Part shown: positions 1 through 64,000 of the stretch, one piece after another
How the letters are laid out: each line of letters opens with the position of its first letter
Position numbering within the stretch: the first letter of the stretch is position 1
Program-made: the position numbers and the translations under genes
Notes under the pieces: model-generated
What the model saw: only the letters and a program-made list of their open reading frames with translations
What the model was told of the DNA's origin: nothing
The model's database searches: none
Assembly (NCBI RefSeq): GCF_945956965.1
Contig: NZ_CAMFJS010000004.1
Location: 1-64,000 of the forward strand
Direction of reading: 5' to 3'
From: an uncultured Roseateles sp.
Lineage (GTDB): Bacteria > Pseudomonadota > Gammaproteobacteria > Burkholderiales > Burkholderiaceae_C
Length of the DNA: 64,000 nucleotides

Positions 1-18
1 CTGCGGAGCGCACGCATC

Positions 19-534
19 ATGGCCTCGGTCAATAAAGTCATTCTCATCGGCAATCTGGGGCGCGACCCCGAGTTGCGCTACAACCCCAGCGGCGTTGCCT
101 TCTGCACCATCAGCCTGGCGACCACCCGCAACTGGAAGAACCGCGAGTCCGGCGAGAAGCAGGAAGAGACCGAATGGCACCGTGTCGTGTTCAACGACAA
201 GCTGGCCGAAATCGTTGGCCAGTACTGCAAGAAGGGCAAGCCGCTCTACGTTGAAGGCCGCCTGCGCACCCGCAAGTGGCAAGACAAGGAAGGCCGCGAC
301 ACCTACACCACCGAAATCATCGCCGACCAAATGCAATTGCTGGGCGGCCGTGACAGCGGTGGCGCCGGTGGCGGCAGCAGCTACGGCGGTGGCGACGACT
401 ATGGCGACCAGCCTGCGGCTCGCGCTCCGGCAGCCCGCCCGGCAGCTCCGCGCGCCCCGGCTCCGCGCGCACCCGCGCCAGCACCGCGTGCGGCGACGGG
501 GTTTGACGATATGGATGACGACATCCCGTTCTAA
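19..534 (+). CDS. ssb: Single-stranded DNA-binding protein
   Basis: [25 protein letters not shown]... OB-fold SSB N-terminus, Gly/Ala/Pro-rich linker, acidic C-terminal tip DDMDDDIPF. Confidence 0.97.
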
Positions 535-3362
535 GTGCGCCGTTTTGCCTTGCGAATCAAGCACTTACGCGAGTATTGTACTCGCAGTCTAGCCTGCTAG
601 GAAGGCTAGTGGCTACCCACCCTACCTCGGCCTGGCAAAAGGCTGCGACTCCGAAAGGAGCGAGGGAAAGCAGCATGGTGGGAAAAGGCGGCAGCGGGGG
701 GAGAGGATCTACCCGCCGGCCGTCAAGCCAAGTCTCTTATGGTCAAGCCTGTATTGGTTGAACCACAAACCTGAGTTGAGTTGGGATCTCACTGGCGAAA
801 CGATCCTTGAGACGCCAGGCCGGGTAGTGGATGGGGCGAAATTAGAACACCCGTCCACCTAGCCTCCCCGGAACGTGTGCAGTCTGCACATCCAAAGGTT
901 GAGTGTGGGACCTGTCAGAGACGTTTCTTGTTTGCGAGGAAATGCGGGATGCCCTAAGTTGGTCAGAGGCCTTGGCTGATGACCAATATGGGTACGGAGA
1001 CTTCATAGTACCCAATGTCGGGCCGTAATGGCTGCGGCAACCGGTAACCAATCCGGTCTCGAACCTTGGCATAAGTGGGTGGCGACGCACACGAAAACTG
1101 AGGGGATGAGGGGGAAGGGAGTCAGTTAGCTAACCCCTTGAGCAAGCCGAACGGAGGGCAGTCAGTGCTGACCGATCGTACAAGTACCGCCCTCAAGGGT
1201 GCGGCAAAAGCTGTAGTCAATGGTTCCCGGGCAAAGAAGCTGATGAAGATCATGGTGAACAACCAGGATCTATGGTTCGCAGCCTACGCTGGCATCGCTT
1301 CCAACAAAGGCGCGCTAACGCCTGGGGTGAGCGGGGACACGCTGGATGGTTTCAGCCTTCGGCGGGTTGAAAAACTCATCGATGCCATCCGCAACGGCGA
1401 CTACAGGCCAACTCCAGTGCGACGGATCCATATCCCGAAGGATCGCCTCAACCCGAAAGGGAAGAAGCGGCCATTAGGGATCCCGAGCGGAGACGACAAG
1501 ATCGTGCAAGGGGTCATGCGAATGATCCTGGAGAGCATCTACGAACCTCAGTTCAGCCCATGCTCTCACGGCTTCCGGCCGAATCGGTCGTGTCACTCTG
1601 CGTTGGACATGGTCCATGCCGAGTGGAAAAGCACAACGTGGGTTTGCGAAGTAGACATCAAAGGTTTCTTCGACAACATCAACCATGACAAGCTGCTCGA
1701 AATCCTTAGAAGGAGGATCGACGACGAGGGGTTCATTCGCCTTGTTGAACGTTTCCTTCGGGCTGGCTACATGGAAGATTGGAAGCTGAGCGTCACCTAC
1801 AGCGGAACACCGCAGGGCGGGATCATTTCCCCGATCCTGGCGAACATCTACCTGCATGAGCTCGACGAGTTCATGCATAAGAAGATGGAAGCCTTCAACG
1901 TGGGTGAAAGAAGGCGCGAGAACCCGAGATACCAAAGACTGCGAGTCGAGATCTACAAGCGGCAGATGAAGATCAAGCGAGCGCAAGCTCAGCTTGTTCA
2001 AGACGATGCTGGCGCAGTGGAACGCCTCAAAGAGGAAATCGCAGTTCGAAAGGCGCGGCATGCGTCGCTAACGGTTCCGTGGTCTAACCCGGAACACGAG
2101 CGGAGTCGCAGTCAGGTGAGAGCGGCAGAAATAAGCCTCAAGCGTCTCGTTGCAAGACGGGAGTCGCTGCCGGCGAAGATCCAGTTGCTGCAAGCCGAGA
2201 TTGCATTGCTGCGCCTAGAGAAACAAAGTCTACCAAGCGTCGATATGCAGGACTCTGAGTACCGTCGTCTTCGGTACATCCGCTACGCCGATGACTTCCT
2301 CATCGGAGTGGTGGCATCGAAGGCGGAGGCCAAAGAGATCATGAGCGAGGTGAGCGCTTTCGTAGAAGGCGAACTCAAGCTTGAGATCTCAGCGGAGAAG
2401 TCCCGTCTTGGGGCTCTCGAGGATGGATGCAATTTTCTGGGGTACGAGCTAAGCCATCAGAAAGGTGGGGAACGACGAGTCAAGGCGGTGGTGCACGTGA
2501 GTGATGAGGATCGAAAGGTCCACGCCACGAAACGTGTCATCAACGGCCAGATTCGGTTGCAACCCAGCTGGAAGAAACTGGATCGTTTCGTCAGGGAGCG
2601 ACGCTACGGCGCGCTGGACCAATTAAGGACTCCGTCAGTGGGGAAGAGAACGTACATGCTCCAACAGAGCGAGTACGAGATCGTCTCCCAGTTCAACGCG
2701 GAATTGCGCGGCCTAGCGAACTACTACAACCGGTGCCCGAAGTACCACCTCTCGACGGTGGAATGGCTGTGGCAACGCAGCCTGGCCAAAACGCTTGGGG
2801 CGAAGTGGGGGGTAACGTCCCCCACTGCGTTCAAGCGACTACGGCAAATGGACGGCAAACTGGCACTGAAGTACCACGACAGGCAAGGGAGGGAACGGCT
2901 GTTGCAGGTCTACCGTCTGGCAGACCGCGCGCCCACACCCTCCTACATGCCGAAAGAGCGCGAGGTCTACCGACCGAGCGTGGACGACAGGCCGAACACC
3001 TTCGTCTTCAAAGCGGAGCGATCCGAGTTGCTCAATCGGCTGATGGCCAGTGAATGCGAGTACTGCGCGGATACGAAAGGACCCTTCGAGGTCCATCATG
3101 TTCGGAAGATGAAAGACCTGGATAAGGGGATGGAACCGTGGAAACGCATGATGATCGCCAGGCGGCGTAAAACGCTGATCCTGTGTGAGCCATGCCACGA
3201 CCAGCTCCACGCCGGAAAACTTCCGGACTGGAGAGGCCGAGAGCCTGAACCGTCAAAGCTAATGGAGAGCCGGATGCATTGAAAGGTGCACGTCCGGTTC
3301 GGTGGGGGGGTAACGGTTGTCTCACAATTGCTAGGCTGCGAGCATCACGTACCCTACCCAAC
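535..3362 (+). mobile_element. Group II intron (ribozyme plus RT/maturase ORF)
   Basis: 5' GTGCG at 535; IBS1 GTTCTAA (528-534) perfectly complementary to TTAGAAC (842-848, candidate EBS1); domain V-like GAGCCGGATGCATTGAAAGGTGCACGTCCGGTTC (3267-3300); domain VI ending CCCTACCCAAC with candidate branch A at -7 (3356) and AY 3' end (3362). Confidence 0.85.
1138..3282 (+). CDS. Group II intron-encoded reverse transcriptase/maturase with HNH endonuclease domain
   Basis: RT motifs (RPLGIPS, GFRPNRSCHSAL, GTPQGGIISPILANIYL, YADDFLIG), maturase region, C-terminal HNH-like CEYC...EVHH...CEPCHDQLH. Confidence 0.95.
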   Translation: MSKPNGGQSVLTDRTSTALKGAAKAVVNGSRAKKLMKIMVNNQDLWFAAYAGIASNKGALTPGVSGDTLDGFSLRRVEKLIDAIRNGDYRPTPVRRIHIPKDRLNPKGKKRPLGIPSGDDKIVQGVMRMILESIYEPQFSPCSHGFRPNRSCHSALDMVHAEWKSTTWVCEVDIKGFFDNINHDKLLEILRRRIDDEGFIRLVERFLRAGYMEDWKLSVTYSGTPQGGIISPILANIYLHELDEFMHKKMEAFNVGERRRENPRYQRLRVEIYKRQMKIKRAQAQLVQDDAGAVERLKEEIAVRKARHASLTVPWSNPEHERSRSQVRAAEISLKRLVARRESLPAKIQLLQAEIALLRLEKQSLPSVDMQDSEYRRLRYIRYADDFLIGVVASKAEAKEIMSEVSAFVEGELKLEISAEKSRLGALEDGCNFLGYELSHQKGGERRVKAVVHVSDEDRKVHATKRVINGQIRLQPSWKKLDRFVRERRYGALDQLRTPSVGKRTYMLQQSEYEIVSQFNAELRGLANYYNRCPKYHLSTVEWLWQRSLAKTLGAKWGVTSPTAFKRLRQMDGKLALKYHDRQGRERLLQVYRLADRAPTPSYMPKEREVYRPSVDDRPNTFVFKAERSELLNRLMASECEYCADTKGPFEVHHVRKMKDLDKGMEPWKRMMIARRRKTLILCEPCHDQLHAGKLPDWRGREPEPSKLMESRMH

Positions 3363-3390
3363 AAAGTACTTGGCAGTTAGTTGTCAACAA

Positions 3391-3424
3391 AAAGCCCGCG
3401 GCCTAATAGCTGCGGGCTTTTTTT
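3391..3424 (+). terminator. Rho-independent terminator, probably the original ssb terminator displaced by the intron
   Basis: AAAGCCCGC...GCGGGCTTT stem followed by T-run. Confidence 0.8.
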
Positions 3425-3529
3425 ATTGTTTACATCGCATCTCTTGTTCGGTGTCGGGGTTGGGTATCGCTTGCCCCCAAGATGCGCAAACAACAGAACC
3501 CATACCGGATTCGCTTGCTCCTTCTTGAT

Positions 3530-3742
3530 TCAGGTGAGCGCTTTCGGTTGATCGTCGAGTGGGCCGCAGGTGCCCAATACCCCCAAGTCAAATCTAGGCT
3601 GGCTGCAGCCGTTCGGACTCGGCCCCAGTAGGTCAGCAAAGTGCCCCGTTGCCGTCATTGGAAGCCGACCTCCGGCAGCCAATCTGCGACCCAAAGCTGC
3701 CATTCCCAGAGCACGACACATCGCCCTATTGCAGTCGCTCAA
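3530..3742 (-). CDS. Small hypothetical ORF immediately following attC (possible cassette ORF or debris)
   Basis: 70-aa ORF on the minus strand starting directly after the attC R' core; no recognised family. Confidence 0.25.
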   Translation of the reverse strand: MSDCNRAMCRALGMAALGRRLAAGGRLPMTATGHFADLLGPSPNGCSQPRFDLGVLGTCGPLDDQPKALT

Positions 3743-3796
3743 CGTGACGATTAACCGGTGCGCGTCAGCGCGTCCGGGTTGAATAAAAGGTTAGGC
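3737..3796 (-). repeat. attC: attC recombination site (integron cassette site), minus-strand orientation
   Basis: Minus strand: R'' GCCTAAC, 5-nt spacer CTTTT, L'' ATT[C]AACC (extrahelical C), GC-rich loop, L' GGTTAAT, 6-nt spacer CGTCAC, R' GTTGAGC; matches canonical attC layout. Confidence 0.75.
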
Positions 3797-4087
3797 ACCT
3801 AGCTCAAGGCCAGTTCTTGATCGCCCAAGAACACGAGAAGTCCGGCCTGAACGGCGCCGACATTGCCGGCGGCATGAGGTTCTGCATGAGTGCGGGCCTC
3901 AAGTGGCAGCGAAGGGGCCGCGGCCCGTGTAGTGGTAGCTTGATGGCGCCCAACATGGTTTCCGTGTCGCCCCCAAAAGGCTAGCGGACTACACCTCAGT
4001 AAACCAAAAATTGTTTGAGCACCTATTAAACCTAGTCAGCCCCTACTGCTCTAGGCAGCGATCACACTGACATACTAGTTACAGTAT

Positions 4088-5020
4088 TTACTGTGGCGGC
4101 CCAACGAGCGCAGAAACGTCTCCCCTGCGGAAGGCACGCTCCATCTCGGAAGCCAAATTCAGGATCCTCTTACTCTCTGATTCACTGAAACGGCTTGACA
4201 ACGAATCATACGAATCATCGCACGGACCACCAGTAAAGCAACGGAACTGAAGCCGGACATCTTTCGCCTCCATGCCGGCGATGGATGAAACCCTCATTTC
4301 GGCGATATCAAAGGCGGCGGAGGATTCCTCTCTGGAATAATTCTGAGCCTGTCCCCCAATCTTCAAATTGCTCAAAATATAGTTTTTCGCGGCAAAAATC
4401 AATCCTTGCCGCGCCAATTCGTCCACTGCCGCTAAATTTTCCGATTTAGACTTAATCATCGATAAATCTAGGACATTTATTGCCTCAACATATTTGGCAG
4501 CAAATTTATCTCCTTCTGGAGGCTCCGCGAACGCTGCGAGAGCTTCGCCTGATATCTGGCTGCAATAGACCGTCAATCGATCTTTCGCCTTGAGCCGCAT
4601 TTGATGATTTGTACTGCTGGTGGATTTTAACAATGGATCAGAAGCGGGTGATCGCATTGCATTCAGCCCCGCGCAAGGACGTAGTAAGCGAACTCCCGCG
4701 CCAAATGCCCCCGGCTGTCTAGATTCCCTTAGTGCGACAACCTCCCTGTAAGCATCTGAGCTGGAATACCCCTTAAACCAATCTGATTTTATGGGATTCG
4801 CTGGCGCAGCTTTACTGTACTGAGCGTTGGGCTCAGTCTCTATCGTAGAAGATGGCGACGACTGCGCTGGCAACTCAACGACGGCGGGGGGAACGGAAAC
4901 GTTTGATTGCACAGGTGGGGCGCTTTCCTCAGTGTCGGCGAACAACCGGAAAACTAACACACCTAACAAGGTCACGCCCAAAAAAGTGACCGCAAAAAAC
5001 CTAAATCTAGAATTCATCAT
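4088..5020 (-). CDS. Hypothetical membrane-anchored/secreted protein (unknown family)
   Basis: N-terminal hydrophobic segment RFRFFAVTFLGVTLLGVLVFRLF; start overlaps upstream stop (ATGATGA). Confidence 0.7.
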   Translation of the reverse strand: MMNSRFRFFAVTFLGVTLLGVLVFRLFADTEESAPPVQSNVSVPPAVVELPAQSSPSSTIETEPNAQYSKAAPANPIKSDWFKGYSSSDAYREVVALRESRQPGAFGAGVRLLRPCAGLNAMRSPASDPLLKSTSSTNHQMRLKAKDRLTVYCSQISGEALAAFAEPPEGDKFAAKYVEAINVLDLSMIKSKSENLAAVDELARQGLIFAAKNYILSNLKIGGQAQNYSREESSAAFDIAEMRVSSIAGMEAKDVRLQFRCFTGGPCDDSYDSLSSRFSESESKRILNLASEMERAFRRGDVSALVGPPQ

Positions 5021-5796
5021 TTGCACGGGGTATTTTGCGGGTTTGGAATTCCATCCAGGAATCGCCCCAAGGATGTTACAACAGGCTGTTGACCATAATC
5101 GACCGAATAAATTATAAATCGAACAGTCTGGCCGACCGGATACGCCACATCCACTCGCATTCCCGCCCGTAACACACTCGTGTTTCCTGCATATGTCTGG
5201 CCAATAGAGTCTCGAGCCAGATAGTAGTCATATATCATATCTGCATCGGGCGACCGAACTCTTTCATTGACAATCGGCGTCTTCACACACTTGTCAAGAA
5301 GAGGGAACAAAAGTTCAACATTATCCGTTATGGCAGCCACGACTACAGCGCCGACGGCTTTAGAACTTTCTTCAGCAAGTACGGGTAGAAGTAGGTTATA
5401 GGTCCGACATTCTTCGTTGATACACAAGCCAGTATTCCCAAGTTCCCAGGCATAGTCAAATCGTTTGACATAGACAGTAACCCTTTCCAGTTCAACGGTC
5501 GGCGAATCACCGACAGCCACATAACCAAGCGATTCCATATAGTCCCGCGCGTCCCCCCCGCCCGGATTGGACCCATCGCCATTACATGGTTGGTCTGGGT
5601 CGACGCAAATGGGGTTGTATAGCAGGCGCTCCTGATTTTTGCTGGGGGCCTTCACCACATTCCCTGTCAATCCGACCCAACGTTTTACATAAGGAGTATT
5701 TGGAAAGCTCTCTTTTCCCACTAATTGCCCGGATGAAGCCGCAAATGAGTGAAGGAGGAACGCAAGGCCAGCAAAAATTTTACAAATATCACTCAT
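5017..5796 (-). CDS. Hypothetical secreted protein (unknown family)
   Basis: Signal-peptide-like start MSDICKIFAGLAFLLHSFAASSG; several Cys residues; overlaps the next ORF; ORF can extend to 5853. Confidence 0.7.
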   Translation of the reverse strand: MSDICKIFAGLAFLLHSFAASSGQLVGKESFPNTPYVKRWVGLTGNVVKAPSKNQERLLYNPICVDPDQPCNGDGSNPGGGDARDYMESLGYVAVGDSPTVELERVTVYVKRFDYAWELGNTGLCINEECRTYNLLLPVLAEESSKAVGAVVVAAITDNVELLFPLLDKCVKTPIVNERVRSPDADMIYDYYLARDSIGQTYAGNTSVLRAGMRVDVAYPVGQTVRFIIYSVDYGQQPVVTSLGRFLDGIPNPQNTPCK

Positions 5797-6172
5797 GCCA
5801 TCCCTTTTTGAATATTTTAAAATCGATAGATCGGAGGTCGTATGCATATACATCCCCGTGAACCCCGACGCGAAAGAACTATTGAAGTAAATGGCTACTG
5901 AACCTTAGTCAAATTGATGACAGTCGAGTAGCTTCTAACTACTATTTCAAAAGGTGTTGGGCGGGGCAAATCCCCCATTGTGGGGGTGCGGTAGATGTGA
6001 TCGAACCAATGGAACTTCACTCATATAACAACGCGCGCGTAGCATCTTTTTGAATTGAATGACACCTGTCAGAGCTGACAGGCGTTGTATTGCCTTGGCG
6101 ACGCGACACGCGGCACGGCGACACCAGTTCTAGATCTGAGAGCTCTGGATGCCTAGCATTTTTTAAACAGAC

Positions 6173-6355
6173 GTGCGCGCCGGTGCTCCGCACACGCTGC
6201 GGCACTCGTTTGCAACCCACCTGCTGCAGCCCGGCTATGACATCCGAACGGTTCAAGAGCTATTCGGTCAATCGGGTGTCGCCACGACCATGATCTACTC
6301 CCATGTGCTGAAGGTCGTTGGAGGCGCGGTCAAGAGCTCTCTCGATTCGATGCGT
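6173..6355 (+). pseudogene. intI: C-terminal fragment of an integron integrase (IntI, tyrosine recombinase)
   Basis: [54 protein letters not shown] matches the IntI C-terminal signature; N-terminal part absent; expected GHSD box is GQSG. Confidence 0.85.
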
Positions 6356-6584
6356 TTCGCATTGAGTGCGTTCTGCTGGCTCGAAAGCAGACGGTGGGCA
6401 ATCACTGCTAACGGCCGAGGCTCAGGGGCAAGGTGCGCAGTCGGGCGACTGCTATGGGCACGGAACTGACCTACAGGCGTCAAGTACGAATAGCGACGGG
6501 CCTTTTTCATGGTCGGCGGTGGCCACGCGGCTACAGTGGTCAGCCCTGTAGCTCAGCCGGGCCAATGCCCGGGCCCGCCCTGCC

Positions 6585-9500
6585 ATGACTAGCGCCGCTT
6601 CCTCGTCCTGCGTCCCTCCAGTCGACCGCTGGCAATTCTGGATCGACCGGGGCGGCACTTTCACCGACCTGGTGGGGCGTGCGCCGGGCGGTGAATTGCA
6701 TACGCTCAAGCTGCTGTCGGAAAACCCCGAGCAGTACCGCGATGCGGCGGTGGAAGGCATGCGCCGCTTGCTGGGTTTGCAGGCCGGGGAGTTGATCACG
6801 CCCGAGCGGGTGGAGTGCGTGAAGATGGGCACCACGGTGGCGACCAATGCCTTGCTGGAGCGCAAGGGCGAGCCCACCTTGCTGGTGACGACGCGGGGCT
6901 TTCGCGATGCGCTGCGCATTGCCACCCAGGCGCGGCCCAAGCTGTTTGAGCGCCACATCGTGCTGCCCGAGCTGCTGTACAGCCGCGTGATTGAGGCGCA
7001 GGAGCGCCTGGGCGCGGCGGGCGAGTTGGTGACGCCGCTGGATGAGGCTGCCTTGCGTGTGGCGTTGCAAGCGGCGTTTGACGCCGGCCTGCGCGCCTGC
7101 GCCATCGTCTTCATGCATGCCTACCGCTTCCCAGCGCATGAGTTGCGCGCCGAGGCCTTGGCGCGGCAGATCGGTTTCACGCAGATTTCGGTTTCGCACC
7201 GGGTCAGCCCCATGATGAAGCTGGTGCCGCGCGGCGACACCACGGTGGTGGACGCCTACCTGTCACCCATCCTGCGCCGCTATGTGGAGCAGGTGGCAGC
7301 GCAAATGCCTGGTGTGCCGCTGTTCTTCATGCAAAGCTCAGGCGGCTTGACGGAGGCCAGCCGCTTCCAGGGCAAAGACGCGATTTTGTCCGGCCCGGCG
7401 GGTGGCATTGTCGGCATGGTGCGCACCGCACAATTGGCGGGTTATGACAAGGTGATCGGCTTCGATATGGGCGGCACCTCCACCGATGTCAGCCACTTTG
7501 CGGCCGACCCCGCCGCGCCGCCCGGCGCCAGCCCCAGCTACGAGCGCGCTTTCGACACCGAGGTGGCGGGCGTGCGCATGCGCGCGCCGATGATGAGCAT
7601 CCACACCGTTGCGGCGGGTGGCGGCTCCATCGTGCGCTTTGACGGAGCGCGCCTGCGCGTGGGGCCGGAGTCCGCTGGTGCCAACCCTGGCCCGGCCTGC
7701 TACCGGCGCGGTGGGCCGCTGACCACCACCGATGCGAATGTGCTGCTGGGGCGCATTCAGCCTGAGTTCTTCCCGCATCTGTTTGGGCCGCGGGGCGACC
7801 AGCCTTTGGACCTGGCCGCTGCGCAGGCCGGCTTTGCCGACTTGGCGCAGCGCATGACTGCGGCGGCCGCCAAGCCCATCAGCGCGGAAGAAGTGGCCAG
7901 CGGCGCCTTGCAGATTGCCGTGGGCAGCATGGCCGATGCGATCAAGAAAATTTCGGTGGCGCGTGGTTACGACGTGACTCAGTACACCTTGCAGTCTTTC
8001 GGCGGCGCCGGCGGCCAGGCAGCTTGCCGGGTGGCTGATGCGCTGGGCGTCAGCCGTGTCTTGGCGCATCCGCTGGCGGGGGTGTTGAGCGCTTACGGCA
8101 TGGGGCTGGCCGATCAGCTGGCTCTGCGCGAGGCTTCGCTGGAGCTGGCGCTGGACGCGCCGGGCCTGCGCTCCGCGCGGGCCTTGGGCCAGCAATTGGT
8201 GGCCGCTGCTGCGGCCGAGCTGCAAGCGCAAGGCATTGCCGCCAGCGTGCTGCAAAGCCAAGTTCGGCTGCAAGTGCGCTACCAGGGCACCGACACGGCG
8301 CTGGCTTGCGCGTTGCCGCCTGAGCTGGGTGATTCGGGGGACGATGGTGAAGCCGAGGCCCTGGCGCAAATCCGCGCCACTTTTGAGCAAGCCTATGCCC
8401 AGCGCTTTGCCTTCCTGATGGCCGGTCGGGCGCTGGTGATTGAAGCGGTGGCGGTGGAATGTGTGGCCGCCGGCGCATCGGTGGCTACGCCGACTGATTC
8501 GGCCTCGACGCTGAGCGAGCATCAGCCCGAGCCCAGCGCCCAGCTGCGCATGTATTGCCCGGCCGATGATGCCGGGCCGGCCGGCTGGCGCGCCGCCGCG
8601 CTCTACCGGCGCGAGCTGCTGCAGCCGGGGGCTTGCATCGCCGGCCCGGCCATCTTGGCCGAGCGCAATGCCACCACGGTGGTGGACCCCGGCTGGCAGG
8701 CGCGGCTGAAGGCCGATGGCTGCATCGAACTGCTGCGCGTTTTGCCGCGCCCCAGCCGCCATGCGCTTGGCACGCAGGTGGACCCGGTGCTGCTGGAGGT
8801 GTTCAACAACTTGTTCATGAACATCGCCGAGCAGATGGGGTTGCGCCTGCAGAACACCGCTTACTCAGTCAATATCAAGGAGCGGCTGGACTTCTCTTGC
8901 GCGCTCTTCAATGCCGAGGGCGAGTTGATTGCCAATGCCCCGCATATGCCGGTGCATCTGGGCTCGATGAGCGAGTCCATCCGCAGCGTGATCGAGCGCA
9001 ACCCGCAGATGCAGGCGGGCGATGTTTATGTGCTCAACGATCCCTATCACGGCGGCACCCATTTGCCGGATATCACCGTGGTCACGCCAGTGTTCCTGGC
9101 GCAGCGCGAGCGGCCTGATTTCTACGTGGCCTCGCGCGGCCACCATGCCGATATCGGCGGCATCAGCCCTGGTTCCATGCCACCCTTCTCGCGCCACATT
9201 GATGAAGAAGGCGTGCTGATCGACAACTTCAAGCTGGTGGCGGCTGGAGTTTTGCGGGAAGCGGAGATGCTGGCGCTGCTGGGCAGCGGCAGCCACCCTG
9301 CGCGCAACCCGGCGCAGAACATGGCCGATCTGCGGGCCCAGATCGCCGCCAACGAGAAGGGCGCGCAAGAACTCAAGGCCATGGTGGCGCAGTACGGCCA
9401 GGCCACCGTGGCCGCCTATATGCAGCATGTGCAAGACAATGCCGAGGCCTCGGTGCGCCGCGCCATTGGCTCGCTCAAGGACGGCAGCTTCTGCCTGGCC

Positions 9501-10367
9501 CTGGACAACGGCGCGCAGATCCAGGCGGCGCTGCGGGTGGATGCGCAGGCGCGCAGCGCGGTGATCGATTTCACCGGCACCAGCCCCCAACAGTTAACGA
9601 ACAACTTCAACGCACCCAAAGCCATCACCATGGCGGCGGTGCTTTATGTGTTCCGCACCCTGGTGGACGACCAAATTCCGCTCAACGCCGGCTGCCTCAA
9701 GCCGCTGCAAGTGATCGTGCCGGCGGGCTGCATGTTGAACCCGAACCCGCCGGCTGCCGTGGTGGCCGGCAATGTGGAAACCTCCTCTTGCGTCACCAAC
9801 GCGCTGTACGGCGCCTTGGGCGTGATGGCGGCCAGCCAATGCACGATGAATAACTTCACCTTTGGTGATGCCACCCATCAGTATTACGAAACCATATCGG
9901 GCGGCTCTGGCGCAGGCTGGGTCAGCAGCGCAGGCCAAGAAGAGGGCAATCCGCAGGGCTTCGCCGGCACCAGCGTTGTGCAAACCCATATGACCAACTC
10001 GCGCCTCACCGACCCCGAGGTGCTGGAGTTCCGCTTCCCAGTGCGGCTGGAGTCTTACGAAATCGTCCCTAACACCGGCGGGCCCGGGCGCTGGCCGGGC
10101 GGCAATGGCGGCCTGCGCCGGGTGCGCTTCTTGGCGCCGATGACCGCCTCCATCCTCAGCAACGGCCGCCTGGCAGGCGCATTCGGCATTGCCGGCGGCG
10201 CGGCCGGCAGCGTTGGCGCCAACTGGGTGGAGCGGGGCGACGGCAGCATCGAGCCCCTGGGCCACCTCGGCCAGGTGGCGATGCAGCCGGGCGATGTGTT
10301 TGCGATTCAGACGCCGGGCGGCGGTGGCTGCGGTTTGCCTGTTGGGTCGTTAGGCAAAACGGCCTGA
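6585..10367 (+). CDS. 5-oxoprolinase / hydantoinase (HyuA-HyuB fusion)
   Basis: N-terminal [13 protein letters not shown], internal [14 protein letters not shown]-terminal HyuB-like half ([24 protein letters not shown]). Confidence 0.93.
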
Positions 10368-10564
10368 TTCGGGCCGCCTACCCAGCTCGGGGGGGTGCTG
10401 ATCAGGCTGCGCTGAATTGTCATGATGGCTGGTTAAAGTGTCATATTCCCCGGGGTTCGGGGGCGGTCAATCCACTATTGATACGGCAAATTGCTGTGAC
10501 ATAGTGGCCGCTCGCTCCGCGCCCGCACTCGTGCGGCCCGGACCCGCCAGATCATCAAAACCCT

Positions 10565-11035
10565 ATGGATTCAAGTCGCCACTTCGCCGCACGCCCTTTT
10601 CCTGCCCAGCCCCGCGCCGCAAGCGCCCGCCGTTTTTCGGGCGGCTTCACCTTGCTGGAATTGTTGGTGGTGATGGTCATCATCGGCCTGCTGGCGGGTT
10701 ATGTGGGGCCGAAGTTTTTTGGCCAGATCGGCAAGTCCGAGGTCAAGGCGACGCGGGCGCAGATTGATGGCTTGCAGAAGTCACTCGACCAGTACCGGCT
10801 CGATGTGGGCCGCTACCCCACGACCGAGCAAGGCCTGGCCGTGCTGGTCGACAAGCCGGCCGATGAGCCGCGCTGGGCCGGCCCTTATCTGAGCAAGGCC
10901 TTGCCCAAAGACCCCTGGCATAACGACTACCAGTACCGCTCGCCCGGTGAGCATGGCGATTACGACTTGTATTCCTTCGGCCGCGACGGCCGGCCAGGCG
11001 GCGAGGGCGAAGACGCCGATGTGACGAGCTGGTAG
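10565..11035 (+). CDS. gspG: Type II secretion system major pseudopilin GspG
   Basis: Prepilin motif GGFTLLELLVVMVIIGLLAGYVGPK; YPTTEQGL; ends with GspG-like DGRPGGEGEDADVTSW. Confidence 0.95.
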   Translation: MDSSRHFAARPFPAQPRAASARRFSGGFTLLELLVVMVIIGLLAGYVGPKFFGQIGKSEVKATRAQIDGLQKSLDQYRLDVGRYPTTEQGLAVLVDKPADEPRWAGPYLSKALPKDPWHNDYQYRSPGEHGDYDLYSFGRDGRPGGEGEDADVTSW

Positions 11036-11105
11036 CAGGCCGCTGGCCCGCTTCCCTCACTCGCTGCCTGTCTCCCCATCGCCCGTCGTCGCTTCTCGCC
11101 TCTTC

Positions 11106-12311
11106 ATGCCCAGCTATCTGACTCGTGTCTTTGACGCCCAGGCCGGCGTGCGGACGCAGCGCGTGGATGCGCCCGACCGCCAATCGGTGGCGGCCGTCTT
11201 GGGCGTGGCGCCCCAGCATGTGCTGGAGGTGCAGGAGCTGGGCGCCGAAACGGGCGCTGGCGCGGCCACTTCGGCACGCGGCCGCAAACGATTCCCCCTG
11301 CAGCTGTTCAGCCAGGAATTGGCCGTTTTGCTGGATGCCGGCATTGCGCTGCTGGAAGCCCTCAACACCTTGCGCGAAAAAGAGGCCAGCGAGTCGGTGC
11401 GCCAAGCCCTCAATGCGGTGATCGCCAGTGTGGAGCAGGGCCAGCCTCTGTCCACCGCCATGCGAGCCCAGCCCCAGGCGTTCGATGAGTTGGTGTGCGC
11501 CATCGTGGCCGCCAATGAGCGCACCGGCCAGCTCAGCGTCGCCCTGGCTCAGCATGCCAAATACCTGGCCTGGGTGGACGGCTTGCGGGCGCGCCTGATC
11601 GCCGCCTGCGTCTACCCGGTGATGCTGCTCAGCGTGGGCGGCGCCGTGATCATGTTCTTGCTGCTCTTCGTACTGCCGCGTTTTGCCGGCATTCTGGACG
11701 GCCTGAACAGCGATCTTCCCTGGGCCTCCAAGGTCTTGATTCAGTTCGGCAGCACCGCCGGCCAGCATCCCGGCCTGGTGCTGGGCGGCCTGGCCCTGCT
11801 GCTCTTGGCGGGCTATGCCTTGTGGATGAATGCGGCCTTGCGCCTGCGTGTGCAGGCCGCGCTGTGGACCATGCCGGGCCTGGGCCCCAAGCTGCGCGTG
11901 CTGGCGCTGGCGCGGCTCTACCGCAGCTTGGCCATGCTGCTGGCCTCGGGCGTGCCGGTGCTGGCGGCATTGCGCATCGTGCAAGACGTGGTGGCCGCGC
12001 CCTGGCGCCCGGCCGTGGCGGCTGCGGCCGCGCAGATCGAAAACGGCCAGCGCTTGTCTGAAGCGTTGGAGTCGCAAGACCTGGCCACGCCGGTGGCGCG
12101 CCGCATGGTACGGGTGGGTGAGCGCAGCGGCGAGGTGCCGGCCATGCTGGAACGCGCCGCCGCCTTTCACGACGAAGAAGCCGCCCGCCTGACGGAGCTG
12201 CTGACGCGCGCCATCAACCCGGCGCTGATGTTGATCATGGGGGTGTTGATTGGCGGAATCATTGTGTTGATGTACTTGCCGATTTTTCAGCTGGTGGAGC
12301 AGGTGCAATGA
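11106..12311 (+). CDS. gspF: Type II secretion inner-membrane protein GspF
   Basis: GspF/PilC repeats (ELAVLLDAGIALLEAL; YRSLAMLLASGVPVLAAL), C-terminal TM. Confidence 0.92.
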   Translation: MPSYLTRVFDAQAGVRTQRVDAPDRQSVAAVLGVAPQHVLEVQELGAETGAGAATSARGRKRFPLQLFSQELAVLLDAGIALLEALNTLREKEASESVRQALNAVIASVEQGQPLSTAMRAQPQAFDELVCAIVAANERTGQLSVALAQHAKYLAWVDGLRARLIAACVYPVMLLSVGGAVIMFLLLFVLPRFAGILDGLNSDLPWASKVLIQFGSTAGQHPGLVLGGLALLLLAGYALWMNAALRLRVQAALWTMPGLGPKLRVLALARLYRSLAMLLASGVPVLAALRIVQDVVAAPWRPAVAAAAAQIENGQRLSEALESQDLATPVARRMVRVGERSGEVPAMLERAAAFHDEEAARLTELLTRAINPALMLIMGVLIGGIIVLMYLPIFQLVEQVQ

Positions 12312-13852
12312 GCGGCGAATTGGAAAGCAAGGTCTCTTTGCAAGACTGGCTGCCTCACGAGCAAGGCCCCTGGCATCTGGACTTCGAAGCCTGGCCGCAA
12401 GCTCAGGCGCAGCGCTGGCGTGCCGTCTTGGCCGTGGGGGCGAACGGCCGCAAGATGCTTTTGGGCGAGCGTGAGCAAGACGCCATGCTGCTGCAAACGG
12501 TGGAAGCGCGCTTGCAAAGCCCCGTGCGCTGGCTGCGCTGCGATGCGGCCGCCGTCACGCATTGGCTGGGCGCGGGCGAGGCGGATTTCCGCGCCTTGTC
12601 CGATGTGGAAGAAGCGGTGGTGGCGGGCGAAGCCGCCGGCGGCGCGGAGGAACTCTCCGCCCTGGTGATGTCCGAACAGGCCAGCCCGGTGGTGCGCCTG
12701 CTCAACGCCACGCTTTACGACGCTTTGCAAGACGGCGCCAGCGATGTGCACATCGAATGCACCTTGCGCGGCGCGGTGATCCGCTTTCGGGTGGACGGCG
12801 TGATGTCCATGGTGCGCACGGTGGAAGGCGCGGCGGTGGCCGAGCAGCTGGTGTCGCGCCTGAAGGTGATGTCTGAGCTGGACATCGGCGAGCGCCGCCT
12901 GCCGCAAGACGGCCGCTTCAAGCTGCGGGTGCAGGGGCGCGAGGTGGACTTCCGCCTGTCCATCATGCCCAGCGTCTTCGGCGAAGACGCGGTGGTGCGG
13001 GTGCTGGACCGCGCCCGCATCGAGCAAACCGGTGGCGCGCTGACCCTGGATGCCCTGGGCTTCCAGCCCGATGAACGCGCCGCCATCCGCGCCCAAGCGC
13101 GTCAGCCCCACGGCATGTTGCTGGTCACCGGCCCCACCGGCAGCGGCAAGACGACCACGCTCTACGCCACCTTGGCCGAGATCCACACCGGCACCGACAA
13201 GATCATCACCATCGAAGACCCGGTGGAATACCAGTTAGCCGGCGTGGTGCAGATCCCCGTCAACGAGAAGAAGGGCCTGACCTTCTCGCGCGGCCTGCGC
13301 TCCATCTTGCGCCACGACCCCGACCGGGTGATGGTGGGCGAGATTCGTGACGCCGAAACCGCGCAGATTGCGGTGCAGGCGGCTTTGACGGGCCACTTGG
13401 TTTTTTCCACCGTGCACGCCAATAACGCCTTCGATGTGATTGGCCGTTTCATGCACATGGGCCTGGACCTCTACAACGTGGTCTCAGCCCTGAACGCCGT
13501 GCTGGCGCAGCGCCTGGTGCGCCTGACCTGCAAGCATTGCGCGCAGCCCCATTTTCCAGATGCCGCCGTGCTGGCGCGTTATGGATTGGCTGAGGGCGAG
13601 CACAGCTTTTTGAAGGGCGAGGGCTGCGGCCATTGCCGTGGCACCGGCTACCGCGGCCGCCGCGCCGTGGCGGAGCTGCTCAAACTCGACGACGGCCTGC
13701 GCGACCTGATCGCCGCGCGCGCGCCGATGTCTCAAATCAAGGAGGCCGCGCGCTCACGCGGCATGAAGCCATTGCGTGTGATGACCTTGCAAGCCGTTTG
13801 CCGTGGCGAAACCACTTTCGAGGAGCTGGAACGTGTCACCCTCGATGAGTAG
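12308..13852 (+). CDS. gspE: Type II secretion ATPase GspE
   Basis: Walker A GPTGSGKTTTLYATL, Asp box, Walker B DPDRVMVGEIRDAETAQIAVQAALTGHLVFSTVHAN. Confidence 0.95.
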   Translation: MSGELESKVSLQDWLPHEQGPWHLDFEAWPQAQAQRWRAVLAVGANGRKMLLGEREQDAMLLQTVEARLQSPVRWLRCDAAAVTHWLGAGEADFRALSDVEEAVVAGEAAGGAEELSALVMSEQASPVVRLLNATLYDALQDGASDVHIECTLRGAVIRFRVDGVMSMVRTVEGAAVAEQLVSRLKVMSELDIGERRLPQDGRFKLRVQGREVDFRLSIMPSVFGEDAVVRVLDRARIEQTGGALTLDALGFQPDERAAIRAQARQPHGMLLVTGPTGSGKTTTLYATLAEIHTGTDKIITIEDPVEYQLAGVVQIPVNEKKGLTFSRGLRSILRHDPDRVMVGEIRDAETAQIAVQAALTGHLVFSTVHANNAFDVIGRFMHMGLDLYNVVSALNAVLAQRLVRLTCKHCAQPHFPDAAVLARYGLAEGEHSFLKGEGCGHCRGTGYRGRRAVAELLKLDDGLRDLIAARAPMSQIKEAARSRGMKPLRVMTLQAVCRGETTFEELERVTLDE

Positions 13853-15305
13853 CCCACAGAACCTTGGCGCCGGCTGGTCGCACTGGCGAATGCGCATTGC
13901 CGCCCGCCTGCAGCGCCAGGCCCAGCCGCTCTTTCTGACGGCCGAGGGCCTGCGCCCATTGCTGGACGGCGCCAATAGCCCACTGCGCACGGTGCAGGAA
14001 TGGGCCGAGGCCCATCGCGGCACGGCAGCGCGCTTGATCGTGTCGGCCCGCTTGCTGCATGAGCTGGTCTGCGAGCCCGGCCTGCCCTTGGCACAAGAGA
14101 CTGATTTGCAGGCCTATGGCCGCCAGCAGTTCAGCCATTACTTTGGTGCGGCGGCCAAGCAATGGCCGCTGGCGAGCTGGCGTTTGGATGCCCTGTCCGC
14201 GCATGGTGCGGAGCAAAGGGCTGAGCAATGCGGCCTGTCGGCCTTGCATGGCCTGGACTGGCCGGCCCTGCGCTTGATTTTTGAGGCCAATGAGGTGCAG
14301 CTGCGCCAGGTGCAACCGGCCTGGGCGCCGGTGCTGGCGCATGTGTTGGCCAGCGAACCTGTGTGGGCGGCCGCGCCGCAAGCCGGTCTGGCGTGGGTGG
14401 AGGGTCAGGTCTTGACCTGGCTGCAGCTGCGCGCCGGCCGGGTGCAGGCGCTGCGCCAACTGCGTCTGCCCGAAACTACTGTGGCGGCTTTGCACGAGAC
14501 CTTGGCCGAGTTGCGCAGCGGCTTTGCCGGCCCGGTGCTGGCGCTGGGCTTTGGCTTGAGCGCAGAGCCTGGTCAGGCCGATGCCGGTGCGAGCGAGGGC
14601 GTGCGCCTGTTGGGCCGTTTGACCGGCACGGCGCCGCAGGCCGAATGGTTTGCGCCGCCGCGCCAAGCGAGTACATCCGCCCCGGCTCCTGATTTTCTAG
14701 GCCCACGCCAGGTCTATTCCCGCCTGGCCTGGGGCTTGGCGCTGACCGCCGCTGTAGTGCTGGTAACGGCTGCAACGGGTCTGCTGCAAAGCCAGCAAGC
14801 CCGCGAGGACGCCCAAGCGCAGCAGCGCCGCCTGGCAGCGGAGTACAGCCGCTTGCGCGGCAGCAATGTGGCCCCAGTGGCCAAGCCCGTGGCGCGTGGC
14901 GCTGAGCAGGCCCAGCCCCTGCGCGCCGCGGCCGAAGTGCAAAAGCTGCTGCAGCTGGACTGGGAGCCCTTGCTGGCTAATGTGGAGCAAGCCGGCTTGA
15001 GCGGCAGCAGCGCCACAGCTAATGCCACAGCACCCGCGGCGCTGAGTTGGTTGGCCCTGGACATCAATGCCACGCGTGGCGACTTGCGCCTTGAAGGCTT
15101 GGCCGCCGACAAGCTCTTGCCGCTACAAGTGGCCGACCGCTTGAATGCCGCGCCGGGTTGGCGCGAGGTGATGCTGAGCCGTTTCCAGACCGCCGAGCAA
15201 GGCATGAGCGGCCAGCGCTTCGAGCTGAGCGCCAAGCTCCAGCCCGCTTTGCTGCAGCGTGAGCTGCCGGCGCTGGTGGCTGGCGCGGAGGGCAAGACGC
15301 CATGA
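13845..15305 (+). CDS. Secretion assembly-platform protein, GspL/PilM-PilN-like
   Basis: Operon position after GspE; single TM (LAWGLALTAAVVLVTAATGLL) followed by coiled region; start overlaps gspE stop (ATGAGTAG). Confidence 0.6.
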   Translation: MSSPQNLGAGWSHWRMRIAARLQRQAQPLFLTAEGLRPLLDGANSPLRTVQEWAEAHRGTAARLIVSARLLHELVCEPGLPLAQETDLQAYGRQQFSHYFGAAAKQWPLASWRLDALSAHGAEQRAEQCGLSALHGLDWPALRLIFEANEVQLRQVQPAWAPVLAHVLASEPVWAAAPQAGLAWVEGQVLTWLQLRAGRVQALRQLRLPETTVAALHETLAELRSGFAGPVLALGFGLSAEPGQADAGASEGVRLLGRLTGTAPQAEWFAPPRQASTSAPAPDFLGPRQVYSRLAWGLALTAAVVLVTAATGLLQSQQAREDAQAQQRRLAAEYSRLRGSNVAPVAKPVARGAEQAQPLRAAAEVQKLLQLDWEPLLANVEQAGLSGSSATANATAPAALSWLALDINATRGDLRLEGLAADKLLPLQVADRLNAAPGWREVMLSRFQTAEQGMSGQRFELSAKLQPALLQRELPALVAGAEGKTP

Positions 15306-15913
15306 GCCGCTTTCAGAACTTCAAACTGGCCGATCTGCAGCGCGAGTTGCGCAGCCTCGGTGTGCCTGGCCTGCTGGCTGGGCTGGCCTTGTTGCTGGCG
15401 CTCGGCCTGGCGCTCTTGGCGCAGCGCTGGGACGCTCAGGCCGCGCAAGCCCAGGCCGATGCCGATCGCTTGCGCGGCCAGATCCGCTTGCTGCGCGCCG
15501 CCGGCCAGGCCCAATCGGCCGCACCTGCCACCAGCGCCCAGTGGCTGGCCGCCTTGCCGCCTGCGGCGGAGCGCCAGCAGCGCCTGGCCGATCTGCTGGA
15601 AATGGGTTTGCGCCTTGGCTTGGTGAGCGCCCGCACCGAACACCGGCTCAGCGTGGACGCGGCCTCGGGCCTGGAGCGCTTGCGCGTCACCATGCCACTG
15701 AGCGGCGGCTATGCCCAGCTGCGCCAGTACATCGGCGCCGCCTTGCTGCATGACCCGGCCCTCAGCCTGGACGGGCTCAAGCTGCGCCGCGCCTCGCCAC
15801 AGGCCGCCGAGGTAGAGGCGGAGCTGCAATGGTCGCTGCACGGCCGTGTGGCCTTGCCGGCGAAAGTGGCTGAGCCTGCCGCAACGCCAACGCGCGAAGG
15901 GGGCCGGCCATGA
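15302..15913 (+). CDS. GspM/PilO-like secretion protein
   Basis: N-terminal TM followed by coiled coil and PilO/GspM-like region; 4-bp overlap with neighbours. Confidence 0.6.
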   Translation: MSRFQNFKLADLQRELRSLGVPGLLAGLALLLALGLALLAQRWDAQAAQAQADADRLRGQIRLLRAAGQAQSAAPATSAQWLAALPPAAERQQRLADLLEMGLRLGLVSARTEHRLSVDAASGLERLRVTMPLSGGYAQLRQYIGAALLHDPALSLDGLKLRRASPQAAEVEAELQWSLHGRVALPAKVAEPAATPTREGGRP

Positions 15914-16467
15914 CTGCCGTTCAAAAACGCCGTTATGGCTTGCTGGCCGCCTTGTTGCTGACCCTGTTCGCCACTTGGTGGGTAGCGGGTGAAGACGAGG
16001 AACAAGCGAGCGCCCTTGCGCAGCCCACGGCGGGCTCGCGCCGCGCCGCGCCGGCTGCAGTCTCAACGGCCGTCACCGCCAAGGCCCAAGTCGCTACATC
16101 GAACCAGCCCGCCGCAGCGGCCTTGGATTGGACTCCCGTGGCGCGCCAGCCTTGGGCCGAGACCAAGGACGCGCAGTTCGCTGCCTGGGCGCCACCCCCA
16201 CCACCGCCGCCGCCTCCGGCCGCCAAGGGGCCGGCCGTCGTCGCGCCGCCCGTGGCCCCGGCCTTCCCCTACCAGCTGATCGGCCGCCTGGTCGACGGCG
16301 GGCAGGCGCAGGGCTTTCTGTCCGGCCCCAACCGCAGCCTGGCCGTCAAGGCGGGCGATGTGGTGGACGGCCAGTGGCGCATCGATCAAGTCTCCGAGCA
16401 GGGCCTCAAGCTCACCTGGCTGCCGGCCCAGCTCACTCAAACCATTGCCTTTCGCCCCGCCTCATGA
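15910..16467 (+). CDS. GspC/PilP-like secretion protein
   Basis: TM, Pro-rich linker (PPPPPPPPAAKGP), HR-like domain FPYQLIGRLVDGGQAQGFLSGPNRSLAVKAGDVVDGQWRIDQV. Confidence 0.65.
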   Translation: MTAVQKRRYGLLAALLLTLFATWWVAGEDEEQASALAQPTAGSRRAAPAAVSTAVTAKAQVATSNQPAAAALDWTPVARQPWAETKDAQFAAWAPPPPPPPPPAAKGPAVVAPPVAPAFPYQLIGRLVDGGQAQGFLSGPNRSLAVKAGDVVDGQWRIDQVSEQGLKLTWLPAQLTQTIAFRPAS

Positions 16468-18659
16468 AAAAGAACGCATTGCTATTGCTGACCCTGGCTG
16501 CGGCCATGCTGCTGGCCGGCTGCGCCAATCCGGCGCTGCGCCAGGCCGAGGAGCTGAACCGCAACAACCAGGCGAACGAGGCCTACACCTTGCTGACCGA
16601 GGCCTTGCGCCTGGCGCCGAATGACCACGCCGTGCGCGCCGCTCAGCTGCGCACCCAGCAGCAGCTGGTGTCCCGCCTGCTGATCCAGATCGAAGGCCTG
16701 CGTGGCGCCGGCCGCTGGGACGAGATGGGCGAGGCCATGGCCCAGCTGCGCAAGCTCGATGCCCACCACCCGCGCCTGGACTATTTCGACGCCGAACTGG
16801 CCCGCGGCCCGCGCCAGGAGGCCAAGCTGCAAAGCGCCCGCGCCCTGCTGCGCGAGGGCAAGGTGGACCGCGCCGAGGCGCTGGCACGCGAGATCATTGC
16901 CGAGTCGCCCAACCACCCCGGCGCCCGTTTGCTGCTGAGCCAGGCCGCGCAGGCGCGGCCTTTGGAAGCGCAAAGCAATGAGATGGGCCCGGCCTTCCAG
17001 AAGCCGGTGACGCTGGAGTTCCGCGACGCGCCGCTGCGCCAGGTGTTTGAGGCGCTGGCGCGCAGCAGCAGCATCAATTTTGTTTTCGATAAAGACGTGC
17101 GGGCCGATGCCAAGATCACCGTCTTCCTGCGCAATGTCTCGCTGGACGAAGCCATGCGCGTGGTGCTGTCCACCCAGCAACTGGACCGCAAGCTGCTCAA
17201 CGACAGCTCGGTGCTGATCTTCCCCAACACCGCCGGCAAGCAGCGCGAGCATCAAGAGCTGATCACCCGCACGCTCTACCTCACTAACGCCGACGTCAAG
17301 CAGGTCCAGGCCATGGTGCGCACGATTGCCAAGGTGCGTGACATTCATGTGGACGAACGCCTGAACCTGATGGTGGTGCGCGACACGCCCGAGGTGATGC
17401 GCTTGGTGGAAAAGCTGATCGCGTCGGTGGACCTGCCTGAGCCCGAGGTGATGTTGGAGCTGGAGGTGATGGAGATGAGCACCGACCGCGCCAATGCCCT
17501 GGGGCTCAAGTTCCCCGACACGGTGCAGTACGGCCTGACCGGCGTCAGCGGCCAGGTGGATCTGAGCCGGCGCGGCAGCTTCACCGCCTCGGTGGCCAAC
17601 CCGGCCGTGGTGGCCACCCTGCGCGGCGTGGCGGGCGATGTGAACATCCTCGCCAACCCGCGCATCCGCGTGCGTAACCACGAAAAAGCCAAGGTGCATA
17701 TCGGCGAGAAGTTGCCGGTGTTTACCACCACCTCGTCCATCAATGTGGGTGTGGCGGCTTCGGTGTCTTATCTGGATGTGGGCCTGAAGCTGGATGTAGA
17801 ACCGACGATTCAGCTCGACAACGACGTCAGCATCAAGGTCGGCCTGGAGGTCAGCAATCTGATCAGCGAGGTCAGCGGGCCGAATGGTTCCAGCGCCTAC
17901 CGCATCGGCACCCGCGTCACCTCCACCACGCTGCGCCTCAACGACGGTGAGACACAGGTGCTGGCCGGCCTGATCAATGACGAAGACCGCCGCACCGCCA
18001 ACGGCATTCCTGGCCTGTCGACCCTGCCGGTGCTGGGCCGCTTGTTCGGGGTCACGCAAGACAACCACACCAAGACCGAGATCGTGCTCTTGATCACCCC
18101 ACGCATCGTGCGCAATCTGGCCTTGCCGGAGCTGAGCACGACGCGCATGGCCGGTGGCACTGATGCCTCGCCGGGCGCCTTCAGCAGCTTGCTCAAGGCC
18201 AATGCCAAAGCGGGCGTGGGCTTGGCCGGCGCCGGCGCTGCGCGCGCGACTGGGGTGATCAACACCCCGGCTGCCAACACTGCAGCAGCCGCCGCAACGG
18301 GCGCCGCTGAGGCCACGCCCAGCGAGGCCGTATTGCGCTTTGAGGTCACGCCCCAGGTGGCGGCCGGTGGCACGGCGACGGTGTCCTTGCGCAATGACAG
18401 CGGCGCCACCGTGCGCGCCGAAGTGGAATACGACCCGGCCAAGCTGGCTTCTGCCCAAGGCGGCGGCCCGGCCGGCCGTCAGCCGGTGGAGCTGCCGCCA
18501 CGCGGCGAGCGGGTGGTTGTGCTGCGTGCCTTGCCGGCTGCGGCGGGCCAGGTGCTCAATATCACGGTCAGCGGTGCCCAGGGCAGCGCGGCCAACGGCG
18601 ACAGCGTGCCGGTGCGCCTGGACGGCACCGGCTTGTTGACCGTGGACGCGGCGCGCTAA
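16464..18659 (+). CDS. Secretin (GspD/PilQ/MshL-like lipoprotein) with C-terminal cohesin-like domain
   Basis: Lipobox LLAGCAN, secretin/TonB N-domain, secretin core (VHIGEKLPVFTTT, VGLKLDVEPTIQ, ETQVLAGLINDEDR, TEIVLLITPRIVR); C-terminal LRFEVTPQVAAGGTATVSLRNDSG. Confidence 0.9.
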   Translation: MKKNALLLLTLAAAMLLAGCANPALRQAEELNRNNQANEAYTLLTEALRLAPNDHAVRAAQLRTQQQLVSRLLIQIEGLRGAGRWDEMGEAMAQLRKLDAHHPRLDYFDAELARGPRQEAKLQSARALLREGKVDRAEALAREIIAESPNHPGARLLLSQAAQARPLEAQSNEMGPAFQKPVTLEFRDAPLRQVFEALARSSSINFVFDKDVRADAKITVFLRNVSLDEAMRVVLSTQQLDRKLLNDSSVLIFPNTAGKQREHQELITRTLYLTNADVKQVQAMVRTIAKVRDIHVDERLNLMVVRDTPEVMRLVEKLIASVDLPEPEVMLELEVMEMSTDRANALGLKFPDTVQYGLTGVSGQVDLSRRGSFTASVANPAVVATLRGVAGDVNILANPRIRVRNHEKAKVHIGEKLPVFTTTSSINVGVAASVSYLDVGLKLDVEPTIQLDNDVSIKVGLEVSNLISEVSGPNGSSAYRIGTRVTSTTLRLNDGETQVLAGLINDEDRRTANGIPGLSTLPVLGRLFGVTQDNHTKTEIVLLITPRIVRNLALPELSTTRMAGGTDASPGAFSSLLKANAKAGVGLAGAGAARATGVINTPAANTAAAAATGAAEATPSEAVLRFEVTPQVAAGGTATVSLRNDSGATVRAEVEYDPAKLASAQGGGPAGRQPVELPPRGERVVVLRALPAAAGQVLNITVSGAQGSAANGDSVPVRLDGTGLLTVDAAR

Positions 18660-18679
18660 GGCTGGGCACCAAGCAGGGT

Positions 18680-19165
18680 ATGAGCAAGGGCATGAGTAAG
18701 AAGGGCCGGGGCTTCACGCTGATCGAGATGCTGGTGGTCTTGGCCATCATGGCCATGCTCGCCGGTGCAGCGCGGCCCTTGCTGGAGCTGACGGTGCAGC
18801 GCACGCAAGAGCATGAGTTGCGCGCCGGCCTGCGCCAGATTCGCGGCGCGCTGGATGCCTACAAAAAAGCGGCCGAGGCCGGCCAGATCAAGCTCAGCCC
18901 CGAGGACAGCGGCTACCCGCCGACCCTGCAAGCCCTGGTGCAAGGCGTGCCTGATATCAAGTCCGCCGAAGGCCGCAAGCTCTACTTTTTGCGCCGCTTG
19001 CCGCGCGACCCTTTTGCCGAAAGCAGCTTGCCCGCGGCCGAGAGCTGGGCCACCCGCGCGGCCGATAGCCCGCCCGATGACCCCCAGCCCGGCCGCGATG
19101 TGTTTGATGTGTTCTCGCGCTCCGAGCGCCGCGCGCTGGACGGCACGCGCTACAAGGATTGGTGA
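18680..19165 (+). CDS. Type II secretion pseudopilin
   Basis: Prepilin motif RGFTLIEMLVVLAIMAMLAGAARP; ends DGTRYKDW. Confidence 0.85.
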   Translation: MSKGMSKKGRGFTLIEMLVVLAIMAMLAGAARPLLELTVQRTQEHELRAGLRQIRGALDAYKKAAEAGQIKLSPEDSGYPPTLQALVQGVPDIKSAEGRKLYFLRRLPRDPFAESSLPAAESWATRAADSPPDDPQPGRDVFDVFSRSERRALDGTRYKDW

Positions 19166-19170
19166 GCCCT

Positions 19171-19560
19171 ATGCGCAGCAAGCCCCTTTCACGCGGCTTC
19201 ACCTTGATCGAGTTGATCGTGGTGATGGCCATCGTCGCCCTGCTGGCTTCCATTGTGGCGCCGCGTTATTTCAACAGCTTGCAGAAGTCGCGCGAGACGG
19301 CGCTGCGCACTTCACTGAATGTGATGCGCGACGCGATTGACCAATACGCCGCTGACAAAGGCCGTTATCCCGATTCGCTGGAAACCCTGGCCACGGCGCG
19401 CTATATCCGCGAAGTGCCGGAGGATGCGCTGACCGGCAGCCGTGAGACCTGGGTCACGCTCAGCCCGCCGCCCGAGGCGCAGCTCAGTGGTGAGCTCTAC
19501 GATGTGCGCAGCGGCGCGGCCGGCCGCGCCAGCGATGGCCGCTTGTTTGCCGATTGGTGA
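19171..19560 (+). CDS. Type II secretion pseudopilin
   Basis: Prepilin motif RGFTLIELIVVMAIVALLASIVAPRYF; ends DGRLFADW. Confidence 0.88.
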   Translation: MRSKPLSRGFTLIELIVVMAIVALLASIVAPRYFNSLQKSRETALRTSLNVMRDAIDQYAADKGRYPDSLETLATARYIREVPEDALTGSRETWVTLSPPPEAQLSGELYDVRSGAAGRASDGRLFADW

Positions 19561-19562
19561 GC

Positions 19563-20207
19563 ATGGCAGTCCGTCCATCGGCCAGCCATGCCTTGGGGCG
19601 GCCAGCCCGCCAAACGGGCTTCACCTACCTGGGCCTGCTGTTCTTTGTGGCCCTGTCGTCGGCTGGACTTGCGGCGCTGGGCAATAGCTGGCAGATGGCC
19701 GCGCAGCGCGAGCGGGAGCGCGAGCTGGAGTTCCGGGGCAACGAGATTGCCAAGGCGATTGCCAGTTATGTCAAGGCTAGCCCGGTGCAGCCCGGCCAGT
19801 ACCCGCAGCGCTTTGAGGACTTGCTGGTGGACCGGCGCGCCGTCAAGCCGCGTCACCATTTGCGCCGCCTCTACCTCGACCCCTTCACCGGCAAGCCCGA
19901 CTGGGTCTTGGTGAAGGATGAGACCGCGGCGCCAGTCTTCGGCACCGTGCCAACCCTGCCCGGCGCCCAGCCTTGGCCCAGCAGCAGTAGCGCCGCGCTG
20001 ACGGCAGCCAGCTTCAGTGCCGTGCGCAGTCGCTCGGACCATGCCTTGCAGCGCGAGTCTCAAGCCAATGGCGAGCCGCTGCGGCGCGCCAGTGATTGGC
20101 TGTTCAGCGCGCGCCAGTTTGAAGAACAGCAACAGCAGGCGCAGGCCCCGACGGCTGTGCCGCCTCCGCCCACATCACCCACCGAGCCTGGCAGCGGGCG
20201 GCCCTGA
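19563..20207 (+). CDS. Atypical minor pseudopilin (no Glu at +5)
   Basis: GFTYLGLLFFVALSSAGLAALG prepilin-like segment; RRLYLDPFTGKPDWVLV. Confidence 0.7.
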   Translation: MAVRPSASHALGRPARQTGFTYLGLLFFVALSSAGLAALGNSWQMAAQRERERELEFRGNEIAKAIASYVKASPVQPGQYPQRFEDLLVDRRAVKPRHHLRRLYLDPFTGKPDWVLVKDETAAPVFGTVPTLPGAQPWPSSSSAALTAASFSAVRSRSDHALQRESQANGEPLRRASDWLFSARQFEEQQQQAQAPTAVPPPPTSPTEPGSGRP

Positions 20208-20215
20208 GCGCAAAG

Positions 20216-20253
20216 TAAAAAAAGGCGCGCTGCCTTTGCTTGCAGCGCGCCTT
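20216..20253 (-). terminator. Rho-independent terminator for the minus-strand protease gene
   Basis: AAGGCGCGCTGC / GCAGCGCGCCTT stem with T-run on the minus strand. Confidence 0.8.
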
Positions 20254-20299
20254 GGATTCAAGCAGCAGGCGTCAATCGACGCCTGTGTTGTTGAACCGA

Positions 20300-21790
20300 T
20301 TACCAGCCCAGATCCTTCAGCAGGGGCACGGTCAGGTCCTTCGGTGCCACCATGATGTTGGTCAGGTCGGAGTTGATGAAGGGCTCCATCAAGAGGTTAG
20401 GCGTGGCCGACACATCCCAATGCGAGACCGAAGAACCGCCGGCCAGCGCTGCAGGTGTGTACAGCAGCGGGCGGCCCAGGGCGTCAGCACCGGCGATGCG
20501 GGTGTTGTCGGTCGACCAAGCGCCAGCCACCGTGCCAGGCTTGCTGCGCGAGCCATAGGCCGGTGCGCGGGCCACGGCATCCTTCAGCGTGATGCCGGCA
20601 GCCTTGGTGATGCGAACGGCGGGGATGGTGATGGTGTTGTCGCTGCCGCCCAGGCCGGAGATCGGGGCCACGGCGTTGTCGGCAATCAGCACACCCACCG
20701 CACCGGCGATTTGCGCGTTCTTCACCTTGATGGTGAAGCCGCAAACGCCACGGTCGATGATGGCCACCTTGCCTGCGATGGCAGCCGTTTGGGCGGCGTC
20801 CAGGGCATTGCAAGCCAGCGGGTTGTTGCTGGTGCCAGCCGGCAGGGTGGCCAGGGTGCCCAGGGCTGCGGCAGCCGGAATGGCCGGGCCGAAGCTGGCA
20901 GTGCCGATGTCGTACAGGCCCGAAGCACCAGGCACCGAGGTGCTGATCTTCACCACCGGGGTGGCTTTGAGCGTCTGGGCGGCGCCGGCCACAGCGTTAT
21001 TGCCGGTCCAGGCCAGCTTCAGCGGGTTGATGGCGGAAGCCTTGCGCTCGGCGCTGTTCATGGCCAACCAGGTCTTGCCGACCGTGTTGTCGTACATAAA
21101 GCGCTCCCAGACGCTGGGCAGGCCATCTTCCGCGTAGGCGGTGAAGTTGGCGTTGACGCGCAGACCGGTGGAGGTGCTGGTCAGGCCCAGCGCAAAGCCC
21201 AGGCCGTGGCCCAGCTCATGCAGCAAGGTGGTGGCGAAGTTGACCTTGTTGCCAGCATTGCCGTCCAGGCCCAGGTAGAAGGACGAACCGGCCAGGCAGT
21301 CGGCATTGCCGAGGTTGACGTTGAACTGGGTCTTGATGTCCACATTGCCGTAGCCCGTGCCGTCATCGGGCGTGTCGGCCGAAAGATCAACGCCGGCGAT
21401 CTTGTTGGCCAGGGCTTGCGGGTACCAGGTGCCGGGGACGGAACCGGTGAAGTCGCGCCAGAAGTTCCAGGCACCGGCGCTGCCCAGCACGGCCGAGCCG
21501 GCGTCGCAGGTCAGGGCTTCCCAGGCGGCGCTGACGTTGATGTTGACATTGCTGTTCAGCGCTTGTTCCCAGATATTGGCGACATGACGGTAGACGTTCA
21601 TGCGCTGCTGGCCCAGCGTGGTGCCGGGGTTGCCACCGACCGGGGCCACCGGGGTCGTGTCATTGAAGCCCACGCCCGGCTTGTCGCGGCTGGTGATGTT
21701 GATGGTGGCGGCTTGGGTGGCGCTGCTCAGGCAAAGCAGGGCAGTGGCCAGAGCCAGGGCGGAGAAGGGAGTGTTGTGCTTGATGCTCAT
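20300..21790 (-). CDS. Secreted zinc metalloprotease-like protein with PA (protease-associated) domain
   Basis: Signal peptide; HELGHGLGF zinc motif; PA-domain-like IAGKVAIIDRGVCGFTIKVKNAQIAGAVGVLIADN. Confidence 0.8.
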   Translation of the reverse strand: MSIKHNTPFSALALATALLCLSSATQAATINITSRDKPGVGFNDTTPVAPVGGNPGTTLGQQRMNVYRHVANIWEQALNSNVNINVSAAWEALTCDAGSAVLGSAGAWNFWRDFTGSVPGTWYPQALANKIAGVDLSADTPDDGTGYGNVDIKTQFNVNLGNADCLAGSSFYLGLDGNAGNKVNFATTLLHELGHGLGFALGLTSTSTGLRVNANFTAYAEDGLPSVWERFMYDNTVGKTWLAMNSAERKASAINPLKLAWTGNNAVAGAAQTLKATPVVKISTSVPGASGLYDIGTASFGPAIPAAAALGTLATLPAGTSNNPLACNALDAAQTAAIAGKVAIIDRGVCGFTIKVKNAQIAGAVGVLIADNAVAPISGLGGSDNTITIPAVRITKAAGITLKDAVARAPAYGSRSKPGTVAGAWSTDNTRIAGADALGRPLLYTPAALAGGSSVSHWDVSATPNLLMEPFINSDLTNIMVAPKDLTVPLLKDLGW

Positions 21791-21798
21791 GATGGGGC

Positions 21799-22239
21799 TT
21801 ACTCCGTGGCCAGCTTGTTGGCGATCTTGGCTTGGGCGGCGGCGGATTTGAGCGCGGCCTGAGCTTCGTCAGGGGACTCGAAGCACTCTTGGGCGACGCT
21901 GCCGTCGGCCTTCTTCACGGCGACCGACATGCTGATGAAGGCATCGGTCACGCGGGCACCACGGGCGCCGGAGGCATGGCTTTTTTGCATCGGTGCCTGG
22001 ACGGCGCCAATGCTGCTGCTGCGCAGGCTTTGGTTGCGGTTGGCCTGCAGTTCCAGCTTGCTCAGTTCTTCGGGTGTGGCGGCGCGCAGTTGGCCGCTTT
22101 CGGCATCACGCACCACAACCAGGCTGTTGCCGGCAGCGGTGGCGCTGGGGCTTGCTGCGTGATCGCCGTGGGCGAAGGCGGGTTGGGCCAGGGCGACCGC
22201 GGCCAGGCCGCAAGCGGCGGCAAAGGAAATCTTATTCAT
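21799..22239 (-). CDS. Hypothetical secreted protein, probable operon partner of the metalloprotease
   Basis: Signal peptide MNKISFAAACGLAAVALAQPAFA; directly upstream of the protease on the same strand. Confidence 0.6.
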   Translation of the reverse strand: MNKISFAAACGLAAVALAQPAFAHGDHAASPSATAAGNSLVVVRDAESGQLRAATPEELSKLELQANRNQSLRSSSIGAVQAPMQKSHASGARGARVTDAFISMSVAVKKADGSVAQECFESPDEAQAALKSAAAQAKIANKLATE

Positions 22240-22358
22240 GAGGAGTGACTCCTGATGTGAATCAAAAAGGGGATGGCGCAGGGGGCGATGCCGCAGGGGC
22301 ATCGCCTAGGCAGCGGTGAGGCTGCTCAGCGCCGTGTCAGCTGTGAATCAGCAGGGAT

Positions 22359-23000
22359 TCAGCGCGCAGCCTTGCGCTTGCGCAGCAGGCCCAGGCCGCC
22401 CAGGCCGGCGGCCAGCATCAGCCAGCTCGAAGGCTCGGGCACGGCGTTGACCGACAGGGTGTCGATGCCGACGTAGTTGGCGGTGTCGGCAGCGCCGGTG
22501 TAATTGATCGCAAAGCGTGCCACGCTGCCGGCGCCATGGGCGGCGAAGGTGATGGTGTACTTGGTCCAATCATTGGTCGGCACGGTGACCACTGAGCCCA
22601 TGCTGAAGTCAGCGGCATTGCTGCCACCGGTGCTGGCGCCGAAGCTGATCAGGTCGGCGAGGCCGTCAGCCGCGTCTGCTTTGGCGTAGAAGCTCAGTTG
22701 CAGAGCCGTCGCGTTGGAGAAGGTGGGGGTGATCAGCCAGTTGTTGATCTGGCCACCGACGGCGGCATTGTTGTAGTTGCCGGCGATATAGGAGTTGGCT
22801 TCGCCAGCTTGGGCGGTGAAGATATTGGCGCCGCCCTGGAACCAGTCGGTAGTGCCCTTGGGCGTGCTGGCATTGTTCAGAATCCAGCCGGCGCTTGCCA
22901 GCGTGGAGATATTGTCAAAACCCTCGTTGATCAGAACTTCGGAATGCGCGCCTGCTAGCGCCGCGCTCAGGGCCAATGCCGTCATGGCTTTCTTGAACAT
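22359..23000 (-). CDS. PEP-CTERM sorting-domain protein
   Basis: N-terminal signal; C-terminal VPEPSSWLMLAAGLGGLGLLRKRKAAR tripartite PEP-CTERM signal. Confidence 0.9.
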   Translation of the reverse strand: MFKKAMTALALSAALAGAHSEVLINEGFDNISTLASAGWILNNASTPKGTTDWFQGGANIFTAQAGEANSYIAGNYNNAAVGGQINNWLITPTFSNATALQLSFYAKADAADGLADLISFGASTGGSNAADFSMGSVVTVPTNDWTKYTITFAAHGAGSVARFAINYTGAADTANYVGIDTLSVNAVPEPSSWLMLAAGLGGLGLLRKRKAAR

Positions 23001-23568
23001 AAAACTTCCTCAAAAAGACAAAAAACCCTGCCGATAAGCTGGGCCTGCACGGTCCCGGTTTTCGCATTCGGGATCGGAGAATCCCCGGGCTTGTGCGGCG
23101 ACAAAAGTCGTGTCGATCTGGTGTCGTTTTGGGCCTGGGGTGACTTGATTCTGCGGGTCGTAAATGGCCGTTCTGGGCCGAAACGCATGCCTGCCCCCTA
23201 GGCTGTAGGATGGGCTTTTCCCCTAGGGGTTAGACCCCCCTCACAGCGCTGCTTGCGTGTGCATTCGTGACATTGTTGGCGCTGGCATTACCCCAATTCG
23301 GCCTGTCGCGAAACCGTCATATGGCCGATGGATAGGGGTTTGTGAGGTATTTACTGCTCGCCGATGCCGGCGGCTATCGGGGTCGGCCGGATGCTTGCCA
23401 GCCCGGCCTGTGGCGAAATATATGTGCGCTATGTGGATCATTGCGCGACACCTGAACCACAGGCTGTTGGCCTAGCAACACGGGCTGAGCAAGACCTGAC
23501 CCCCTTGGCTCAATTGAATTGAGCAGGATCCGCGTGGGTTCGGCTCAAGGCAGGGCTTTCAGACTGGC

Positions 23569-24042
23569 TTACTCGGCCGATTTCGGCGCCGGCACAGCAC
23601 CCAGCGGCTGCAGCACGCAGCGTCCGGCCTGGCAGCTGGCGCCGGGGTCACTGATCATGCGGCAGTCCGACACCATGCCGCTGCTGGCGTTCTCGTCCTT
23701 GCGGGCCTGGGCGTGGGCGGCGATCAGGGCGCGCAGCTTGGCCTCATTGCTGCGCTTGCTGGACCAGGCGAGATAGGCATCCGGCCCACCGCAGGCCTTG
23801 GCGCCCACGGCGATGCTGTGGCATTGCTGCGGGCCGTCGCAGGCGGCGTCACCGACCTCGGCTTGAATCTGCTGCCACAGCGCTTGGCTGCTGGTCTTGT
23901 TGTTGCTGCTGGGCATGGCTTTGGCCTCCGGTGCCGCCGCGGCTGGGGCGCTGCCGCAGGCACTGGCGGCCAGGGCCAGCAGGGCAGTGATCACAGCTGC
24001 ACGCAAGGGGAATGGACGATTGGCCGAGCGAGGGGTGTTCAT
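23569..24042 (-). CDS. Hypothetical periplasmic protein/lipoprotein
   Basis: Signal sequence ending LALAASACGSA; conserved-looking Cys residues. Confidence 0.55.
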   Translation of the reverse strand: MNTPRSANRPFPLRAAVITALLALAASACGSAPAAAAPEAKAMPSSNNKTSSQALWQQIQAEVGDAACDGPQQCHSIAVGAKACGGPDAYLAWSSKRSNEAKLRALIAAHAQARKDENASSGMVSDCRMISDPGASCQAGRCVLQPLGAVPAPKSAE

Positions 24043-24103
24043 GCCCGCATCGTGAGGCTTGCGGCCCGGGCTGGCAAGCCCGGCGCTGGGGTCAGGCTCA
24101 GCT

Positions 24104-25273
24104 TCAGGCCGCGCGCAAGCAATCCACAATCTTCATGCGCGCCGCGCCCCAGGCGGGGATGAAGCCGCCCACAAAGCCCATGAAGAGCGCGAACAGCAGG
24201 GTCTGCCAGACGATGGCCGAGGTCAGCTTGAACTGAAAAGCAATCTCGGAAAAGGTCTGGAAATTGGTGGTGGAGATGTTCACCGTTTGCATCAGCGAGG
24301 CCGCCGCCAATCCGATCAAGCCGCCCACCAGCGAGAGCAGCAGGGATTCACCCAGAAAAGCGATCAACACCGCGCCACGGCGGAAGCCCAGGGCGCGCAA
24401 AGTGCCGATCTCGCCGGTGCGCGAGGCCACCGCCGCAAACATGGTGATCATGGCGCCGACGATGGCGCCGATGGAGAAGATCACCGACAGCGCCGTGCCC
24501 AGGATGCTGATGAATTTGGCCAGAGCCTCGCTCTGTTCGGCATAAAACTGCATCTCGGGCTTGAGCTCCACCGTCATGCGCGGGTCGGCCTCGATCTGCG
24601 CCTTGATGGCCTCGAACTGGCTGGCGTCAGCGATGCGGAACACCACGCTGGAAAAGGCATTGCGGCGGAAGGCTTGCAGCATTTGCTCGGCATCGCCCCA
24701 GATTTCGGAATCGAAGCCGCTGCGCTGGGCGTCGAACACGCCCACCACGATCCAGTCGCGGCCGGCGAAGCGCAGCGTTTCGCCCAGGCCCGCGCCCTGG
24801 AAGCCGCTGGCGATGGCGCGGCCGGTGACGATCTCCGAGGTGCCGGGGCGGAACATGCGCCCCTCCACCAGCTGCACTTGCGGGCGCATCTGCAAGGCTT
24901 GCGGCGAGGTGCCGCGCACCGTCACATTGCTGGGTTTGCCGCTGCCGCGCTTGGGCAGATTGTTCAGCACCACCGGTTCCTTGGTCAGCAGAGGCTTGCC
25001 GCTGGCCTCGGTGGCGATGCCGGGCAGGCTTTCCAGAATGGCGGCCTGGCCGCGGTCCACAGCGCTGTTGATCTCTGCCCCGGCGCCTTTGCGCAGGGCA
25101 ATCACGTTATCCGGCTGGCCGGTGGCCACCAGGGTGGCGCGTATGCCCTCGCTCATCATCAGCACGGTGGCAAACACATACACCACCAAGGCCATGCCGC
25201 CAGCGGTCAGCAAGGTGGTGACGCGCCGCACCCAGAGGTTGCGAGCGATGTAGGAGAGTGGGATGGCTCTCAT
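24104..25273 (-). CDS. ABC transporter permease (FtsX/MacB-type)
   Basis: MacB core/FtsX topology; LRALGFRRGAVLIAFLGESLLLSLVGGLIG. Confidence 0.88.
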   Translation of the reverse strand: MRAIPLSYIARNLWVRRVTTLLTAGGMALVVYVFATVLMMSEGIRATLVATGQPDNVIALRKGAGAEINSAVDRGQAAILESLPGIATEASGKPLLTKEPVVLNNLPKRGSGKPSNVTVRGTSPQALQMRPQVQLVEGRMFRPGTSEIVTGRAIASGFQGAGLGETLRFAGRDWIVVGVFDAQRSGFDSEIWGDAEQMLQAFRRNAFSSVVFRIADASQFEAIKAQIEADPRMTVELKPEMQFYAEQSEALAKFISILGTALSVIFSIGAIVGAMITMFAAVASRTGEIGTLRALGFRRGAVLIAFLGESLLLSLVGGLIGLAAASLMQTVNISTTNFQTFSEIAFQFKLTSAIVWQTLLFALFMGFVGGFIPAWGAARMKIVDCLRAA

Positions 25274-25279
25274 GCTGGT

Positions 25280-26437
25280 TCAGGCCACATGCCGCAGCCC
25301 CTGCACGATATCGATGCGACTCATCTTCCAAGCCGGCCATGCCGCAGCCACCGCGCCGACGACGATGGCGGCCAGCAGCTGCAAACTCATGGTCAGTGTG
25401 GAGACTTGAAACACCGGGAACAAGGTGCCCGCCGCTTGCGCGAAGCCTGCCGCCAGCGGTAGGGTCAGGGCCAGGCCGGCCAGGCCGCCGATCAGGGCGA
25501 TCAGCAGGCTCTCGCCGAAGAGCAGTTTGACCACAAAGCTGGGTGCAAAGCCCAGGGCCTTGAGCGTGGCGTATTCGGCCAGGCGTTCGCGCGCCGTCAT
25601 GGTCATGGTGTTGGCCATCACGGCCATGATGATGACCACGATGATCAGGCTCACCGCATTGATGGCCACCAGAATCGCTTCGCTCATGGACACAAAGCTG
25701 AGCTGGAAGGCGGACTCGGTTTCGGTCAGCGTTTCAGCCAGGGAGTTCTTGAACTGCTCATCCACCCGTTGCGAGATCAGCGCGGCGTTTTGCGGTTCGT
25801 TGATGCCCAGGATGTAGACGCCCACCGCATCGGCGCGCTTCGGATAGAGCTTGCGGATGGATTCGTTCAGATAAGACCAGTGCATCAGCAACTGGCTCTC
25901 ATCCGTCTTGGCCTCGGCGCCGTCCCAGATGCCGCGCAGATTGAAGGTCCAGGTGCCGGGGTAGATGGTGCCGCGCAGGGGGATTTGGTCGCCCACCTTC
26001 CAGCCGAATTTATCGGCCAGCTTGCGGCCCACGATCACGCCCTGGCGGTCGCGCAGCCAGGCGATGCGCTCGGCGTCTTTGAGCCGGTATTCGGGGTAGA
26101 GCGCCAGATAACTGACCGGCTCGACGGCGAACTGCGGGAAGAAATTGCGCTCGCTGACATAGATGCCACCGAACCAGTTGGACCAGGAAATGCCTGACAC
26201 ACCCTCCACCGACTTGAGCCGCTGCGCATAGTTCATCGGCAGCGGGAAGGTCAGCGAGATGGCGCTGCGCGTCACCAGCCGGGTGCTGCTGGAGCCTTCC
26301 ACGCCGGCATACCAGGCATCGATGATGGTGCGCAGCAGGCCGAAAGCGCAGATCGCGACCACCAGGCCCACCATGGTCAAGCTGGTGCGCAGCTTGTGGC
26401 GGAAGGCGTTCTTGAGCAGCAGCTTGAGGATGAACAT
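25280..26437 (-). CDS. ABC transporter permease (FtsX-type)
   Basis: FtsX topology; [36 protein letters not shown]. Confidence 0.88.
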
Positions 26438-26461
26438 GGCGACGCGGGTCTGGCTAGCGAT

Positions 26462-27172
26462 TCAGCGGCTGGGCCCTAGCGGATCTTCATCCACCAGCAC
26501 GCCCTTTTCCAGGTGCACCATGCGCCGCGCACGCGCCGCGGCCTTGGGGTCGTGGGTGACCATCACAATGGTTTTGCCGAGTTCGCGGTTGAGCTCGTCC
26601 AGCAGGCCCAGCACCTCCTCGCCGGTGTGGCGGTCCAGGTCGCCGGTGGGCTCGTCGGCCACGATCAGGGTGGGGTCGCTGACCAGGGCGCGCGCAATCG
26701 CCACGCGTTGCTGCTGGCCGCCAGAGAGTTCATTGGGGTAATGGTCCATGCGGTCATCCAGCTTGACCATGGCCAGCGCCGCCAAGGTGTGCTCGCGCCG
26801 CTGTTTGGCGGACAAGTCGGTCAGCAGCAGGGGCAGCTCCACGTTCTCAAACGCGGTCAGCACAGGTAATAAGTTATAGAACTGAAAGATGAAGCCGACA
26901 TTGCGGGCGCGCCAGTCGGCCAGCTGGCCTTCGCTGAGGGTGGCAATGTCAACGCCGCCGATCTCGATGCGGCCGCTGCTGGGCTGGTCAATGCCGGCAA
27001 TCAGGTTCAGCAGCGTGCTTTTGCCCGAGCCGCTGGGTCCCATCAGGGCGACAAAATCGCCGGGCATTACATCGAGCTGAATGTCCAGCAACACGGGGAT
27101 GTCTTGCCCGCCGCGCTGGTAGGACTTGCTGAGATCGCGGATGCGGATCAGGGCTTCGTTCGGGCTGCTCAT
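26462..27172 (-). CDS. ABC transporter ATP-binding protein (LolD/MacB-type)
   Basis: Walker [10 protein letters not shown], signature [15 protein letters not shown], Walker [13 protein letters not shown]. Confidence 0.93.
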
Positions 27173-27187
27173 GGTCGGCTTTGGCAC

Positions 27188-28510
27188 TTACTTCGTCGCG
27201 AGCTTGACCTGGCCACCGTCCTTGAGCTGGGCCGTGGGTGAGAGCACCAGGCGCTCGCCCGATTTGAGCGTGCCGCCGCCCAGCGCCGTCACCTCCACCA
27301 CATCGCCGAGCTTGCGGCCGGGCTTGACCTGCACGGCTTGCAGCAGTTCTTTGTCACCCTCGCGTTTGATGCGCATCAGCCAGGTTTGGCCATCGCGCTC
27401 CAGCAGGGTTTTGGGGTTGACCGCCAACACGGGCTGCTGCTCGGCCGCTGTGGGCGCTTGTGACAGGAAGCTGACCTTGGCGCTCATCTCGGGCAGGATG
27501 CGCGGGTCCAGCTTGTCGAACTGGATCTTGCTGATCACGGTGGCCTTGGCGCGGTCAACGGTGGGCACCAGGCCCACGACATGGCCGCTGAAGCGCATTT
27601 CGGGCAAGGCGTCGAGGGTGATCTCGACCGGCTGGCCCTTCTTCGCCTTGGCGAGGCTGCTTTCCGAGACATCGGCCTCCACTTCCAGTGTGGACATATC
27701 GGCCATAGTGACCACCGCGCCCTGCGAGCCGGCGGCGTTGGAGAAGGGCGTGATGATGTCGCCCACATTGGCGTTCTTGTTCAGCACCACGCCGTCAAAG
27801 GGCGCGCGGATCTCGGTGTAGTCGCGATTCACCAGCTGGGCATTCACCTGCGCCTGAGCTTGGGCCACGCTGGCCTGAGCCTGGCCGACGCTGGCCAGCG
27901 CGGCTGCTTGGCCGGCGCGGGCGGCGTCGAAGCGGCGCAGGGCAGCGTCCAGCGCTTGCTCGGACACAAAGCCCTGGCCTTGCAGGCTGCGGCTGCGGCG
28001 CAGCTCGGCCTCTGCATTGGCCAGCTCCACATCCGCCTGGCGTTGCTGGGCTTGGGCCTGGCGCACGCCGGCCTCGCCCTGGCGCACGCCGGCTTGGGCG
28101 GTGGCAATGGCTGCCTGCACATCGCTGGCGTCTAGCTTGGCAATCAAGTCGCCCTTTTTGAGCACCGTGCCTTCACGCACATTGAGCTCCAGCAAGCGGC
28201 CCGTCGCTTTGGAGGCCACCGCCGCGCGGCGCTGGGCCACCACATAGCCGGAAGCCGTGAGCTGCAGATACTGCTGGGACGGGGTGCTTTGCAGCACCGA
28301 GCTGGTCTGCACCTCAGGTTTAGACGGCATGGCCAGCATGGCGATCACGGCCAAAGCCAGCACGCCCGCAGCGATCAAGGGCCAGCGCTTGCGTCGGCGC
28401 GCCGCTGGCTGCTGCTTGCCGCCGCCAGCGCCCTGGCGATCGATCTTCAACTGCCCCAGCGGCTTGGCGTTGGCGGTGGCGCTAGAGGGTGTGCTTGTCG
28501 TCTCAGCCAT
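27188..28510 (-). CDS. Periplasmic adaptor (membrane fusion/HlyD) subunit of the exporter
   Basis: N-terminal TM, biotinyl-lipoyl-like halves, long coiled-coil hairpin. Confidence 0.88.
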   Translation of the reverse strand: MAETTSTPSSATANAKPLGQLKIDRQGAGGGKQQPAARRRKRWPLIAAGVLALAVIAMLAMPSKPEVQTSSVLQSTPSQQYLQLTASGYVVAQRRAAVASKATGRLLELNVREGTVLKKGDLIAKLDASDVQAAIATAQAGVRQGEAGVRQAQAQQRQADVELANAEAELRRSRSLQGQGFVSEQALDAALRRFDAARAGQAAALASVGQAQASVAQAQAQVNAQLVNRDYTEIRAPFDGVVLNKNANVGDIITPFSNAAGSQGAVVTMADMSTLEVEADVSESSLAKAKKGQPVEITLDALPEMRFSGHVVGLVPTVDRAKATVISKIQFDKLDPRILPEMSAKVSFLSQAPTAAEQQPVLAVNPKTLLERDGQTWLMRIKREGDKELLQAVQVKPGRKLGDVVEVTALGGGTLKSGERLVLSPTAQLKDGGQVKLATK

Positions 28511-28674
28511 GGTCGGAAAACGTCTCAGCGTGAATGCGATGGCGCGATTGTGCACGTTCGCTGTGCGGCCTTGATGGCAGGGGGATTTCTTCACGCGCGG
28601 GGGCTTGCGGCGACTCAAGTCGCAGGCCTTGCCCGCCCACTAGAATCCCCCCGCTTCCTCAGGTTTGGGCGCGC

Positions 28675-29283
28675 ATGCGCGGTATTTTCTTTTTCCCTTT
28701 TTCGCTCGCAGTTCTGCTCTCGCTTGCCGGCCCTGGCTGGGCGGGCGCTGGCGCGGCCCCGGCGCATGTGCAAGCGCAGACGCAGACGCAGACGCAGTTG
28801 CCAACGCGGCATCTGGCGCAGCCGCTGCCGCAGCCTCAATCGTCGGTGGATGACTGCGCCAGCGGCGTGTCGGCCGAGCAGGTGCTGGCGCGGGTCAATG
28901 CGATGCGGGCACAGCGCCAGTATTGCGGCCCCAAGCCTTTCGCGGCGGCCGCGCCGCTGAGCTGGGACGCGCGCTTGCAGGCCTCAGCCCAGGCCTATGC
29001 GGATGAGTTGTCGCTGCTGGACAAACTCACCCACATCGACCAGCGGGGTCAGGGCTTGCGTGAGCGCGTGCTGGAGCGCGGCTATGTGTTCCGCCAAGTG
29101 GCCGAGAACCTGGCCGGCGGGCCGCAATTTCTGGACGAGGTGATGGCCGGCTGGTTGGGCAGCGAGGCGCATTGCGAAAACCTGATGGAGCCGCGTTTTC
29201 AGGACATCGGCATGGCTTGCGTGGCCGGCCCCGGTGAGCTGGAGCGTTACTGGGTCATGCACCTGGGGCGCAAGGCCAAGTAG
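28675..29283 (+). CDS. CAP (SCP-like) domain secreted protein
   Basis: Signal peptide; AYADELSLLDKLTHID...VAENLAGG...GWLGSEAHCENLMEPRFQDIGMACV. Confidence 0.88.
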   Translation: MRGIFFFPFSLAVLLSLAGPGWAGAGAAPAHVQAQTQTQTQLPTRHLAQPLPQPQSSVDDCASGVSAEQVLARVNAMRAQRQYCGPKPFAAAAPLSWDARLQASAQAYADELSLLDKLTHIDQRGQGLRERVLERGYVFRQVAENLAGGPQFLDEVMAGWLGSEAHCENLMEPRFQDIGMACVAGPGELERYWVMHLGRKAK

Positions 29284-29296
29284 TTTTTCGCAGCGC

Positions 29297-29995
29297 TTAG
29301 ATCCAACCCAGATCGATGGCGCGCAGCACGGCTTGTGTGCGATCTCGCACGCCCATCTTGGAGAAGATGGCCGAGCAGTGGTTTTTGATCACACCCTCGC
29401 TATTGCCCAACAGGGCGGCGATCTCGGTATTGCTGCGGCCGCTGGCCACCAGGCGCAGCACTTGCAGCTCTTTGGGTGAGAGCGGGTCGGGTTGCTCGGT
29501 GGCTTGAAAGGCCCGCTCGCCGCGGCCACCGGTTTGCGCCATGCGGGTGGTCAGCGAGGGGCGCAGCGCGGTGCCGCCGGCTTGCACATCGCGCAGGGCT
29601 TGAATCAGCGTGTCGGGGCTGATGGCCTTGAGCAAAAAGCCGCGTGCGCCGGCACGCACCGCTTCGTCAAAAGCGCTGGCGTCGTCAAAGGTGGTCAGCA
29701 GCACCACGGGAATGGTCAGCGCGCGGGCGGCCAGGGCGCGAATCAGGCCCAGGCCGTCCAGGCGCGGCATGCGCATATCGGACAAGATGAGGTCGGGCAT
29801 GCCTGGGCCGCTGGGCGATTCGAGCAGGGCCAGGGCTTCGGCGCCGTCGCTGGCTTCGGCAATGATGTCCACATCCTCATACAGGGCCAGCAAGCCCTTG
29901 AGCCCTTCGCGCACCAATTGCTGGTCTTCCACCAGCATCAGTTTGAGGGGGCTGCCGGCGGGCGTGTGATTGTCTTTGTCTGTCGTCATCGTCAT
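29297..29995 (-). CDS. LuxR/NarL-family response regulator
   Basis: Receiver (LILSDMRMPRLDGL), LuxR HTH LSPKELQVLRLVASGRSNTEIAALL. Confidence 0.93.
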   Translation of the reverse strand: MTMTTDKDNHTPAGSPLKLMLVEDQQLVREGLKGLLALYEDVDIIAEASDGAEALALLESPSGPGMPDLILSDMRMPRLDGLGLIRALAARALTIPVVLLTTFDDASAFDEAVRAGARGFLLKAISPDTLIQALRDVQAGGTALRPSLTTRMAQTGGRGERAFQATEQPDPLSPKELQVLRLVASGRSNTEIAALLGNSEGVIKNHCSAIFSKMGVRDRTQAVLRAIDLGWI

Positions 29996-31272
29996 GCGGA
30001 CCTTGGCACTTGCAGTTCAATTCGGAAACCCGGGCTCTTGGCGTCGATCTGCATTGTGCCGCCCAGTTCGCTGACGCGTTCTTGCATGCCTTGCAGGCCA
30101 TTGCCGGGCCGCAGCGCGGGGGCGCCCAGGCCATCATCGGCGATCTTGACATGAACCAGCGGGCCGTCCACCCACAGTTCGATCTGGATGCTGCGCGCCC
30201 GCGCATGGCGCACGCTATTGGTCACGGCCTCTTGCACGCAACGCAGCAGCGCGTGGGCCAGGCGCGGCCCGAGGTCGCGCGCGGCCGGGGCGATGCGCAA
30301 CTCGATGCGGGTGCTGGCCACGCCTTCGGCCAGGGCTTGCAGGGCGCTGCTCAGGTCGATGCGCTGCGAGCTGCGCTGCTGCGACACGGCCTCGCGCACG
30401 TCGGCCAGCAGCTGGGCGGCGCTGCTCTGGGCGCGGTCTACCGCGGCGGCGGCGCCGCTGGCATCTTGACGTTGCAGCAAGGCGCTGCTGAGCTGCAGCT
30501 GCAGATTGAGGGCGGTGAGGTGGTGGCCGACGACATCGTGCAACTCGCGCGCCATCAGGGTGCGTTCGCTATAGCGCATTTGTTCGGCTTGCAGTTGCTC
30601 GGCACTCATGCGTTCGGCCAGCATCACCTGCAGCCAGCGGCGTTTTTCGGCTTCCACCGCCGCCATGCGGCCTAGCCCCAGGGCCATGCCGTGCAGCGCC
30701 ACCATGGCCAGCAGCAGGCCCACGCTGTCCAGCCAGGCGGGGACCTCGGCGCGGGCTTGCTGCAGCTCGGCCAATGGCAAGAGCCAGTACAACAGCAGAT
30801 TGAGCACCACCTGGCCCAAGGCGAATAAAAAGGCCGGCCGCGCCCGCAGCAGCACAGCCGCCAGGGCCGTCACCAAAAAGGGCAGGCCCGGCGTCACCGC
30901 CACGGCCAGCAAGTCCACCAGCACAATGCGCCGCAGCAGATGGGGCAGGGCCTGGTCCTCTCGCGCGTCTTGCGCCAGGCGCCAGTATTGATAGGCGAAC
31001 ACCAGCACCAAGGCGAAGCAGGCCAGGAGCAGCAGCGGGTCATTGCTATTGCCGCCCAGGCGCAGATAGAGCGCGGCCAGGGCGCCGTCGTAAGGCTCGG
31101 TGCGGTAGCCGGCCAGGCCGGCCACGGCGGCGGCCAATTCCAGCAAGCACATGGTCAGCGCCGCCACCTGCAGCACCACGCCGGGTTGGGCGAAGCGGGC
31201 CAGCCAGCGATCCAGCTTGGGCAGGGGCGAGGGGCTGCTGTGGCCCTTCTCGTTCAATGCGGCGCGCGGCAA
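29992..31272 (-). CDS. Sensor histidine kinase (HisKA_3/NarX-type)
   Basis: Multiple TMs, RTLMARELHDVVGHHLTALNLQLQ, C-terminal ATPase; overlaps regulator start. Confidence 0.9.
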   Translation of the reverse strand: MPRAALNEKGHSSPSPLPKLDRWLARFAQPGVVLQVAALTMCLLELAAAVAGLAGYRTEPYDGALAALYLRLGGNSNDPLLLLACFALVLVFAYQYWRLAQDAREDQALPHLLRRIVLVDLLAVAVTPGLPFLVTALAAVLLRARPAFLFALGQVVLNLLLYWLLPLAELQQARAEVPAWLDSVGLLLAMVALHGMALGLGRMAAVEAEKRRWLQVMLAERMSAEQLQAEQMRYSERTLMARELHDVVGHHLTALNLQLQLSSALLQRQDASGAAAAVDRAQSSAAQLLADVREAVSQQRSSQRIDLSSALQALAEGVASTRIELRIAPAARDLGPRLAHALLRCVQEAVTNSVRHARARSIQIELWVDGPLVHVKIADDGLGAPALRPGNGLQGMQERVSELGGTMQIDAKSPGFRIELQVPRSA

Positions 31273-31283
31273 GGGCTGAGCCT

Positions 31284-32495
31284 TCAGGCGAGCTCGGTGG
31301 CCGCAGTCGCGGAGGCGATCACGCCACCGCCCAAGCAGACTTCACCGTCGTACAGCACCAGGCTTTGGCCCGGCGTGACCGCCCATTGCGCCTGGGCGAA
31401 ATCCACCCGGCATTGGCCGGCGGCGGGTGTGTCGGGATGCAGGGCGCAGGCCGCGTCGGCCTGGCGGTAGCGGGTCTTGGCGCCATAGCCGCCGAACTTA
31501 GGCGCGGCCCCGGTCCAGCTCAGGTCATCGGCCACCAGACTGCTGCTGAGCAGCCAGGGGTGGTTGTGGCCTTGCACCACGTAGAGGGTGTTGGTCTGCA
31601 TGTCTTTGCGGGCCACGAACCAGGGCTCGTGCTCACCACCGCCGCGCGGCGCGCCTTTTTCCTTCACGCCGCCGATCCCTAAGCCCTGGCGCTGACCCAG
31701 GGTGTAGAAGGACAGGCCCACATGCTCGCCCAGCTTGCGGCCGCGTGAGTCTTTGATGGGGCCGGGCTTGTGCGCCAGATAGCGGTTGAGGAATTCGCGG
31801 AAAGGGCGCTCGCCGATGAAGCAAATGCCGGTCGAATCCTTCTTCTTGGCATTGGGCAGGCCGATCTCTTCGGCGATGCGCCTCACCTCGGTCTTGTGCA
31901 ACTCACCGACCGGGAACAAGGTCTTGGCCAGCTGCGCTTGGTTGAGGCGGTGCAGGAAGTAGCTTTGGTCCTTGCTGTTGTCGATGCCCTTGAGCAACTG
32001 AAAGTTTGATGCGCCCACGTCGCTGCGCTCCTGCCCCCCGAGGGGGCGCGAGCCGCCTTGGGACGGCCCGGCGGCGGCTCGGCCCTCAACCTCACGCACC
32101 CGGGCGTAATGGCCGGTGGCGATCTTCTCGGCGCCCAGGCGCATGGCGTGGTCCAGGAAAGCCTTGAACTTGATCTCGGCATTGCACAGCACATCCGGGT
32201 TGGGCGTGCGGCCGGCCTGGTACTCGCGCAAAAAGGCGGCGAAGACGCGGTCCTTGTAATCGGCGGCGAAGTTGACGTGCTCGATCTCGATGCCGATCAC
32301 ATCGGCCACCGCGGCGGCGTCAACGAAATCGATATTGGACGAACAGTATTCGCTGTCGTCGTCATCTTCCCAGTTCTTCATGAAGATGCCGACCACCTCG
32401 TGGCCTTGCTGCTTCAAGAGATGGGCGGTGACGGCCGAATCCACACCGCCGGACAGGCCGACGACGATGCGTTGTTTCTTGCTACTCGAACTCAT
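31284..32495 (-). CDS. mnmA: tRNA-specific 2-thiouridylase MnmA
   Basis: [58 protein letters not shown]. Confidence 0.96.
32011..32083. repeat. GC-rich palindromic (REP-like) element inside mnmA
   Basis: CGCTGCGCTCCTGCCCCCCGAGGGGGCGCGAGCCGCC...GGCGGCGGCTC; hairpins GCCCCC/GGGGGC (32033-32047) and GAGCCGCC/GGCGGCTC (32050-32080). Confidence 0.7.
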
Positions 32496-32572
32496 GCCCC
32501 AATTGTCCCGCATGTGCCCCGTGGCCGGCGTTTGCCCGGGTTTTGGCCTGGCTGCTTGATCAAGTGCAAAGC

Positions 32573-33073
32573 TCAGGCCTTGCGCTGTGGCGTGAGCAGG
32601 CTGGGGTCGATGTGAAAGGCGCTCAGCGGCAGGCGTTTGCCGGCCAGGTGGTCTTCCACGCATTGCAGCACCAGCGGGCTGCGGTGGCGCTCGGCGCTGG
32701 CGCGCAGCTCGTCCACGCTCATCCACACGGTGCGCACAATGCCTTTGTCCAGCACCCAGCCCGGCACAGGCTCACTCGCCGAGCCAGTAAACGCCAGGCG
32801 AAGATAGGTGACATCCTCTAATGTTTTGGGCCGCACAAAGCGCGCCATATAAATGCCCAGCAGGGCTTCGGGCTTGAAGTGGCGGCCGGTTTCTTCCAGC
32901 GCTTCGCGCACCACGCCCTGCTCGGGAGACTCGGCAGGATCGAGGTGGCCGGCCGGATTGTTGAGCTGCAAGCCCTCCGGCGTTTCTTCTTCAACCATCA
33001 AAAAGCGGCCGTCTTTCTCAATGATGGCGGCCACGGTGACGGAGGGTTTCCAGCGTTCTGTGTTGTTGGACAT
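32573..33073 (-). CDS. NUDIX hydrolase
   Basis: NUDIX box [22 protein letters not shown]. Confidence 0.9.
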
Positions 33074-33223
33074 CTGCAATCCCTGGGCATGTAGGGGTGA
33101 CATTGAAGGGCTCTATTGTGTAAGCTGAATTGAGACAGAGCCTGTCTGTCAGGCTATTCAAGTCAAGTCATAAGTTCTTTTGGCCAAGCCGCTGAAGCGG
33201 CCATGGCCCTGGAGGGATGATTC

Positions 33224-34339
33224 ATGCTGATAGGTGTTCCGCGCGAGAGTGCGGCCGGGGAAACGCGTGTGGCCGCCACACCGGAAACGGTCAAGAAGCT
33301 CAAAGCTCAGGGTCATGTCTTGCGCATCGAACAGGGCGCGGGCTTGAAGGCCAGCGTCACCGATGAGGCCTATGCCGCGGCAGGGGCGGAAATCGTCGAT
33401 CGCGCCGCCGCGTTTGGCGCTGACTTGCTGCTCAAGGTGCGCAGCCCCAATGCCGAGGAGCTGGCCCTGGTGAAGCCGGGTGCCACGCTGGTCGGCATGC
33501 TCAATCCCTTCGACCAAGACGGTTTGCAGGCCCTGGCCGCCGCGCAGCTGACCAGCTTCGCGCTGGAGGCCGCGCCGCGCACCTCGCGGGCGCAAAGCAT
33601 GGACGTGCTGAGCTCGCAAGCCAATATCGCCGGCTACAAGGCCGTGATGATGGCGGCCGACCGCTATCAGCGCTTCTTCCCCATGCTGATGACGGCGGCG
33701 GGCACGGTCAAGGCTGCGCGGGTGGTGATTCTGGGCGTGGGTGTGGCGGGCTTGCAGGCCATCGCCACGGCCAAGCGCCTAGGCGCGGTGATCGAGGCGT
33801 CTGACGTGCGCCCGGCCGTCAAGGAACAAGTGGAGTCGCTGGGCGCCAAGTTCATCGACGTCAGCTATGACACGCCGGAGGAGCAAGAAGCTGCCGTGGG
33901 CGTGGGCGGTTATGCAAAACCCATGCCGGCCAGCTGGCTGGAGCGGCAGAAGGTGGAAGTGGCCAAGCGCGTGGCGCAGGCCGATGTCGTCATCACCACC
34001 GCCCTGATTCCTGGCCGCGCCGCGCCGGTGCTGGTCACCGAAGAGATGGTGCGTAGCATGAAGCCCGGCTCGGTGATCGTGGACCTGGCGGCGGCAGCTG
34101 GTGGCAATTGCCCACTCACCGAGGCTGACCGCGAGGTGGTCAAGCATGGCGTGACCCTGATCGGCTGGACCAATCTACCGGCCCTGGTGGCGGCCGATGC
34201 TTCGGCCCTGTATGCGCGCAATCTGCTCGATTTCATGAAGCTGATCGTCAGCAAAGAGGGTGCGCTGCAGCTGCCCATGGACGACGACATCGTGGCGGCT
34301 TGCCTGATGACGCAGGCCGGTGAAGTCAAACGAAAGTAA
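33224..34339 (+). CDS. pntAa: NAD(P) transhydrogenase alpha subunit 1
   Basis: MLIGVPRESAAGETRVAATPETVKKL; VVILGVGVAGLQAIATAKRLGAVI. Confidence 0.95.
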   Translation: MLIGVPRESAAGETRVAATPETVKKLKAQGHVLRIEQGAGLKASVTDEAYAAAGAEIVDRAAAFGADLLLKVRSPNAEELALVKPGATLVGMLNPFDQDGLQALAAAQLTSFALEAAPRTSRAQSMDVLSSQANIAGYKAVMMAADRYQRFFPMLMTAAGTVKAARVVILGVGVAGLQAIATAKRLGAVIEASDVRPAVKEQVESLGAKFIDVSYDTPEEQEAAVGVGGYAKPMPASWLERQKVEVAKRVAQADVVITTALIPGRAAPVLVTEEMVRSMKPGSVIVDLAAAAGGNCPLTEADREVVKHGVTLIGWTNLPALVAADASALYARNLLDFMKLIVSKEGALQLPMDDDIVAACLMTQAGEVKRK

Positions 34340-34348
34340 GAGTTAGCC

Positions 34349-34666
34349 ATGGAACATATCGTCAATCCCACCGTCACCAATCTGATCATCTTTGTGCTGG
34401 CCATCTATGTGGGCTACCACGTGGTCTGGACCGTGACGCCGGCCCTGCACACACCGCTGATGGCCGTCACCAACGCCATCTCGGCCATCGTCATCGTCGG
34501 CGCCATGCTGGCCGCGGCGCTGACCGAAACCGATCTGGGCAAATTCATGGGCACGCTGGCCGTGGCCCTGGCCGCCGTGAATGTGTTCGGCGGCTTTTTG
34601 GTGACCCGGCGCATGCTGGAGATGTTCAAGAAGAAGGATCGCAAGAGCACGGGGGGCGACAAATGA
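34349..34666 (+). CDS. pntAb: NAD(P) transhydrogenase alpha subunit 2
   Basis: Three-TM PntAb (GYHVVWTVTPALHTPLMAVTNAISAIVIVGAML). Confidence 0.93.
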   Translation: MEHIVNPTVTNLIIFVLAIYVGYHVVWTVTPALHTPLMAVTNAISAIVIVGAMLAAALTETDLGKFMGTLAVALAAVNVFGGFLVTRRMLEMFKKKDRKSTGGDK

Positions 34667-34905
34667 AGCTCGGCAAACTGTTTGACCTTTGGCTCGATGT
34701 GCAAGCTTATGGCTTGGTGGCTTTGGGGGCAGGCCTTGTCGCCGGCGTGCTGCTGAATTGGCAAGCCGGCCTGCTCGTTGCGCTGCTGGCCGTGTTGGGC
34801 CTGTATGGCTTGAGCAAGGCCATCGGCGTGCTGGTGAAGAAGTCCCAGCAAAGCGTGGTGCCTCAGCGTGCCTTCCCACAACGTGAAGTCGGAGCTGCCA
34901 AGTGA
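34663..34905 (+). CDS. Small two-TM hypothetical protein within the pnt operon
   Basis: 80 aa, two hydrophobic stretches; 4-bp overlaps with pntAb and pntB. Confidence 0.75.
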   Translation: MKLGKLFDLWLDVQAYGLVALGAGLVAGVLLNWQAGLLVALLAVLGLYGLSKAIGVLVKKSQQSVVPQRAFPQREVGAAK

Positions 34906-36329
34906 GTCTGAACCTTGTCACCCTTCTTTACCTGCTCGCCAGCGTCTGCTTCATCCAGGCGCTCAAGGGCTTGTCGCACCCCACCACCTCCATCCGCGGC
35001 AATTTGTTCGGCATGGTGGGCATGGGCATCGCCACCCTGACCACGGCGGCGCTGATTCTCAAGCTGGCTGATGGTCATTCGATCGGCCTGGCCTATGTGC
35101 TGGCCGGCCTGGTGGTCGGCGGCGGCATCGGCGCCTATATGGCGCAAAAGGTCGAGATGACCAAGATGCCGGAGTTGGTCGCCTTCATGCACAGCATGAT
35201 CGGTCTGGCGGCGGTGTTCATTGCCGCCACCGCCGTGCTGGAGCCGGCCGCCTTCGGCATTGCCGACAAGGGCAGCGCGCTGATCCCGGGCGGCAACCGC
35301 ATCGAGCTGGCGCTGGGTGCCTTCATCGGCGCGGTGACCTTCTCGGGCTCGGTGATCGCCTTCGGCAAGCTCTCGGGCAAGTACAAGTTCCGCTTGTTCC
35401 AGGGTGCGCCGGTGTCATTTGCTGGTCAACACAAGCTCAATCTGGCCCTGGGTCTGGCGGCGGTGTTCTTCTGCTATGGCTTTTTTGCCTCGCAGAGCTG
35501 GCTGGACTTCGGCCTGATTCTGGCGCTGGGCTTTGCGCTGGGCGTGCTGCTGATCATCCCGATTGGCGGCGCCGATATGCCGGTGGTGGTGTCCATGCTG
35601 AACAGCTACTCGGGCTGGGCGGCGGCGGGCATTGGCTTCTCGCTGAATAACTCGATGCTGATCATTGCCGGCTCGCTGGTGGGCTCCTCGGGTGCCATCC
35701 TGAGCTACATCATGTGCAAGGCCATGAACCGCAGCTTCTTCAATGTGATCGGCGGCGGCTTCGGCGGTGATGCCACGGCGGCTGCCGCTGGCAGTGCGGT
35801 GCAGCGTGCAGTGAAGAGCGGCAGCGCTGATGACGCGGCCTTTGTGCTGGGCAATGCCGAGACCGTGATCATCGTCCCCGGCTACGGCCTGGCGGTAGCG
35901 CGCGCCCAGCATGCGGTGAAGGAGCTGGCGCAAAAGCTCACCGAGAAGGGCGTCACCGTCAAGTACGCCATCCATCCGGTGGCGGGCCGCATGCCTGGCC
36001 ATATGAATGTGCTGCTGGCCGAGGCGGAAGTGCCTTATGACCAGGTCTTCGAAATGGAAGACATCAATGCCGAATTCGGCCAGGCCGATGTCGCCATCAT
36101 CTTGGGCGCCAACGACGTGGTGAACCCTGCCGCGCACACCAAGGGCAGCCCCATCTACGGCATGCCCATTTTGGAGGCCTACAAGGCCAAGACCATCATC
36201 GTCAACAAGCGCTCCATGGCGGCGGGCTATGCCGGCCTGGACAACGAGCTGTTCTATATGGACAAGACCATGATGGTGTTCGGCGACGCCAAGAAGGTGG
36301 TGGAGGACATGGTCAAGGCGGTGGAGTAA
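34902..36329 (+). CDS. pntB: NAD(P) transhydrogenase beta subunit
   Basis: PntB membrane domain and C-terminal NADP-binding domain (VIIVPGYGLAVARAQHAV, HPVAGRMPGHMNVLLAEA). Confidence 0.96.
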   Translation: MSLNLVTLLYLLASVCFIQALKGLSHPTTSIRGNLFGMVGMGIATLTTAALILKLADGHSIGLAYVLAGLVVGGGIGAYMAQKVEMTKMPELVAFMHSMIGLAAVFIAATAVLEPAAFGIADKGSALIPGGNRIELALGAFIGAVTFSGSVIAFGKLSGKYKFRLFQGAPVSFAGQHKLNLALGLAAVFFCYGFFASQSWLDFGLILALGFALGVLLIIPIGGADMPVVVSMLNSYSGWAAAGIGFSLNNSMLIIAGSLVGSSGAILSYIMCKAMNRSFFNVIGGGFGGDATAAAAGSAVQRAVKSGSADDAAFVLGNAETVIIVPGYGLAVARAQHAVKELAQKLTEKGVTVKYAIHPVAGRMPGHMNVLLAEAEVPYDQVFEMEDINAEFGQADVAIILGANDVVNPAAHTKGSPIYGMPILEAYKAKTIIVNKRSMAAGYAGLDNELFYMDKTMMVFGDAKKVVEDMVKAVE

Positions 36330-36360
36330 AGCCGCCGCTGTTCTGCTCATGCGCACCATC

Positions 36361-36383
36361 AACGGGCCTTCGGGCCCGTTTTT
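36361..36383 (+). terminator. Rho-independent terminator after pntB
   Basis: AACGGGCC-TTCG-GGCCCGTT TTT. Confidence 0.8.
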
Positions 36384-36492
36384 CATGCGCAGCGCGCAAT
36401 CTTTGTTCGCATTAGGTGCGTCTATCGAATCCCCTGACGAATCCGCCGTCAGCAATAGGTCAGAATTACGGGATAGCTAGGAGACAGAAAAG

Positions 36493-38169
36493 ATGGAGAA
36501 GATTTGGCTCAAGAACTACTCAGAGGGAGTTCCGGCAGAGATCGATACAGGGCTTTATCCGTCCCTCGTGGACCTGATGGAGTCGGCATTCAAGAAGTAC
36601 CCCAGCCAGCCCGCCTACAAGATGATGGGCCGGCAGATCACGTTTGCGCAGCTGGATGAAGCTTCGCGTGCGCTGGCGGCATATTTTCAGAGCCTGGGCC
36701 TGGAAAAGGGCGACCGCGTCGCCCTGATGATGCCCAATGTGATGCAGTACCCGGTGGCGGTGGCAGCAGTGTTGCGCGCCGGCCTGGTGGTGGTGAACGT
36801 CAACCCGCTCTACACCCCGCGCGAGTTGGAGCATCAACTCAAGGACGCTGGCGCCAAGGCCATCGTGATCCTGGAGAACTTCGCCTCCACCTTGCAGCAA
36901 GTCATCAAGTCGGTGCCCACCAAGCATGTGGTGTTGGCTTCGATGGGTGAGATGTTGGGCTTCCCCAAGAGCCTGATCGTCAACTACGTGGTGCGCAAGG
37001 TCAAAAAGCTGGTGCCCGCCTTCGAGTTGCCCGGCGCGGTCAGCTTCAATAATGCCGTGGCCAAGGGCCGCAGCCTGAACTACCAGCAGCCCAAGGTCGG
37101 CCCCAACGACATCGCGGTGCTGCAGTACACAGGCGGCACCACCGGCGTGTCCAAGGGCGCTGTGCTCTTGCACCGCAATCTGGTGGCCAATACCTTGCAG
37201 GCCGAAGCCTGGTATCTGCCGGCCCTGAAAAAGATCCCGGCTGGTGAGCAGCTGCTGAGCATCTGCGCCTTGCCGCTGTATCACATCTTCGGTTTCACCA
37301 CGAACATGATGCTGTCCATGCATGTGGGCGGCGCGAACGTGTTGATCCCCAATCCGCGTGATCTGCCCGCCGTGTTCAAGGAGCTGAGCCAGCATCGCTT
37401 CCACAGCCTGCCAGCGGTCAACACCTTGTTCATGGCCATGGCCAATCATCCCCAGTTCAATACCGTGGACTGGAGTCATCTGGTGATCGCCGTGGGCGGC
37501 GGCATGGCCGTGCAGCAAGCGACGGCCAAGCTGTGGCTGGAAAAGACCGGCTGCCCGATCTGCGAAGGCTACGGCTTGTCCGAGACCTCGCCCGTGGCCA
37601 GCTGCAACCCCACCGACAGCAAGGCCTACACCGGCAGCATCGGCCTGCCCATGCCCAGCACCGAGATGTGCTTGCTGGATGACGCCGGCCGTGAAGTGGC
37701 GCCGGGCGCCTCCGGCGAGATCGCCATTCGCGGCCCGCAAGTGATGGCCGGCTACTGGCAGCGCCCCGATGAGACCGCTCAGGTGATGACGCCCGATGGC
37801 TTCTTCCGTACCGGTGACATCGGCATGGTGGACGAGCGCGGCTTCTTCCGCATCGTCGACCGCAAGAAGGACATGATTCTGGTCAGCGGCTTCAACGTCT
37901 ACCCCAACGAGATCGAAGACCTCATCACCCAGATGCCTGGCGTGATGGAGTGCGCCTCGGTGGGTGTGCCGGACGACAAGGCCGGCGAGGCCGTCAAGGT
38001 GGTGATCGTCAAGCGTGACCCCGAGCTCACCGAGGCCGATGTGCGCGCCTATTGCGAAGCCAATCTGACCGGCTACAAGCGGCCCAAGATCATTGAGTTC
38101 CGTCAAGACCTGCCCAAGACCCCGGTCGGCAAAGTGCTGCGCCGTGAGTTGCGGGATCTGAAGAAGTAA
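36493..38169 (+). CDS. fadD: Long-chain-fatty-acid--CoA ligase
   Basis: AMP-binding YTGGTTGVSKGA, GYGLSETSP, KDMILVSGFNVYPNEIE. Confidence 0.94.
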   Translation: MEKIWLKNYSEGVPAEIDTGLYPSLVDLMESAFKKYPSQPAYKMMGRQITFAQLDEASRALAAYFQSLGLEKGDRVALMMPNVMQYPVAVAAVLRAGLVVVNVNPLYTPRELEHQLKDAGAKAIVILENFASTLQQVIKSVPTKHVVLASMGEMLGFPKSLIVNYVVRKVKKLVPAFELPGAVSFNNAVAKGRSLNYQQPKVGPNDIAVLQYTGGTTGVSKGAVLLHRNLVANTLQAEAWYLPALKKIPAGEQLLSICALPLYHIFGFTTNMMLSMHVGGANVLIPNPRDLPAVFKELSQHRFHSLPAVNTLFMAMANHPQFNTVDWSHLVIAVGGGMAVQQATAKLWLEKTGCPICEGYGLSETSPVASCNPTDSKAYTGSIGLPMPSTEMCLLDDAGREVAPGASGEIAIRGPQVMAGYWQRPDETAQVMTPDGFFRTGDIGMVDERGFFRIVDRKKDMILVSGFNVYPNEIEDLITQMPGVMECASVGVPDDKAGEAVKVVIVKRDPELTEADVRAYCEANLTGYKRPKIIEFRQDLPKTPVGKVLRRELRDLKK

Positions 38170-38271
38170 GACCCGGCGCCGCAAACGCCGCGCTTGGACG
38201 GCGCCCATTTGTCACGCCACCCCGCGTGACAAATCTTCGCAAACCCCGGGGGTTGCGAAGGCGGGCGGCCG

Positions 38272-38949
38272 GTGCGGCGGCCAATTTGCGGCACCATCTC
38301 GGCTGACTTCTCTCGCTTGACTCCCCTCGGCTTGACTCAGCGCATTGCTCATCAATGCCAAGCCTGGCTCCCTGTTGGTTCACCCTTCTACAAAGTGCCT
38401 GCCTTGCTGACTCATTCCTATCACCGCACTGAGGCCGGTCGGGCCGAGGTCAAAGCGCGCGAGCTGGGCCTGTCGCGCAGCGCGCGCAATCTCTTGCTGG
38501 TGCTGGACGCCTCGCGCCCCGCTGCTGCCTGGTTAGGCTTGGTGCAAGGCGCCAGCGCTGCCGACCTGGAGCAACTGCTTGCACATGGCTTGGTGGCCGA
38601 CGCGAAGGCGGCGCCCGCCAGCCCTGCCACCGCCGCTACTGCGGTGGCGCCGGTTGCTGCCGAGGCCCCGGCGAGTGCAAGCCAAGCTGCCGATACCTTC
38701 GCCCAGTCGCCGCTGGCGCATGCCGAGCTTTACGACTTTCTGACCCGCCATGCCAAACAGCACCTGGGCCTGATCAAGGGCTACAAGCTGGTGCTGGAGG
38801 TGGAGCGCTGCGCCGACCTGGCGGCATTGCGCGCGCTGGCTGATCGCTTTGTGCAGGAGGTGCTGCAAGCGCAGGGCGAGATGGCCGCCGAGCAAGTGCG
38901 GCGCGCCTTGGGCATCATCAAGTCACAAGCCGAAGCGGCGCCGGAATAA
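38272..38949 (+). CDS. Hypothetical protein (true start probably downstream of 38272)
   Basis: Long ORF with helical C-terminal domain; no recognised family. Confidence 0.5.
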   Translation: MRRPICGTISADFSRLTPLGLTQRIAHQCQAWLPVGSPFYKVPALLTHSYHRTEAGRAEVKARELGLSRSARNLLLVLDASRPAAAWLGLVQGASAADLEQLLAHGLVADAKAAPASPATAATAVAPVAAEAPASASQAADTFAQSPLAHAELYDFLTRHAKQHLGLIKGYKLVLEVERCADLAALRALADRFVQEVLQAQGEMAAEQVRRALGIIKSQAEAAPE

Positions 38950-39047
38950 GCGCGCCCGGCGGGCCCCAAGTTGCGGCACACTGGCGGCATCTCGGTCTGC
39001 AGGGATGGCCCGGCCGCCGCGTTTCATCTTTTTTGCCTTTCTTCACC

Positions 39048-39818
39048 ATGCTGCCCCGCCTTTTTGTTGACACCCCGCTCGCCGAGTTGCACCCGCATTC
39101 GGACGCGCAAGCCACCGGCCCTACCGAGCTGGTGTTGCCCGCCGGCGCCGCCCGCCATGTGCAAGTGCTGCGCCTGCAGCCCGGCGCGGCCCTGAATCTC
39201 TTCGATGGCAGCGGCTTCGACTGGCAGGCCGAGGTGCTGCGCATGGGCCGCAGCGAGGTGGTGGTGCAGCTGCATTCGCGCCAGCTGGTGCATCGCGAGC
39301 TAGCTCATGCGGTGAGCCTGTGCGTGGTGATGCCGGCCAATGACCGCATGGACGGTGTGATTGAAAAAGCCACCGAACTGGGCGCTGCTGCGGTGCAGCC
39401 GTTGATGAGCGAGCGCTCTGTGCTGCGCCTGGCCGGCGAACGGGCCGAGAAAAAGCAAGCCCATTGGCAAGGCGTGGCGGTGGCGGCTTGTGAGCAGAGC
39501 GGGCGCAGCGTGCTGCCGCGCGTTGAAGCCGTAAGCAGCCTGCAGCAATGGCTCAAGAGCCTGCCGCCGGTGAGCGCTCAGCAACGCCGCTGGCTGCTCA
39601 GCCCCACGGCTGCGCGGCCTTTGCGCGAGCTGGCAGCGGCGCAGTCAGATGCGACTTCAACCTTGGTCTTGTCCGGCCCCGAAGGCGGCTTGAGCTCGGC
39701 CGAAGAGCAGGCTGCGCGCGATCACGGCTTTGAGGCCGTGCAACTCGGCCCGCGCATTCTGCGAGCCGACACGGCCCCGCTGGCCGTGCTGGGCTGGCTG
39801 GCCCTGCAATCAGTGTGA
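39048..39818 (+). CDS. rsmE: 16S rRNA m3U1498 methyltransferase RsmE
   Basis: RHVQVLRLQPGAAL, EKATELGAAAVQPLMSERS, GPEGGLSSAEE, LGPRILRADTAPLAVL. Confidence 0.95.
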   Translation: MLPRLFVDTPLAELHPHSDAQATGPTELVLPAGAARHVQVLRLQPGAALNLFDGSGFDWQAEVLRMGRSEVVVQLHSRQLVHRELAHAVSLCVVMPANDRMDGVIEKATELGAAAVQPLMSERSVLRLAGERAEKKQAHWQGVAVAACEQSGRSVLPRVEAVSSLQQWLKSLPPVSAQQRRWLLSPTAARPLRELAAAQSDATSTLVLSGPEGGLSSAEEQAARDHGFEAVQLGPRILRADTAPLAVLGWLALQSV

Positions 39819-41120
39819 GTCGGCGGCGGCGTTATCGCCGTTGCTTTCGCCTTCGCGCCCCGGCTTAGGCGTGCGCGCCGAACCCTTGATCAGGTCGAAC
39901 TTGAACATCCGGCATTCGATCGGGCCGTTCCACATCGGGATCTTGCGCGACTCTTTGAGGCGCATCTTGCTGGGCAGCTTCATGTCCGGGCACAGCAGCC
40001 AGGCGGTCCAGCCGGCCGGGTTTTCGGTGTAGGCGCGCTTCCAGTGCGCGGCCAGGCGCGGGAAGAAGTCGTCGCCGGCATCGCGGGCTTCTGAGCCGCC
40101 CGCATCTCGGCTCATCTGGAAGTTACCGGCCTTGCCGCGCACCTCGATGCGCTCGCCGTAGGGCGGGTTCATCATGATGGTGCCGGGCATGCCTTCGGGC
40201 AGCTCGGGCGCCGGGCGTTCCAGCGCGTCACCGCCGTTGAACTGGATGTACTGGGCCACACCGGCGCGCTCGGCATTGCGGCGTGCAAAGTCCACCATGC
40301 GGAAGGCCACATCGCTGCAGTAGATGGGCACGGCGGGCGCATGCTCGCGGTCTTTGGCGGCTTGCTTGATGGCTTGCCAGCGGCCGCGCAGGGGCACGAA
40401 GGGCAATTGGCGCTCGAAGGCAAAGCGGCGCTGCATGCCGGCGGCCATGCCGCAGGCGATTTGCGCCGCTTCCACCGCGATGGTGCCCGAGCCGCAGCAG
40501 GGGTCGTGCAGGGCGCCACCGGTTTCGGGCGTGCCCTTCCAGCCGGCGGCGGCCAGCATGGCGGCGGCCAGGGTTTCCTTCAGCGGGGCGTCGCCCTTGT
40601 CCTCGCGCCAGCCGCGTTTGAACAGCGGCTCGCCGGAGCTGTCGATGTAGAGCGTTGCATCGGTTTCGTTCAGATGCAGCATCACCGGCAGATCGGGGTA
40701 GCGGGTGTCCACGCTGGGGCGCTCACCAGTGGCGTCGCGCAGCACATCGCAAATGGCATCCTTGACCCGCAAGGTGGCGAAGTTGAGGCTGCGCAGCGGG
40801 CTGCGCTGGGCGATGGTGTCCACGCGGATGGTCTCGGCCGGGGTGATCCACTGTGTCCAGTCGATCTTGCAGGCCAGGGCGTAGATATCGTCCTCATGGC
40901 GGTAGCCGCCGCCGATCAGCTCGATCAGCACGCGCTGGGCCAGGCGGCTTTCGAGATTGAGCTTCATCACGGCTTCCAGATCGCCCTTGAGCGCGATGCC
41001 GCCGCGCAGCACCTCGATATGGGTTTTGGGCAGGATGCCCCGCACCTCTTCATCGAGCAGGCGCTCCACGCCGGAGGCACAGGAGACAAAGAGATGGAGC
41101 TTATCGGTGGGGGAAAACAT
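39810..41120 (-). CDS. THUMP-domain class I SAM-dependent RNA methyltransferase (RlmL/YcbY N-half-like)
   Basis: THUMP N-terminus, DPCCGSGTIAVEAAQIA, MMNPPYGERI. Confidence 0.9.
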   Translation of the reverse strand: MFSPTDKLHLFVSCASGVERLLDEEVRGILPKTHIEVLRGGIALKGDLEAVMKLNLESRLAQRVLIELIGGGYRHEDDIYALACKIDWTQWITPAETIRVDTIAQRSPLRSLNFATLRVKDAICDVLRDATGERPSVDTRYPDLPVMLHLNETDATLYIDSSGEPLFKRGWREDKGDAPLKETLAAAMLAAAGWKGTPETGGALHDPCCGSGTIAVEAAQIACGMAAGMQRRFAFERQLPFVPLRGRWQAIKQAAKDREHAPAVPIYCSDVAFRMVDFARRNAERAGVAQYIQFNGGDALERPAPELPEGMPGTIMMNPPYGERIEVRGKAGNFQMSRDAGGSEARDAGDDFFPRLAAHWKRAYTENPAGWTAWLLCPDMKLPSKMRLKESRKIPMWNGPIECRMFKFDLIKGSARTPKPGREGESNGDNAAADSH

Positions 41121-41277
41121 GGGGCAGAGGCGTTGCGATTGCGGCCGCAAGCAAAAAGTTCAAAGGGCAAAAGCGCATGGGCTTTGAGCGTGATTGTCCC
41201 AGTTCGCGGCCGGGCTTGACCAGAGGGCGCGGAATTCAGGCCCATGCCGGCGCCGCCGGCCCCGCCGAGGCCAGGCC

Positions 41278-44094
41278 TCAGGCCGGCACCGGCGCGGCGG
41301 CAGGGCTGTCTTGGCGGGAGGTTGGAGCCCTTGCGGCCGTCCTGCTTGGCGCCTGCCCGGCCACGGGCTTGGGCCAGTGCAAGGCCTCGGCCACAAAGGC
41401 TTCGATCGGCATGGGCCGGCTGAACAAATAGCCTTGGTAGGCATGGCAGCCCAGCTCGGCCAGCAGATCGCGCTGGGCCTCGGTCTCTACCCCTTCGGCG
41501 ATGACGTGCAAGCCCAAGCTGTCGCCTAACTGCACAATCGCATGGGCAATCGCATGGGCATTTGGCTCGCTGATCAGGTCGCGCACAAAGGACTGGTCGA
41601 TCTTGAGCTGCTTGAGCGGCAGGCGCTTCAAGTAAGCCAGCGAGGAGTAGCCGGTACCGAAGTCATCCAGGGACAAGCCCACGCCCAGGCGGCCCAACTC
41701 CGCCATCAAGCGGATCACGCCCTCCACATCGTCCACCAAGGCGCTCTCGGTCAGCTCGATCTTGAGGCGCTCGGTGGGGGCGTTGCTGCGCGCCAGGATT
41801 TGCTGCAGGGTGGACAAGAATCCCTTGTGGCGGAACTGCACGGCGCTGACGTTGACGGCCAGGCTCAAGCTCTCCAGCCGCGGCTGGCCAGTCCACAAGG
41901 CCAGTAGCGCGCAAGCCTGCTGCATCACCCAGGCGCCCAGCGGCACGATCAGGCCGGTCTGTTCCGCCAGCGGGATGAACTGCGCGGGCGAGATCCAGCC
42001 GCGCTGCGGATGCTGCCAGCGCAGCAGCACCTCGGCGCCGGTCAGCTGGCCGCGTTGATTGACCTGGGCTTGCAGATAGAGCGCGAATTGGTCGTTCTGC
42101 AAAGCGCCGCGCAGATCCGCTTCCAGCGTGGCGCGTTCGGCCATGGCGGCCTGGGTTACAGGGTCGAAGAAGCAGAGCTGATTGCGGCCGCCCGCCTTGG
42201 CCTGGTACATGGCGTGGTCGGCATGCTTGAGCAGGTCTTCGCTGCTGCTGCCGTCGCCCGCGCCCCAGACCTTGATGCCGATGCTGGGCGTGCTGTGGTG
42301 CAGATGGTCTTTGAGCTGATAGGGCTGGCCCAGCACGCGCAGGATTTTCTCGGCTGCGGCTTCGGCGTGTTGGGCGGCCTCGGCGTAGTCCTGGCCCAAG
42401 TCCTGCAGCAGCACCACGAATTCATCCCCGCCCCAGCGCGCCACCGAGTCCTGCGCCCGCACCGTGCCCAGCAGGCGCTGCGCGATGCTTTGTAGCAGCA
42501 GGTCGCCCATGCCGTGGCCCAAGGTGTCGTTGAGTGACTTGAAGTTGTCCAGGTCGATGAAGAGCACGGCGCCGTGGCGGCCCTGGCGCTGGGCCGAGGC
42601 CAGGGTCTGGTCCAGGCGGTCCAGCAACAGGCGGCGGTTGGGCAGGCCGGTGAGCGGGTCGTTGAAGGCCAGCTTTTCGATGGCGGCTTCGGCGCGCTTG
42701 CGTTCGGTGATGTCGCGCGTCAGGCCGATGAACAGGGGCTCGCCATCGCGCTCGATGCTGGACACGGCCAGGCTCATCGGGAAGTTGCTGCCGCTCTTGC
42801 GGCGCCCGGTGACGTCGCGGCCAACGCCAATCACGCGGGCCTGCTTGCCGTTCAGGTAGTTGCGCATATAGCCATCGTGCTGGCTGGCCTCAGGCTCGGG
42901 CATCAGCAGGCTGACATTGCGCCCGATCACTTCCTCGGCGCTGTAGCCGAACATGCGGCTGGCCGAGGCGTTGAAGCTCAGGATCAGGCCGCGCGCGTCG
43001 ATGGTGATGACGCCGTCCACCATATTGTCCAGCACCGCCTGGGTGTGCTGGGCTTTGTCGTGGTCGCTGCGCAGCTGGGCTTCGCGTAGCGCGGCGATGC
43101 TGCGCAAGCGGCGCTGGCGCAGCCACAGCGCCAGGCCGCTGACCAGGGCCAGCAGCACGCCGGCACCCAGGGACTGCTGCCATTGGCGCTGCCAGGGCGC
43201 TTCCAGCGCGGTGATTTTTCGGCCGACGGCAACGATCAAAGCGCGATTGGTCTGCAGGCCTGGGGTGCGAACGGTTTGCAAGGCCGTCAGGCGCTCATCC
43301 TGGCTGACCAGGGCCAGGCCTTGCTGAACGCTGGCATCTTGGCCGCTGGCCAGATGGCGGGCCAGCAGCGAGCCCGGTCGGTCCAGCAGTCGGCGGCCCA
43401 TCCAGGCATTGTTCGGCGGGCGCAGGCTGTAGAGCACGCCATCGGCGTGGACCAGGGCGCTCCAGGTGTCATTCGAGGTTTGCGCCGTGCCCAGCACCAG
43501 CTTGAAGTAGTCGGGGTCCAGCGTCACCATGGCCACGCCGGCGAAGCGCCCCTGGGCATCAAACAGCGCGCGCGACAAGCTCATGGTGTATTCGCCCAAC
43601 GCATTGCTATAGGGCTGGGACACATAAAGCATGCCGTACTGCGGCGCCTTTTGCGGCATCAGAAAGTACTCGCGCGCGCTGGCATCGAAATGGGGCAAGT
43701 CGGGCAGCGAGGTGGCTTGCATGCGCCCGCGCGCATCGATGATGGCGGCCATGCGCACGCCCGGCATGGCCTGGGCCAGCGCGCTCAGCAGCGGATGCGC
43801 ATCGTGCTGCATCTGGCCATGGCGCCATTTGCCATGAGATTCGTCGATGGTCTTCAGCGCCGCCTGGATGCCATGCAACTGTTGAGCCACGATGCCATCA
43901 AGCACTTGCACCAGGCCTTGCAGGCGCCGGCTTTCTTGCTGCTGTAGCTCAGTGCGTTCATGCCTGAGCCAGATGCTGGCACACAGTGTGGCGATGACGC
44001 AGGCCAGGGCGAACGCCAACCATTGCGCGTGAAATTGCTGGATGCGAAAGGCCGAACCGGGGCGGTTCGCCGACTGGGAAACTGGGCAGGGCAT
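41278..44094 (-). CDS. Sensor diguanylate cyclase/phosphodiesterase (periplasmic sensor-PAS-GGDEF-EAL)
   Basis: PAS region; GGDEF-type motif RWGGDEFVVLL; EAL region with degenerate AEVLLRWQHP and DDFGTGYSSLAYLK, ESALV; AEGVET. Confidence 0.92.
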   Translation of the reverse strand: MPCPVSQSANRPGSAFRIQQFHAQWLAFALACVIATLCASIWLRHERTELQQQESRRLQGLVQVLDGIVAQQLHGIQAALKTIDESHGKWRHGQMQHDAHPLLSALAQAMPGVRMAAIIDARGRMQATSLPDLPHFDASAREYFLMPQKAPQYGMLYVSQPYSNALGEYTMSLSRALFDAQGRFAGVAMVTLDPDYFKLVLGTAQTSNDTWSALVHADGVLYSLRPPNNAWMGRRLLDRPGSLLARHLASGQDASVQQGLALVSQDERLTALQTVRTPGLQTNRALIVAVGRKITALEAPWQRQWQQSLGAGVLLALVSGLALWLRQRRLRSIAALREAQLRSDHDKAQHTQAVLDNMVDGVITIDARGLILSFNASASRMFGYSAEEVIGRNVSLLMPEPEASQHDGYMRNYLNGKQARVIGVGRDVTGRRKSGSNFPMSLAVSSIERDGEPLFIGLTRDITERKRAEAAIEKLAFNDPLTGLPNRRLLLDRLDQTLASAQRQGRHGAVLFIDLDNFKSLNDTLGHGMGDLLLQSIAQRLLGTVRAQDSVARWGGDEFVVLLQDLGQDYAEAAQHAEAAAEKILRVLGQPYQLKDHLHHSTPSIGIKVWGAGDGSSSEDLLKHADHAMYQAKAGGRNQLCFFDPVTQAAMAERATLEADLRGALQNDQFALYLQAQVNQRGQLTGAEVLLRWQHPQRGWISPAQFIPLAEQTGLIVPLGAWVMQQACALLALWTGQPRLESLSLAVNVSAVQFRHKGFLSTLQQILARSNAPTERLKIELTESALVDDVEGVIRLMAELGRLGVGLSLDDFGTGYSSLAYLKRLPLKQLKIDQSFVRDLISEPNAHAIAHAIVQLGDSLGLHVIAEGVETEAQRDLLAELGCHAYQGYLFSRPMPIEAFVAEALHWPKPVAGQAPSRTAARAPTSRQDSPAAAPVPA

Positions 44095-44159
44095 GGTGGG
44101 CGAGGTAAGGGAGCGTCACCTTAGCGAGCCGCCGCCGCCCGGCCCTTGATGCAGATCAA

Positions 44160-45674
44160 TCAGCAGGGTTTGCGCAAATTGGCCGGTGCGATCTTCAATG
44201 CTTCGCGGTATTTCGCCACGGTTCGGCGCGCCACCTGAATGCCTTGCTCTTCCAGCATGCTGGCCAGGGCGCTGTCTGACAGCGGCTTGTTCGGCGCTTC
44301 CGCCTCCACGAATTGCTTGATCAGCGCCCGCACGGCGGTGCTGGAGGCATTGCCGCCGGCCTCGGTGCTGAGGCCCGAGCCGAAGAAGTACTTCAGCTCA
44401 AAGGTGCCGAATGTGGTGGCCATGTATTTGGCGGTGGTGACGCGGGAAATGGTCGATTCGTGCAGGCCCAGCTCGTCAGCAATCTCGCGCAGCACTAGCG
44501 GCTTCATGGCCAGGGCGCCGTGGGTGAAAAACCCTTTTTGCCGCTCCACGATGGCTTTGGAGACACGCAGAATCGTGTCGAAGCGCTGCTGGATGTTCTT
44601 GATGAACCAGCGCGCTTCCTGCAGCTGACCGCCCAAGGCGCTATTGCTGATGCCGCCGCGGGTTTGCCGCAGGGCGTTGGCATACATCTCATTGATGCGC
44701 AGCTTGGGGGCGACCTCGGGGTTGAGCATCACGCGCAGCTCGCGGCCGACCTTGCGCACGATCACGTCCGGGATCACCGCCTGCGTCTGCCCTAGCGCGA
44801 AGCGCCGCCCCGGCTTGGGGTCCAGAGCGCGAATCAGGGTTTGCGCCTCGCGCAGCAGGGGCTCGTCGGCGCCGGTCAGCGCCATCAGCTTTTTGCTGTC
44901 GCGCTTGGCCAGCAGTTCCAGATGCGATTTGCAGATCAGGATGGCGATCACCTGTGCCGGGCTGCGCGGTAGCGCGCGCAGCTGCAGCGTCAGGCATTCA
45001 GCCAGGTCGCGAGCGCCGACGCCGCCGGGATCCATGTTCTGCAGCCATTTCAGGGCAATGCGCAGATGGTCCAGCAGCTCTTCTTGTTCTTCGGCCTCGC
45101 TGGTCAGCGCCTGGGCGATTTCTTCCAGCGGGTCTTCCAGATAGCCGTCGTCGTTGAGGGACTCGATCAGCACTTGCAAGGCCATGCGGTCGGCTTCGCT
45201 GAGGTGCATGCCGGCCAGCTGCTGATTCAAATGTTCTTGCAGGCTGATCTCGGCGAACTCCTGTTCGCTGCGCTCATCCTCACCGTCATTGCTGGCGCTG
45301 CCGCTGTTGTGATTGCTGGGCAGCTCGCGGATGCCGTCGAAGTCATCGCGCTCGGTGCCGTTTTCCCAGTCGTCGCGCTCGGTGCTGCCGAAGTCTTCGG
45401 CCCGCAATTCCGGCGTGCTTTCGGCATCGGCGCCGCCGCCCAACTCGGTGTCGGCGCTGCTGTCGTCGGCGGCGCTGGCGCGTGGCGGTTCGCTGATCTC
45501 GGGCGCGGCGACGCTGATGTCATCCTCGGTGTCCAGCAGCGGGTTCTGCGCCATCATCTGCTCGATTTCCTGGTTCAGCTCCAGGGTCGAGAGTTGCAGC
45601 AGCCGGATCGATTGCTGCAATTGCGGGGTCAGCGAGAGATGCTGGCTCAGGCGCAGCTGAAGCGACTGTTTCAT
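44160..45674 (-). CDS. rpoN: RNA polymerase sigma-54 factor
   Basis: [33 protein letters not shown]; RpoN box region ARRTVAKYREAL. Confidence 0.97.
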   Translation of the reverse strand: MKQSLQLRLSQHLSLTPQLQQSIRLLQLSTLELNQEIEQMMAQNPLLDTEDDISVAAPEISEPPRASAADDSSADTELGGGADAESTPELRAEDFGSTERDDWENGTERDDFDGIRELPSNHNSGSASNDGEDERSEQEFAEISLQEHLNQQLAGMHLSEADRMALQVLIESLNDDGYLEDPLEEIAQALTSEAEEQEELLDHLRIALKWLQNMDPGGVGARDLAECLTLQLRALPRSPAQVIAILICKSHLELLAKRDSKKLMALTGADEPLLREAQTLIRALDPKPGRRFALGQTQAVIPDVIVRKVGRELRVMLNPEVAPKLRINEMYANALRQTRGGISNSALGGQLQEARWFIKNIQQRFDTILRVSKAIVERQKGFFTHGALAMKPLVLREIADELGLHESTISRVTTAKYMATTFGTFELKYFFGSGLSTEAGGNASSTAVRALIKQFVEAEAPNKPLSDSALASMLEEQGIQVARRTVAKYREALKIAPANLRKPC

Positions 45675-46453
45675 CACATGCGGAAGTTTTCGCCGAGATA
45701 GACCTTGCGCACATCGGCGTTGTCCACAATCTCGGCGGGCGTGCCTTCGGCCAAAACGGCGCCTTCGCTGATGATGTAGGCGCGGTCGCAAATGCCGAGG
45801 GTTTCGCGCACATTGTGGTCGGTGATCAAAACCCCGATGCCGCGCGCCTTCAGGAAGCTGATGATGCGCTGGATCTCCAGCACCGCGATCGGGTCGACGC
45901 CGGCAAAGGGCTCGTCCAGCAAGATGAAACGGGGCTGGGTAGCCAGGGCGCGGGCGATCTCGACCCGGCGGCGCTCGCCGCCCGAGAGTGCGGGGGCGGG
46001 GCTGTCACGCAGCTTCTCGATGCTGAGGTCGTGCAGCAGGTTTTCCAGCAACTCATTGATGCGCGCCTTGCTCAGCGGCCGGCCATTGGCATCGACTTGC
46101 AATTCCAGCACGGCGCGGATGTTCTCTTCCACGGTGAGCTTGCGGAAGATCGAGGCTTCCTGCGGCAGATAGCTCAGGCCCAGGCGGGCGCGCTGGTGGA
46201 TGGGCAGGTGCTGGACTTCCTTGCCGTCGATGTGGATCTCGCCGGCATCGGCGCGCACCAGGCCCACGATCATGTAAAAGCTGGTCGTCTTGCCGGCGCC
46301 GTTGGGGCCCAAGAGGCCGACGACCTCGCCGCTGTCCACGCCCAGGTGCACGTTCTTCACCACCTTGCGCACGCCGTAGCTCTTGGCCAAACCGGTGGCG
46401 TCAAGGCGGCTGCGCGGCGCGCTGCTGCCGCTGATCGGAGCCGCGCTGCTCAT
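45674..46453 (-). CDS. lptB: LPS export ABC transporter ATP-binding protein
   Basis: [32 protein letters not shown], adjacent to lptA and rpoN. Confidence 0.96.
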
Positions 46454-47112
46454 GGCGCTTTTTTACTGCTTGGCAACTGAGTGCTGGGCTGCAGAACCAG
46501 ACCAGAACTCGCGGCGGGCTCGGCGCTTGCCGCAGAGCCTCGCGGCATGATCACCACGCGGACGCGGCCGGTGGGGTGGGGCGAGGTCTTGCCGCCGTCC
46601 AGCGTGAACACCTCGCTGCGGTTGTCGTAGACGATCACGGCACCGCTGACCTCGTCGGCCACCGAGTTGCCAACAGTGCGATGCACCACCGCATTGCCGA
46701 TGAAGCGCACGGTGTCGCTGCGGGTGTCGTATTCGACCTGATCGGCGAAGCCTTCAACGGCCTCGCCGGGAACATCACGCGCCTGGCGGAAGGACACCTG
46801 CTTGCCGGTCTGGCCATTGGCATAGGCCTGGAAGTAGCCGTCGCCGGTTTCGCGCACATCAATGCGCTCGGCCTTCAGCAGCAAGCTGCCCTTGCTGAGC
46901 ACCACATTGCCGCTGAATTCGGTGCGCTGGCGCGCCATATCCACCCGGCCGCCTTGGTCAGAGGCGATGTTCAGCGGTTTGAACTGGTCGGCCTTCTCGG
47001 CCCTGGCCATGGCGGCGGCGCCCATGAGCACTGCCATGGCCAGGGTGGCATGGGCTGCGCGGCTGAGGGCGGTAGCACGAGGGCGGGGTGGGCGAAGGCA
47101 GGGTGTTTTCAT
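46450..47112 (-). CDS. lptA: LPS transport periplasmic protein LptA
   Basis: Signal peptide and OstA-like domain; operon with lptB. Confidence 0.9.
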
Positions 47113-47251
47113 GGCGGCACAATTCTTGCAGACCATTCTAGCCCTGCATCTTCAGGCCCAAGCCGATGCCACGCCAATTTGCAGGAGCGGCACCTAGGCT
47201 GGAGAGATTGAACTGCCGCGCGCGCAGCACGGCAGGTCTTGCAAGCGGGCC

Positions 47252-47917
47252 TCAGCCCTTGCTGGTGCGGGCCAGCTTGATCAGGTAGTCAGCCACTGCC
47301 AGCGCTTGCTGGCCGTTGACGACTTCACCGGCACCACGCACGCCGGCAAGGGCGGGCGAGGTCAGGTAGCGGCCGGCGATGCCGACAGCGGGCACGCCGT
47401 CGATGCGGTATTCGTCCGACAGCTTGCTGGCTTGGGCGCACTTGGTTTGCACGCCAAAGGAGTTGTAGGCGGCGGTGAACTTGGCCATGTCCAGGCCCAG
47501 GCGGCCGGCCAGGGCCATCACGGCCTTGTCGTCCTCGGGCATATCGCGCTGGAAAGCGTTGAACACGGCGGTGTGCACTTCGGCTTCTTTGCCCATGGCT
47601 TCGAGGGCGAAGAACAACTTCTGGTGCGATTTGATATTGGCGCGGAAGCCCACATGCACGCGGCGGAAGTTGACATCGGCGGGCAGCTGCTTGCTCCAGG
47701 CTTCGATGACAGGGTCAAAAGTGAAGCAGTGCGGGCAGCCGTACCAGAAGAACTCCAGCACATCGATCTTGCCGGGTGTGGTGGGCAGGGCCTGAGACAG
47801 CTTCAGGTACTGCTTGCCTTCCACCGGCGCGCCTTGCGCCAAGGCCAGGCCGGGCAGGCTGCCGGCGCCCAGAACGCTCAGGCCCAGAGTGGCGGAGAAA
47901 TCGCGACGCTTCATCAT
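47252..47917 (-). CDS. Thiol:disulfide interchange protein (DsbA-like)
   Basis: EFFWYGCPHCFTFDP; cis-Pro region IDGVPAVGIAGRY. Confidence 0.92.
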   Translation of the reverse strand: MMKRRDFSATLGLSVLGAGSLPGLALAQGAPVEGKQYLKLSQALPTTPGKIDVLEFFWYGCPHCFTFDPVIEAWSKQLPADVNFRRVHVGFRANIKSHQKLFFALEAMGKEAEVHTAVFNAFQRDMPEDDKAVMALAGRLGLDMAKFTAAYNSFGVQTKCAQASKLSDEYRIDGVPAVGIAGRYLTSPALAGVRGAGEVVNGQQALAVADYLIKLARTSKG

Positions 47918-47968
47918 CGGTGAGATCCTTGGAAAGAATGGGTGAGAGGGTGGGAAATCAAGCCGCCA

Positions 47969-48688
47969 TCAGCGCTTGACGGTGACCAGATTGGCTTCCA
48001 TGCCAGCGCCTTCGACCTTGCGCTGCTGCGCTTCGGCTTCGTCGCGGGCGTCGAAGGGGCCCAGGCGCACACGGTAAACGGTGCGGCCGGACTGCTCGCG
48101 CTCGGTGATCTTGGCGCTCAAGCCCTGCATGGCCAGCTTGGCGCGCTGAGCCTCGGCGTCGTCGGACTTGGTGAAGGCACCGGCTTGCACGAAGTAGACA
48201 TTGGGGTCGGCGGCAGGCGCTGCAGCGGCTGCCTTGGACTCGGGCTTCTTGTCGCTGGCGGCTTTGTCGCTAGTTTTTTCAGCCGCCTTTTCAGTGGCTT
48301 TGGCGGGAGCCGGGGCGGGCACTTGCGCAGGCACATGGCTGGGCAGGGCCGCCGGTGCTGGCTCGGCAGCGGTGGTGGCCGCGGCTGGCGCCGTGCTTTG
48401 CACTGGCGCAGCTGTCACCGGCGCCGGGCTGACCACGCCGCTGGCGGCCTTGGCGCCGGCCTTGCCGGCCAAGGGGGCGTTGGGGTCCCAGTTCTTGTTG
48501 CGCAAGGCCTCTTCGGCGTCTTGCTCAGCCGTGCGTTGCGGCACCTTGTTGATGAAGGGGATAGGCACCTTGGTGATGTAGAGCGCCACGCCCAGCGCGA
48601 CGGCCAAGCCGACCAGCAGGCCAACGATCAGGCCGAGGACGAAACCACCCTTTTGTCCAGCTTTTTGGTTCTTGGCCCCTACGCTCAT
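47969..48688 (-). CDS. SPOR-domain protein
   Basis: TM plus Ala/Pro-rich linker, C-terminal SPOR ([30 protein letters not shown]). Confidence 0.88.
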
Positions 48689-50406
48689 GTGTTCTCCGAT
48701 GTTGTCGTCACCACGGCTTCACGCGCCATCACCTCAGGGGCGCTGACACCCAGCACGGTCAGCGCATTGGCGATGACCTGGCGGGTGGCGGCCAGCAAGG
48801 CAACCCGGGCCAGGCTCAGCTCGGGCGTCTGATCCAGCACGCGCTCGGCGGCATAGTAGCTGTGATAGCTGCTGGACAGTTCGCGCAGGTAGAAGGTCAA
48901 GTCATGCGGGGCCAGGCCTTCGGCGGCGCGGGTCAGCATGGCGGGGTAGTCGGCCAGCTTGAGCATCAAGGCGGCTTCGGTCGGCGCCGTCAGCAGGCTC
49001 AGGTCGGCGCTGGCCAGCGCGGCGGCATCGCCACCACGCGAGACCCAGTTGCGGATCACCGAGCAGATGCGCGCATGGGCGTACTGCACATAGAACACCG
49101 GGTTCTCATCGTTCTGCTTCAGGGCCAGGTCGATGTCGAAGGTGAACTCGGTGTCGGCCTTGCGGCTGATCAGGAAGAAGCGCACGGCGTCGCGGCTGGT
49201 CCAGTCGATCAGGTCGCGCATGGTCACATAACTGCCGGCCCGCTTGGACAGCTTGACTTCCACGCCGCCCTTCATCACCAGCACCATCTTGTGCAGCACG
49301 TAGTCGGGGAAACCTTGCGGGATGCCCACACCGGCCGCTTGCAGGCCGCCGCGCACGCGGGCGATGGTGCCGTGGTGGTCGGTGCCCTGCACATTGATGC
49401 ACTTGGTGAAGCCGCGCTGGAATTTGTTGATGTGATAGGCCACATCCGGCAGGAAGTAGGTGTAGCTGCCGTCGGACTTGCGCATCACGCGGTCCTTGTC
49501 GTCACCGTAGTCGGTACTGCGCAGCCACAGCGCGCCGCCTTCTTCGAAGGTCTTGCCCGAGGCCAGCAGCTTGGCCACGGTGCTTTCCACCGTGCCGCTG
49601 GAGTAGAGGCTGGACTCGAGGAAATAGTTGTCGAAGCGCACGCCCACGGCTTGCAGGTCCAGGTCTTGCTCGTGGCGCAGATAGGCCACGGCGAACTGGC
49701 GGATGCTGTCGAGGTCGTTGATGTCGCCGGAGGCGGTGAACTCGCGGTCATCGGCCTTGACGGTTTTCTTGGCCAGGAAGTCGTCGGCGATGTCCTGGAT
49801 GTAGTCGCCGTTGTAGGCCGATTCCGGCCAACCCGCATCGCCGGGCTTCAGCCCTTTCAGGCGGCATTGGGTAGAGTTGGCCAGGGTGGCGATCTGCACG
49901 CCGGCGTCGTTGTAATAGAACTCGCGGGTGACTTGCGAGCCTTGGGTCTGGAACAGGCTGCAGATGGCGTCGCCCAGCGCGGCTTGGCGGGCGTGGCCCA
50001 GGTGCAGCGGGCCGGTGGGGTTGGCGGAGACGAACTCCACCATCACATGCTGATCGTTGGCGGGCTGCTTGCCGAAGTCGGCGGCGGCGCTCAGCACCTC
50101 GGCCACCACGGCTTGCTTGGCGGCGGGCTTGAGGCGGATATTGATGAAACCGGGGCCGGCAATCTCCATCGCGTCGACCCAGCGCTCAAAGGCCGGGCGG
50201 CGCTGCAAGGCCTCAATCAAAGCCTGCGCCAACTCGCGCGGGTTCTTTTTGAGCGGTCGCGCCAATTGCATGGCGGCCGTGCAGGCATAGTCGCCCAGGG
50301 CGGCTTGCTTGGGGGATTCGAAGGCGGCTGCCAGGTCGGCGCCGGGACTGAGTTCTTGAATCGCTTCGGCCAGGGCGGCGAGCAGTTCTTGCTTGGCTTG
50401 GATCAT
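48685..50406 (-). CDS. argS: Arginyl-tRNA synthetase
   Basis: [24 protein letters not shown] (HIGH), [19 protein letters not shown]. Confidence 0.96.
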
Positions 50407-50464
50407 GGCGCGATTCTAAGTCGGCGCACCGCCGCCGGATTTGCTGTCACCCGCAGGTTCTATG

Positions 50465-51838
50465 ATGCTGGGCATGTCTGACGACGACTCTTCTTTGCCG
50501 ATCGAGCCCAAGCTGGATCTGCCCGCCTACATCGGCCGCTACAAGATCTTGCGGCGCCTGGGTGAGGGCGCGACCAGCGACGTCTTCCTGGCGCTGGACG
50601 AGTTCAAGGGCGGCGAAGTGGCCATAAAGCGCATGCGCGCTTGGGCGGACACCAGCCGCAGCGGTGAGGGCAGTGACTACGGCAGCCGCTTCTACGCGGC
50701 CGAGGCGGCCCTGGCCGGCCGCTTGCAGCATCCGAATGTGGTGCAAATCCTTGACGCCGTGCCGGAGCAGGACGCGCCCTATCTGGTGATGGAGTTTGTG
50801 CCCGGCCTCACGCTCAAGCATTTCTGCCGCAGCGACCGCCTGCTGCCGCTGGACCAGATCGTGGAGCTGGGTTTCAAGTGCGCCATGGCTTTGTCCTATG
50901 TGTTCCGCCAAGGCGTGATTCACCGCGATGTGAAGCCCGCCAATCTGCTGGCCGTGCTGGACGCCCAAGGCCAGGTCACGGATGTGAAGGTGAGCGATTT
51001 CGGCAGCGCTCTGAATTTGCGCTCCGATGCCACCCAGGTGCATCGCGTGGGCTCCCTGGCCTATATGCCGCCCGAGCAGATCGAGGGCGGCGATGTGGAT
51101 TGCCGCGCCGATATCTACGCCCTGGGCGCCGTGCTCTACCACTTGATTTCGGGCCGCCCGCCTTTTGACGCGCCCAGCCAGATGGCGCTGATGCACCAGA
51201 TTTATCACCAAGCCCCGGCCACGCTGGTGGGCCAGCGCAGCGGCGTCACGGCGGAGCTGGACAGCGTCATCATGCGCGCCCTGGCCAAGCACCCCGAAAG
51301 CCGCTACGCCAATTGGGAAGAATTTGGCCGTGGCTTGTCCGAACTGGTGGCCAAACAGTTGGTGCCGTTGGCCAGGCTTTACGAAGTCAAGGATTCTGAG
51401 CGCTTCAATATGCTGCGCGAGCTGGAGTTCTTTGCCGACTTCGGCGACGTCGAGCTGTGGGAGGTGGTGCACCGCGGGCGCTGGCGGCGTTTTCCGGCGG
51501 GCCATGCGCTCTACAAGCGTGGGCAGGAGGGCAATACCTTCCACATCATTTCGCAAGGCGCAGTGGAGGTCTTCCGCGACGGCGTGATGGTGGCCGCGCT
51601 CGGCAAAGGCACGTCGGTGGGCGAGATGGCTTACTTGGCCCCCAACCCGGCACTGCGCCAGCACAGTGCGGATGTGAAGGTCAGCGAGCTGTGCACCACG
51701 ATCTCCTTCACGCCCGAATCGCTGGGCCTGCTCAGCCCCGAATGCCAGCACCGATTCGACCGCGCCTTCATCCAGGTCTTGGTGCGTCGCTTGCATGCGG
51801 CTCATGAGTCTTTGGCGCATCCACGACGGATTCTGTAA
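50465..51838 (+). CDS. Serine/threonine protein kinase with C-terminal cyclic-nucleotide-binding-like domain
   Basis: YKILRRLGEGATSDVFLAL, VIHRDVKPANLL, DFGSAL; C-terminal cNMP-like YKRGQEGNTFHIISQGAVEVF. Confidence 0.88.
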   Translation: MLGMSDDDSSLPIEPKLDLPAYIGRYKILRRLGEGATSDVFLALDEFKGGEVAIKRMRAWADTSRSGEGSDYGSRFYAAEAALAGRLQHPNVVQILDAVPEQDAPYLVMEFVPGLTLKHFCRSDRLLPLDQIVELGFKCAMALSYVFRQGVIHRDVKPANLLAVLDAQGQVTDVKVSDFGSALNLRSDATQVHRVGSLAYMPPEQIEGGDVDCRADIYALGAVLYHLISGRPPFDAPSQMALMHQIYHQAPATLVGQRSGVTAELDSVIMRALAKHPESRYANWEEFGRGLSELVAKQLVPLARLYEVKDSERFNMLRELEFFADFGDVELWEVVHRGRWRRFPAGHALYKRGQEGNTFHIISQGAVEVFRDGVMVAALGKGTSVGEMAYLAPNPALRQHSADVKVSELCTTISFTPESLGLLSPECQHRFDRAFIQVLVRRLHAAHESLAHPRRIL

Positions 51839-51952
51839 ACCCTTCTTGAGCCTGTCGCGTTGGCATGCTTGAATGGCTCGGCACGCTGGGTCATTCAAGC
51901 CTGCTGCCATGACCTTGTTCTCACCATTCATTCCATCGCCAAGGATTTCTCA

Positions 51953-52327
51953 ATGAAGAAGATGATCAGCCTCTTGACCTTTGCCGCTCTCGCATTTGCC
52001 GGCAGCGCCCACGCCGTGCTGCCCGCCGCCAGCTGCGATGCCCAGGCCGCCGAGAAGAAGCTGGCTGGCGCGGCCAAGACCAGCTTCCTCAAGAAGTGCA
52101 ATGCCGACAATCCGGCCAACGCGGCTTGTGATGCCAAGGCTGCTGAGAAGAAGCTGGCCGGCGCCGCCAAGACCAGCTTTGTCAAGAAGTGCGTGGCCGA
52201 TGCCGACGCGCCTGCTGCCGCCCCTGTTGACCCCCAAGTCGCTTGCGACAGCCAGGCCGCTGAGAAGAAGCTGGCCGGCGCTGCCAAGACCAGTTTTGTC
52301 AAGAAGTGCGTGGCGGACGCCAAGTAA
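51953..52327 (+). CDS. PsiF-like repeat protein
   Basis: Signal peptide and three copies of C(D/S)xxAAEKKLAGAAKTSF(L/V)KKC. Confidence 0.75.
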   Translation: MKKMISLLTFAALAFAGSAHAVLPAASCDAQAAEKKLAGAAKTSFLKKCNADNPANAACDAKAAEKKLAGAAKTSFVKKCVADADAPAAAPVDPQVACDSQAAEKKLAGAAKTSFVKKCVADAK

Positions 52328-52350
52328 GCTCGGCCTTTTGCCCGAGATAG

Positions 52351-52377
52351 AGCCCTCCGCGTGAGGGCTTTTTTTTG
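52351..52377 (+). terminator. Rho-independent terminator
   Basis: AGCCCTC-CGCGT-GAGGGCT followed by T-run. Confidence 0.85.
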
Positions 52378-52437
52378 CCCGCGCAAGACCTGACCCCTGT
52401 TTTTCCAGCATCCGAGTTGCCCGGGCAACTCAGGCAC

Positions 52438-53349
52438 TCAAGTCGCCGCCGACCAGTACTCCGGCTTGCCGTAGGTCTTCTTGAGAAAGTCCACCCACAG
52501 CCGCACCCGCAGGGGCAAATGCTTGCGTTGAGGCAGCAGGGCGTAAATGCCGTTGGGAGGCGCGGCGAAGTCGTCCAGCACGGTTTGCAGGCGCCCGGCC
52601 GCGATGTCTTGCTCCACCTCCCAGGTGCTGCGCCAGGCCAGGCCCAGGCCGCGCAAGCACCAGTCGTGCAGCACCTGGCCGTCGCTACAGTCGAGCCGAC
52701 CGTTGGGGCGCAGATAGCTCAATTCCCCGTCGATGCGAAAGGCCCAGCCGCGCGTCTGGCTGGCGTCGGAGCTGAGCATCAGGCAGGCGTGGCGCGCCAG
52801 TTCAGACGGATGCTTGGGCACACCGGCGCGTTTCAAATAGGCCGGCGCGCCCACGCAGAGGCGCCGGTTGTCGGCCAGGCGCTGGCTGACCAGGCTGGAG
52901 TCGGGCAGGTCGCCCAGGCGCACGGCGCAGTCATAGCCTTCGCCGGCAATGTCCACCACCCGGTCACTCAGGTTGAGGGACACGCTCACATCCGGATGCA
53001 GGGCCAGAAAGTCGGGCACCAGGGGTGCCACATGGCGGCGCCCGAAGCCGGCCGGTGCGGTCAGGCGCAGCAGGCCGCTGGCCTTCACGCCACCGGCACT
53101 GACGCTGGACTCCGCATTGGCAAACTCCACCAGCAGGCGCTGGCAGTCTTCCAGAAAGGCGCTGCCCTCGTGGGTGAGGGTGATGCGACGCGTGGTGCGC
53201 AACAGCAGCTTGACGCCCAGCCGCGCCTCCAGCGCATCGATGCGCCGCCCCATCACGGCAGGCGCCACGCCCTCGACGGCGGCGGCCGCCGTCAAGCTGC
53301 CGCGGGTGGCCACGCTGACGAAGGATTCGATTTGTTTGAGGCGGTCCAT
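52438..53349 (-). CDS. LysR-family transcriptional regulator
   Basis: MDRLKQIESFVSVATRGSLTAAAAVEGVAPAVMGRRIDALEARLGVKLL. Confidence 0.94.
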   Translation of the reverse strand: MDRLKQIESFVSVATRGSLTAAAAVEGVAPAVMGRRIDALEARLGVKLLLRTTRRITLTHEGSAFLEDCQRLLVEFANAESSVSAGGVKASGLLRLTAPAGFGRRHVAPLVPDFLALHPDVSVSLNLSDRVVDIAGEGYDCAVRLGDLPDSSLVSQRLADNRRLCVGAPAYLKRAGVPKHPSELARHACLMLSSDASQTRGWAFRIDGELSYLRPNGRLDCSDGQVLHDWCLRGLGLAWRSTWEVEQDIAAGRLQTVLDDFAAPPNGIYALLPQRKHLPLRVRLWVDFLKKTYGKPEYWSAAT

Positions 53350-53516
53350 GCGCCTGATTCTCCTGCTGATTGCAATGAAAAAGCTGAACTTTCTGGCGAT
53401 TAGCTCGTTTGAGTGATGTATTCAATGCGCCGGACGTCATGAATCGGCGCCTCAAACTGGCATAAATTGGGGGCTGTGATTCGTCGCCCGACGCAATAAA
53501 ACCCGAGGATTCCGCC

Positions 53517-55700
53517 ATGAGCACCGCACGCACCACCCATCACGGCCTGCAAGTCGCCACCGAACTGGCGCAATTCATCGAGCAAGAAGTTTTGCCGGGT
53601 ACGGGTGTCGACGCCGCCAAGTTCTGGGCCGGCTTTGACGCCATCGTGCAAGACCTGGCCCCGAAGAACATCGCCTTGCTGGCCGAGCGTGATCGCCTGC
53701 AAACCGAGCTGGATGCCTGGCACCGCGCCCACCCCGGCCCGATCGCCGATATGCCCGCCTACCGCGCCTTTCTGGAGCAAATCGGCTACCTGGTGCCCGC
53801 ACCCGGCGCGGTGCAGATCAGCACCGCCAATGTCGATGCCGAATTGGCCAGCCAAGCCGGCCCGCAGTTGGTGGTGCCGATTCTGAACGCGCGTTATGCC
53901 TTGAACGCCGCCAATGCACGTTGGGGTTCGCTGTACGACGCGCTCTATGGCACCGATGCCATCTCTGAAGCCGACGGTGCTGAAAAGGCCGGCCGCTACA
54001 ACCCGGTGCGCGGCGCCAAGGTGATTGCCTATGCCCGCCAAGTGCTGGATCAGGCCGCGCCACTCGCACAGGGCTCGCACAAGGACGCCACCGGCTACCG
54101 CGTCGAGGGTGGCCAGCTGCAGGTGAGCCTGACCGGCGGCGCCGTGACGGGTCTGGCCGATGCCGCGCAGTTCGTCGGCTATCAAGGCGAGGCCAGCGCG
54201 CCGCGCTCGGTGCTCTTGCGCCATAACGGCCTGCATCTGGACATTCAAATCGACCGCAGCACGGCCATCGGTGCCAGTGATGCCGCGGGCGTCAGCGATG
54301 TGGTGATGGAAGCCGCGCTGTCCACCATTTTGGATCTGGAAGATTCGGTTGCCGCCGTGGATGCCGAGGACAAGGTCCTGGCCTATCGCAACTGGCTGGG
54401 CATTCTCAAAGGCACCTTGACCGAAGAATTGGAAAAGGGTGGCAAGACCATCACCCGCCGCCTCAATGCTGACCGCACTTACACGGCGGCCAATGGTGAG
54501 GGTCAGGTCGTGCTGCACGGCCGCTCGCTGATGTTTGTGCGCAATGTGGGCCATCTGATGACCAACCCGGCGGTGCTGTACGCCAATGGCACGAAGGAGA
54601 TTCCGGAAGGCATCTTGGACGCGGTGGTGACCACCACCATCGCGATCCACGATCTGCAGCGCAAGGGCAATAGCCGCACCGGCTCGGTCTACATCGTCAA
54701 GCCCAAGATGCACGGCCCGGCCGAGGTGGCGTTTGCCAGCGAAATCTTTGGCCGCGTTGAGGCTTTGCTGGGCCTGCCCGCCAACACCGTCAAGCTGGGC
54801 ATCATGGACGAAGAGCGCCGCACCAGCGTCAATCTGAAGGCTTGCATTGCCGCTGCCGCCAGCCGTGTGGCCTTCATCAATACCGGCTTCCTGGACCGCA
54901 CCGGCGACGAAATGCACACCGCCATGCAGGCCGGCGCGATGTTCCGCAAGGGCGATATGAAGACCAGCGCCTGGATCGCGGCCTACGAGCGCAGCAATGT
55001 GCTGACCGGCTTGAGCTGCGGCCTGCGCGGCCGCGCCCAGATCGGTAAAGGCATGTGGGCCATGCCCGATCTGATGGCTGCCATGCTGGAGCAAAAAATC
55101 GCTCACCCCAAGGCTGGCGCCAACACCGCCTGGGTGCCGTCGCCCACCGCGGCCACCTTGCACGCCTTGCATTACCACCAGGTCAATGTGGCGGCGGTGC
55201 AGCAAGACTTGGAAAAGATTGATGCCGACGCGGAGCGTGGCGTCATCCTCGACAAACTGCTGCAAATCCCCGTGGTGGCCAAGGCCGAATGGTCGGCCGC
55301 CGAGATTCAGCAAGAGCTGGACAACAACGCCCAGGGCATCCTCGGCTATGTGGTGCGCTGGATTGACCAGGGCGTGGGTTGCTCCAAGGTGCCTGACATC
55401 CACAACATCGGCCTGATGGAAGACCGCGCCACCTTGCGCATCTCCAGCCAGCACATCGCCAACTGGTTGCACCACGGCGTGACCAACGCCGCGCAAGTCA
55501 ATGCCACCTTTGAGCGCATGGCCGCGGTGGTGGACGCCCAGAACGCGGGTGACGCGGCTTACCAACCCATGGCCGGCCATTTCAAGACCTCCGCCGCCTA
55601 TCAGGCGGCGCTGGATCTGGTGTTCAAGGGCCTGGTGCAACCCAGCGGCTACACCGAGCCGCTGCTGCATGCCTGGCGCTTGAAAGTGAAGGCGGCTTGA
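53517..55700 (+). CDS. glcB: Malate synthase G
   Basis: [26 protein letters not shown]; [36 protein letters not shown]. Confidence 0.96.
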
Positions 55701-55775
55701 TCGACCGGTAACGCGTCAAACCAGCGGCCTGCCGAGCGTTCGCGACTCAGCTGCTGAGCGTCGCGTTTCACAAAG

Positions 55776-55801
55776 CCCTGCAACACCCTTGCAGGGTTTT
55801 T
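55776..55801 (+). terminator. Rho-independent terminator after glcB
   Basis: CCCTGCAA-CACCC-TTGCAGGG TTTTT. Confidence 0.8.
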
Positions 55802-56318
55802 GCGCTTTCTCGGCCAGCTTTTTGTCAGAGAGAATGCGCTTGCTCGGCCGGCGCTGCGGCTCGCTTTCGGGGGCCAAATAGATGGCCGCCGACGCCAGCC
55901 TTCGTATGTCGATAAGCTGCCCCTCGTGCGGTGATGTGCGATTTTCCGGCGTGCGACAGCCGCACGGCAATCAGGCAATTGCGCCGGCCTTCGCGGCCTT
56001 GGACCCAGTTGCTGCATGAGGCGCGGGCTCGGGCGCTTGAGTGCTGGATCGGCTAAATCGCCCTGTCCATCGGCCTTTCAGGCTGAATGCCGTGATTTCA
56101 GCGAGTTATGCGACCTGCCTTGCGGGCAAAAATTCCTGCCATAACTTGTAACGTTTTTTTTCTTGGCGTTGCAGTTGGAACACAGGTGTTGCTGCTGTGT
56201 AAAGCCTGGCGACTTCAAGTTAAAGTTTTGTGAAGAAGTGCCGCTGACCCCCATTGAGTTATCTCATCAAGATCGCATCCGGGGGTTGGTGGCTTTTTTG
56301 TCCACCACTCCCAAAAGG

Positions 56319-59093
56319 ATGCTCATGTTGAGGAATTGCAAGTTCAGCGCGGTCAGTGCGGCCGTGTTCACCGTTGTTGCTTTGTCGGCGCAAGCTCAGA
56401 CGGCTCCTGCTCAGCAACTCGAACGCGTCGAAGTGACCGGCTCGAACATCAAACGTTTGGCTGCGGAAACCGCATCGCCCGTGACCGTGGTGACACGTAG
56501 CGAGATCAAGCAAACGGGTGCGAACACCGTTCGCCAAGTGCTGGACACCATCACCTCCACCACCACGAACGAGCTGACCGATAACGGCAACTCCAGCAGC
56601 TTCGCCGCTGGTGCCACCGGCGCATCCCTGCGCGGTTTGGGCAAGGGCGCGACCCTGGTGCTGTTGAACGGCCGCCGTGTTGCTTACTACGCCCTGGCCG
56701 ATGGCGCCAAGGAAACCTTCGTCAACGTTGACTCCATCCCGGCCGACGCGATTGAGCGCGTTGAAGTGCTGAAGGACGGCGCATCGGCTGTTTATGGCTC
56801 TGACGCCATGGCCGGTGTGATCAACATCATCACCCGCAAAGATTTCGAAGGTGTTGGCGTCAGTGCCAACTACCAGACCGGCGTCAGCCCCTCGCTGCAG
56901 AAGCAGGCGACCGCCAGCGTCGTGGCTGGTTTCGGTAACTTGGCCAAGGACCGCTTCAACGTCCTGGTCAACGCCGAGTTCTACAAGCGTGAAGGCTATA
57001 CCCTGGCTGATGCGCTGAGCTCCTACGCCCCGTATCACAAGCAAATCGTTAACCCAGCGCTGGGTGACCCGAGCCTGATTTCCTATCCTGGCAATCTGTT
57101 CAAGGGCAATACCCGTACCAAGCCCGTCGCTGGCTGCCCCGCCTCGCAGCTGAATGCCGCAGGTGCTTGCACGACCGACGTCAATGGCCTGAACCAGATC
57201 TATGACCCCGCCAAGCGCACGAACTTGTTCGCTTCGGGTCGCTACTTGGTGTCGGACACCATCGAAGCCTTCGGTGAAGCTTCTTATTCCAAGACTCAGA
57301 CCGAATACCTGGGTCTGCCTTTTGGCTTGAGCGCACCTGGCACTCAGTACAAGTGGTTTGACGGCAATAGCAAGAAGGTTCAACTGGTCAACAAGCCATT
57401 GATCGCTGCGAACAACCCGGCCAACTCCTTGGGCGTGCCTGCGGGTCTCGAGTACCGCTTCATGGACGACCTGGGCATGTGGTCTGCGCCGGCTGAAGCC
57501 AGCCAGTACCGCGTCCAAGCCGGCCTGAAGGGCACCTTCGGCACCTGGGACTGGGAAACTGTGATCGGCCGCATCGGCGCCGATGGCGAGAAGAATGGCG
57601 TCGGCGCACACCGCACCGACTTCATCAACGCTGTGACCAGCGGCGAGTACAAGATCGGTGGCGCCAACAGCCCCGAACTGCTGAACCGCATGTTCCGCAA
57701 GCACGCCATGAACGGTTCGAACAGCACGAACTACATCGACGCGAAGTTGAGCGGCGAGCTGTTCAATCTGCCGGCCGGTGCGGTGATGGGCGCCTTCGGT
57801 GTTGAGCACCGCGAGGAAAGCGTCAAGATCAAGTCCACCGATAACCTGCTGAACGCCGAAATCATCAACAACGGCTCGGTCTGGATCGAAGGTGATCGCA
57901 AGCAAGACGCCGCATTCGCCGAAGTGGAAGCGCCTGTGTTCAAGGGCTTCACGGCGAACGCCGCCGTGCGTTACGACAAGGCCACCGGCTTTGACGGCCA
58001 CTTCTCGCCCAAGCTGGGTGCTCGCTTCGAAGTGCTGCCGCAAATGCTGATGCTGCGCGGTACGCTGTCGGAAGGCTTCCGTGCCCCCAACATTCCGGAA
58101 ACGCTGGGCAAGGTTGGCCTGACAGGCTTCTTCAACAACACGGTTGACCCGAAGCGCTGCGACACCGCCACCAAGATCCGCGACATCCTGAAGACAGGCG
58201 ACGCCAACGACAAGCAAGACGCAACAGCCGCCTTCAACTCGGGCTGCTTGGTGTCGGTGCCTGCCATGATCTCGGCCAACCCGAATGTGAAGCCTGAGCT
58301 GTCCCGCAGCGCGACCATTGGTTTCGTCTTCGACCCGACCAAGAACCTGTCGATCGCTGTGGACTACTACAAGATCGAGCGCCGCGACGAAATCTCCTAC
58401 CGTGATCCGGACTATGTGCTGGCCCGCGAAGGTGACGCTGGCTACAAGGACTTGATCGCTCGCGTGCCCGTCAGCGGTACCGATCTGGCTCGTGCCGCCC
58501 GCGCCAACCAGCTTGATCCCAAGGCCAATGTGGCTTGGGGCGCCGGTGAGTTGGTGACCTTGCTGCTGCAGTATGAGAACTTCGGCAAGACCGAGTCCTC
58601 CGGCATTGACTTCGACATCAAGGGTCGCGTCAGCAGCCCTGAGTTCGGTACCCTGAACCTGGGCCTGAATGCCACCTACGCATTGACCATGCGCGAGTGG
58701 GACATCGACGCCAATGAGTACCGTCCGAACCGTGTCGGCAATCGCAATGCACCGCGTCTGCGCAGCATCTTCAGCGTGGCCTGGAGCAAGAACGACTGGA
58801 CCGGCGGCCTGCGTTTCAACTACACCTCGGCCACCAAGCTGAACAACGATGAAACCGACGAAGCTAGCTGGGGCGAAGCCGCTTGCCAAGCACGTCTGAA
58901 GCCGGGTGCTTATCCTTGCTACATCGACAGCTATCTGCGTACCGACCTGAACGTCAGCTACCGTGGTTTCAAGGGTCTGACCCTGGGCTTGAACATCGGC
59001 AACCTGATGAACAACGCCGCGCCGGTCAATCTGCGTGACGGTTTTGCTCTGCGTCCGCGCACCGTCAAGGTGGGTGCTGAGTACCGCTTCTAA
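56319..59093 (+). CDS. TonB-dependent receptor
   Basis: Signal peptide, plug (LERVEVTGSNIKRLAAETASPVTVVTRSEI), barrel, C-terminal RTVKVGAEYRF. Confidence 0.93.
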   Translation: MLMLRNCKFSAVSAAVFTVVALSAQAQTAPAQQLERVEVTGSNIKRLAAETASPVTVVTRSEIKQTGANTVRQVLDTITSTTTNELTDNGNSSSFAAGATGASLRGLGKGATLVLLNGRRVAYYALADGAKETFVNVDSIPADAIERVEVLKDGASAVYGSDAMAGVINIITRKDFEGVGVSANYQTGVSPSLQKQATASVVAGFGNLAKDRFNVLVNAEFYKREGYTLADALSSYAPYHKQIVNPALGDPSLISYPGNLFKGNTRTKPVAGCPASQLNAAGACTTDVNGLNQIYDPAKRTNLFASGRYLVSDTIEAFGEASYSKTQTEYLGLPFGLSAPGTQYKWFDGNSKKVQLVNKPLIAANNPANSLGVPAGLEYRFMDDLGMWSAPAEASQYRVQAGLKGTFGTWDWETVIGRIGADGEKNGVGAHRTDFINAVTSGEYKIGGANSPELLNRMFRKHAMNGSNSTNYIDAKLSGELFNLPAGAVMGAFGVEHREESVKIKSTDNLLNAEIINNGSVWIEGDRKQDAAFAEVEAPVFKGFTANAAVRYDKATGFDGHFSPKLGARFEVLPQMLMLRGTLSEGFRAPNIPETLGKVGLTGFFNNTVDPKRCDTATKIRDILKTGDANDKQDATAAFNSGCLVSVPAMISANPNVKPELSRSATIGFVFDPTKNLSIAVDYYKIERRDEISYRDPDYVLAREGDAGYKDLIARVPVSGTDLARAARANQLDPKANVAWGAGELVTLLLQYENFGKTESSGIDFDIKGRVSSPEFGTLNLGLNATYALTMREWDIDANEYRPNRVGNRNAPRLRSIFSVAWSKNDWTGGLRFNYTSATKLNNDETDEASWGEAACQARLKPGAYPCYIDSYLRTDLNVSYRGFKGLTLGLNIGNLMNNAAPVNLRDGFALRPRTVKVGAEYRF

Positions 59094-59120
59094 GCCGGTC
59101 TCAACCCCAGGCTTGTGAGA

Positions 59121-59149
59121 AGCCCGGCCTCTTGGCCGGGCTTTTTTTT
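59121..59149 (+). terminator. Rho-independent terminator
   Basis: AGCCCGGCC/GGCCGGGCT followed by T-run. Confidence 0.85.
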
Positions 59150-59613
59150 GCCCCTTTGGCTGCCGACCGACCCCGGCTTCTGGGTCTTTCATGGGCGCGT
59201 GCACAGCGCCAGACCTTTGTCTTCGCCTGAGCGCAATGATGACCTTGTGCGAATAGCGGATCAAATGTGGTGCAGCCTTGAGCCTTGACTCAGGCCTGTG
59301 CGAAGCACAAATTCAGCGTTTTGTACGGGTTTTCTCGCAGGTAATTCGCTGAAACAGCAACAAACCCAAGGCGAAATCCTTGCTGCAGCCTGAACACGAG
59401 GGCGCTATTCGCCCATTTTTGAATTGGGACAAATACCCATCTCCGTCCGCCGTCCTGTGGCGTTGGCCCCATAGGTATTGACCCTTGATTTGCCTGGTCG
59501 GCGCTGCTCCTAGACTCGCGCCGCACCATTCTGCTGGGGCCAGCGATGTCTATTCGATATCTGCGCGACCGCGGCAATCGCTTGGCAATCCGCCAAATCT
59601 ACGGAGAGAAATC

Positions 59614-62538
59614 GTGTTGTTGAAGAAACCAAAAATCAGCGTCGTCGGCGCTGCCGTCTATTTGTCCCTCGGCGCCTTTGCCGCCCCCGCCTTTGCCCAG
59701 CAGGCTTCCGGCCAGCAGCTCGAGCGTGTTGAGGTCACCGGCAGCCGCATTCTGTCGATGAACGCTGAATCGGCCGCGCCGATCCAGGTGATGACCTCGG
59801 CGGACATCGCCGCTTCGGGCGCCGCCAACCTGCAAGACCTGCTGTTGAAGAACCCCACGTTCGGCACCAGCGGCATCAGCCGTAGCAACTCGAATTTCCA
59901 AACCACCGGCGCTGGCGTTGCCACCGTGGACCTGCGTAACCTGGGCACCAGCCGTACGCTGGTGCTGGTGAACGGCCGCCGTTATGTTTCCGGCGTGCCC
60001 GGCGACTCCGCAGTCGACCTGAACACCATCCCCACCGACTTCATCGAGCGCGTTGAAGTCATGACCGGCGGCGCTTCGTCGACCTACGGTTCTGACGCCG
60101 TGGCCGGTGTGGTCAATATCATCCTGAAGCGCAACTTCAATGGCCTGACGCTGGACGCCCAAGTTGGCCAAAGCAGCAAGAGCGACGACAAGAAGCAAAA
60201 GTTCGCCGCGACCTGGGGCACCTCTTCCAATGATGGCAAGAGCAACCTGATGGCCCACTTCGGCTACTCGAAGCAAGGTGAAGTGAACTCGCGCGATCGC
60301 GCAGCCTCGGCCGTCGACCAGAACTCCAAGGTTGTGGGCGGCAAATCCAAGGACCCGGCTGATCTGTACAACGGCTATGTCTCCTTCTCGGGCTTCGCGC
60401 CTGGCGGCCGCTACTTCGGTGTGGATGCCAATGGCGTTGACCAGGATTTCAGTTATGACGCCAACGGCAAGCAAATTCCTTGGAGCCAGAATGGCCCCAA
60501 GGGTGATGGTGTCGGCGCTACCGGTTTCAACCGTTCGGCTTTCCGCCGCATCGCCGTTCCCGTCGATCGCTTGCTGCTGGCCGCCAAGGGTGACCAAGCG
60601 CTGAGTGACGCTCACCAAGTGTTCTTTGAGGCGACCTACGCTTCGACCAAGGCTACGACCAATATCGAGCCTTTCGCACTGGGATCAATTGACATCTATC
60701 CCGATTCGGGCGGTGAAGTGCCGATCTCGACTTCGGTCAATGGCAAGTTGGTTCGTAATCCTTTGGTGCCTGCCAACCTGGCTGGCGACAGCTACAGCTT
60801 CCGCAAGCGCATGAGCGATTTCGGTCCGCGTACCTACACGGCAGAGCGCGACACCTTCCGACTGGTGACAGGTGTTAAGGGCGAGATCAACAAGAACTGG
60901 AACTACGACGCCTTCGCCGGCTACGGCTTCACCAAGGAAGCGCAAAACGGTACCGGCCAAGTCAACGTGCTGAATTTCCGCAATGCCCTGGAAGCCATTC
61001 CTGATGGCAAGGGCGGCGCCATGTGCCAGGACGCCAATGCGCGTGCGCAAGGCTGCGTGCCGGTCAACATCTTCGGCTTGAACTCGATTTCCGCCGATGC
61101 AGTGAAGTACATCCAGGCTCCGCAATCGCTGGCGACCAAGGTCACCCAAAAGATGGCGGGTGCCAGCGTCAATGGCGAAGCCTTCAATTTGCCCGCAGGC
61201 CCTGTGGGCATCGCCGCTGGCGTGGAATGGCGTGAAGAGAGCTCCAGCACCGTCAATGACGCGCTGACCGTGGCCGGCCTCAATGGCGGTAACAAGACGC
61301 CCAACACGGCGGGTAGCTTCAACGTCAAGGAAGCGTTTGTCGAAGCCAAGCTGCCCCTGCTGAAGGACCTGCCGCTGGTCAAGACCCTGGACGGCACCCT
61401 GGCTTTCCGTACCGGTGACTACTCCACCGCTGGCAAGGCCAATAGCTGGAATGCCGGCTTGGATTGGGCTGCCAACTCCACCGTGCGCGTGCGCTTCACC
61501 CGTGCTGTCTCGACCCGCGCACCGAATATCGGTGAGCTGTTCCAGGGCCCGTCTCAAGACTTCCCGAACGTCAATGACCCTTGCATGGATGTCAAGTCCA
61601 GCGACACCGGCGTGCTGGCTGATCGCTGCAAGGCTGCGCCCGGTGTTCTGGCGAACATGAATGCCAACGGCGGCGTGTTCACCCTGACCCAGCCTGATAT
61701 GCAAAGCGTCAGTGGCTACAACAGCGGCAACAAGGATCTGAAGCCAGAGAAGGGCACTTCGTCCACCCTCGGTGTTGTGATCACGCCCACCTCGGTGCCT
61801 TTGCTGAAGAACTTCGCTTTCACAGCGGACTATTTCGACATTTCGATTGACAAGGCGATTGCCAACCCCGGCCGTCAGTACGCGCTGAACCAGTGCTACA
61901 ACGGCGGCAGCGAGTCGTTCTGCAAGTTCATCACCCGTCGTGCCGTTGCCAACAGCGGTGGCAGCGCAGGTGCTTTGACTTATATCGACCAGTCTCCTGT
62001 GAACAGCGGTGGCATGCAAACCCGCGGCGTTGACTTGACTGCCAACTACGCTGAGAAGGTGGGCCCTGGCCGCTTGAACAGCCGTCTGTCCTATACCCAC
62101 CTGATTGAAGGCTGGACCCAAGCAACGCCTGAGGACGTCAAAGACTCCTACAAGGGCGAAGTCGGCGCACCCACGAACAAGTGGACCTTCAATCTGGGCT
62201 ATGACTTCGGCAACTGGAGCGTCTCGACCACGACCACCTACATCGGTGAGTCGTATCTGGACGACCAATTCGCCAGCAAGTACTTGAACGACTCGAAGAA
62301 CTATCCCCTGTTCAACCAGAACAGCTTCAAGATCGCGTCCAAGACTTACTTCGATCTGCAAGGCAGCTACAAGTTCGGCAAGGCTCAGGTCTATGTGGGT
62401 GTGGATAACGCCTTCGACACCAAGGCACCTCCAATCATCACTGGCCTGCCAGGCAACACCACCGGTGCTGAAACCGCTGCTAGCGTCTACGACCCGATCG
62501 GTCGCCGCTACTACGTCGGTATCCGCTACAGCATGTAA
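59614..62538 (+). CDS. TonB-dependent receptor (GTG start with RBS GGAGAG)
   Basis: Signal peptide, plug (LERVEVTGSRILSMNAESAAPIQVMTSADI), C-terminal GRRYYVGIRYSM. Confidence 0.92.
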   Translation: MLLKKPKISVVGAAVYLSLGAFAAPAFAQQASGQQLERVEVTGSRILSMNAESAAPIQVMTSADIAASGAANLQDLLLKNPTFGTSGISRSNSNFQTTGAGVATVDLRNLGTSRTLVLVNGRRYVSGVPGDSAVDLNTIPTDFIERVEVMTGGASSTYGSDAVAGVVNIILKRNFNGLTLDAQVGQSSKSDDKKQKFAATWGTSSNDGKSNLMAHFGYSKQGEVNSRDRAASAVDQNSKVVGGKSKDPADLYNGYVSFSGFAPGGRYFGVDANGVDQDFSYDANGKQIPWSQNGPKGDGVGATGFNRSAFRRIAVPVDRLLLAAKGDQALSDAHQVFFEATYASTKATTNIEPFALGSIDIYPDSGGEVPISTSVNGKLVRNPLVPANLAGDSYSFRKRMSDFGPRTYTAERDTFRLVTGVKGEINKNWNYDAFAGYGFTKEAQNGTGQVNVLNFRNALEAIPDGKGGAMCQDANARAQGCVPVNIFGLNSISADAVKYIQAPQSLATKVTQKMAGASVNGEAFNLPAGPVGIAAGVEWREESSSTVNDALTVAGLNGGNKTPNTAGSFNVKEAFVEAKLPLLKDLPLVKTLDGTLAFRTGDYSTAGKANSWNAGLDWAANSTVRVRFTRAVSTRAPNIGELFQGPSQDFPNVNDPCMDVKSSDTGVLADRCKAAPGVLANMNANGGVFTLTQPDMQSVSGYNSGNKDLKPEKGTSSTLGVVITPTSVPLLKNFAFTADYFDISIDKAIANPGRQYALNQCYNGGSESFCKFITRRAVANSGGSAGALTYIDQSPVNSGGMQTRGVDLTANYAEKVGPGRLNSRLSYTHLIEGWTQATPEDVKDSYKGEVGAPTNKWTFNLGYDFGNWSVSTTTTYIGESYLDDQFASKYLNDSKNYPLFNQNSFKIASKTYFDLQGSYKFGKAQVYVGVDNAFDTKAPPIITGLPGNTTGAETAASVYDPIGRRYYVGIRYSM

Positions 62539-62582
62539 GCTGGCTTGACGCGCTGATTGCAAGATCAGCGCTGTGATTGCCG

Positions 62583-62618
62583 AACCGGCACATTGCTCGC
62601 AATGTGCCGGTTTTTTTT
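62583..62618 (+). terminator. Rho-independent terminator
   Basis: AACCGGCACATTG/CAATGTGCCGGTT followed by T-run. Confidence 0.88.
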
Positions 62619-62707
62619 GCCTGTTTGACGGCGGCACTGCCTGCAGGCTTGTGGCGCGAGCATTGCCTAGAATGCCCGCTCCAGTAGAGGAAGAGAGAGA
62701 AAGAACA

Positions 62708-63973
62708 ATGACCGCAGCCCAGCCCCGCCAAGCCGACTCATCCGGCGCGCCTGCCTCCGTGCCGGATCGTTGCGATGTGCTCATCGTCGGCGCCGGCCCT
62801 GCCGGCAATGCCTGCGCGCGGGTGCTGGCCCAAGCTGGGCTGGACGTGCTTTTGGTGGATCAGCAACCGCAGGGCCGCGACAAGATTTGTGGCGACGGCC
62901 TGATTCCCGACGCCCACGCGGCGCTCAAGCGTCTGGGCCTGCTGGATCAGGTGATGAGCCAGTCTCAGCATGTCACGCATGTGGGCTGCATCGGGCCGCG
63001 CGGCGGGCGCATCGATGTGCCGGGCACGCTGGCCGTCTTGCCGCGCCGCCAGTTGGACAATTTGATGTGCCAGGCCGCGCAAGACGCCGGCGCCAAGTTC
63101 CTGGCCCCGGCCCGCTTCGAGAAGCCGTTGGAAGATGCACAGGGCCGCGTCAACGGCGCCTTGCTCAAGGTGGGCGATGCGCTGGTGGAGGTGCAGGCGC
63201 AGTGGCTGATTCTGGCCACCGGCGCGGTGCCCAAGGCGCTTCAGGCGGCCGGCATGTGCGAGCGCCACACGCCCAGCGGCGTGGCCTTGCGGGGCTATGT
63301 GCGCGCGCCCGAGATGGTGGGCAAGATCAAGGCGCTGGAAATCGTCTGGGGTGAGGCGGTGCGGCCCGGCTATGCCTGGATCTTTCCGGCGCCCGACAAC
63401 TGCTTCAACGTCGGCGTCGGCGTGACCGACAGCCATTCCGCCGTGGGTGGCAAGGGCAGCAAGAAAGAGCTGAACCTGCGCAACATCCTCGACGCCTTCG
63501 TGGCCAGCTATGCGCCCGCCGCCGAGCTGATGCGCGTGGGCGAGGTGGTGGGCGACTTCAAGGGCGCGCCCCTGCGCTGCAGCTTGAATGGCGCGCGCTG
63601 GAGCCGGCCCGGCTTGATGGTCACCGGCGAGGCCGCCGGCAGCACTTATTCCTTCACCGGCGAAGGCATTGGCAAGGCGATGGAAACCGGCATGCTGGTG
63701 GCCGACGCCATCCTGGCCGGCCGCGCCAAGAACCACACCGAAGGTGAGGTGCGCCAGGCCTATGAGCTCAGCCTCAAGGCCTTGAAGCCCAAGTTCGATC
63801 TCTACCACCGCGCCAACCGCGTCAATGCCTTCCCCTTGTTGGCCGACATCTTGATCTGGCGCGCCCAGCGCAGCCCGCGCCTGTTGCAGCGCATGAGCGG
63901 CGTGCTCAATGAGACCAGCAACCCGGGCAATCTGGTCAGCCTCAAAGGCTTCTCGCGGCTCTTTCTCGAATAA
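62708..63973 (+). CDS. FAD-dependent oxidoreductase, geranylgeranyl-reductase-like family
   Basis: CDVLIVGAGPAGNACARVLAQAGLDVLLVDQ; GDGLIPDA; GEAAGSTYSFTGEGIGKAMETG. Confidence 0.88.
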   Translation: MTAAQPRQADSSGAPASVPDRCDVLIVGAGPAGNACARVLAQAGLDVLLVDQQPQGRDKICGDGLIPDAHAALKRLGLLDQVMSQSQHVTHVGCIGPRGGRIDVPGTLAVLPRRQLDNLMCQAAQDAGAKFLAPARFEKPLEDAQGRVNGALLKVGDALVEVQAQWLILATGAVPKALQAAGMCERHTPSGVALRGYVRAPEMVGKIKALEIVWGEAVRPGYAWIFPAPDNCFNVGVGVTDSHSAVGGKGSKKELNLRNILDAFVASYAPAAELMRVGEVVGDFKGAPLRCSLNGARWSRPGLMVTGEAAGSTYSFTGEGIGKAMETGMLVADAILAGRAKNHTEGEVRQAYELSLKALKPKFDLYHRANRVNAFPLLADILIWRAQRSPRLLQRMSGVLNETSNPGNLVSLKGFSRLFLE

Positions 63974-64000
63974 GGGGGCGGCATCCCATGTGTCAACTCT

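Follow-up and report, generated by a model that had tools for sequence, protein, structure and literature searches.

The structure and polarity of attC sites have been described, and known sites span 57-142 nt (PMC2727003). Clusters of attC sites without an integron-integrase, termed CALIN in IntegronFinder, have been proposed to be degraded integrons; version 2 of that program by default needs two attC sites for a report, and single ones are admitted as possibly true (PMC9024848). One survey classed roughly a third of intI genes as pseudogenes (PMC2426708). Here we describe a locus, within a window of 64 kb (the whole stretch of DNA analysed), that very probably holds the remnant of a sedentary chromosomal integron, comprising one attC site, a scrap of the integrase IntI and two orphan genes. 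The remnant resembles a CALIN in having attC without a functional integrase, but it keeps a single attC site, fewer than the default two (PMC9024848), and its IntI scrap persists. As in previously described intI pseudogenes and pseudo-integrons (PMC2426708), a broken integrase lies beside integron sequence; unlike in those cases, nearly the whole gene is gone, with 56 of ~356 codons left. Where a complete integron has an intact intI, this locus has only the last 56 residues, and where a default CALIN has at least two attC sites, a covariance search of the 64 kb gave one match and no second attC up to E = 10.

The attC sites of sedentary chromosomal integrons in the family (for example G134 L051, G150 L053 and G301 L085) share one layout, R'', 5 nt, L'', apical part, L', 6 nt, R', with an extra base at an identical place in L'', invariant AAC/GTT in the R boxes and a C before GTT. 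The window site has all of these features, and it differs from the family sites in its low identity to them (at most 67%), an extra C in the apical stem, a mismatch between R'' and R' and a weak fold. The attC of aadA1 likewise has spacers of 5 and 6 nt and a single additional C in L''; the window site shares both with it, and the two show no homology in cargo. The parts of the window site are as follows.

3737-3796, minus strand (the cassette top strand): attC site, 60 nt, from covariance model R1 and the box detector
3796-3790, minus strand: R'' box, GCCTAAC
3789-3785, minus strand: R''-L'' spacer, CTTTT, 5 nt
3784-3777, minus strand: L'' box, ATT[C]AACC, with the extrahelical C at 3781
3776-3757, minus strand: apical part, CGGACGCGCTGACGCGCACC, 20 nt
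3756-3750, minus strand: L' box, GGTTAAT
3749-3744, minus strand: L'-R' spacer, CGTCAC, 6 nt
3743-3737, minus strand: R' box, GTTGAGC

Every box element quoted in the earlier note (R'' GCCTAAC, L'' ATTCAACC, L' GGTTAAT and R' GTTGAGC) was located on the minus strand at 3796-3737, in the order and on the strand given there. The ends of the site fit the attC motifs, RYYYAAC in R'' (GCCTAAC) and GTTRRRY in R' (GTTGAGC), and its length of 60 nt lies within the known range of 57-142 nt (PMC2727003). L'' and L' are complementary at seven of seven pairs, with C 3781 unpaired on the L'' side, and R'' and R' pair at six of seven positions (five Watson-Crick and one G.T), leaving one C.A mismatch. The apical stem is imperfect: one surplus C stays unpaired, and there is an internal loop. 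The unequal spacers of 5 and 6 nt are the same as in the family reference sites, and together with the single extra C in L'' they form the pattern of the family's attC sites, as the earlier note had proposed for attC sites at large. The structure and polarity of the site are also those described for attC sites (PMC2727003). Judged by its sequence, the stretch at 3737-3796 is a genuine integron attC, in the orientation and with the boxes listed above.

Two detection methods were applied. A box detector, which scores R- and L-box complementarity and spacing, placed the site at the top of the 64-kb window, at 14.5. One score of at least 14.5 turned up in 3,840 kb of single-strand Markov background, or about 0.03 per window. 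Reference attC sites were collected from stretches beside the integrases of family relatives, where 183 candidates were reduced to 48 non-redundant sites. Of these, 45 were cut back to a 60-nt core and gave a gap-free MAFFT alignment, from which the covariance model R1 was built; the window site was not among them. The covariance search proposed in the earlier note, carried out with this family model, returned a single match in the window, a full-length one of 25.3 bits (E = 4e-4), running from 3796 to 3737 on the minus strand. Searches of Rfam gave no match at the attC, either in a permissive search of 3300-6500 or at gathering scores over the whole window, where a group II intron was the only match. 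DNA-similarity searches found no copy of the site elsewhere in its own genome.

The genome does hold other R1 matches, at C2:222560-222619 (59.9 bits), C2:221658-221728 (51.4 bits), C44:540-644 (34.4 bits), C33:11009-11069 (28.8 bits) and C44:1234-1338 (28.5 bits), with a partial match at the end of C44 (19.1 bits). Those above 25 bits show attC boxes by eye. The window site ranks sixth genome-wide. All five matches above it have the appearance of genuine attC sites; below it come the contig-end partial and then a match of 15.7 bits. The genome search covered 150 of the 2,638 first-look candidates, and weaker sites may be missed. The sites at C2:221658-222619 (L111 7659-8620), C33:11009-11069 (L112) and C44:1-1341 (L113) have no integrase nearby. 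It is highly improbable, and we strongly disfavour the idea, that the arrangement in the window is a chance inverted repeat. The poor thermodynamic fold described below would suit such a repeat, but the E-value comes from a model built without the site, the expected number of such detector scores per window is small, the 96 kb of integron-free ssb-hydantoinase loci from relatives (12 stretches) hold no match over 15.5 bits, and the similarity of a flank in the congener G229 breaks exactly at the crossover point.

Folding gave a different picture of the site. For the bottom strand (the plus strand of the window), the free minimum of -9.9 kcal/mol is not the R/L hairpin, and the canonical pairing, at -6.5, costs 3.4 kcal/mol over that minimum, around the 96th percentile of the reference sites. 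Mean pair probability is 0.18 for the L box and 0.06 for the R box, and the L-box value lies below all 48 reference sites (range 0.37-0.99). Free DNA folding of both strands produced no canonical hairpin, and comparison with shuffled sequences was not significant (z = -1.76 and -1.05). The description of the site as structurally canonical thus stands for box order and spacing but not for the free fold of the bottom strand, and the fold that the earlier note had named as a test came out mixed, with complementary boxes but an unconstrained bottom-strand structure that departs from R/L pairing. The covariance model and the box order say attC, and the folding energy says weak or decaying; from these computed energies, the attC is probably weak or decaying. 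When R' was swapped for GTTGGGC, the heptamer at 3954-3948 with which the same cassette may begin, the computed energy gap fell from 3.4 to 0.9. This drop would fit a hybrid R' formed by integration beside a new neighbour, and is only suggestive.

The other parts of the locus are listed here.

3545-6492, no strand: whole remnant, bounded by sequence conserved in G303 (3383-3544, and from 6493 on)
3595-3645, minus strand: 51-bp non-coding module, 85-94% identical to copies in G229, G303 and G304
3645-3742, minus strand: flank beginning at the R' recombination point TTGAGC, 97% identical to the G229 flank
3804-3956, minus strand: 50-aa ORF ending 8 bp before R''
4088-5026, minus strand: orphan ORF of 312 aa with a hydrophobic N-terminus, low in GC and without relatives
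5017-5802, minus strand: orphan ORF of 261 aa from the ATG at 5802 (278 aa from the ATG at 5853), with a signal-peptide-like start
6185-6352, plus strand: 3' end of an integron integrase gene, coding for the last 56 residues, TIGR02249

The IntI fragment that had been placed near 6173 proved real: it matches TIGR02249 at positions 260-315 of 315 (E = 4.7e-23) and shares 84% amino acid identity with the end of the full 356-residue IntI of G301. DNA similarity to the intI regions of relatives extends past the fragment to 6471, and the locus lacks the 5' portion of intI, the expected place of attI. Because the fragment is on the plus strand, the lost 5' end and attI are expected at lower coordinates, with cassettes reading on the minus strand. 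The attC and both orphan ORFs do read on the minus strand, as expected for cassettes of a plus-strand intI, and the attC lies 2.4 kb from the fragment. The polarity proposed earlier is therefore right, with a plus-strand intI and minus-strand cassettes, the latter lying towards the missing N-terminal end of intI. The same note had placed the attC outside any annotated integron; it sits instead inside a degraded integron.

No intact intI was found in the genome's own 100%-complete assembly, in which the fragment is the only clearly integron-type integrase sequence. Two longer tyrosine recombinase genes, on contigs C1 and C11, also gave integrase-like matches; their open frames span 334 and 404 codons, and they score far below the cut-off of the integron-integrase family and are thus probably of Xer type. 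These data bear on whether the site might still be active in trans, through an integrase supplied by a mobile integron or through an intI that escaped assembly. A diverse range of attC sites is generally accepted by IntI enzymes, and the C44 array runs off the end of its contig, so that an intI could be missing from the assembly. Activity in trans is nevertheless very unlikely, given an assembly of this completeness with no other IntI and an L-box pairing weaker than that of every reference site.

The remnant lies between ssb and a hydantoinase gene. In G303, ssb, its terminator region and the hydantoinase gene occur in the same order, without the remnant and without the group II intron; the gap in that genome holds a 1,509-aa ORF in the remnant's place (L083 4733-9262, minus). 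Across the genus, where both genes are on one contig, the gap ranges from ~1 to 39 kb, and its cargo is unrelated among relatives. Among the 12 stretches sampled from congeners, none carries an intact integron at this locus. As the gap varies and these stretches hold no attC above 15.5 bits, we regard the locus as variable; the sequences give no sign that it was an ancestral integron site. Since no sampled congener has an intact integron here, the element may have arrived already broken.

The group II intron of the window (535 to an approximate 3' end at 3364, plus) carries a 714-aa RT/maturase-HNH ORF (1138-3282). It starts with GTGCG directly after the ssb stop, upstream of the ssb terminator, and G303 lacks it at this position. 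A case of a group II intron targeting attC was considered and dropped, as the intron follows the ssb stop and does not lie in the attC, and the G303 locus is without it.

The variable gap could instead be an insertion hotspot, in which a single cassette entered at a secondary site, or was carried in with other DNA, and came to neighbour the IntI fragment by coincidence. The unrelated cargo of relatives is compatible with such an origin, as are the isolated attC sites elsewhere in the genome (C33 and C2). We hold it to be unlikely, however, because the attC and the integrase fragment share the polarity of one integron only 2.4 kb apart, and because the flank in G229, too, has an attC and a broken intI as neighbours, arranged and oriented as here.

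To characterize the DNA between the attC and the integrase fragment, we examined its ORFs. Those at 5017-5802 and 4088-5026 overlap by 10 bp and, judged by eye, both look exported or membrane-anchored. Searches of Pfam, NCBIfam and PHROG gave no match for the 312-aa ORF, and no family match was found for the 261-aa ORF. Neither has relatives in 300 genomes of the order, and none were found for the 312-aa ORF in a wider collection of genome contigs. GC content in the ORF region is 46-52%, compared with ~67% in the flanking hydantoinase gene. Both ORFs are probable cassette cargo. The 50-aa ORF, with the R'-like heptamer GTTGGGC at 3954-3948, is tentatively a small cassette of ~215 bp. GTTRRRY heptamers occur seven times in the 2.4 kb, not clearly above chance, and for this reason a cassette 5' boundary drawn from R'-like heptamers is unsafe.

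A comparison with G229, of the same genus, revealed a recombination footprint. Positions 3645-3745 of the window are 97% identical over 101 bp to L084 7849-7948, and the same flank in G229 adjoins an attC at L084 7940-8005 (30.5 bits with R1). In a global alignment of the junctions, the attC sites and the sequence before them differ, and near-identity begins at TTGAGC and continues onward, with the caution that the preceding base is A in G229 and G in the window. Since the IntI cut in R' falls just before TTGAGC, this part of the box belongs to the neighbour. A shared flank that starts at TTGAGC beside different attC sites in two genomes therefore points to site-specific recombination. G229 also carries a broken intI (residues 1-199), placed and oriented relative to the flank and attC as the fragment is in the window. 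No plasmid records carrying the flank were found; among the matches listed, all plasmid matches to the whole region fall in the intI part. Beside the broken integron of G229 lie two adjoining ORFs of 1,357 and 212 aa (L084 2618-7326, minus); the larger may be an NTPase and the pair possibly defence genes, by eye only.

Next to the flank is the 51-bp module, which is probably, from its distribution, array-associated non-coding sequence. Copies (GGCACTTTGCTGACCTA...) occur in four genomes (window 3595-3645, L084 9472-9523, L086 3137-3188 and L087 7981-8031), near or away from attC sites, and in L084 the copy follows a weak attC-like element with R' GTTGAGC. The flank TTGAGC-GACTGCAATAGG and the 51-bp module could form a defined end module of this genus's integron arrays, to which IntI joined different attC sites, an idea that we regard as unlikely. 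If true, decayed arrays would keep a recognisable terminal signature.

The locus thus holds an attC, an IntI fragment, a shared polarity and a flank that is joined to a different attC in a congener. In the intact element, intI would have lain on the plus strand, with attI flanking its 5' end and minus-strand cassettes pointing away from it. While the integrase was present, it would have cleaved the folded bottom strand of the attC (the plus strand of the window) at the G/TT step of R', joining the cassettes to the flank beginning TTGAGC. A deletion, which we infer to be the cause, would then have removed attI and all intI codons except the last 56, leaving one attC, two orphan cassette-like genes and the non-coding flank. 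The site would now be inert, with no integrase and a weak fold.

The integron-remnant reading rests on the attC match, the IntI C-terminus, the flank shared with G229, the other attC sites of the genome that lack an intI, the full and broken elements of the genus, the low-GC orphan ORFs and the variable gap. Weighing against it are the single attC left, the non-canonical free fold and a cassette 5' boundary that cannot be fixed.

The family is rich in integrons: 160 of 301 genomes match the IntI fragment at E <= 1e-12, though some of the weaker matches may be to Xer-type recombinases. G301 has a full element, with ~17 attC matches and a 356-residue IntI, and broken intI genes are common elsewhere in the genus (G229, G299, G310 and G301), some other partials being cut by contig ends. 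In G299 (L043 15155-15651), intI lacks approximately residues 68-257, and the remainder matches the intact G301 IntI at 98-99% identity; provided that the assembly is correct, this would be a recent internal deletion.

Together, these sequence comparisons allow the window element to be readily explained as an end stage of integron decay. It is a new individual case of an ordinary kind, as the closest relatives carry many such elements at all stages of decay, and it opens no new question, since integrase loss with surviving attC has already been described (PMC9024848, PMC2426708). It does correct the annotation of a locus whose one attC and 56 intI codons default tools would probably miss. With the same flank attached to two different attC sites, the two congeners cleanly document site-specific recombination in the past, and the remnant illustrates how little of a chromosomal integron can persist and still be recognised.
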